The notes under the pieces: generated by a model
Seen by the model: the letters and a program-made list of their open reading frames with translations, nothing else
Told to the model about the DNA's origin: nothing
Databases searched by the model: none
Shown: in pieces, positions 1-33,870 of the stretch
Layout: each line of letters opens with the position of its first letter
Position numbering within the stretch: position 1 is the first letter of the stretch
DNA from: Minisyncoccota bacterium
GTDB taxonomy: Bacteria > Patescibacteriota > Microgenomatia > UBA1400 > PJMF01
Reading direction: 5' to 3'
Assembly: GCA_018646985.1 (NCBI GenBank)
Contig: JABGTR010000005.1
Span: 1 to 33,870 of the forward strand
Length of the DNA stretch: 33,870 nucleotides
Made by a program: the position numbers and the translations under genes

Positions 1-2
1 TA

Positions 3-47
3 ACTGATGAGCAGAAAAAAAACATTTACGAAGATGGATATTTTTAG
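3..47 (+). CDS. Possible C-terminal tail of a gene entering from the left
   Basis: Frame 3 is open from the window edge to a TAG at 45-47 and would encode about 14 residues ending in IYEDGYF. The composition is compatible with a protein C-terminus, but the stretch is too short to identify and could be open by chance. It would converge on the groESL-tRNA operon, whose terminator lies about 55 nt further on. Positions 48-100 show nothing recognisable. Confidence 0.3.
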   Translation, partial: TDEQKKNIYEDGYF

Positions 48-100
48 GTAATTACAAGCAACTCAGATTCAAAGACATCGGAGTTTAATCACAGCTATAA

Positions 101-131
101 ATAAAAAAGACGGCTACTGCCGTCTGTTTTA
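101..131 (-). terminator. Intrinsic terminator of the groESL-tRNA operon
   Basis: A perfect 7-bp stem (AGACGGC at 108-114, GCCGTCT at 119-125) closes a 4-nt loop. Read on the minus strand it is followed by six U (positions 108-103). It lies 14 nt past the last tRNA and is the natural end of the transcript. A weaker T-rich tract on the other side (126-131) could make it bidirectional. Confidence 0.85.
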
Positions 132-138
132 TTTATTG

Positions 139-207
139 TTGCGGGACTAGGAGTCGAACCTAGTCTGTAAGATTATGAGCCTCACGTGCACCGTACACTA
201 TCCCGCG
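139..207 (-). tRNA. tRNA with CAU anticodon, probable initiator tRNA-fMet
   Basis: A cloverleaf can be folded on the minus strand. The acceptor stem has a mismatched first pair, C1 (207) with A72 (140), then six good pairs. The D stem is GTGT/GCAC with only a 5-nt loop. The anticodon loop is CTCATAA (CAU at 177-175), and the T arm is CTAGG-TTCGACT-CCTAG. CCA is not encoded. The C1:A72 mismatch is the hallmark of bacterial initiator tRNA. However, the anticodon stem lacks the usual three G:C pairs (it has two G:U pairs), and the 69-nt length and tiny D loop are atypical. An elongator Met or Ile2 tRNA is the alternative. Confidence 0.75.
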
Positions 208-267
208 TGAACTCGAAAATTCGAGAAACATAAGTATACCAGGCTAAAAATATAAGTCAAACAAAAG

Positions 268-341
268 TAGCAGGGGTGGGACTCGAACCCACGCTCTCAG
301 GTTTATGAATCCTGTGCTTTAACCAACTAAGCTACCCTGCC
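268..341 (-). tRNA. tRNA with CAU anticodon (Met or Ile2)
   Basis: A full 74-nt cloverleaf on the minus strand. The acceptor is GGCAGGG/CCCTGCT with a G1:U72 wobble, the D arm is GCTT...AAGC with a loop containing GG, the anticodon loop is TTCATAA, and the T arm is GTGGG-TTCGAGT-CCCAC. The last anticodon-stem pair (31:39) is an A:A mismatch. CCA is not encoded. The 5' end is 12 nt past the groEL stop codon and 60 nt upstream of the other CAU tRNA, so the two are probably processed from one transcript. Sequence alone cannot separate elongator Met from Ile2 (lysidine-modified CAU). Confidence 0.9.
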
Positions 342-353
342 GTTAATGATATT

Positions 354-2314
<1,961 letters not shown>

Positions 2315-2351
2315 AGAATTCCTTTAAATAATAAATAATTTTTAATTAGTG

Positions 2352-2386
2352 TTAGCAATCCTAACGATAGATTGCTAGTTTGTCAA
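2352..2386 (-). promoter_or_regulatory. groESL promoter with overlapping CIRCE operator
   Basis: On the minus strand TTGACA (2386-2381), a 17-bp spacer and TAGGAT (2363-2358) form a sigma70-type promoter. Lying across the spacer and -10 is TTAGCAATC-N9-GATTGCTAG (2352-2378). This is the inverted repeat and exact 9-bp spacing of the CIRCE element (consensus TTAGCACTC-N9-GAGTGCTAA) bound by the repressor HrcA. hrcA itself is not in the window. The inferred leader is about 37 nt and contains the groES ribosome-binding site. Confidence 0.9.
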
Positions 2387-2406
2387 TGCAAAAATCAATT
2401 AAGAGA

Positions 2407-3036
2407 CTATTTTTCTTCAGAAACGGGGACAGCAACTTCTGGTTTTGGTTTGATTACAGCCTTAGTTTTGCCTGTTTTATCAGCCACACGAACTTCAGAA
2501 AGCAAGAATCCTTCACAGTCTAAGCCTCGATCTTTAAAGTATTGATTCAGATCATCTTTAATCATGCCTTCAATTTGATTTCTATTCTTCTTAATCTGAT
2601 CTAAGGTTACTTCTCCAAATACACTTGAAATTCTGCTTCTAGAATATGGTCTAACTACTTTTGAGACTAAATTTTCACCCAAGTTTTCCCAAAGTTCTGG
2701 AGCATTATCTCGATCAATTCTAAACAAAACTGAACCTTCTACTTCAACGTCTTTGCCATCACTAGTAGAGGTCATAATTGGACTATCACCCAATGCCTCT
2801 TGATTGAGAGAGGTATCAAAACCTTTGCGAATAGAATATTCGAGAATCTGAGAGTTGAAAAGCTTAGCTACCTGCCAAAAAGGAATCTTTAAATGAAGCC
2901 CCGGACCCCAAACGCGAGGTAAAACACCGCGGCCACGATCATAGATGCAAGCCACGTGTCCAGGCGGTACAGAGATAAAAAAGCCACCTACGACTTCGTC
3001 TACTAAGAATGAAACAACTAGTTTATCAAAATCCAT
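2407..3036 (-). CDS. SPFH/band-7 (prohibitin-like) protein
   Basis: Probable membrane-microdomain scaffold of the SPFH family. Residues VPPGHVACIYDRGRGVLPRV and the segment TSDGKDVEVEGSVLFRID follow the prohibitin pattern. The N-terminal hydrophobic segment (FLVDEVVGGFF) is short and weak, and the C-terminal coiled coil typical of prohibitins is largely absent, so this is a compact version (209 residues from the chosen start). The frame extends to a TTG at 3078. I prefer the ATG at 3036 because a TATAAT at 3064-3059 would place transcription start downstream of the TTG. No Shine-Dalgarno site precedes either start. Exact function is unknown. Confidence 0.8.
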   Translation of the reverse strand: MDFDKLVVSFLVDEVVGGFFISVPPGHVACIYDRGRGVLPRVWGPGLHLKIPFWQVAKLFNSQILEYSIRKGFDTSLNQEALGDSPIMTSTSDGKDVEVEGSVLFRIDRDNAPELWENLGENLVSKVVRPYSRSRISSVFGEVTLDQIKKNRNQIEGMIKDDLNQYFKDRGLDCEGFLLSEVRVADKTGKTKAVIKPKPEVAVPVSEEK

Positions 3037-3058
3037 ATTATGTATTGTACAAGTATTT

Positions 3059-3064
3059 ATTATA
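3059..3064 (-). promoter_or_regulatory. -10 element for the SPFH gene
   Basis: A perfect TATAAT on the minus strand, 22 nt upstream of the ATG at 3036. No convincing -35 is seen. It lies inside the longer reading frame that starts at 3078, which argues for the internal ATG start. Confidence 0.5.
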
Positions 3065-3085
3065 TTCTGCCAACTCAAGGACTAT

Positions 3086-3445
3086 TTAACCAATTAATGA
3101 CCGTCCCCCCACCATCAAACTATTAAGCGTATTAATCAATTCTCGAAGCTCTGTTACGCAAGAGATAGTCTCTAGTAGCACATCATTATCAAGTGACATC
3201 TCATCTAAAACATCATACATATCATGGTTAAGATTACTCATAAACTTACGCAGTAATTTTTGGTTATCTCGTACCCATTGTTTTTGCTGTTTTTTGGGTA
3301 ACAAAGTCACCTGCTTAAGTGAGCTGGAAATCTGTTTAATTTCTCGAGTCATGAGGAATAAATCAAACTTAAAAGACTCATTGTCATCATCAAAGCCATC
3401 TGAGAAGGAAAGGTTAAAGTTTAAATCAGGTATTGTGTCTGACAT
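3086..3445 (-). CDS. Small acidic protein of unknown function
   Basis: A 119-residue soluble protein that I do not recognise. Residues 1-30 are rich in Asp, Ser and Phe (SDGFDDDNESFKFD). The rest is predicted to be largely helical, with a basic stretch (LLPKKQQKQWVRDNQKLLRK) followed by an acidic helix (HDMYDVLDEMSLDND). It has no signal peptide or membrane segment. A TATAAT at 3466-3461 lies 15 nt before the ATG. The SPFH gene follows, with its own -10 inside the short gap, so the two may be only loosely linked. Confidence 0.65.
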   Translation of the reverse strand: MSDTIPDLNFNLSFSDGFDDDNESFKFDLFLMTREIKQISSSLKQVTLLPKKQQKQWVRDNQKLLRKFMSNLNHDMYDVLDEMSLDNDVLLETISCVTELRELINTLNSLMVGGRSLIG

Positions 3446-3606
3446 ATCAATCGTGAATTGATTATACAGCCAAGGGCGAATTTACGCAGCTTGGGTTAGG
3501 GAAGAGTCCGAGCTGATAATTTTTATCTTTTCCCAGACCTATGGGGTCAAAACAACGTCATTTCAACACCTTTTTGAGTTAAAATTGCCTACTTTTTACC
3601 CTCTTT

Positions 3607-3638
3607 TTGACACCCCACCCCTGAAACTAAGTTATAAT
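3607..3638 (+). promoter_or_regulatory. Promoter of the tsaC-tsaE fusion (leaderless)
   Basis: A perfect TATAAT (3633-3638) ends 6 nt before the ATG at 3645, so transcription should begin at or next to the start codon. A TTGACA is present at 3607-3612, but its 20-bp spacing is longer than ideal. The arrangement excludes the upstream in-frame start at 3585 and fixes the ATG at 3645. Confidence 0.65.
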
Positions 3639-3644
3639 AGTCAC

Positions 3645-4688
3645 ATGGAGATCTTAAATACAGCTACTACAAAAAAAAATATAGTCAAAGCAACGGTCGA
3701 AGTTCTCAGAAATGGTGGTTTAGTTATCTTCCCCACCGAGACTGTTTATGGGGCTGGGGTAGATGCGACCAATCAAACTGCAGTGGACAAACTTTTAGCC
3801 TACAAATCCCGCCGAGAGGGTAAGCCCCTATCAATTGCCGTCCCAGATCAAAAAGCAGCCGCCGAATATGTGAATATTAATGAGCAAGCTCAAAAACTTT
3901 ATCAACGCTTTCTCCCTGGACCAGTAACAGTAGTTTCTAAAAGTTTGAGAAAAGTTGCTAGAGGAGTCGAATCTGAGTTTGGAACTCTGGGGGTCAGAAT
4001 CCCAGATCACAAACTAATGCTGCAGATTTTAAAAGAATTTGGCAAACCAATTACCGCCACTTCTGCCAACGCTTCTGGTAAAAAAAGACCCTACAAAATC
4101 CAAGATATTTTTGACAATTTATCAACCAAGCAGAAAAACTTAATTGATCTAGTTCTAGATGCAGGTGAACTACCTAGAAATGATCCTTCTACAGTCATCG
4201 ATACCACTTTTTCTACTCCGACTACTCTGCGATCGGGAAAGATTAAAAATCTTACAGGGAAAAGATTGACTTCTAAGTCTGAAGCAGAGACCAAGAAGAT
4301 TGCCAGCACCCTAATACTCAAACATTGGGATCAAATCAGGGAAAAAGGCCTAGTGATCGGCTTAGACGGAGTGTTGGGAGCTGGTAAAACTATTTTTGCT
4401 AAAGGTGTGGCTGAGTTTCTACAAATTTCAGAAGCAGTTACTTCACCCACATACTCATATATAGAAGAATATGACTATGAACGACACAGCGTAAAGGGCA
4501 AACTTTACCACATTGACCTCTGGAAAATTGAGGCCGAAGAAGAATTGAAAAGATTAGAAATAGAAAAATTAATTGCTCCTAACAATGTCATCGTCATCGA
4601 GTGGTACCAACAGGGAAAAACAATCAACACAGATTTGAAGATATTAATTGAAGAAGAAGATGGTGAAGTAAGAAAGATTGCAATTTAA
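3645..4688 (+). CDS. TsaC-TsaE fusion: threonylcarbamoyl-AMP synthase and t6A ATPase
   Basis: Two t6A37 enzymes in one 347-residue chain. Residues about 5-200 are a YrdC/TsaC domain, which makes threonylcarbamoyl-AMP from Thr, bicarbonate and ATP. It carries FPTETVYGAG, the substrate-site KSRREGKPLS and TATSANASG. Residues about 215-347 are a TsaE/YjeE P-loop ATPase with Walker A GVLGAGKT (242-249), TSPTYSYIEEY, LYHIDLWKI and VIEW. TsaE normally acts with TsaB and TsaD to complete t6A. tsaD lies 1.9 kb downstream; no tsaB is seen in the window. The frame is uninterrupted across the join, so the fusion is real in this sequence. The start is fixed by the leaderless promoter. Confidence 0.93.
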   Translation: MEILNTATTKKNIVKATVEVLRNGGLVIFPTETVYGAGVDATNQTAVDKLLAYKSRREGKPLSIAVPDQKAAAEYVNINEQAQKLYQRFLPGPVTVVSKSLRKVARGVESEFGTLGVRIPDHKLMLQILKEFGKPITATSANASGKKRPYKIQDIFDNLSTKQKNLIDLVLDAGELPRNDPSTVIDTTFSTPTTLRSGKIKNLTGKRLTSKSEAETKKIASTLILKHWDQIREKGLVIGLDGVLGAGKTIFAKGVAEFLQISEAVTSPTYSYIEEYDYERHSVKGKLYHIDLWKIEAEEELKRLEIEKLIAPNNVIVIEWYQQGKTINTDLKILIEEEDGEVRKIAI

Positions 4689-4713
4689 ATAAATTTAATT
4701 TACAAAAGTAAGA

Positions 4714-4743
4714 TTCACATAATAAAACTCTTCAGACTATAAT
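4714..4743 (+). promoter_or_regulatory. Promoter of the frameshifted unknown gene
   Basis: TTCACA (4714-4719), an 18-bp spacer and a perfect TATAAT (4738-4743), 9 nt before the ATG at 4753. No Shine-Dalgarno site fits in the remaining leader. Confidence 0.6.
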
Positions 4744-4752
4744 GACTTTAAG

Positions 4753-6533
4753 ATGAATACTGAACTTACGCTTAATATAAATAAAGAAATAGAGATACCC
4801 GACACTGAGGTTGAGGGAGTCGACATTCACCCACTTAGCTTTACTAATATAAGAATTAGAGAATTTTTTACTGGCCTGGTAAGGGAACCAATCTTAAACC
4901 AACACCCAATAGATATTCTTATTACTTTTGGAGCAATGTTCGGAGCAGCATCAGTGGGAGAAAATTTTAATATCCCAGCGCCAGTGGCAGCTACAATCGG
5001 GTTTGCTTTAAAAAAATTGATTTTCATTCTTCCAGAATATGGCCATCCTCTCATCGCAGAAAAAAATCCTGAGATTCTAACAGAGGTAATGACTATTCAT
5101 AAATTAAGTGAGCTATTAAAAGACACAACCAACGCAATAGTTCCTAAAGAAGGAAGACCAAGACCATACTCACTCATTCCATATAAGCTTGATCTTATTA
5201 AAAGATTTACTCGTAATTTTAAAACTACAGAAGAAGCGCAAGCACTCTTCACATTTTTTTAGAAGCAAGTGATCCACAATTAAAAATAGGCATATTAAAA
5301 ATTATTGAAAAACAAGGCAAAGCACTTTTACTAAATCATGTAACTAAAGTAGTAGAGTCTTCTGATTTAGAACCTCTTGGAATAGTGGGGTCTGTTTATG
5401 CTTATTTAGCTCAAAAATGGAAGATTGAACTTAGTCAAAAAAACATAAACTTAGGAGAAAAAATAGAATCTCTAGATAAAAAAACTATCTACAAAAATGC
5501 GGAATTTTTTTCAACTCAAATCATTAAAGAGTTAAGGGAAGAAATTGAATTGACAGAAAGACTTGATGTTTTTGTAAAACTCTATGTATTAAGAAGACTA
5601 AAGGAAGAAATTGTAAATAATGAGTTTGTAGACTTAAATGATTTAACTAATATCTTAAAAAAAGAATTAATTATTCAATTTAAAAAGTTTGACAGAAATA
5701 AAAATGAAAGTGAGTATAATCCTGAATCTCCTTCAGTAGGAATGGAAATACAGCCCATTCCATTTGGAAGAATTATACCTTTAAAAATAGATCTTCCAGA
5801 AATAAAGATTCTCACTAAATATCTAAGACTAGAGCCATCTCCCGATCTTCCTTTTGAGCTGGTGCTACCACCAACTAGATCACCCATATCACAATTACTC
5901 ATCCTAAGAGAGACTTTGGATGTAGTTGGCATACCGACAGATTTAATCGAGGCTCAAATTAACTTTGGAGGCATAGGGCAAGATAAAAATATGGTGAAAA
6001 TTTTACAAAGAATAATGTTTCTAGGTGGTAGATTGAAGAATAGAATGCTAGATAAATCAACAAGATCTTGGATACTATTAGACTCAGATAAGGGAGAAGT
6101 AAACGTTAGAGAAAAAGGAAGCCCTACAGCAGATAAAACTATTAAGAATATTACTCCTGTAGATACAGATCACCCAGAAATGCATCAATTAGTTGGAGAA
6201 ATGAGAGCTCCGATAGAAGCCACTAATTTTTTTGTTCTTGGAAGAGGGTTAATTGCTATTCATAAACTAGCTACTATAGCCAAGGCAAAGGACCGACAGT
6301 TGTCCGAGGTAAAACTAAGTAAAAAAGAGGAGTCGTTATCTATGTTATGGGAGAAGATGACAACTCAACTTAATATTTTATTAAGAGAGTATGACCTACC
6401 AAACATAGAAGAAAAATGGAGTAAAAGAATATGGAAAAAATTTGGTAAAGTCGTAAATTCAGAAAAAGGAGTAAATGATCAAATCAAAGCTTTATTAATT
6501 AAGACTGTTAGAGAATCTTCAAATAATCAATAA
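4753..6533 (+). pseudogene. Unknown soluble protein gene interrupted by a -1 frameshift
   Basis: Two open frames belong to one gene. The first (4753-5262) ends in a TAG directly after a run of seven T (5254-5260). The second frame is open from that run (TTA GAA GCA ...) to a TAA at 6533. Its only start-like codon before long coding is a GTG at 5385 inside apparent coding sequence. One extra T would give a continuous 593-residue protein. No domain is recognised. Residues before the break contain a mildly hydrophobic stretch (ILITFGAMFGAASVG), the middle is helical and charged, and a distinctive PEMHQLVGEMRAPIEATNFF occurs near the C-terminus. It sits between tsaC-tsaE and tsaD. The break may be a sequencing error, real decay, or programmed slippage. 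Confidence 0.7.
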
Positions 6534-6539
6534 AAGCGG

Positions 6540-6545
6540 TACAAT
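6540..6545 (+). promoter_or_regulatory. -10 element of tsaD (leaderless)
   Basis: TACAAT is followed by six C and then the ATG at 6552, leaving no room for a leader or a ribosome-binding site. The -35 region is weak (TTCAAA-like around 6518-6523). Confidence 0.55.
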
Positions 6546-6551
6546 CCCCCC

Positions 6552-7583
6552 ATGTCTGAACCCTTAATTTTAGCGATTGATACTTCTTGCGATGATACTT
6601 CTACTGCGGTGACTGCTGGCACCAAGGTGCTCTCGAACGTGATTGCTTCCCAAACTCAACTCCACGCTCCCTATGGAGGAGTATTCCCTACTGTGGCCAA
6701 GCAAGCTCATAAAGAAAACATTAATCAAACCATTAAAATTGCTCTTAAAAGAGCTAAGGTTACCTGGGATAAAATTTCAGCGATAGCTGTCACTCAAGGG
6801 CCGGGTTTAGCGCCATCTTTAGAAGTAGGAATTGCTAAATCTAAAGAACTAGCCACCAAACACAAACTTCCACTAATTGCTGTCAATCATATTGAGGCTC
6901 ATGCGCTTTCTCCATTGGCCAACTCTGGTGTTGATCACCAATTCCCAGCCCTGGCTATTGTCGTTTCTGGTGGTCACACAGATTTTATAAAAATTACTCA
7001 AATTGGTGAGTATGAACGTCTCGGATTTAGTATTGATGATGCTGCTGGTGAAGCTCTGGACAAGGTAGGACGAATGTTAAATTTAGGCTATCCCGCCGGA
7101 CCCATCATTGAACAATTTGCCAAGAAAGGTGACTCTAAAAAACACTCAGTTCCCCTCCCAATGACAGGCCGAGAAGATTTTAATATGAGCTTTTCTGGAC
7201 TCAAGACATGGGCCCGAAATAAACTCGAACAAATTGAGACCCAAAACACCCTTAATAAACAGGACACATATGACTTTGCTGCGTCATTTCAATACGGGGT
7301 GTTTAGGCATATTTGTTACAAATTGAACAAGCTACTAAAACAGCATCAAATTAGCGAAGTCTGGCTCGGAGGTGGTGTGGCAGCCAACATTGAGATAAGA
7401 CGAATGATACGCGAAACACTCAAATCCCATAATATCAAGCTTTTCACTCCCTACTCAAAGCGACTTTGTATGGATAATGCAGCCATGATTGGGGTAGTAG
7501 CTGGCTTCAAATTTGAGCAACAACAATTCGTCAAAAACATCAAAGAATTAGAACGTCGACCACGGTGGGAAATCAATACTTAG
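6552..7583 (+). CDS. tsaD: tRNA N6-adenosine threonylcarbamoyltransferase TsaD
   Basis: Transfers the threonylcarbamoyl group to A37 of ANN-decoding tRNAs. The 343-residue length is standard. The ASKHA-fold N-terminus reads ILAIDTSCDDTSTAV. The metal-binding HIEAH motif is at residues 113-117, with VVSGGHTDF and AAGEALDKVGRMLNLGYPAG after it. The C-terminus contains WLGGGVAANIEIRRM and CMDNAAMIG. It converges on the minus-strand membrane gene with stop codons overlapping by 4 nt. With the TsaC-TsaE fusion nearby it forms a t6A cluster. Confidence 0.98.
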   Translation: MSEPLILAIDTSCDDTSTAVTAGTKVLSNVIASQTQLHAPYGGVFPTVAKQAHKENINQTIKIALKRAKVTWDKISAIAVTQGPGLAPSLEVGIAKSKELATKHKLPLIAVNHIEAHALSPLANSGVDHQFPALAIVVSGGHTDFIKITQIGEYERLGFSIDDAAGEALDKVGRMLNLGYPAGPIIEQFAKKGDSKKHSVPLPMTGREDFNMSFSGLKTWARNKLEQIETQNTLNKQDTYDFAASFQYGVFRHICYKLNKLLKQHQISEVWLGGGVAANIEIRRMIRETLKSHNIKLFTPYSKRLCMDNAAMIGVVAGFKFEQQQFVKNIKELERRPRWEINT

Positions 7584-8014
7584 TCTGGTCTAAACTGCTC
7601 AGCCATCCACCAAAACCAACCACCTAACACCAGCAAAACTACTTCCAGTAGCCACATCAAAATCTTAGAAATCAACAGTAGTCTCGCTCCTAAAGATGAA
7701 ACCAATGCTCCCAACAACAATAATGCAACTGTCCAACTGATTAGTGCTGAAAATCTTAGGGCTGGCACAGTCAGTTGTCTTTTTTTAATAAAATTATCCA
7801 GTTGCCAAATAGCAAACCAAATAAAACCAAGACCCATCGCAATATAAATCCAATGAGAAATCACTTCATGACCAAACAACAAACGATTAAAAAAATCAGG
7901 AACTAAAATCAACGAAATTCCCAACACCCAATTAATAACATTATCGGTGTCTATTATCTGCCAAGTAATCTTCTTAGATTGGGCAGGCGCCACTTTCGCA
8001 TTTAAGATGTTCAT
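7580..8014 (-). CDS. Small polytopic membrane protein, unknown function
   Basis: A 144-residue protein with about four hydrophobic helices (roughly residues 29-48, 54-70, 86-108 and 113-137) and no recognised domain. The proposed ATG at 8014 lies inside the last 41 nt of nrdJ in another frame, exactly over the codons of the essential nrdJ C-terminal cysteine tail. This suggests translational coupling. A GTG at 7993 is an alternative start that would shorten the overlap. It is probably the third gene of the nrdR-nrdJ operon. Confidence 0.7.
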   Translation of the reverse strand: MNILNAKVAPAQSKKITWQIIDTDNVINWVLGISLILVPDFFNRLLFGHEVISHWIYIAMGLGFIWFAIWQLDNFIKKRQLTVPALRFSALISWTVALLLLGALVSSLGARLLLISKILMWLLEVVLLVLGGWFWWMAEQFRPD

Positions 8015-10157
8015 AGTCTATGTCTTCCATGATTGTCTCATCTTTTTCAATCTCATCCAAGACCTTCATAAACTGGCTAGTAGTCACTGGCTCCTCTGGC
8101 TGATATTCATAAGCGGTTAGCTCTTGTTGTGGCATGACGCTACAAACTCTAACCAAGCTTTGATACTTCTTCAACATCTCTGAGTATTCCTTAAAAGTAA
8201 CTTTATCGGGGTTGTACTTGAGGGTATATGAAACTTGGTTGCCGGTGTCGATTGCCAATGGCTGACCATCTTCATCAATACCTCGCAACCAATACTTCTC
8301 CAATAACATTAGCCACTTATACTGTTCTTCTGGAGTAGCTTCACTTGCAGTCAGGAGCTTATCGCCCATATCTAAGCGACAGATTAATGGTTGAGTAGGA
8401 AAGCCAATTGCAGTTGAGCCTTTGTAGCTCTTGAGCTCCTTGACTGGATAACCCTTCTCTTTGTATTTCTTTACTTGAGGATCATCGCTACGATACTGCA
8501 CCCAACGAATGTACTCGCGCATACTAGGTAAGTGAGCGCCTTCACTAAGAGCAAATAGCTTTGAAACTGTCCCCGAAGGCTTAATAGTTGTATTAGTGTG
8601 AGGCACATTAACTTTTAGTTTCTTGGAGTATTCACTAGCTTCTTCATCAACCGCTCGCTTAAATCTAGCTAAAGTCTGCCAAAAGTCTTGAGATTTTTCT
8701 TCATCAACCAAGTCTTTAAAACCAAATCCAAACTGATTCCAAGCAAACTCGTGGATACCGGTCATACCGACTCCAATTCGGTTGGTACGCTTAACTTCTC
8801 TGTCGTACAGCGCATCCATGGTATTAACCCGAATTAACGCCCGAGTAGCAGCTCTGAAAGCCTCTTCAGCGGCATCAATGGAGGGAGCAAAATAAGGAAC
8901 TACATCAGCAATCACACAATATCCACCCAACATATTTAAAGAAATTTCACCGCAAGGGTTTGGAATCTGAGTATAGGGCTTAGCATTAGCATTACGAGCC
9001 ACATGAATTAAAAGCTTTTTAGTACGATCCATCGGCCGATATTTATCACTTCCTGTATACTCTCCATCCGAGTAATCTTCCAAGCCGTCATCGTTCTGAA
9101 CTAACTTATGTTGGTTGATTAACCCTGGCTCACCAGTTCCATCTTCATACTGAGCCTTAATAATTGCATCTAAAACTTTCTGTGAGTGTTTGGTGCGTTG
9201 TCGCCAAAACTTCTCATCGATGGTGATTGAGTTATTGGCACTCCATAAGAAGCCACCTTTTTTAATCTTAATGAATTCAAATACTTCTGGATCTGTCCAT
9301 TGTTTAGTAGCAATTCGAGCACTACGTCTGGCTCCACCTACCAACACACACTCAGCTAGATAATGATCAGCAAACATAGCTTGCTTCCAGAGAGACATTC
9401 CTGCACCTTTTATTGAAGCTACCTTAGCAATGGCTTGCATTAAGGGCCTAGGACCGGAAGAAGGACGATTCTGCATCCCCCTGATAGGCTCACCCTTACC
9501 TCTAACTTTAGAGAAGTCAATAATTAGCAAATCGTCCCGGTATTTTTTCTCATAAGCCATGATCTCAACCATCTCCACTGCTTCAGCCCAACCTTCTCGA
9601 CTATCTGGGACTTCAAACCAATGGACGTGATCGTTAGCTTCACCATATTTATGCCTCGCATCATTGACACTTTCATCTTCTCCCCAGACAAAATCAGCGT
9701 GTTGATCGTCAATTACGCAGCGCACATTAGGCATATTATCCCAATCCACCACACACATATCATCATCGTAAGCTCGACCTACACCAGAACCATTCATGAG
9801 CAAATAGAACAACACGAAAGATGAAGCTGCTGTGCTGCAGTTAGTAAAAACTTCCATGTTTCGTCCTGGCTGAGTATCATCTCCGTGCTGAAGATGGCGT
9901 CCGGACATTAAAAGAGAGCCATTACTAATATGCTTGCGCAAAACCTTATATTCTGATTTTTGATATTTTTTATCACCGGTAATTAACATCGAGTTGCCCA
10001 AAGCGACTCGCTCAGCAATCTCACTCCATTTTTCCCAACGCTCGCGGTTGGTTTTAGGATTAGTTAATCTTCTTAGATAAGTTCTTCTAGCCACAGCCTT
10101 ACCTAAGCCTTGATCCAAACGTCTATCTTCAAACTTCATCTTTTTTTTAGGTAACAT
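7974..10157 (-). CDS. nrdJ: Class II (B12-dependent) ribonucleotide reductase, monomeric RTPR type
   Basis: Reduces ribonucleotides to deoxyribonucleotides using adenosylcobalamin. At 727 residues it resembles the Lactobacillus leichmannii monomeric triphosphate reductase. Visible motifs are NCSTA (C107), GSGVG (123-127), the active-site segment NPCGEISL with C402 and E404, GGYC (C414), and a terminal CESGACPI whose C720 and C725 match the family's swinging redox pair. The start overlaps the 3' end of nrdR by 11 nt, and an alternative ATG lies at residue 7. The gene is cotranscribed with nrdR and controlled by the NrdR boxes at 10600-10647. It provides an oxygen-independent dNTP supply but needs cobalamin. 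Confidence 0.96.
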   Translation of the reverse strand: MLPKKKMKFEDRRLDQGLGKAVARRTYLRRLTNPKTNRERWEKWSEIAERVALGNSMLITGDKKYQKSEYKVLRKHISNGSLLMSGRHLQHGDDTQPGRNMEVFTNCSTAASSFVLFYLLMNGSGVGRAYDDDMCVVDWDNMPNVRCVIDDQHADFVWGEDESVNDARHKYGEANDHVHWFEVPDSREGWAEAVEMVEIMAYEKKYRDDLLIIDFSKVRGKGEPIRGMQNRPSSGPRPLMQAIAKVASIKGAGMSLWKQAMFADHYLAECVLVGGARRSARIATKQWTDPEVFEFIKIKKGGFLWSANNSITIDEKFWRQRTKHSQKVLDAIIKAQYEDGTGEPGLINQHKLVQNDDGLEDYSDGEYTGSDKYRPMDRTKKLLIHVARNANAKPYTQIPNPCGEISLNMLGGYCVIADVVPYFAPSIDAAEEAFRAATRALIRVNTMDALYDREVKRTNRIGVGMTGIHEFAWNQFGFGFKDLVDEEKSQDFWQTLARFKRAVDEEASEYSKKLKVNVPHTNTTIKPSGTVSKLFALSEGAHLPSMREYIRWVQYRSDDPQVKKYKEKGYPVKELKSYKGSTAIGFPTQPLICRLDMGDKLLTASEATPEEQYKWLMLLEKYWLRGIDEDGQPLAIDTGNQVSYTLKYNPDKVTFKEYSEMLKKYQSLVRVCSVMPQQELTAYEYQPEEPVTTSQFMKVLDEIEKDETIMEDIDYEHLKCESGACPI

Positions 10158-10599
10158 TTAACTTCTCTATTTCTTGAGCGAAGTCTTCTAGACTATCAAA
10201 GTCTCGGTAAACACTCGCAAATAATAAATACGATAACGGATCAATCTTTCTTAATCTGTTAATTACTAAATTCCCAATCTCCCAACTTTTGACTTCACTG
10301 GTCCTTTTACGACGAAGTAAGGCTTCAATCTTATCGATCATGATGTCAATATCGGCCATCGAAACAGGCCGCTTCCAAGTCGCTTTTACCAAACCTCTCT
10401 TCAATTTTTCTCGGCTAAAGTCTTCTTTTGCACCATCTTTTTTTATCACTTTTAAATCAATGCCTTCAACTCGCTCGTAAGTAGTAAATCTTTTGTCACA
10501 TTGATCACACTCGCGACGTCTTCGAATAGAAGTTTGATCCTCTGCTTCGCGAGAATCAACAACACTGGTATTGTCGTGGTGACAATATGGACACCTCAT
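10147..10599 (-). CDS. nrdR: Transcriptional repressor NrdR
   Basis: Nucleotide-sensing repressor of ribonucleotide reductase genes, with the standard length of 150 residues. The N-terminal zinc ribbon has C3/C6 and C31/C34, with the DNA-binding RRRRECDQCDKRFTTYE. An ATP-cone domain follows (about 46-136, beginning VIKKDGAKEDFSREKLKRG). The ATG at 10599 is preceded by AAGGAG, a clear Shine-Dalgarno site that lies inside the proximal NrdR box. It overlaps nrdJ and is probably autoregulated. Confidence 0.98.
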   Translation of the reverse strand: MRCPYCHHDNTSVVDSREAEDQTSIRRRRECDQCDKRFTTYERVEGIDLKVIKKDGAKEDFSREKLKRGLVKATWKRPVSMADIDIMIDKIEALLRRKRTSEVKSWEIGNLVINRLRKIDPLSYLLFASVYRDFDSLEDFAQEIEKLNVT

Positions 10600-10647
10600 A
10601 CACTACTCCTTGTGGTTAATAATTGCGTAAAACACAACATCTTGTGT
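10600..10647 (-). promoter_or_regulatory. Tandem NrdR boxes upstream of nrdR-nrdJ
   Basis: Two 16-bp boxes start 32 bp apart, about three helical turns. The distal one is ACACAACATCTTGTGT (10632-10647), very close to the consensus ACACWATATCTTGTGT type. The proximal one is ACACTACTCCTTGTGG (10600-10615), which abuts the nrdR ATG and includes its Shine-Dalgarno site. The distal box is the centre of a longer imperfect inverted repeat (GCGTAAAACACAA with TTGTGTTTTTACGC, about 10625-10655). A possible promoter is TTGACA at 10698-10693 with a poor -10 near 10675-10669. Confidence 0.85.
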
Positions 10648-10783
10648 TTTTACGCGGGCAGGATTCTAAGAATCTCACACTCCAAACCCCCCTGTCAATA
10701 TCTCAAAATAGTTCAAAGGGTACTAATCTTAGTTGCAATAAAAGTGCCAAAATAACTCATTAATGAACACAAAAATAGGGCAA

Positions 10784-11323
10784 TTAACTAGAAAGTGACT
10801 GGCTTAAGCGGAGTTTAAGAACGTCGCATTCTTTAATGAGGTGCTCTACGACAGCTTTGTCAGCTCCATCAAATCTGTCTGCAAGAGATTCTGCTTCCCA
10901 CAAATAAGCAGTAAAGTGTTTTAGCATCATCAACTTTACTTCATTAGTAGTATCAGTGTCCAACGTTTCCTGGGTAGCATTCAAAAAGTATTTCTGAGAT
11001 TTAGTTAACGCAGTCAATGCAAAAACAGAATTATCCTGATCTAAAAACTGGTGTGCATAATCAAGTCGTCGCCATCCATACTCTGCTTGAAGCCAAAGCC
11101 TTTTGGGGAAAGGAGTCATCTCTAACTGAGCCTTATCTACTATCATCAGGAGTGGATAGGCAACATGATCTGGTAAGATCGTATTATTAAGATAGAACTG
11201 TCGATGACTAGCTTGGGACTCTGAAGTAGGATAAATGGCTGAAACTGAAGAATTAATCGAAATAGCTATCACTAGCACGCCAAATAAAAAAGAAATAATA
11301 GCTAGCCAAACTTGTGGTTTTTT
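10784..11323 (-). CDS. Membrane-anchored DUF5667-like protein
   Basis: A 179-residue protein from the chosen ATG, with an N-terminal signal anchor (WLAIISFLFGVLVIAISI) and an exported helical domain. The segment ILPDHVAYPLLMIVDKAQLE, followed by an alternating charged helix, resembles DUF5667, a domain of exported CPR proteins whose function is unknown. The open frame reaches a GTG at 11356. I prefer the ATG at 11323 because a promoter -10 at 11352-11347 would put the transcript start inside the longer version. There is no Shine-Dalgarno site. It is downstream of the CPBP-like gene but has its own promoter. Confidence 0.7.
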   Translation of the reverse strand, partial: KKPQVWLAIISFLFGVLVIAISINSSVSAIYPTSESQASHRQFYLNNTILPDHVAYPLLMIVDKAQLEMTPFPKRLWLQAEYGWRRLDYAHQFLDQDNSVFALTALTKSQKYFLNATQETLDTDTTNEVKLMMLKHFTAYLWEAESLADRFDGADKAVVEHLIKECDVLKLRLSQSLSS

Positions 11324-11346
11324 CATAAGTAAATATCGAGGAGTGA

Positions 11347-11374
11347 AGTATACCACTTGACAGACAACTGTCTA
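11347..11374 (-). promoter_or_regulatory. Promoter of the DUF5667-like gene
   Basis: On the minus strand TAGACA (11374-11369), a 16-bp spacer and TATACT (11352-11347). The inferred transcript start is about 19 nt before the ATG at 11323. The -35 is embedded in an inverted repeat (GACAACTGTC, with a further TGACAG copy beside it) that could be an operator. Confidence 0.55.
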
Positions 11375-11375
11375 G

Positions 11376-12080
11376 CTAAAAATAGATCAAAAGCACCATT
11401 CCCCAAATAGTATGAGACATAATCAATAAGTATCCATTTTGCTTTTCTGAGAAAATCAATCCTTGGCCAACTGCAAACATAGTTAACAGACTTAATAAAG
11501 GTAAAACCATCATTAAATCAAATCTTAAAAAGGCATTGGGGATATGAAACAGCAAGAATATTAGAGTTAATAGAACTATTTGCTTAGACAATGACCATTT
11601 AACAAACCGATCTTGAATAACTGTCATCACAAAACTGAAAAAGAAAATCGTTTCCCAAAAAGCAGTGAACAAAGCTAGTAGCATCTCCCACCAGAATCTA
11701 TCTGCAAAAAAAATAAGTAGCGGTTGAATTTTATAACCAGTGATGGCGAAGCGCATAAAAATAGTCACTAAACCAAAAACAGCTCCCAGAACCAACCCTT
11801 TTAATAATCCCGGCTGAAGTTTCTTGAGTCGAAAAGTATCAATTATTGGACGAAAGCCAGTTACGCTCACATAAACCCAAACTGGTAAACCAAAAAATAT
11901 CGCTTTACCAATTATCTCATCAAACCAAACTGGAAAATTGAATAAGCTCCGATATAAAAACCACATTAGACCAGCTAAGATCACTAGTGGGAAAAACAAC
12001 TGATGAGTTAAATCTCGAGAATGTTTTTTTACTCTAATCTTACTTTTTCTAACTGGTTGATTTTTTTTCTTTAAGGGCAT
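11376..12080 (-). CDS. CPBP-like intramembrane protein
   Basis: A 234-residue polytopic membrane protein with about seven hydrophobic segments after a basic N-terminus (KKKNQPVRKSKIRVKK). The layout of a WET motif in one helix (FWETIFFFSFV), FHIPN in another and SHTIW near the end recalls the CPBP/Abi (CAAX protease-like) family. The first glutamate pair of the canonical EExxxR motif is reduced to a single E, so catalysis is uncertain. The start overlaps the kinase-like gene by 32 nt, implying coupled translation. Confidence 0.6.
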   Translation of the reverse strand: MPLKKKNQPVRKSKIRVKKHSRDLTHQLFFPLVILAGLMWFLYRSLFNFPVWFDEIIGKAIFFGLPVWVYVSVTGFRPIIDTFRLKKLQPGLLKGLVLGAVFGLVTIFMRFAITGYKIQPLLIFFADRFWWEMLLALFTAFWETIFFFSFVMTVIQDRFVKWSLSKQIVLLTLIFLLFHIPNAFLRFDLMMVLPLLSLLTMFAVGQGLIFSEKQNGYLLIMSHTIWGMVLLIYF

Positions 12081-12702
12081 TTAGAACTATCTCTTTAGTT
12101 GCTTTTTTTGTACTTGAATAAGTATCAATTACTAAATCGTATAAGTCTGGATGCCAAAAATCAATTGGCGACTCTGCGGAAAGGGTTCCTTTGTCGACAA
12201 CCCACTCCTGCCATTCTTTAGCATAGAGCTTACTCCAAGTCTTAAGATTTGTTTTATATCTACCCATCAAATGCTCCTTGGCTTCTTCAATAGAAATCTG
12301 ATCGCGATTTACAATTCGGTCAATTCTGATTGCATCTTCATTACAAGTCATTAGAACTTTCAAAGTTCCAGGAACTTGCTGAGCCATAAACCCAGACAGC
12401 CATGATTCAAGAATCCAGTTTTCTTCTTCCTGTAGCTTTTCCCTCATCCCAAAATCTACTTGACGATCGAAGTCATCCTCATAGTGAGAAGCATCGTGAT
12501 GAACTCTTTTACTATTATCAAAAAGTCCTTTTTCGGCTGCATAAGCTCGCATAAACTCACCGCCACTAAAACCATGCCACCCATCTAGTTTTAATTCTTC
12601 TCTTAACATGTCTAGTAAAGTGGTCGAGCCACTTCCAGGTAAACCAGAGATAGTGATGTTCTTATAGTTATACTTAAAAATTTGAGGGGTTTGCGAATTC
12701 AT
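12049..12702 (-). CDS. Cytidylate kinase-like P-loop protein (archaeal CMP-kinase type)
   Basis: A 217-residue nucleotide-kinase-like protein. The N-terminal ITISGLPGSGSTTLL has a P-loop (G20-T28) with Ser in place of the Walker lysine. Archaeal-type CMP kinases typically have a similar GLPGTGTTT, so the change fits that family rather than decay. RIDRIVNRDQISIEEAKEHL (about 127-146) resembles the LID-side helix with an RxxRxxxRD pattern. Substrate specificity cannot be read from sequence. A short Shine-Dalgarno-like AGGAA precedes the ATG, and a TACAAT lies further upstream near 12752. It is the third cytidylate-kinase-related gene within about 8 kb. Confidence 0.75.
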   Translation of the reverse strand: MNSQTPQIFKYNYKNITISGLPGSGSTTLLDMLREELKLDGWHGFSGGEFMRAYAAEKGLFDNSKRVHHDASHYEDDFDRQVDFGMREKLQEEENWILESWLSGFMAQQVPGTLKVLMTCNEDAIRIDRIVNRDQISIEEAKEHLMGRYKTNLKTWSKLYAKEWQEWVVDKGTLSAESPIDFWHPDLYDLVIDTYSSTKKATKEIVLNALKEKKSTS

Positions 12703-12793
12703 AGTTTTCCTGATTAAGATAGTTGTGTTTAGTTTGTATTTCAGAATTGTATCATTTTCCTAGAAACACAGGTTAGTATGAATGCCAATTAAG

Positions 12794-12824
12794 TTGTCAA
12801 TGATGGTCTATCTGGGGTTATAAT
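12794..12824 (+). promoter_or_regulatory. Promoter of the first PBP gene
   Basis: TTGTCA (12794-12799), a 19-bp spacer and a perfect TATAAT (12819-12824). The ATG at 12836 follows 11 nt later, so the leader is only a few bases. It is divergent from the kinase-like gene at 12702. Confidence 0.55.
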
Positions 12825-12835
12825 AGAAGCCTGAT

Positions 12836-15322
12836 ATGTCTAGTAAAAAATGGAAACAAGCGCAAAAGAAAAAAATCTTAAAAAAAGAGAGTCGCCCTCT
12901 TAAATCAAAAACTAAGAAAAAAACACCACTCCGTCTTTCTCGATCAACTAAAATTAAAAAGAAAATTAATTTTATTTTATCTGGAGTAAAGGGAAAAACT
13001 AAAAAGAAATTTAGCAAACCAACTCAAAAAAGAATTGTCAGAACTATTAAGTTTTTATTATTACCAGTTACTCACCCAGTTTTAAAATATGTAACCGCAG
13101 TAGTTGTTTCATTATTAATTGTTGGAATCGGAGTCTTGCTCCAACAACTACCATCTCCTCGCCGCTTAACCTCAAAAGATAACTTTGCCGTCAGCACTCT
13201 CATTTATGATCGTCATGGAGAACTGCTTTATGAGATTTTTGATGAAGAGAATCGTGTTCCCATAAAACTCGAAGATCTTCCTCCTCAAATTATCCAAGCT
13301 ACCATTGCTATCGAAGATAAAAATTTCTATCACCACTGGGGTTTTGATCTGATTGGAATTATCAGAGCAGTCCGCAACAATTTAACTAAATCTAGTACTG
13401 AAGGTGGCTCTACCATCACTCAACAACTAGTAAAAAATGCTTTCTTATCTAAAGAAAAAACTCTTACTAGAAAAGCCAAAGAATTGGTCTTATCAATCTT
13501 GACTGAAGTGATGTATTCAAAAGATGAAATCCTAGAGATGTATCTTAATTACATCTCATATGGTGGCACAGCCGTCGGTATCCAAGCTGGTTCCCAAAAA
13601 TATTTTGATAAAGACGCAGCCGACCTAAATTTAGCTGAGGCTTCATTGCTGGCTGGATTACCACAAGCACCTAGTCGCTACTCTCCATTTTCTTCTGACC
13701 CTAGTGTCTCTAAAAAAAGACAAGAAGAAGTTTTGCGACGGATGACAGAAGAGAACTTCATAACTCAGCTCCAAGCAGAAGAAGCAACTGCCCAAACCCT
13801 GGAACTAGCATTATCTAGAACAGATATCCAAGCACCTCACTTTGTGTTTTATGTCCGCGACTTACTTTATGAAGAGTATGGAGCTGAAAAAGTCGAAAAG
13901 GGTGGTTTGAGAGTTTATACTACCTTAGATCTAGAACTTCAAAAAACAGCTCAAGCTTCTGTCTCTGCTGAAGTCGGAAAATTATCTCGTCATCGAGTCA
14001 GTAATGGAGCAGCTCTAGTTACCAAGCCAAATACTGGTGAAATTTTAGCAATGGTAGGTAGTAAAGATTATTTTGATAACGAGATTGATGGGCAAGTTAA
14101 CATCACTCTTAGCCATCGTCAACCAGGCTCTTCAATCAAGCCTTTAATGTATGCCACCACCTTTCAAGAAAAAAAACTCAATCCCGGCAGCATTTTACTA
14201 GATATTCCGACTTGTTTTGAGATACCAGGACAGCCTCAATATTGCCCTAAAAATTATGATGGCTCTTTCAAAGGACCAGTTACTATTCGCCGCTCCTTAG
14301 GCAACTCACTTAACATCCCTGCTGTTAAAGCCATCAACACCATAGGAGTAGAAACATTTATGAATCAAGCTACAAAAATGGGTATCACCACTTGGAAAGA
14401 TCCAGCTAACTATGGCCTCTCCCTAACCCTCGGTGGTGGTGAAGTTAAAATGATTGACATGGCCCAAGCTTTTGGAGTTTTAGCCAACCAAGGTGTAAAA
14501 GTGCCACTCTCACCAATTACAAAAATCGAAGATTACACTGGAGAAGTATTCATGGAGAATAATTTTGAACAACGTCTTGAATACTTGCAGGATTTGACGG
14601 AATTTGATCAAGATAAAAAAGGTGATCTAAAGAGAGTTATGGACCGAGCTCCAGCCTATTTAACTAGCCACATTATGCAAGACAATGCGGCTCGAGTCGA
14701 AGCTTTTGGGTCACGCTCAGAGCTAGTTATTCCCGGACAAATCGTCAGTGCTAAAACTGGTACTACCAACGATATCAAAGACAACTGGACAATCGGTTTT
14801 ACTCCAGAGTACCTAGTAACTACTTGGGTGGGAAACAATGACAATACGCCAATGAATCCCTACTTAGTGTCAGGCGTAACCGGTGCTGCTCCGATTTGGA
14901 ATGACATCATGAGCTTTATTCTTGAAGGACAAGAATCTGTCTGGCCAGAAAAACCAACTGATGTATCTCAAGGCATGGTTTGTGCAAGTGGAATGACCCC
15001 AGAAAAATCTGAAACTAACTGCAGACCACTCAATCAAGAACTCTTCTGGAAAAATAGCCGCCCTTCACAGTCTCAAATCATTGAAAAAGAAATCTGGATT
15101 AAACCAGAGACAGGTTTGCCACCAACTTATGGTGAACAAGCTGAAGGACTAGTTTTAGAAAGACGTACTCTCTATCAAGATCCAGTGACCAAACTTTACT
15201 GTGCTGACTGCAATCGCCCAGTAAGCGAAGATGGGAAAATTCAGTACGAGAAACAAACTGTTAAATACAATTCTAATGATAATTCCGAAACCTTCTTCAA
15301 TGAATTCTTTAATGAAAACTAA
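12836..15322 (+). CDS. Class A penicillin-binding protein (PBP1A-like)
   Basis: Bifunctional murein synthase of 828 residues. A long lysine-rich cytoplasmic tail (1-68) precedes one membrane helix (VTAVVVSLLIVGIGVLL, about 82-98). The glycosyltransferase (GT51) has EDKNFYHHWG and GGSTITQQLVKNAFLSKEKT. The transpeptidase has the serine motif SSIK in RQPGSSIKPLMYAT, SLN in SLGNSLNIPAVKA, and KTG in SAKTGTTND. A C-terminal extension carries cysteines, including LYCADCNRPV. The GH18 gene overlaps its end, and a paralogue follows at 16566. It uses lipid II, which MurJ (31581) would export. Confidence 0.96.
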   Translation: MSSKKWKQAQKKKILKKESRPLKSKTKKKTPLRLSRSTKIKKKINFILSGVKGKTKKKFSKPTQKRIVRTIKFLLLPVTHPVLKYVTAVVVSLLIVGIGVLLQQLPSPRRLTSKDNFAVSTLIYDRHGELLYEIFDEENRVPIKLEDLPPQIIQATIAIEDKNFYHHWGFDLIGIIRAVRNNLTKSSTEGGSTITQQLVKNAFLSKEKTLTRKAKELVLSILTEVMYSKDEILEMYLNYISYGGTAVGIQAGSQKYFDKDAADLNLAEASLLAGLPQAPSRYSPFSSDPSVSKKRQEEVLRRMTEENFITQLQAEEATAQTLELALSRTDIQAPHFVFYVRDLLYEEYGAEKVEKGGLRVYTTLDLELQKTAQASVSAEVGKLSRHRVSNGAALVTKPNTGEILAMVGSKDYFDNEIDGQVNITLSHRQPGSSIKPLMYATTFQEKKLNPGSILLDIPTCFEIPGQPQYCPKNYDGSFKGPVTIRRSLGNSLNIPAVKAINTIGVETFMNQATKMGITTWKDPANYGLSLTLGGGEVKMIDMAQAFGVLANQGVKVPLSPITKIEDYTGEVFMENNFEQRLEYLQDLTEFDQDKKGDLKRVMDRAPAYLTSHIMQDNAARVEAFGSRSELVIPGQIVSAKTGTTNDIKDNWTIGFTPEYLVTTWVGNNDNTPMNPYLVSGVTGAAPIWNDIMSFILEGQESVWPEKPTDVSQGMVCASGMTPEKSETNCRPLNQELFWKNSRPSQSQIIEKEIWIKPETGLPPTYGEQAEGLVLERRTLYQDPVTKLYCADCNRPVSEDGKIQYEKQTVKYNSNDNSETFFNEFFNEN

Positions 15323-16499
15323 CCAAAAATGGTTCTTATGGGTGGTGGGATCTATAGGGCTCAGCATCTCTTTTATCTTTTCAATCTGGTACTTTCAAGA
15401 AGCAATTATTGCCTCACCACTAAGCTCCTTAACTACTTTTAATTTTATCAGTGAGCTTGTTTCAAGTAACGACAAAATTGTCTATGGGTTTATGCCTTAT
15501 TGGAACATTAATAAGGTTGAGATCCAACCCGAACTAACACACTTAGCTTATTTCGGACTAACTATTGGTGCTGATGGTTCAATTATTACGAGGCAAGACG
15601 GTGGCCTTGAACCTGGTTATAAAAATCTTCAAGAAGATCAATTCTTAAGTCTTTCGCAACAAGTAGCTAATAGAGGTCATAGTGTCGACATCACTCTTTC
15701 TCAATTTGAAAGTGATACTATCGTCAGTTTGCTAACTAATGAGAAAAGTATTCAAAACCTATTGACTTCATTGGACTCAATTCTATTAGCTTACCCCATA
15801 AATGGCATTAATTTAGATATTGAGTATGCGGGTAAAATAACAGATCCACTTAGAGAGAAAATGACAAATCTAGTTGTAGCCATAAACCAACATCTAGATC
15901 AAAAGTATGAGCATATCCAGTTCTCAATTGACATGTATGCCTCTGCCGCCAGTACAAATAATATCTGGGATGTAGCTGCCATTGAACCCCACGTAGACTA
16001 CATAGTAGTAATGGCTTATGACTTTCACCAGCGATCTTCACCACAAGCTGGACCAGTGGCACCATTATTTGGTGGTAAAGAATACTGGGATAGCGACATC
16101 AATCAACACTTAGTAGATTTTATAAAAATAGTCCCCAAAGAAAAAATACTCCTTGGAGTGCCTTTCTATGGATACGAGTGGCAAACTACTTCTCGTGATT
16201 CACAAGCTCATACTTTTCCCAAAACAGGTAGCACCGCTAGTTATAAACGAGTCAAAGAAATTTTAGCAAAAAGCGAAGAACTTCAGGTTGAGGAAAGTTG
16301 GAATGAACAAGCTCTTTCACCTTATTTATCCTATGTTGAAGATGGTGAGATTTTTGTGGTTTATTATGAAAACTCTCGCTCACTTTCTTATAAATTAGAC
16401 TATGTGAATCAACTCGATTTAGGTGGAATTTCTATTTGGGCGTTAGGCTATGAAGATAACTCTCGCGAGCTTTGGGACACAATTAACAGAAAACTATAG
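15312..16499 (+). CDS. Membrane-anchored GH18 glycosidase
   Basis: Probable exported glycan hydrolase of about 395 residues. A signal anchor (FLWVVGSIGLSISFIFSIWYF) precedes a TIM-barrel domain starting at KIVYGFMPYW. The catalytic GH18 signature is intact as INGINLDIE, the final Glu being the acid/base. The substrate-side motif VVMAYDFH and a late GGISIWALGYED are also present. The start overlaps the PBP stop by 11 nt; ATG 15300 and ATG 15312 are both possible. Sitting between two PBPs, it is most simply a peptidoglycan N-acetylglucosaminidase or a remodelling enzyme, as in bacterial spore-lytic GH18 proteins. Chitinase activity is the alternative. Confidence 0.88.
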   Translation: MKTNQKWFLWVVGSIGLSISFIFSIWYFQEAIIASPLSSLTTFNFISELVSSNDKIVYGFMPYWNINKVEIQPELTHLAYFGLTIGADGSIITRQDGGLEPGYKNLQEDQFLSLSQQVANRGHSVDITLSQFESDTIVSLLTNEKSIQNLLTSLDSILLAYPINGINLDIEYAGKITDPLREKMTNLVVAINQHLDQKYEHIQFSIDMYASAASTNNIWDVAAIEPHVDYIVVMAYDFHQRSSPQAGPVAPLFGGKEYWDSDINQHLVDFIKIVPKEKILLGVPFYGYEWQTTSRDSQAHTFPKTGSTASYKRVKEILAKSEELQVEESWNEQALSPYLSYVEDGEIFVVYYENSRSLSYKLDYVNQLDLGGISIWALGYEDNSRELWDTINRKL

Positions 16500-16530
16500 G
16501 CTTTTTTACTAAATCACCAGCAGATATGTG

Positions 16531-16559
16531 TTGTTCTTAAAAGAATCAAATGTTATGAT
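16531..16559 (+). promoter_or_regulatory. Promoter of the second PBP gene (leaderless)
   Basis: TTGTTC (16531-16536), a 17-bp spacer and TATGAT (16554-16559). The ATG at 16566 is 6 nt after the -10, so the start codon should be at +1. Confidence 0.65.
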
Positions 16560-16565
16560 CCGCCC

Positions 16566-18965
16566 ATGAGGAAAAAGGATCCTATAGCTTCTAAAAATAG
16601 AACATATTTATTCATCAAAAATACTTTTAAACTAAGACTTGTCAGGTCTTTGTATTTCGCATACTTCTTTAATGAATTGAAGAAACCAGGCTTGATAAGC
16701 CTAAATAAGGCTAGAAAAAGTGCTCTCAAACAGAAGTATTTATTTAAAAAAATTGGTCAAATTTATTTGTGGATGAATCCAATTTCAAAAAAAATTGAAA
16801 AGAAGTTGGTTCATAAAAAAAGTAAAAAAACTACCAACTCACTGCTACTGGGCTGGTCAATCACTAACCTGTTTCCCTTTGAATTAAAGCTACCAAAGAT
16901 TTCTCTGGAAATCCCCAAAATAGCAATTAAATTACCAAAAATTAAGATATCTGCATCAGTTCGCTCAATAGTAATTGGCCTCATTGCGGTTACTATTTTT
17001 GGTGCCGGCTACAACACTTATCTATTCATTTTTAAAGACCTGCCAAAAACAAGTCAGCTTATTCAAGATGACCAGATTGTAACCACCAGAATACTATCTC
17101 GCGACAGCGAAGTCTTATTCAAAATTTATGAGGATGAAAACAGAACACTGGTTAAACTAAGTGACATTCCACAGCACTTGATCGATGCCACTATTGCTAC
17201 TGAAGATAAAAATTTCTACTATCACCGTGGCTTTTCTATCCAAGGAATAATTAGAGCTGCCATCGCCAATAGACAAGACAATAGCATTCAACAAGGTGGC
17301 TCTACCATTACTCAACAACTAGTTAAAAACCGTTTATTGAGTCGTGAGCGAACTATCCAGCGCAAACTTCGAGAGCTCGTCCTTTCCATCTCAGTTGAAA
17401 TCAAATTTAGCAAAGACGATATTTTAGAAATGTACTTTAACCAAGTCCCATATGGTGGCTCTGCCTATGGTGTAGAAGAGGCGGCTCAAAGATACTTTGG
17501 TAAAAACGTGACTCAGCTTAACCTTGCAGAGAGTACCATGTTGGCTGGATTACCAGCTGCCCCTTCTGTTTACTCCCCATTCGCTGTCCCTGAGCTGGCT
17601 AAACGACGCCAAAAAGAGGTCTTACAGAGAATGGTGGATGATGAATACTTAGACCAAACTCAGGCTGATGCAGCTTACAACCAATCGTTAAACTTTCAGC
17701 ACGATAGCATCGATATCATCGCCCCTCACTTTGTGTTTTATATTAAGCAACTACTCGCACAGCAATATGGTGAAGCCGCCATTAATCAAGGTGGCCTAGA
17801 AGTCACTACCACTTTAAACCTAGAGCTTCAGCAAGCTGCGCAGAAAATAGTCACCGATGAAGTCAACAAACTAAAACCACTCCGAGTAAATAATGGGGCA
17901 GCTTTAGTTACAAATCCAAAAACTGGTGAAATTTTAGCAATGGTAGGCAGCAAAGATTATTTTGACTTTGAACACGATGGTCAAGTTAATGTAACCCTTA
18001 GATCCCGTCAACCCGGCTCATCAATCAAACCACTTACTTATGCAATTGCCCTAGAGAATGGAAAATCTCCCAGCTCCATCATTAATGACAGCCCAATTAC
18101 CTACCGATCTCCAGGGAGCCCCCCTTATAGCCCTAAAAACTATGATGGTAAATTTCATGGCAAAGTTACTCTAAGAGAATCATTGGCTTCCTCTTACAAC
18201 GTGCCTGCTGTCAAAACTTTAGCCGAGATTGGAGTTAGTAACATGCTTGATAAAGCTGAGTTAATGGGAATTGATACCTGGCAAGACCGAAGTCGCTTTG
18301 GACTTTCACTTACCTTGGGCGGAGGAGAAGTTAAAATGACTGATATGGCTGAACTTTACAGTTCATTTGCTAATCAAGGAAAAACAACTTCATTAAATCC
18401 TATTTTAGAAATAAAAAATTATAAAGGCGAAATCTTATATAGAAATACTTGTGTTTTAGACAATAAGGGTTGTCCACAGAACAAAACACTCAGTCCTAAA
18501 GTTGCTTATCAAATTTCAGATATTTTATCTGACAATCAAGCACGAACCCCAGCCTTTGGACCTCGTTCTGTCCTACATATCCCCAATCAACAAGTGGCTG
18601 TCAAAACTGGAACAACCAATAACCTCAGAGATAACTGGACAATTGGTTATACGACAGATTATCTAACGGCTGTTTGGGTTGGAAATAATGATAACTTACC
18701 TATGAGCTATGTCGCCTCTGGTATAACTGGAGCTTCTCCAATCTGGAATAACATTATGCGTCTATTACTTGATGAAGATAATCCTCACACGTTCCCAACT
18801 CCAGCTGGTTTAATCAAAGTAAAAATTTGCGCAACTACTGGTACATTACCTTGCGCAAAATGCCCTGTCATCAAAGAAGAATTATTTGTTCCTGGCACAG
18901 AACCACAGAAAGCATGCTCTCCAAATTGGTTCAACAAAAAAGAAACTAATGATGAGAAAAAATAA
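16566..18965 (+). CDS. Class A penicillin-binding protein, paralogue of the gene at 12836
   Basis: A 799-residue bifunctional murein synthase. The long N-terminal cytoplasmic region contains a LPKI repeat-like stretch, then a membrane helix (SIVIGLIAVTIFGAGYNTYL, about 138-157). GT51 has EDKNFYYHRG and GGSTITQQLVKNRLLSRERT. The transpeptidase has SSIK in RQPGSSIKPLTYA, SYN in ASSYNVPAVK, and KTG in VKTGTTNNLRDN. The C-terminal tail has a CxxC (CAKCP) and further cysteines. It is clearly homologous to the first PBP, down to short stretches of near-identical DNA, but the cytoplasmic tails differ. It converges on the cytidylate kinase gene with a gap of 7 nt. Confidence 0.96.
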   Translation: MRKKDPIASKNRTYLFIKNTFKLRLVRSLYFAYFFNELKKPGLISLNKARKSALKQKYLFKKIGQIYLWMNPISKKIEKKLVHKKSKKTTNSLLLGWSITNLFPFELKLPKISLEIPKIAIKLPKIKISASVRSIVIGLIAVTIFGAGYNTYLFIFKDLPKTSQLIQDDQIVTTRILSRDSEVLFKIYEDENRTLVKLSDIPQHLIDATIATEDKNFYYHRGFSIQGIIRAAIANRQDNSIQQGGSTITQQLVKNRLLSRERTIQRKLRELVLSISVEIKFSKDDILEMYFNQVPYGGSAYGVEEAAQRYFGKNVTQLNLAESTMLAGLPAAPSVYSPFAVPELAKRRQKEVLQRMVDDEYLDQTQADAAYNQSLNFQHDSIDIIAPHFVFYIKQLLAQQYGEAAINQGGLEVTTTLNLELQQAAQKIVTDEVNKLKPLRVNNGAALVTNPKTGEILAMVGSKDYFDFEHDGQVNVTLRSRQPGSSIKPLTYAIALENGKSPSSIINDSPITYRSPGSPPYSPKNYDGKFHGKVTLRESLASSYNVPAVKTLAEIGVSNMLDKAELMGIDTWQDRSRFGLSLTLGGGEVKMTDMAELYSSFANQGKTTSLNPILEIKNYKGEILYRNTCVLDNKGCPQNKTLSPKVAYQISDILSDNQARTPAFGPRSVLHIPNQQVAVKTGTTNNLRDNWTIGYTTDYLTAVWVGNNDNLPMSYVASGITGASPIWNNIMRLLLDEDNPHTFPTPAGLIKVKICATTGTLPCAKCPVIKEELFVPGTEPQKACSPNWFNKKETNDEKK

Positions 18966-18972
18966 TTTCTAA

Positions 18973-19668
18973 CTAGAGCTTGATTTCTTTAATTGCTCTG
19001 ACCTGAGCCTCAATCATATTAACTGCTTGGTTAATAGTCAGATCACTAGTATCAACTACCATCGCCTCATCTACCTTTTTTAAAGGATCAACGCTCCTCT
19101 CAGTATCAATTTTATCTCTTTTGAGAAGCTCTTGATAAGTATCTTCAAAACTTAAATCTTTACCTCGAGACTGCATCTGCATATGTCTTCTCTTGGCTCT
19201 AATCACGTCTGAAGCTGTCATAAATATTTTTAAATCAGCGTCTGGTAAAACTTTATAAGTAATATCTCTACCCTCCATCACCACATCGTCATGGGCTGCT
19301 ATTTGTTGTTGTTTTTCTACCAATACTTCTCTTAACTTGCGATGCTTTGCTACCACTGGTGTATTCCTACTAATTTCATCAGTTCTAATCTGCCAAGAAG
19401 TATCTTCTCCATTTAACAAAATAGTGATTAAACGCCCATCTTTTTCTCCTATTGTAGGCTTACGTAACTCAATTTTAGATTTTCTAACTAGTTCAACCAA
19501 TTGAACTTCATCTTCTAGATTAATATTATTTCTCATCGCTAATAAAGCTGCGGTGCGATACATAGCACCAGTATCGATGTATAAAAATCCCAACCTTTCT
19601 GCAACAAGTCTCGCCACAGTGCTACAGCCGGCAGCAACAGGACCATCGATTGCAATTTGGAATGACAT
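18973..19668 (-). CDS. Cytidylate kinase paralogue with altered P-loop
   Basis: A 231-residue protein of the bacterial Cmk family (phosphorylates CMP/dCMP). The P-loop reads GPVAAGCST, with Cys15 replacing the lysine that normally contacts ATP phosphates. The CMP-side DTGAMYR and EGRDI are kept, and the LID motif RDKIDTERSVDPL is canonical. EGRDIT replaces the usual EGRDxG. It lies immediately downstream of a second Cmk whose P-loop is intact. It is possibly inactive, regulatory or changed in specificity. The ATG at 19668 follows the preceding stop by 1 nt, with AGGAG just upstream. The frame is intact, so this is not an obvious pseudogene. Confidence 0.85.
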   Translation of the reverse strand: MSFQIAIDGPVAAGCSTVARLVAERLGFLYIDTGAMYRTAALLAMRNNINLEDEVQLVELVRKSKIELRKPTIGEKDGRLITILLNGEDTSWQIRTDEISRNTPVVAKHRKLREVLVEKQQQIAAHDDVVMEGRDITYKVLPDADLKIFMTASDVIRAKRRHMQMQSRGKDLSFEDTYQELLKRDKIDTERSVDPLKKVDEAMVVDTSDLTINQAVNMIEAQVRAIKEIKL

Positions 19669-19669
19669 A

Positions 19670-20347
19670 CTAAGAGATCTCCTCTACTTTTTTTACTATT
19701 GTATCAATTACTTCTTCAATACTCATATGAGTTGTATCTAGTTGCCACGCATCCAGGGTTGGTCTGAGTGGATCTACTTCTCTAGTCATCTCCCTAGTAT
19801 CTCGTGAAACTAAATCTGCTTGGACTTGTTTCCTAGTCAGCTTTTCACCAACTTTCGTGAGATATTTTCGCTTACGCTTCACGCGCACATCTTGATCAGC
19901 AATCATGAAAATCTTGAGATCTGCATGAGGCAATACTTTACTACCAATATCCCTCCCTTCCATGACCACATCATTACCATTACACATCTCTTGCTGAAGT
20001 TTAACTAAGATTTTTCTAACTTCTGGATGAGTTCCAACCACAGAAGCACCTTCTCCCATCTCTGATTCTCTTATTTTCCAAGAAATATCTTCATTATCTA
20101 GATAAACTGACACTGGGCGCCCATCATTCTTCTTACCAATCGGCCGAGCTAAGCGAATCTTTATTTTTTGAGCCAACTTTTCCATTGCTTGAGCATTATC
20201 CCAATCCATATCTGCTCTGAGAGCAGCTAGGGCTAGGGCTCGATACATAGCGCCAGTATCAACGTAAGTCATGCCTAAACGGCTGGAGATAATTTTTGCA
20301 ATGGTACTTTTGCCGGCGGCAACAGGGCCATCAATTGCAATCTGCAC
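19670..20347 (-). CDS. cmk: Cytidylate kinase (CMP/dCMP kinase)
   Basis: Phosphorylates CMP and dCMP with ATP in pyrimidine nucleotide supply. The 225-residue length is standard. It has P-loop GPVAAGKST with K13, DTGAMYRALALAAL, VVMEGRDIGSKVLP and the terminal DAWQLDTTHMSIEEV. The LID reads RDTREMTREVDPL, where the canonical second Asp (RDxxD) is Glu. The GTG start at 20347 directly abuts the stop of the upstream small membrane gene, so translation is probably coupled. It is the likelier active member of the tandem pair. Confidence 0.93.
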   Translation of the reverse strand: MQIAIDGPVAAGKSTIAKIISSRLGMTYVDTGAMYRALALAALRADMDWDNAQAMEKLAQKIKIRLARPIGKKNDGRPVSVYLDNEDISWKIRESEMGEGASVVGTHPEVRKILVKLQQEMCNGNDVVMEGRDIGSKVLPHADLKIFMIADQDVRVKRKRKYLTKVGEKLTRKQVQADLVSRDTREMTREVDPLRPTLDAWQLDTTHMSIEEVIDTIVKKVEEIS

Positions 20348-20599
20348 TTATTTCTTTTTCTTGCGGGCAGGTTTCTTTTTACGAGCGGTAGCTTTTTTCT
20401 TTGACTTAGCTGGAGTTTTTTTAGTGGTATCTACTAGCCATTCTTCTCGATCTGAAGTAAGTAAACCACCTAGACCAACAATAATTAAAATTAACGGCCA
20501 AAAATTCCAGAACTCTTTAGGAAGCATTCCTAGGTTTGAAGCGAGGAAAATAAACCCCATGACAACTAATGTGGCTGGCCAGAAAACATTCTTAGGCAT
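20348..20599 (-). CDS. DUF5668-like two-helix membrane protein with lysine-rich tail
   Basis: An 83-residue protein. Two hydrophobic helices (about 7-25 and 33-47) with FWPLILIIVGLGGLL match the LiaI/LiaF-like transmembrane region (DUF5668). A C-terminal tail of Lys, Ala and Pro (about 60-83) is strongly basic and could bind nucleic acid or lipid head groups. The ATG follows a clear AAGGAG. It is the first gene of an operon with the two cytidylate kinases. Function is unknown. Confidence 0.75.
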   Translation of the reverse strand: MPKNVFWPATLVVMGFIFLASNLGMLPKEFWNFWPLILIIVGLGGLLTSDREEWLVDTTKKTPAKSKKKATARKKKPARKKKK

Positions 20600-20629
20600 A
20601 AAGACTCCTTTGTATTAACAATACCTTCT

Positions 20630-20658
20630 ATTAAAGAGGAAAAGGGATGATGGTGCAA
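20630..20658 (-). promoter_or_regulatory. Promoter of the DUF5668-cmk-cmk operon
   Basis: On the minus strand TTGCAC (20658-20653), a 17-bp spacer and TTTAAT (20635-20630). The leader of about 24 nt contains the Shine-Dalgarno AAGGAGT at 20609-20603. Confidence 0.5.
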
Positions 20659-20668
20659 GGGGTGAGCT

Positions 20669-21118
20669 CTACCACTTCCTACTCATCTCCCGCGCACTAT
20701 CCCTAGCCAAATCTTTTTTCTTTAGATCCTGTCTTTTGTCATGAGTCTTTTTACCTCTAGCTACCGCAAATTCTAGTTTGATATTTCTGTTTTTTAGAAT
20801 GAAAGCCAATGGAATCAATGCTCGGCCTTTTTGCTGACTAAGCTGCTCAATATCTGCTAATTCTTTTTTATGCATCAATAACTTGCGAGTCCGCTTGGGA
20901 TCATAATCCTCATTATCTGCAAATTTATAAGGAGTAATCTGCGCATTTAACAAATAAGCCTCACCGCTCAAAAACTTCACATAGCTGCCAAAAAAACTGC
21001 CGCTTCCAGCCCGTAAACTCTTCACCTCAGGACCAGACAATACAATTCCAGCCTCATATCTCTTGAAGATCTCGTAATCATAAGTAGCTCGACGATTTTT
21101 AAGTAACAATTTAGACAT
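20669..21118 (-). CDS. smpB: SsrA-binding protein SmpB
   Basis: Partner of tmRNA in trans-translation, rescuing ribosomes stalled on mRNAs without a stop codon. At 149 residues it has the family features NRRATYDYEI, YEAGIVLSGPEVKSLRAG and AYLLNAQITPY (oligonucleotide-binding barrel). The basic C-terminal tail (GKKTHDKRQDLKKKDLARD) enters the ribosomal mRNA channel. The gene follows fic with a 15-nt gap and is probably cotranscribed. No tmRNA gene is apparent in the window. Confidence 0.97.
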   Translation of the reverse strand: MSKLLLKNRRATYDYEIFKRYEAGIVLSGPEVKSLRAGSGSFFGSYVKFLSGEAYLLNAQITPYKFADNEDYDPKRTRKLLMHKKELADIEQLSQQKGRALIPLAFILKNRNIKLEFAVARGKKTHDKRQDLKKKDLARDSAREMSRKW

Positions 21119-21133
21119 ATTCCATCTCTTATT

Positions 21134-22168
21134 CTAACTCTCTTTTAATACATAATAAGTAGCTCTTCCTTTTCCCTGACGCTCTATTAAGGACAGATTA
21201 ATCATCTTCTGAAAATCTAAAGCCCTAGTAGCTTTGGCTCTATCAGTTAGAGTCGCATAATCACGGTCAGCAATGAAACCATGTTTCTGGATATGTTTTA
21301 ATATCGACTGGTGATATTTTTTTAACTTAGTTTGAGGAGATCTATTGAAATCTGGCAAAAGATGACCGACTCGCAACAACTCATCAATGATACCGTCGGT
21401 GAAATACTCAAGCCATAAAGTAAAATCTATCTCATCAGCCAGTTCGTTATAATCACCAAACTCACCCACCTTTTCAAAATACTGAGTGACATTTTGATTA
21501 TAATAATTTTCAAAACTAAAAAGATTAAACGTGTTTAGTCCCATTTGTGCTAATAAGGCCTTGGTAACCAGGCGAGTAGTACGCCCATTTCCATCCATGA
21601 AAGGATGAATTATCACCATCTGTTTATGAAAAAGACCAGCTAAAATAAAGGGATCAATTCTACCTTGGCTTTGCTTAATAAAATTAATAAGCATTGGCAC
21701 TAGTTTCTGAACTTCATTTACATCTGGAGGCAAATAAACTACTTCGCCAGAGCGAGGATTATTGACCACCACTGGTTTCTGACGTAATTTTCCTGACTCA
21801 AAATCAGGTAACAAACCCGTAGTAACTTGCTGATGAATTGATAAAACTAGTTTTAACGAAACTTGAGGATTTTTAGTTTTAAGATGTTTATCTAAATCCA
21901 CTAGCGCTTGATTGTAGTTAATAACCTCTTGCTCACTATTTCGTAGATTCATTGGTTTTGATTTTAAAACTTTTTTTACTTCAGTTAGTGGCAAGGGATT
22001 ACCTTCAATACTAGTGGACGCAAATGTGGAAACAGCTCGAGCTGATTTTTCCAACTCCATTAGAATTACTCTAGAAAAACGACGTTGATTAAGTTCTTGA
22101 ACTAAAACAGCAAGCCGCTTGATATTAGCCAACAATTTGCTGGTAATTGTATAGTTTGGAGAAAACAT
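21134..22168 (-). CDS. Fic-family protein (Fic/DOC AMP-transferase type)
   Basis: A 344-residue protein of the family that transfers AMP or a similar group to target proteins. The catalytic motif HPFMDGNGRTTR (188-199) is complete. The flap region SGEVVYLPPDV precedes it. An N-terminal inhibitory motif of the [ST]xxxE[GN] type is present (S51-E55-G56 in STSIEGN), making it a self-inhibited class II Fic. A C-terminal winged-helix-like segment (about 280-344) may bind DNA. No separate antitoxin is needed or seen. The promoter contains three phased repeats, suggesting tight and perhaps self control. smpB lies downstream. Confidence 0.93.
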   Translation of the reverse strand: MFSPNYTITSKLLANIKRLAVLVQELNQRRFSRVILMELEKSARAVSTFASTSIEGNPLPLTEVKKVLKSKPMNLRNSEQEVINYNQALVDLDKHLKTKNPQVSLKLVLSIHQQVTTGLLPDFESGKLRQKPVVVNNPRSGEVVYLPPDVNEVQKLVPMLINFIKQSQGRIDPFILAGLFHKQMVIIHPFMDGNGRTTRLVTKALLAQMGLNTFNLFSFENYYNQNVTQYFEKVGEFGDYNELADEIDFTLWLEYFTDGIIDELLRVGHLLPDFNRSPQTKLKKYHQSILKHIQKHGFIADRDYATLTDRAKATRALDFQKMINLSLIERQGKGRATYYVLKES

Positions 22169-22173
22169 ATTTA

Positions 22174-22207
22174 GACGAATAATAGACGATTATTGGACGA
22201 TTGTCAA
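22174..22207 (-). promoter_or_regulatory. fic promoter with three helically phased repeats
   Basis: On the minus strand TTGACA (22207-22202), 17-bp spacer, TATTAT (22184-22179); the ATG at 22168 follows 10 nt later. Three direct repeats of about AATCGTCYAAT run through the spacer and -10, with the CGTC cores 11 bp apart (GACGA on the plus strand at 22174, 22185 and 22196). A 13-bp palindrome (TTGTCAATGACAA, 22201-22213) overlaps the -35. Any protein binding this array would block RNA polymerase. Confidence 0.75.
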
Positions 22208-22222
22208 TGACAAAAACTTATT

Positions 22223-23116
22223 CTATTTTTCCCGCAGCTTGCTGATCACTTCACCAGCCTTTATATTCATTTTTGAAAATGCAAACCACTTCTTACCTAA
22301 ATCTTTTAGTGAAGCGCCAAGGTGATAAATATCTTTTTGATCAATAATCAGAAACCGGTCGTGAGCTTGAGAAAATAATTTAATATCAATGAGATCATAC
22401 TGACTATTAAACTTTTTAAGATCTAATTCCAAATCTTTAGTGATGTTTTTTGTATATATGGTGACACTTACTCCCTTGCTTCGTTTAGAAAAAAGCTGGA
22501 GAACACTCTCGTCAACATAATTATCAAGTAAGATAATAGATTTTTGTGCTTTTTTTATTAAATTAGAAATAAATAGATGAGCATCAAACATTTGTCCATT
22601 ATAAAAAATACCTTGCTTAGGAGTTAAACTTTTATCTTCCAAAGCACTCAGTATCTTTTCTAGTTTTTTACTAGAAACATTTTTAAAGTCTTCTAGTCTT
22701 TCTAATCTTGAGAAAACTTGCTCATTTAAAATGATAAACCGCCTCATTTTTACAAAACTGTTGATTATTTTAGTACTCATCTCTATAGCAGTTTTACTTC
22801 TCAAAACAGCGGACAACATCGAGACACCTTGTTCTGTAAATGCAAATGGCAGGTACTTTCTATGTTGTCCCACTCTTGTTTCTAAGGTCACAAATTGTGA
22901 CCTTAAAGATACCCACTCTTCTCTTGATAAGAGAAACATAAATTCTGCTGGAAAACGCCTATCATTTCTTTTTACAGCTTGGTTTAAAGCCTTTGTCTTA
23001 ACACCATATAACCCTGCTAAATCAGCATCCAACATCACCTGCATACCTCTAATTGAGTAAATTTTACTTTGAATATTATCTGTTATTACCAATTTTTGGG
23101 CTTTATTTTCAGTCAC
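22223..23116 (-). CDS. ORF6N-domain protein with PLD-like C-terminal domain
   Basis: A 297-residue protein. Residues about 10-100 are an ORF6N (phage KilA-N-associated) DNA-binding domain: MLDADLAGLYGV, RRFPAEFMF, LRSQFVTLE and FAFTEQGVSML. The C-terminal part (about 165-290) resembles a phospholipase-D-like fold with HDRFLIID (252-259), an HxRxxxxD variant of the HxKxxxxD motif. Such proteins occur in mobile and accessory gene sets, and their function is unclear. Start is a GTG at 23116 with no Shine-Dalgarno. A palindrome upstream (23189-23203) is repeated inside the gene, pointing to possible autoregulation. Confidence 0.88.
   Translation of the reverse strand: MTENKAQKLVITDNIQSKIYSIRGMQVMLDADLAGLYGVKTKALNQAVKRNDRRFPAEFMFLLSREEWVSLRSQFVTLETRVGQHRKYLPFAFTEQGVSMLSAVLRSKTAIEMSTKIINSFVKMRRFIILNEQVFSRLERLEDFKNVSSKKLEKILSALEDKSLTPKQGIFYNGQMFDAHLFISNLIKKAQKSIILLDNYVDESVLQLFSKRSKGVSVTIYTKNITKDLELDLKKFNSQYDLIDIKLFSQAHDRFLIIDQKDIYHLGASLKDLGKKWFAFSKMNIKAGEVISKLREK
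22884..22904. promoter_or_regulatory. Intragenic palindrome in the ORF6N gene
   Basis: A 21-bp inverted repeat, perfect apart from the central base, with arms AAGGTCACAA and TTGTGACCTT. It encodes part of the ORF6N core LRSQFVTL. The 13-bp centre TCACAAATTGTGA is identical to the one upstream of the gene. Confidence 0.7.
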
Positions 23117-23188
23117 TAGACAAGTAAAACATTCAATGCCTACCAGAAGTGTAACAAAAGTAAGATTGGTCTTTATTTAAAACTTAAG

Positions 23189-23203
23189 ATCACAAATTGT
23201 GAT
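23189..23203. promoter_or_regulatory. Palindrome upstream of the ORF6N gene (candidate operator)
   Basis: ATCACAAATTGTGAT, palindromic about its central A, lies 73-87 nt upstream of the GTG start and shares 13 bp with the intragenic copy. A further perfect palindrome CTTAATTAAG is at 23211-23220. No clear -35/-10 pair could be assigned. Confidence 0.6.
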
Positions 23204-23225
23204 ACCACTACTTAATTAAGTTTTC

Positions 23226-24817
23226 CTAAGATAGTTTTTGCTTATATTCCTCATATCTGTCTTTTATTTCAAATGGTATGAACACACTCTCATGTTCAAA
23301 ACGCCATGATTTAGATCCAGGGTTATCTCTTAACAAGAAATAAATCTTTAAATCTAGATCCCATGCTTTAGTTAATCCTAATATCAATTCATTAATTTTT
23401 TCTGGATTTGATCTGTTTTCTGAATTAAAAATTTTATCAACTTTAGCTAGTTCAAAATCTAAATCAACTACTTCGTCCTTAACCCTAATTTTTGCAAACA
23501 TTTCAGAAAGATCCTCTAGAGCCCGCCCAATATCCATTTCATTAGCTTCATTAGTTTTAAGAATTTTGAATGCCTCTTTTCTCTTCTTTAGCTCTAACTC
23601 CACATTATCCCTAATCCTTCTTATGCCAGGTATTTTTTTGATAATTCTATCGAAATTTTCTTCATCTGAATTCATGTGTTCAACAGCATTGTTAATTAAT
23701 ACTAATATCTCTTGCGGCTGGAAGCTCTTTTTAGAACCACCATCCATATAATCTGTAAATTCAAATATCTTCCCAACTTCTTGTAATTTCTCTAAATAAA
23801 ATTTAATTTCATAAATATGGTCAGAACTATACAATTTAAACTCCAAATCCCTTATTCTAGATTCTCGTTCCATTTTCTCTTTAGCTTCCTTCTGTTGTTC
23901 TGGCGTAACACTTGAAGAACTAAAAGGTGTTCCCTCAAAAATAGAACTAAAACCAGGAAACAAATCATTTAAGTCCATGCCACCAAAAAGATCATTTATA
24001 TCTGGAGTTGCACTTCTTTCTCGCTTGCTAGGCCCACCTGAAGCTGACTCATTAGCAGGCTGCCTAAGCTGATCATAACGCGCTCTTTTCTTAGGATCAC
24101 TTAAAACTCCATAGGCTTCATTTAATTTCTTGAAAATTTCTTCACCCCTATCCTTATCTTCTTTAGAGAGATGTTCGTTTTTATCTGGATGAAATTTTCT
24201 TGCTAAGAAACGAAATGCTTTTTTTATTTCATCCTGAGTGGCTGCCTTCTGCACACCTAGTAAATTATAATAATCAACTGCTAAATTGAAGTCTCTAATT
24301 TCCATCTCCCTTACTTGCTTTTCTTTTTCTTCTGCTTCAGCAGCGTCTGGATCGAGTTTAGAAGTCACTTTCTCTTCTTTTTTAGGTGATTTTGGGAGGT
24401 CTTCTTTTTCATTTGCTAGTGGTTCTACATCCTCGTTAGGTGAATCTCCAACAACTGGATCTTTAACTTCTGAAGTTTTCACCTTATCTCCCAGCATTTC
24501 AATCTTACTAAGATATTTTGATTCAAGATTAGGATTATGTCGTATAATTCCTATTAGCTCTTCTAAGATTTTAATCAATTCAGTAAGATTGTCAGATTTA
24601 TTTTTCAATAAATCTTCAGCTTTCACCAAAAGGCCATCACACCTATCTTCCAAACTATGATCCTCTCTGCCTTTTATAGTTTCGCCATTATCAGCTGGTA
24701 AACCAGAAACAATTTCTTCTAACCGCTCAATTCGATTCCTTTGAGCTTCGGGGAGTCCCCCCAGTTGCTCAAAAGATTTTTTAAAAAGTAACCACTATCT
24801 TCATCGTATTGACTCAT
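23226..24817 (-). pseudogene. J-domain (DnaJ-like) protein gene with a -1 frameshift near its start
   Basis: The main frame (24653 to 23226) holds a J domain (about 128-195 of the part after 24653, [20 protein letters not shown], with intact HPD in FHPDK). It lacks the zinc-finger and client-binding domains of DnaJ. Flanking regions are acidic and helical. The frame's first start codon is a poor TTG at 24653, but coding-like sequence continues upstream ([16 protein letters not shown]). The ATG at 24817 ([14 protein letters not shown]), just behind a promoter, is in the neighbouring frame. A one-base gain in the A6 or G6 run near 24760-24780 would give a 530-residue protein. J proteins stimulate Hsp70 ATPase; the client is unknown. 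Either sequencing error, mutation or programmed shift. Confidence 0.75.
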
Positions 24818-24824
24818 AAAACTA

Positions 24825-24852
24825 ATTATATGGAAAATACCAACTAAAACAA
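24825..24852 (-). promoter_or_regulatory. Promoter of the J-domain gene (leaderless)
   Basis: On the minus strand TTGTTT (24852-24847), a 16-bp spacer and a perfect TATAAT (24830-24825). The ATG at 24817 is 7 nt past the -10, so it should be at about +1. This supports 24817, not 24653, as the true start. Confidence 0.65.
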
Positions 24853-24861
24853 ATAGAAAAT

Positions 24862-26934
24862 CTAAATGCTCATTGCGTACACGATCGAACCACTGACAGC
24901 AAATGCCTTGCCTAGTTTCTCACTCACAAACAAAGCTGTGGTTGAAGTTAAAGAGTCACTTTTTATCTCTTTTAAAAATTCGCCTTCTTTGTTTGAAACT
25001 ACCAGCCTCTTACCATCTGGCTCAAGCACATATAGATTTTCTAAATCCTCGTGAGTGAAAACTTGTAGAGAATGAGCAAATGCCTCATTTAAACCAGTCA
25101 CTTGAAAATCTTGCTCATGACCAGAAACCAATCTATGAAGATTTCCATCTCGAGTAGCTACCCACATCTCACCATCAATTGCCCAAGAAGAAACTTGCCC
25201 ATAATCAAATCCAGCTGCTCCACTCACCCAACCAATTGGATCTGAATAACCCTCTTCTTGCTTGGCATAGCGATAAATATTTCTTTTTTCAGGATTGAGA
25301 ATATAAATATATGTCGCAAAACCTTCAATAAAAGTGGCGCTTCTATTGGAATCTCCCACGGCAATTGCCTCTCCAAAACTGGATTCTTTATCATTAACAT
25401 CTTTAGTTAAAATACCATTTCCTAAAACAGTAATTATGGAGTCAGTTAGTTCTAGATCAATTAACTGGTCAGCGTCACTCAAGTCAATTTTATCAACTTG
25501 TTTATTCTCTAGATTTAAAACTACAACTTGTTTCTTACCAGCATCTAAAAATACTGCTTGCTCATCAGTAGCATCTAAAGCACTAACCACAAATTCATTA
25601 TCTGCTAATCTCAGATCATAAAAAATCTCAAGTTGACCAAACTCTTCCTGACCAGAAATTTGATCATAAAGATCTCTAGCTAAAACTAGTTTGTCGGCAA
25701 CCAACTGTTGAATTCTTTTCTGATCTGTAAAATCATTTTCTAGCTGCTCCAAAGAAATAATAGCTTGGCTAACTGATTCTCTAGCTAAAATTGGGTCTGA
25801 CTCCAGCTGATCTTTAGCCAAATCTAGTTGGCTCATGATTGGATTTATAACTAAATCAGCATTCTTAAGCTGTTGCTTAACTTTATAAATTCTATAGCCA
25901 GCAAATCCAAGAATTAGTACAACTGCTACTGTGATTGGCAAGGCAAATCTTTTTATTTTTTGTGAAGAATTATTTTTTAAGTAAATATCTCGAGCTGTAA
26001 TTTTTCTAAATAAAGTAATCCCAAGCCTTATTCCTTTCAAAATCGATTCTTTTAACCTACTAAGAAAGCTGATTGTTTTTATATAAATAGAACGCCAATT
26101 AATAAGCTTAAATAACGACATAATTTTACTAAATATTGACCCCAAACCTCGACTAGCATCCTCAGTTGATCCCAATATTGGAGATCTATCCTGGTGAGTC
26201 TGACCTAGATTAGCTAGGTCTTCATCATCTTTATTTTCAAACCTATTTTTTCCAGCCCCTCTAAGTTTTAAAGCGGGCGGAATATTCAAAATTGGAGACT
26301 TTTCCTCCTCTTCACTCTTTTCCCCATTTTCCTCATCTTTCTTACTCTCCTCGCCAACGTCTCCATTTAAATCTCTACCACCAGTCACGAAAGCAATACT
26401 AGATAAAGATGAGTCATTCAACCCATGTAATCCAGGAATAATCGAGGTCACTACGCTATCAGTATCAAAACCACTCGTAAATTTTTGATTAATCTCATTA
26501 ATGAAATCAGTTGCTTGGTGAGTTACCAATACCATCACATCACCGGCTATCCTCTTACCTTCAACAATCTTTACTTGCTCTATAGAGCTTAATAGAATCC
26601 CAGTTCGATCACCTCTTTTAAGAAAAACACTGCCCCCAATAGTTCCTAGGATTATCTTATTTGAACTAAAAACACCGCAAGAAAGTTGTATCTCTACATC
26701 TAGTTCTCGTGCTGAAGATATCAAACTATCGACCAACTGCTGGAGCTCTTCTGAAGAGGTTGCTTTTGCTTGTGAAATTTGTTCAGTGAAATCCCGACCA
26801 GCATTGCCAGCATGATCTCCAGTAACTGAAAAAGCACAAACAAACTGACTTGATAGAAAATTACTTGAAACAACTTGTGACCAGCCACTGAATTGTGGCA
26901 ACCCAACGACTGGGGTGACGTTGACTCTATACAT
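24862..26934 (-). CDS. Single-pass membrane protein with PP2C-like N-terminal domain
   Basis: A 690-residue protein of unknown function. The N-terminal ~200 residues resemble a divergent PP2C phosphatase fold (IILGTIGGSVFLKRGDRTG, GDVMVLVTHQATDFI, SSIAFVTGG), but the aspartates that bind metal are not evident, so activity is doubtful. A Glu/Lys-rich linker follows, then one membrane helix (FALPITVAVVLILGFAGYRI, about 332-351). A helical segment and a C-terminal outer domain with repeating beta-strand units (about 440-690) may form a propeller-like sensor. It is the last gene after the PH-domain and DUF5657-like genes. TAAAAT/TATGAT at 26952-26942 may give it a separate promoter. Confidence 0.6.
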   Translation of the reverse strand: MYRVNVTPVVGLPQFSGWSQVVSSNFLSSQFVCAFSVTGDHAGNAGRDFTEQISQAKATSSEELQQLVDSLISSARELDVEIQLSCGVFSSNKIILGTIGGSVFLKRGDRTGILLSSIEQVKIVEGKRIAGDVMVLVTHQATDFINEINQKFTSGFDTDSVVTSIIPGLHGLNDSSLSSIAFVTGGRDLNGDVGEESKKDEENGEKSEEEEKSPILNIPPALKLRGAGKNRFENKDDEDLANLGQTHQDRSPILGSTEDASRGLGSIFSKIMSLFKLINWRSIYIKTISFLSRLKESILKGIRLGITLFRKITARDIYLKNNSSQKIKRFALPITVAVVLILGFAGYRIYKVKQQLKNADLVINPIMSQLDLAKDQLESDPILARESVSQAIISLEQLENDFTDQKRIQQLVADKLVLARDLYDQISGQEEFGQLEIFYDLRLADNEFVVSALDATDEQAVFLDAGKKQVVVLNLENKQVDKIDLSDADQLIDLELTDSIITVLGNGILTKDVNDKESSFGEAIAVGDSNRSATFIEGFATYIYILNPEKRNIYRYAKQEEGYSDPIGWVSGAAGFDYGQVSSWAIDGEMWVATRDGNLHRLVSGHEQDFQVTGLNEAFAHSLQVFTHEDLENLYVLEPDGKRLVVSNKEGEFLKEIKSDSLTSTTALFVSEKLGKAFAVSGSIVYAMSI

Positions 26935-26941
26935 TAACTTT

Positions 26942-26952
26942 ATTTTATCATA
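26942..26952 (-). promoter_or_regulatory. Possible -10 of the PP2C-like gene
   Basis: On the minus strand overlapping TATGAT (26952-26947) and TAAAAT (26947-26942) lie 12 and 7 nt before the ATG at 26934. No strong -35 was found. Confidence 0.4.
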
Positions 26953-26957
26953 CTAGA

Positions 26958-27176
26958 TCAAAGACTAACGATGAAAAACAATAACACTAAAATCGCAAAC
27001 ACTAAATGGATATATCCTAAGGCTCTTAGCTTGCCAGAAAGAGAAGTCATCAAAGACTTCTGCATGGTATGAATCTGTCTAATAGCCACCACAGAAAACA
27101 CCGTATATAAAATACCAGCTATTATAAAAAGTATTTTTAAAAACCCAAAGAATATTTCATTGAATTCAGCTGGCAT
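26958..27176 (-). CDS. DUF5657-like small membrane protein
   Basis: A 72-residue protein with two membrane helices (about 10-30 and 51-70) joined by a basic loop (IRQIHTMQKSL). Size and pattern resemble DUF5657, a family seen in CPR genomes; this is from memory of the family and not a search. Its start overlaps the stop of the PH-domain gene by 1 nt, so the two are translationally coupled. Function is unknown. Confidence 0.65.
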   Translation of the reverse strand: MPAEFNEIFFGFLKILFIIAGILYTVFSVVAIRQIHTMQKSLMTSLSGKLRALGYIHLVFAILVLLFFIVSL

Positions 27177-27853
27177 TATTTAACTCTTCCTTCTATTTTT
27201 TCTTTTTCTTCTTCAACTAACATCTCATTTAAAAACTGAGTTACTCTATTTGGATGAGGAACGTCCTCAAACTCAAACTCTGATTTTTCAGCTGCTGTTT
27301 GGATATGAACTGTTCCATAGTCAAATATAGACTGAGCGACGCCACTCGTGACAGCGGTGATGTCTTCGACTTTATCGATTTTGGCTGCCGATACATTTTT
27401 GTAAATAAGTGATAAAAAATCAATGTCAATAATTCTCTCATCAGTAATGATGTAAACATTATAAAACCAAGTTAAAAATGACTCTAAGGAGTAACCAACA
27501 GTAATTAGATACCAAAGTAATAAAATTGCGGTTTGAAAGTTTTCAGCCATCAAATAATAAAAACTGATCTGACTAAAAAATAACGGCACCACTAACATGA
27601 CCATTATTGTTAACAGCTTCATGATTTGAGTAATGGGATGTTTGCGCAACAGCAACAGCACGTTTTCCCCATCAAGTTGAGAATCAAAGGAGTAGATCAT
27701 AAGTGGCTTGGGAGCAAAAGCATCAAAGGGATTTTTGGAACATTTTTCACACCTCATCACTTCTGAATAATCATCAACCATTTCTAAAGGAGATCTTTTT
27801 TTTTCGACCAGAGGCTTCACGTGGTCTTTTGAGGCGTCGAATACATCAGTCAT
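27176..27853 (-). CDS. Bacterial PH-domain (YdbS-like) membrane protein
   Basis: A 225-residue protein. An N-terminal cytoplasmic stretch with a CxxC pair (MRCEKCSKNPF, about residues 34-44) is followed by two membrane helices (about 82-100 and 108-125). The C-terminal bacterial PH (bPH2) domain contains YIITDERIIDID and IDKVEDI...YGTVHIQTA. Such proteins are membrane-associated, with poorly defined roles. A TACAAT at 27869-27864 lies 10 nt upstream of the ATG. It lies downstream of lepA and upstream of the DUF5657-like gene. Confidence 0.8.
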   Translation of the reverse strand: MTDVFDASKDHVKPLVEKKRSPLEMVDDYSEVMRCEKCSKNPFDAFAPKPLMIYSFDSQLDGENVLLLLRKHPITQIMKLLTIMVMLVVPLFFSQISFYYLMAENFQTAILLLWYLITVGYSLESFLTWFYNVYIITDERIIDIDFLSLIYKNVSAAKIDKVEDITAVTSGVAQSIFDYGTVHIQTAAEKSEFEFEDVPHPNRVTQFLNEMLVEEEKEKIEGRVK

Positions 27854-27863
27854 ATCTGTGTTA

Positions 27864-27869
27864 ATTGTA
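27864..27869 (-). promoter_or_regulatory. -10 element of the PH-domain gene
   Basis: TACAAT on the minus strand, 10 nt before the ATG at 27853, within the short gap after lepA. The -35 is weak. Confidence 0.45.
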
Positions 27870-27876
27870 CCATTAT

Positions 27877-29652
27877 TTAATCATTCTCTAGAACGGCCAA
27901 GAAAGCTTCTTGGTTTAACTCAACACTACCGACTTGCTTCATTCTTTTCTTACCCTTAGCTTGTTTCTTAAGCAATTTCATTCTTCTAGTTCGATCGCCA
28001 CCATAAAGCTTGGCTGTCACATCTTTACGAAAAGCCTTGACCGTTTCTCTGGCCACAATCTTACCACCGATAGCAGCTTGAATTGGTATCTCAAACATCT
28101 GACGAGGCACGACCTCTTTTAGTTTCTTAACTAGTCTTTTACCCCTGTAATCAGCCTGATCTCTGACTGTAATAATACTGAGCGCTTCCACCACTTCTTT
28201 GTTGATCAAAATATCTACCTTAACTGCGTCGACTGGCCTATACTCAGCTATCTGATACTCCAAAGATGCATAGCCAGATGAAATAGATTTCAAATTATCA
28301 TGCAGATCAACAATTATTTCAGCTAAAGGAATCTTGAACTTCAGCTTGGTTCTAACTCCAATGGGTTGACTATCTAAAAGATCACCGCGGCGATCTTTTA
28401 GAAACTGAATAATTGAGCTTAAATATCTTTCTGGAGAATAAATAATAGCTACCGCAATTGGCTCAGCAATTGATTGAATAATACTTGGGTCTGGCATCTC
28501 TCCAGGAGAATGAGCTTCAATCATCTTTCCATTAGTGGTGGTGACTTGATAAATTACCGAAGGAGCAGTCGCAATTAGATCTAAACCAAACTCCCTTTTG
28601 AGTCGCTCTCGAATGATTTCTGCATGAAGAATTCCCAAAAAACCAACTCTTAAGCCATTTCCTAAAGCAAGTGAGTGAGTTCCTTGATACTGTAATGATG
28701 AATCATGGAGAGATAATTTATCCATGCTGTCTTTTAAGATTCTAAAATCATCAGCGTCAATTGGATAAAGCTCCATATAAACCATGGGGGTGGGTTCTTG
28801 ATAGCCAGCCAACGGCTCAACCTTGTCTTTTAAATCTGCTGAAGTAACTGTGTCTCCAACTCTAACTTTTTTAATATCTTTTAATCCAGTAGCTAAATAG
28901 CCTACTTCACCGGCACTTAGTTTCTGAGTTGGTTTCATCACTGGTGAAAAAATACCAACCTCGATGGGATTAAAGCTGGTTTCAGTTGATATTAACTCTA
29001 ATTTTTGCTGATCTAAAACACCATCCACTATTCTAACTGAAGCGACTACTCCCTTGTGATAATCATAGTGTGAGGTCATCACTAAGCAACGCAGGGGGTC
29101 ATTTATTTTTCCCTTTGGGGCTGGGATTTTATCAATAATTGCTTGTAAAAGAAGACCTACGTTCTGACTAGTTTTAGCTGAGACAGAAATAATTTCTGAT
29201 TCATCAAAACCAAAGCTTTCCATTACTTCTAGTTTAATGGTGTCAAGATCTACTGTTGGCAGATCTATTTTGTTTAAAACTGGAATTATTTTCAGCCCCA
29301 ACCCAAGAGCTTTTTCATAATTAGATAAAGTTTGAGCCTGAACACCTTGGGAAGCATCAATTAGTAAAACCGCTCCCTCACAAGCTGCTAGAGAGCGACT
29401 GACTTCATAACCAAAATCTACATGTCCGGGTGTATCAATTAAATTAAGGATATGACCCTGATACTCCATTTTGACTGGAGCTAACTTAATAGTAATTCCA
29501 CGCTCTTGCTCAATAGGATTACTATCCATTATCCTCTCGGTTAATTCTCTTTCAGTAACAGTATCGGTAAACCGCAACAACGCATCAGTCAAAGTAGTTT
29601 TGCCGTGATCGATGTGAGCGATGATAGAAAAATTGCGGATAAACTCCTGCAT
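27877..29652 (-). CDS. lepA: Elongation factor 4 (LepA)
   Basis: Ribosome-associated GTPase implicated in back-translocation and 30S biogenesis. The 591-residue length is normal. GTPase motifs are AHIDHGKTT (G1), DTPGHVDF (G3), NKIDLP (G4) and SAKTSQNVG (G5). The LepA-specific C-terminal domain ends with YGGDRTRRMKLLKKQAKGKKRMK, of which GGDRTRRMKLL is the family signature. It follows rpsT by 5 nt in the same transcript. This pairing is common in bacteria. Confidence 0.98.
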   Translation of the reverse strand: MQEFIRNFSIIAHIDHGKTTLTDALLRFTDTVTERELTERIMDSNPIEQERGITIKLAPVKMEYQGHILNLIDTPGHVDFGYEVSRSLAACEGAVLLIDASQGVQAQTLSNYEKALGLGLKIIPVLNKIDLPTVDLDTIKLEVMESFGFDESEIISVSAKTSQNVGLLLQAIIDKIPAPKGKINDPLRCLVMTSHYDYHKGVVASVRIVDGVLDQQKLELISTETSFNPIEVGIFSPVMKPTQKLSAGEVGYLATGLKDIKKVRVGDTVTSADLKDKVEPLAGYQEPTPMVYMELYPIDADDFRILKDSMDKLSLHDSSLQYQGTHSLALGNGLRVGFLGILHAEIIRERLKREFGLDLIATAPSVIYQVTTTNGKMIEAHSPGEMPDPSIIQSIAEPIAVAIIYSPERYLSSIIQFLKDRRGDLLDSQPIGVRTKLKFKIPLAEIIVDLHDNLKSISSGYASLEYQIAEYRPVDAVKVDILINKEVVEALSIITVRDQADYRGKRLVKKLKEVVPRQMFEIPIQAAIGGKIVARETVKAFRKDVTAKLYGGDRTRRMKLLKKQAKGKKRMKQVGSVELNQEAFLAVLEND

Positions 29653-29657
29653 GGAGT

Positions 29658-29891
29658 CTATTTTAACAGCTTTGCCATCTTAGATTTAAGACGAGCTGCT
29701 CTGTTGTGGTGATAAACTTTTCTCTTAGTGGTTTTGTCAATTGCTTGATAAGCAGCCGTTAAGTTTTCCTTACTTGGCTTAAGAGTCATTTTCTTCATTG
29801 CACTAGTGGCAACAGATTTAACCTGACGATTATACTGCGCTTTAGTTTTGCTGGCTCGCAAGGCCTTCTTTGCATGTGGTAGAACTGGCAT
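29658..29891 (-). CDS. rpsT: Ribosomal protein S20
   Basis: A small basic 16S-rRNA-binding protein of the 30S subunit, 77 residues, slightly shorter than most S20 proteins. It has the typical helical, Lys/Ala-rich sequence: HAKKALRASKTKAQYNR near the start and GKL-like TKRKVYHHNRAARLKSKMAK at the end. It is the first gene of rpsT-lepA, with a strong promoter whose -10 is 9 nt before the ATG. Confidence 0.95.
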   Translation of the reverse strand: MPVLPHAKKALRASKTKAQYNRQVKSVATSAMKKMTLKPSKENLTAAYQAIDKTTKRKVYHHNRAARLKSKMAKLLK

Positions 29892-29900
29892 AGGTTAGTG

Positions 29901-29929
29901 ATTGTATCTCAAGTAACCAATAAATTCAA
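29901..29929 (-). promoter_or_regulatory. rpsT-lepA promoter
   Basis: On the minus strand TTGAAT (29929-29924), exactly 17 bp, TACAAT (29906-29901); ATG at 29891. The leader is a few bases at most and has no Shine-Dalgarno site. Confidence 0.7.
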
Positions 29930-29957
29930 CTCTTCTTATGCTCTGGATGTTAACCCC

Positions 29958-29977
29958 CTAGCTCTTTAAAGAGCTAG
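29958..29977. repeat. 20-bp perfect palindrome over the ATPase stop codon
   Basis: CTAGCTCTTTAAAGAGCTAG forms a perfect inverted repeat that contains the TAG stop of the AAA_14 ATPase gene. On that gene's strand it is followed by GGGGGTTAAC, with no U-run, so it is not a classical intrinsic terminator. It may stabilise the mRNA 3' end. Confidence 0.6.
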
Positions 29978-31272
29978 TTTAGTTTTAGCAACCAATCAGT
30001 AATTGACTTCACATTGATGCTGTCATATTTAGCTACATCTTGGCAATTATTATTCAAAACTAACAACTCTGCCACACCAGATTGATACTTTTGGATTAGA
30101 TTGAGGTTGCCAGCTTCTCTGGCTAAATTATCGTTATTAAGTTCGAGACAAACCTGATAAAAAAGAAATTGATCTTTTTGTTTAACCACAAAGTCAACTT
30201 CATAACCATTAGCTTCTGACCCAAAAAAAATATTTTCTTGCCCGTAACGCCTGACTAACTCATGATAAACAAGGTTCTCTAGTCGCTTTTCATCTGACTC
30301 TCTACCACCGGGGACAAAAATGTTATCCGCAGTATAGTATTTTGCAGTACGCTCAAATACTCTACTAAGGCGATAATCAAATTTTGTTAATTTTGCGAGT
30401 GCATACGAAGTTTCCCAGTAATGAATATAATTATCCAAAGTATTTGAAGAAATATTAATACCTTGATTGGCAACTCTATTAACAATCTTACGCAAAGAAA
30501 GAGTAGATGTTATATTGCCAGAAATAAACTCAAAAATATTTTGCAATACTTTAACTTTATCAATTTGATATCGTCTAATAATATCGTCAAGAATAATTTT
30601 TTGTGTTAAACCCTGACTATAGTTTTTAGCAAGATCGTCATCAAGATCAAACTGCTCTGCGATTCCCCCACGAGACAAGTAATGATTAAAAGCTTGATCT
30701 ATCTTTGCTTTATTGGAATAATAATTGGAATAATTAAGTTTGAGATAATCTAGATACTCCTTAAAACTAAATGGTTGTACTCTTAATTCAATAGCTCTAC
30801 CCGAAAGACTACTAGCAAATTCTCCAGAAAGAAGTTTGCTATTAGAGCCACTTAGATAAATATTGTATTGCTCTGTTTCGTAAAGTGTTCTAACAAGTTT
30901 TTCCCAGTTATCAACTAGTTGGATTTCGTCCCAAATGATGTAAATAGGTTTATTAAGAGTTGCAACTTTACTCAAGTAAAGTTCCCAAATTTTGCGTAGA
31001 TCCTGGACTGTTTTAATCCCGATTAGAAGATCGTTCTCGAAGTTAAGATAAAAAATATTTTCATGAGGAATTTTTTGTGTCACTAAATATTCTGAAAACA
31101 TCTTAAGAAGATATGACTTGCCAGAACGACGAAACCCAACAATAGCCTTGATGAGCTTGTTTTTTGAACTTTTTTTAAGCCAAGAAAAATATTTAACACG
31201 CGCAACTGATGGTTTGCTGGTAAGTTGCTTGGATTCTGAAATCGCTTGCTTGAGTTGTTCTAGTGTAATCAT
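29974..31272 (-). CDS. AAA_14/DUF4143 family ATPase
   Basis: A 432-residue P-loop ATPase of the AAA_14 plus DUF4143 type, common in bacteria and archaea and of unclear role. Walker A is GFRRSGKS (about 46-53), Walker B is IYIIWDEIQ with LSGSNSKLLSGE (sensor region) after it. The C-terminal DUF4143 part contains FGSEANGYEVDFVVKQKD, a nuclease-like ExD...K pattern. It stands alone on the minus strand. Its promoter is completely covered by a 24-bp inverted repeat, and the ATG lies at about +1. Confidence 0.92.
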   Translation of the reverse strand: MITLEQLKQAISESKQLTSKPSVARVKYFSWLKKSSKNKLIKAIVGFRRSGKSYLLKMFSEYLVTQKIPHENIFYLNFENDLLIGIKTVQDLRKIWELYLSKVATLNKPIYIIWDEIQLVDNWEKLVRTLYETEQYNIYLSGSNSKLLSGEFASSLSGRAIELRVQPFSFKEYLDYLKLNYSNYYSNKAKIDQAFNHYLSRGGIAEQFDLDDDLAKNYSQGLTQKIILDDIIRRYQIDKVKVLQNIFEFISGNITSTLSLRKIVNRVANQGINISSNTLDNYIHYWETSYALAKLTKFDYRLSRVFERTAKYYTADNIFVPGGRESDEKRLENLVYHELVRRYGQENIFFGSEANGYEVDFVVKQKDQFLFYQVCLELNNDNLAREAGNLNLIQKYQSGVAELLVLNNNCQDVAKYDSINVKSITDWLLKLN

Positions 31273-31278
31273 AAGATT

Positions 31279-31307
31279 ATTATGACAATTTCGTACGAAA
31301 ATGTCAA
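31279..31307 (-). promoter_or_regulatory. ATPase promoter filled by a 24-bp inverted repeat
   Basis: On the minus strand TTGACA (31307-31302), 17 bp, CATAAT (31284-31279); ATG at 31272. The inverted repeat at 31283-31306 has the perfect centre TTTCGTACGAAA and outer arms TGACA/TGTCA, with one mismatched pair. It runs from the -35 through the spacer to the edge of the -10, an ideal place for a dimeric repressor. Confidence 0.8.
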
Positions 31308-31457
31308 GGTTACTTAGTCATTTTAGTAAATTCTTACTGTGTTGCTGATGCAGTTGCTACAGGAGGTTCGCAAAAAGGTGCCTTTAATTAAAAAACCACA
31401 CTAGAGGAAGACATTGCCCGTCGCGTCCACAACTTTAAAAAATTATTTAAAGAATGA
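31305..31457 (+). pseudogene. Possible remnant of a gene C-terminus
   Basis: One frame reads through a single in-frame TAA (31353-31400 region, after GGSQKGAFN) and continues as TTLEEDIARRVHNFKKLFKE to a TGA at 31455-31457. Both halves have protein-like composition, and the second resembles an amphipathic C-terminal helix. No family is recognised. It sits in the 308-nt gap between the divergent ATPase and murJ genes, so it may be a decayed gene end or chance. Confidence 0.3.
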
Positions 31458-31498
31458 CAAAACTAGATAATTAAGTTAAAATAAATTTACAAGGTCTC

Positions 31499-31533
31499 AA
31501 TACTCGTTTGCGGGTAACACCCGTTGAGTTATT
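31499..31533 (+). other. Stem-loop in the murJ upstream region
   Basis: AATACTC (31499-31505) pairs with GAGTTATT (31526-31533). An inner stem CGGGT/ACCCG (31511-31515 with 31519-31523) closes an AAC loop. It lies just before a terminator. It could be the 5' domain of a short untranslated RNA that starts after TAAAAT near 31477, or an attenuator. Confidence 0.4.
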
Positions 31534-31540
31534 CAAAACA

Positions 31541-31566
31541 CCCCTAAACCAAGGGGTTTTTTGTTT
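31541..31566 (+). terminator. Intrinsic terminator before murJ
   Basis: CCCCT (31541-31545) and AGGGG (31552-31556) form a short GC stem followed by TTTTTTGTTTT. The -10 of murJ begins immediately after the T tract. It would end any plus-strand transcript from the 31300-31540 region. Confidence 0.7.
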
Positions 31567-31572
31567 TATAAT
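31567..31572 (+). promoter_or_regulatory. -10 element of murJ (leaderless)
   Basis: A perfect TATAAT, 8 nt before the ATG at 31581 and directly after a terminator T tract. The -35 position falls in the terminator stem and is not a recognisable hexamer. Confidence 0.55.
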
Positions 31573-31580
31573 AGAATTAA

Positions 31581-33281
31581 ATGATTTCTCAACTAAAGGA
31601 CTTTTTCTCTAACTTCTCTAACAATGGTAGTTGGTTAGAAAAACAGCAAAATTCTATTTTGTCAGCTGCAGCCGTCATTACTGTCGCCAATATTCTTTCT
31701 TCTCTCTTTGGATTAATCCGAGAAAGAATCCTTATTTCTCAATTCTTCAATGGCATCGCTTCACAACAAGCTTACGAAGCTTTCCAAGTCGCTTTCCAAA
31801 TCCCAGACATGATGTTCCAGTTGATCATCTTAGGGGCAGTCTCAGCAGCATTTATCCCCGTCTTCACCAACCTCAAAAAAAATAAGGGCGAAACGACTGC
31901 TTTTGGCATGACATCCACCACCATGACTATTTTACTCTTGGTTTTTATAGTTGTCTCAGCGATAGTAGCCTACTTTGCTCGTCCCATTACCATCTGGAGA
32001 ACTGGTCAAGAATTTACTAGTGCTCAAGTTGATATTACGACTACCCTAACTCAAATCATGTTAGTTGCACAAATATTCTTTGCTATATCCAACTTTTTAA
32101 CAGGCATGCTTCAGGCATATCAGAGATTCATTATCCCCGCCATTGCCCCAGTCCTCTACAACTTAGGAATTCTAATTGGGGTATTTTTATTTTCATCTCA
32201 ACTTGGCATTTATTCAGCTGGAGTCGGAGTCATCATCGGCGCCTTTATCCATATGGCTGTTCAGCTACCACTAGCTTTCAAGCTCGGTTTTAGATTTAAA
32301 CCCTCTCTATCCCTTTCTTTCCCAGGGGTAAAGCAGTTCTTTGCGCTGATGCCAGCTCGGCTACTAACCATTAGTATTACTGAGCTCCAAAACTTAAGTC
32401 TTGGATTTTTCGCAACTTCTCTGGGAAATTTGAGTTTTGTCGTCATTAGGTTGGCTCTGAGACTAATGACTATTCCGATTCGTCTATTTGGAGTGCCAAT
32501 TGGCCAAGCTTCATTACCATTTTTATCTGCCGAATCTACCAATGAAAGCCTAACTAGATTTACCGGACTAGTAACTAAATCTCTTCATCAGATATCTTTC
32601 TTGGCTTATCCCGCCTCTGTTTTGCTCTTAATTCTGAGAGTTCCTTTCGTCAGGCTTATTTTTGGGACTCAAAATTTTCCCTGGAGCACCACTCTGACTA
32701 CAGGAAGAGTCGTCGCTATTATTTCCATCTCAATTGGAGCACAAGCCATGGTGCAGCTCCTCATTAGAGCTTTCCATGCTCTCAAAGATACTCGAACTCC
32801 GTTATTTATCACCCTAATTACAGCTGGCTTCTATCTACTAAATAGCTGGTATTTTGTTTTTCAAACTTCTTGGGGGGTGATGGGAATTGCTTTCAGCACC
32901 TCTATCGCTGCTTTTATAGAGCTTATTTTATGTATTCTATTATTAAATAAAAAATTACCCAAACTATTTACTTCTGCATTTTGGGTGCCACAAATAAAGA
33001 TGTTGTCTTCTAGTTTTTTTATGGCTGTCTTTCTCTACCTACCTTTTAAAATTCTAGACGAGCTAGTATTCAACACCAGTAAAACAGTTGAGCTAGTAAG
33101 CCTAACAATCACTACTGCTACCATTGGTACCTTAGTTTATATTTACTTTTCAGCCTTATTCGAAGTGAGAGAGCTGAAATTATTTAATAAATTATTTACC
33201 AAGTTTGGACCTTGGCGTAAATCACTCGAGAGAGCCAAAGAAGTTTTGGTGGAAACGAGTGTTGAAGGCGACGAGGTCTAG
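31581..33281 (+). CDS. murJ: Lipid II flippase MurJ (MviN family)
   Basis: Moves lipid II across the cytoplasmic membrane for peptidoglycan synthesis. The 566-residue protein has about 14 hydrophobic segments. The conserved N-terminal helix is present (SSLFGLIRERILISQFFNGI), with PDMMFQLIILGAVSAAFIPVF and PIRLFGVPIGQASLPFLS. The C-terminal tail is short and charged. It supplies substrate for the two class A PBPs encoded at 12.8-19 kb. A pilN-like gene follows after 23 nt, with its own -10. Confidence 0.96.
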   Translation: MISQLKDFFSNFSNNGSWLEKQQNSILSAAAVITVANILSSLFGLIRERILISQFFNGIASQQAYEAFQVAFQIPDMMFQLIILGAVSAAFIPVFTNLKKNKGETTAFGMTSTTMTILLLVFIVVSAIVAYFARPITIWRTGQEFTSAQVDITTTLTQIMLVAQIFFAISNFLTGMLQAYQRFIIPAIAPVLYNLGILIGVFLFSSQLGIYSAGVGVIIGAFIHMAVQLPLAFKLGFRFKPSLSLSFPGVKQFFALMPARLLTISITELQNLSLGFFATSLGNLSFVVIRLALRLMTIPIRLFGVPIGQASLPFLSAESTNESLTRFTGLVTKSLHQISFLAYPASVLLLILRVPFVRLIFGTQNFPWSTTLTTGRVVAIISISIGAQAMVQLLIRAFHALKDTRTPLFITLITAGFYLLNSWYFVFQTSWGVMGIAFSTSIAAFIELILCILLLNKKLPKLFTSAFWVPQIKMLSSSFFMAVFLYLPFKILDELVFNTSKTVELVSLTITTATIGTLVYIYFSALFEVRELKLFNKLFTKFGPWRKSLERAKEVLVETSVEGDEV

Positions 33282-33291
33282 TCAGCTCTGC

Positions 33292-33297
33292 TAAAAT
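33292..33297 (+). promoter_or_regulatory. -10 element of the pilN-like gene
   Basis: TAAAAT, 7 nt before the ATG at 33305, again leaving essentially no leader. No clear -35. Confidence 0.4.
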
Positions 33298-33304
33298 AAT
33301 CCTG

Positions 33305-33870
33305 ATGTCACTACTGCCCTTTTTAAAAGATCATCACGCTACCAAAATTAATATCAATTTGGTTCCTAAAGATCCTTTTTTTGAAACCATCTTAGGTAAA
33401 ACTTTGCGCTGGGCTTTATCCATTGGGCGCTATATCGTTATCTTTACTGAATTAATGGTGATTTTAAGCTTTGTAGCCAGATTTTCTTTAGATAGACAAC
33501 TTACAAATTTAAATGATTCTGTTCATCAAAAAAAAATTGCCATTGAATCTTATGGTGATTTGGAGGAGAAAGTAAGATTGATTCAAGCCAAATCAGATCA
33601 GTATCAACAAATAGAGCAATTAGTAAATATTGCTGATATCTTTCCAGCACTAACTGAAATAACTCCTCAAAATATTCTTCTTAATGAGTTGACAATCAAA
33701 CCCACAAAGATTTCTATGTCTGGAAAATCTTTGTCACAGTCATCTCTCAATCTACTCATTAATAACTTCCAAATATCAACCAACTTTTTCAACATCGCTG
33801 TAGATAAAATTGAGGCTGGAGACAGACAAGACCCAGGTTTTACCTTCTTCATCACCGCCGATACCAAAGA
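33305..33870 (+). CDS. PilN-like type IV pilus assembly protein (partial, 3' end missing)
   Basis: The frame stays open from an ATG at 33305 to the window edge, giving 188 residues. A short cytoplasmic segment contains INLVPKDPFF, the type of INLLP motif by which PilN contacts PilM. One membrane helix follows (YIVIFTELMVILSFVARF, about 43-60), then a coiled coil and a periplasmic domain (NILLNELTIKPTKISMSGKS). This layout is that of PilN/fimbrial assembly proteins. CPR bacteria commonly keep type IV pili for attachment and DNA uptake. Further pil genes probably lie beyond the window. Confidence 0.75.
   Translation, partial: MSLLPFLKDHHATKININLVPKDPFFETILGKTLRWALSIGRYIVIFTELMVILSFVARFSLDRQLTNLNDSVHQKKIAIESYGDLEEKVRLIQAKSDQYQQIEQLVNIADIFPALTEITPQNILLNELTIKPTKISMSGKSLSQSSLNLLINNFQISTNFFNIAVDKIEAGDRQDPGFTFFITADTK

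Follow-up and report, generated by a model that had tools for sequence, protein, structure and literature searches.

The window, by which we mean the whole stretch of 33,870 nucleotides analyzed here, contains an ORF6N-domain gene with a palindrome in its coding sequence and a second copy of that palindrome upstream. The features on which the argument rests are listed below; bases of the palindrome are numbered outward from its centre (k1, k2 and so on).

22223 to 23116, minus strand: ORF6N-domain gene of 297 aa, GTG start as listed, with an N-terminal helix-turn-helix (HTH) and a C-terminal PLD-like domain
22883 to 22905, no strand assigned: internal 23-bp palindrome TAAGGTCACAAATTGTGACCTTA, coding for L71 to L78; proposed target of the encoded protein, with covarying arms in homologues
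22967 to 22996, minus strand: codons of the predicted recognition helix, residues 41 to 50 (TKALNQAVKR), from the AlphaFold helix and mutual-information peaks at 42, 43 and 46
22979 to 22981, minus strand: codon of Q46, partner of k4 and k5 (Q with TCAC); TCAC in 95/101 Q genes, TCGC in 32/40 E genes
22988 to 22990, minus strand: codon of A43, partner of k4, from mutual information and base counts
22991 to 22993, minus strand: codon of K42, partner of k7 (K with G); G at k7 in 120/120 K42 genes
23189 to 23203, no strand assigned: upstream copy ATCACAAATTGTGAT, 20.5 bits, in the interval that separates the DnaJ-like and ORF6N genes; its centre precedes the GTG start by 80 bp

Directly downstream of the ORF6N gene lies a Fic-domain gene (21134-22168), and Fic genes likewise adjoin RhuM or ORF6N genes on Bacteroides plasmids. 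The window also codes for two neighbouring genes resembling penicillin-binding proteins of one kind (12836-15322 and 16566-18965), a pair of adjacent cytidylate-kinase-like genes (18973-19668 and 19670-20347) that appear to be a tandem duplication, and a single ORF resembling a TsaC/Sua5 and TsaE fusion (3585-4688).

Residues 17-104 of the window protein match the Pfam ORF6N profile PF10543 with an E value of 4.5e-33 and a score of 113.8 bits against a gathering score of 27.8, which places the protein in this family. An AlphaFold model (mean pLDDT 81.7), computed from an alignment of 42 sequences from which four rows from plasmid records were left out, predicts an HTH at residues 30-50, consisting of a helix at 30-37 followed by the recognition helix at 41-50. 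Residues 42, 43 and 46 sit on one face of this second HTH helix, and the palindrome-coded residues 71-78 are modelled as the end of a helix and a low-confidence loop. Fold comparison of the C-terminal half points to a PLD-like fold, the top matches being TrmB-family regulators, FAM83 and NucT; this likeness, with TrmB among the top matches, suits a role as a regulator, and the predicted domain may also have a nuclease role. RhuM proteins on Bacteroides plasmids have this C-terminal domain in common with the window protein. Searches of the PDB recovered no sequence relative of the ORF6N domain, E. coli genomes yielded no match to the two homologues searched, and no sigma-70 type promoter was found between 22900 and 23400 of the window.

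The two copies of the palindrome are exact over TCACAAATTGTGA, which occurs in the gene at 22888-22900 and upstream at 23190-23202, 302 bp apart; the 881,232-base genome contains no further exact copy. The preliminary description had already recognized both copies, although it began the upstream one at 23191 and gave the internal inverted repeat a length of 21 bp; the latter in fact spans 23 bp, with two perfect 11-bp arms around one centre base and TCACAAATTGTGA as its core. Its reading of the peptide holds, as the repeat codes on the minus strand for L71-R-S-Q-F-V-T-L78. The repeat common to the two places extends over 18 nt, one of them mismatched. Scored with a weight matrix derived from 138 homologous internal sites, the internal site reaches 38.7 bits and the upstream site the value listed, with the rest of the window at or below 8 bits throughout; as 1.0 Mb of shuffled window peaked at 14.9 bits, with nothing at 20 or above, neither copy can plausibly be put down to chance. 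Symmetry in the upstream copy covers no more than 15 bp (8 of 13 pairs).

We then collected ORF6N genes from relatives, Patescibacteria, many phyla in the genome collection, archaea and viral contigs. A palindrome was present at the matching place in all 166 genes of the larger set, which spans bacteria, archaea and viruses and was selected for a clear site in the domain; it is mostly 21 to 41 bp long and lies about 75-100 bp past the recognition-helix codons. Some ORF6N genes lack a clear palindrome (e.g. L012). In the divergent phage-like ORF6N gene of L034 (genome G423) a weaker palindrome, TAACTATACGAATTTCGTTGAGTTA, occupies the analogous region, and six loci (L005, L016, L028, L033, L055 and L094) carry two to three in-frame tandem palindromes inside the ORF6N domain, 27-60 bp apart and with different arms.

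The arms of these palindromes covary well beyond the expectation from column composition. Across the 150 genes used for pairing percentages, they pair at k4 in 95% (42% expected), at k5 in 95% (69%), at k10 in 100% (52%) and at k11 in 96% (70%), with the signal fading past k14, and in the full set k10 is paired in every one of the 166 genes (about 52% expected). On the left arm, k10 mostly falls on the third position of leucine codons, with TTG standing opposite C in 77/77 genes and TTA opposite T in 41/41; likewise, the serine codon goes with the opposite arm, as TCA with GTG (94 genes) or TCG with GCG (35 genes). A tree computed after removal of the palindrome columns requires at least 37 changes at k4 and at least 19 at k10. 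As the arms covary even at synonymous positions, with repeated changes on the tree, the DNA and not the peptide alone is under constraint.

Arms could also be kept alike without selection if replication switched templates at the quasipalindrome, and a homogenizing effect of this process on inverted-repeat arms is described in an earlier study (PMC8604942). However, mismatches are concentrated at k7 and k8 (25 and 19 of 166 genes) as against four at k9 and none at k10 (Fisher 4e-10), and those at k7 last within clades while k4 changes on both arms. Since this process would, moreover, leave the relationship with the recognition helix described below unexplained, we regard it as extremely unlikely. 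The long and often perfect stems might instead suggest a hairpin in the mRNA, but G:T pairs number 21 against 33 A:C over k4-k13 and are absent at k4, k5 and k10, such that the tolerance of G:U expected in the stem of a structured RNA is not seen; with no Rfam match in eight loci either, an RNA hairpin is equally hard to credit.

The base identities in the palindrome follow the amino acids of the predicted recognition helix. Upon comparing palindrome bases with the aligned proteins (window numbering), mutual information peaks for k4 at residues 46 (z 80) and 43 (z 32), for k5 at residue 46 (z 34) and for k7 at residue 42 (z 27); the residue adjoining 46 reaches 0.31 bit with k4, and nearly all remaining columns stay below 0.2 bit. 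The resulting code for residues 43 and 46 reads A or V plus Q with TCAC, R plus E with TCGC, and N plus K with TTCC, the last core being found in 5/6 genes with K at position 46, alongside the counts for Q and E listed above. These two residues predict k5k4 in 156/166 genes, as compared to a maximum of 113 in 2000 shuffles, leaving about 6% of ORF6N genes that break the code. The shuffles keep relatedness, for which there are three controls: the restriction of the signal to a single face of the helix, the repeated changes across the tree and the frame test described next; a test of independent pairs on well supported branches had only 6 pairs, which fell 5 to 0 (p 0.06). The upstream copy in the window obeys this code at k4 and k5, and has A rather than G at k7; it may be an operator.

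A correlation of this kind might also arise within the protein, were the helix residues to contact the peptide coded by the palindrome, and the right arm does code for V, A or G at a position that goes with Q, E or R in the helix. Yet the left arm follows via synonymous codons, and four ORF6N genes that carry the palindrome in another reading frame, coding for a different peptide, all obey the ORF6N code (4/4). In the RhuM family, genes of one frame predict those of the other in 11/11 cases with a known key, three further genes having unseen keys. As the frame-shifted palindromes keep the code despite coding for a different peptide, the correlation runs between protein and DNA; we accordingly rejected the peptide-helix contact, which the frame test contradicts and which we consider highly implausible.

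The same organization, with palindromes and codes of their own that are distinct from those of ORF6N, was recovered in the RhuM and Bro-N families. A palindrome is present in 113/121 RhuM genes, nearly always just 3' of the recognition-helix codons, and in the 112 genes used its arms pair at k3 and k4 in 100% (37-38% expected). Two residues of the helix go together with a triplet: A with K goes with TCC, V with K or R with GCA, T with E with CGG, T with Y with CGA, and N with L or Q mostly with AAG or GAG; this predicts the triplet in 104/112 genes, the shuffle maximum being 60. In Bro-N, 45 of the 52 genes examined, three of which belong to the window's own genome, contain a palindrome with 98-100% pairing at k3-k5 and a code visible by eye, e.g. 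PRKYW with TCCGA and PRRYW with TACGA. Given these codes in three families and the obedience of other-frame palindromes to the same code, we propose that each protein very probably recognizes the palindrome inside its own gene. The suggestion in the preliminary description that the protein recognizes the DNA coding for its own core is hence strongly supported by the covariation of bases with helix residues in ORF6N, RhuM and Bro-N. The search of homologues that it called for located the palindrome at the same codon position in the 166 ORF6N genes but an upstream copy in only a minority of them. It had further held that homologues with other codons at this site and no upstream copy would tell against recognition; such codons do occur, but as a different palindrome matching the helix of its own protein, which makes this a misleading test.

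Copies flanking the gene behave differently from the internal site. They were found upstream in 39/161 ORF6N genes and downstream in 10/153, near the gene ends. Their base agrees with that of the internal site only at chance level for k4 (21/45, 20.6 expected), more often than expected for k8 (27/38 against 18.1) and weakly for k10; in genes with E46 the k4 of flanking copies is more often A than G, and the core of flanking copies often fails to match the protein. Among 60 RhuM genes none had a matching upstream copy with the same core. Based on the minority of genes with an upstream copy, the chance agreement at k4 and the RhuM result, the looped autoregulatory pair about 300 bp apart that had been envisaged for this locus is not a general design, and the conserved matching second operator of a two-operator looping repressor is not found. 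The disagreement between flanking and internal copies spoke against sequence-specific binding, and is outweighed by the helix code. Flanking copies are also gained and lost: L101 has three within about 120 bp past the stop codon and L109 has none, while at the syntenic and 95% identical loci L090 and L094 the upstream palindromes, some 310 bp ahead of the internal site, are wholly unlike each other, L094 having a second upstream palindrome with a spacer where L090 has one different copy.

This turnover, along with the tandem in-frame copies in L005, L016, L028 and L033, might be taken as the mark of a mobile palindrome, comparable to Rickettsia palindromic elements or REP sequences, with insertions both within these genes and beside them. 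Against this, genomes contain at most five copies by pattern searches, nearly all at ORF6N genes, the codon position is single and fixed across phyla, and a bystander would not track helix residues. The dispersal through unrelated genes and intergenic regions typical of such elements is not seen, save in some viral contigs without ORF6N, and we deem this explanation very improbable. Together with the RNA hairpin and mutational upkeep of the arms, it was rejected as a poor fit in view of the missing G:U preference, the few copies and the helix code. The viral contigs in question number 21 (L193-L221); they have no detected ORF6N gene and contain exact ORF6N-type palindromes (e.g. L208:6499-6523 and L194:3114-3138), some inside other genes, such as a 412-aa ORF in L208, L210 and L212, and some beside a terminator-like T-run. 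A further ORF6N-type palindrome (L181:1501-1525) immediately precedes a RhuM gene that has a different core in its internal palindrome; the genome concerned (G228) yielded no ORF6N gene.

A less easily dismissed possibility is that the protein does recognize the palindrome, but for the sake of other copies of the gene, serving immunity or exclusion among mobile elements or the control of one paralogue by another, with specificities diversifying as a consequence. The existence of 14 different four-base cores among RhuM genes and of several in ORF6N, the frequency of foreign cores in flanking copies and the location of genes on plasmids and viral contigs are all in keeping with this, as is the sharing of a common core by only 3 of 30 pairs of same-genome paralogues (6.5 expected). 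However, the paralogue effect is small and its significance is not established, we know of no exclusion phenotype, and such a role is compatible with self-regulation; we therefore consider it unlikely.

We favor, as the probable explanation, that the ORF6N gene contains the palindromic site of its own protein, which would be read by a symmetric dimer and would limit its own expression. That the palindrome is preserved as DNA, with half-sites kept identical and bases that follow the recognition helix, is strongly indicated by these sequence patterns, and a symmetric dimer of the encoded protein on the palindrome of its own gene is very likely. With respect to what characterizes an intragenic autoregulatory operator, the palindrome lies inside the coding sequence of the putative regulator, and covariation with the helix suggests specificity for the encoded protein. 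We infer self-regulation through the internal site to be its likeliest use. In the cell, the encoded dimer would bind the palindrome within its own coding sequence and block RNA polymerase inside the gene, thereby limiting its own expression; where an upstream copy exists, as in the window, it could form a second block near the promoter. Helix and target could change together and, as an intragenic site travels with its gene, self-control would be available behind any promoter after horizontal transfer. More tentatively, and at somewhat less than even likelihood, we suggest a class of self-addressed genes, in which the sequence coding for a DNA-binding domain of the KilA-N-like superfamily doubles as its cognate site, such that a protein's specificity would be passed on together with its target as a single cassette and the code of thousands of uncharacterized proteins could be read from their own genes.

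The palindrome varies together with the amino acids by which it would be read, and the target should thus be readable straight from the gene in several microbial DNA-binding families. If the target is spelled out in each gene, nature would supply hundreds of protein-DNA pairs at once for learning and testing a recognition code, and it would become possible to test what part ORF6N, RhuM and Bro-N genes play in mobile elements. The coding sequence would be under a strong and measurable double constraint, with the choice among synonymous codons dictated by how the encoded protein recognizes DNA.

Among known systems, the TrmB-family archaeal regulators, the top fold matches, resemble the window protein in combining an N-terminal DNA-binding domain with a C-terminal PLD-like domain; full-length matches have a high rmsd (16-20), implying a common architecture rather than one fold, and we claim no membership. 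The Rickettsia palindromic elements and PARCELs (PMC2996958) are comparable in being palindromic DNA kept in frame within coding sequences. PARCELs, however, are tandem repeats coding for amphipathic segments in tracts of variable number (PMC2996958), whereas ORF6N genes mostly have one site at one position, with bases that follow the gene's own recognition helix. The KilA-N-like ORF6N, Bro-N and RhuM proteins of phages, plasmids and bacteria offer a further comparison, the window protein having a PF10543 domain; the difference is that we propose a target on the basis of the gene sequence. In the open-access papers searched we found neither a description of the DNA targets of ORF6N, RhuM or Bro-N nor a paper on palindromes in their genes. 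Intragenic operators are known from lacO2 in lacZ and the second operator of purR, the latter bound by its own product. The proposed ORF6N site resembles them in being a coding-sequence palindrome bound, as we propose from sequence, by a dimeric regulator; it differs in its position, which is fixed across phyla in three families and falls within the very codons of the DNA-binding domain, and in coevolving with the helix. Single intragenic operators are hence already known, and the self-matching palindromes have a fair chance of being a class of their own.
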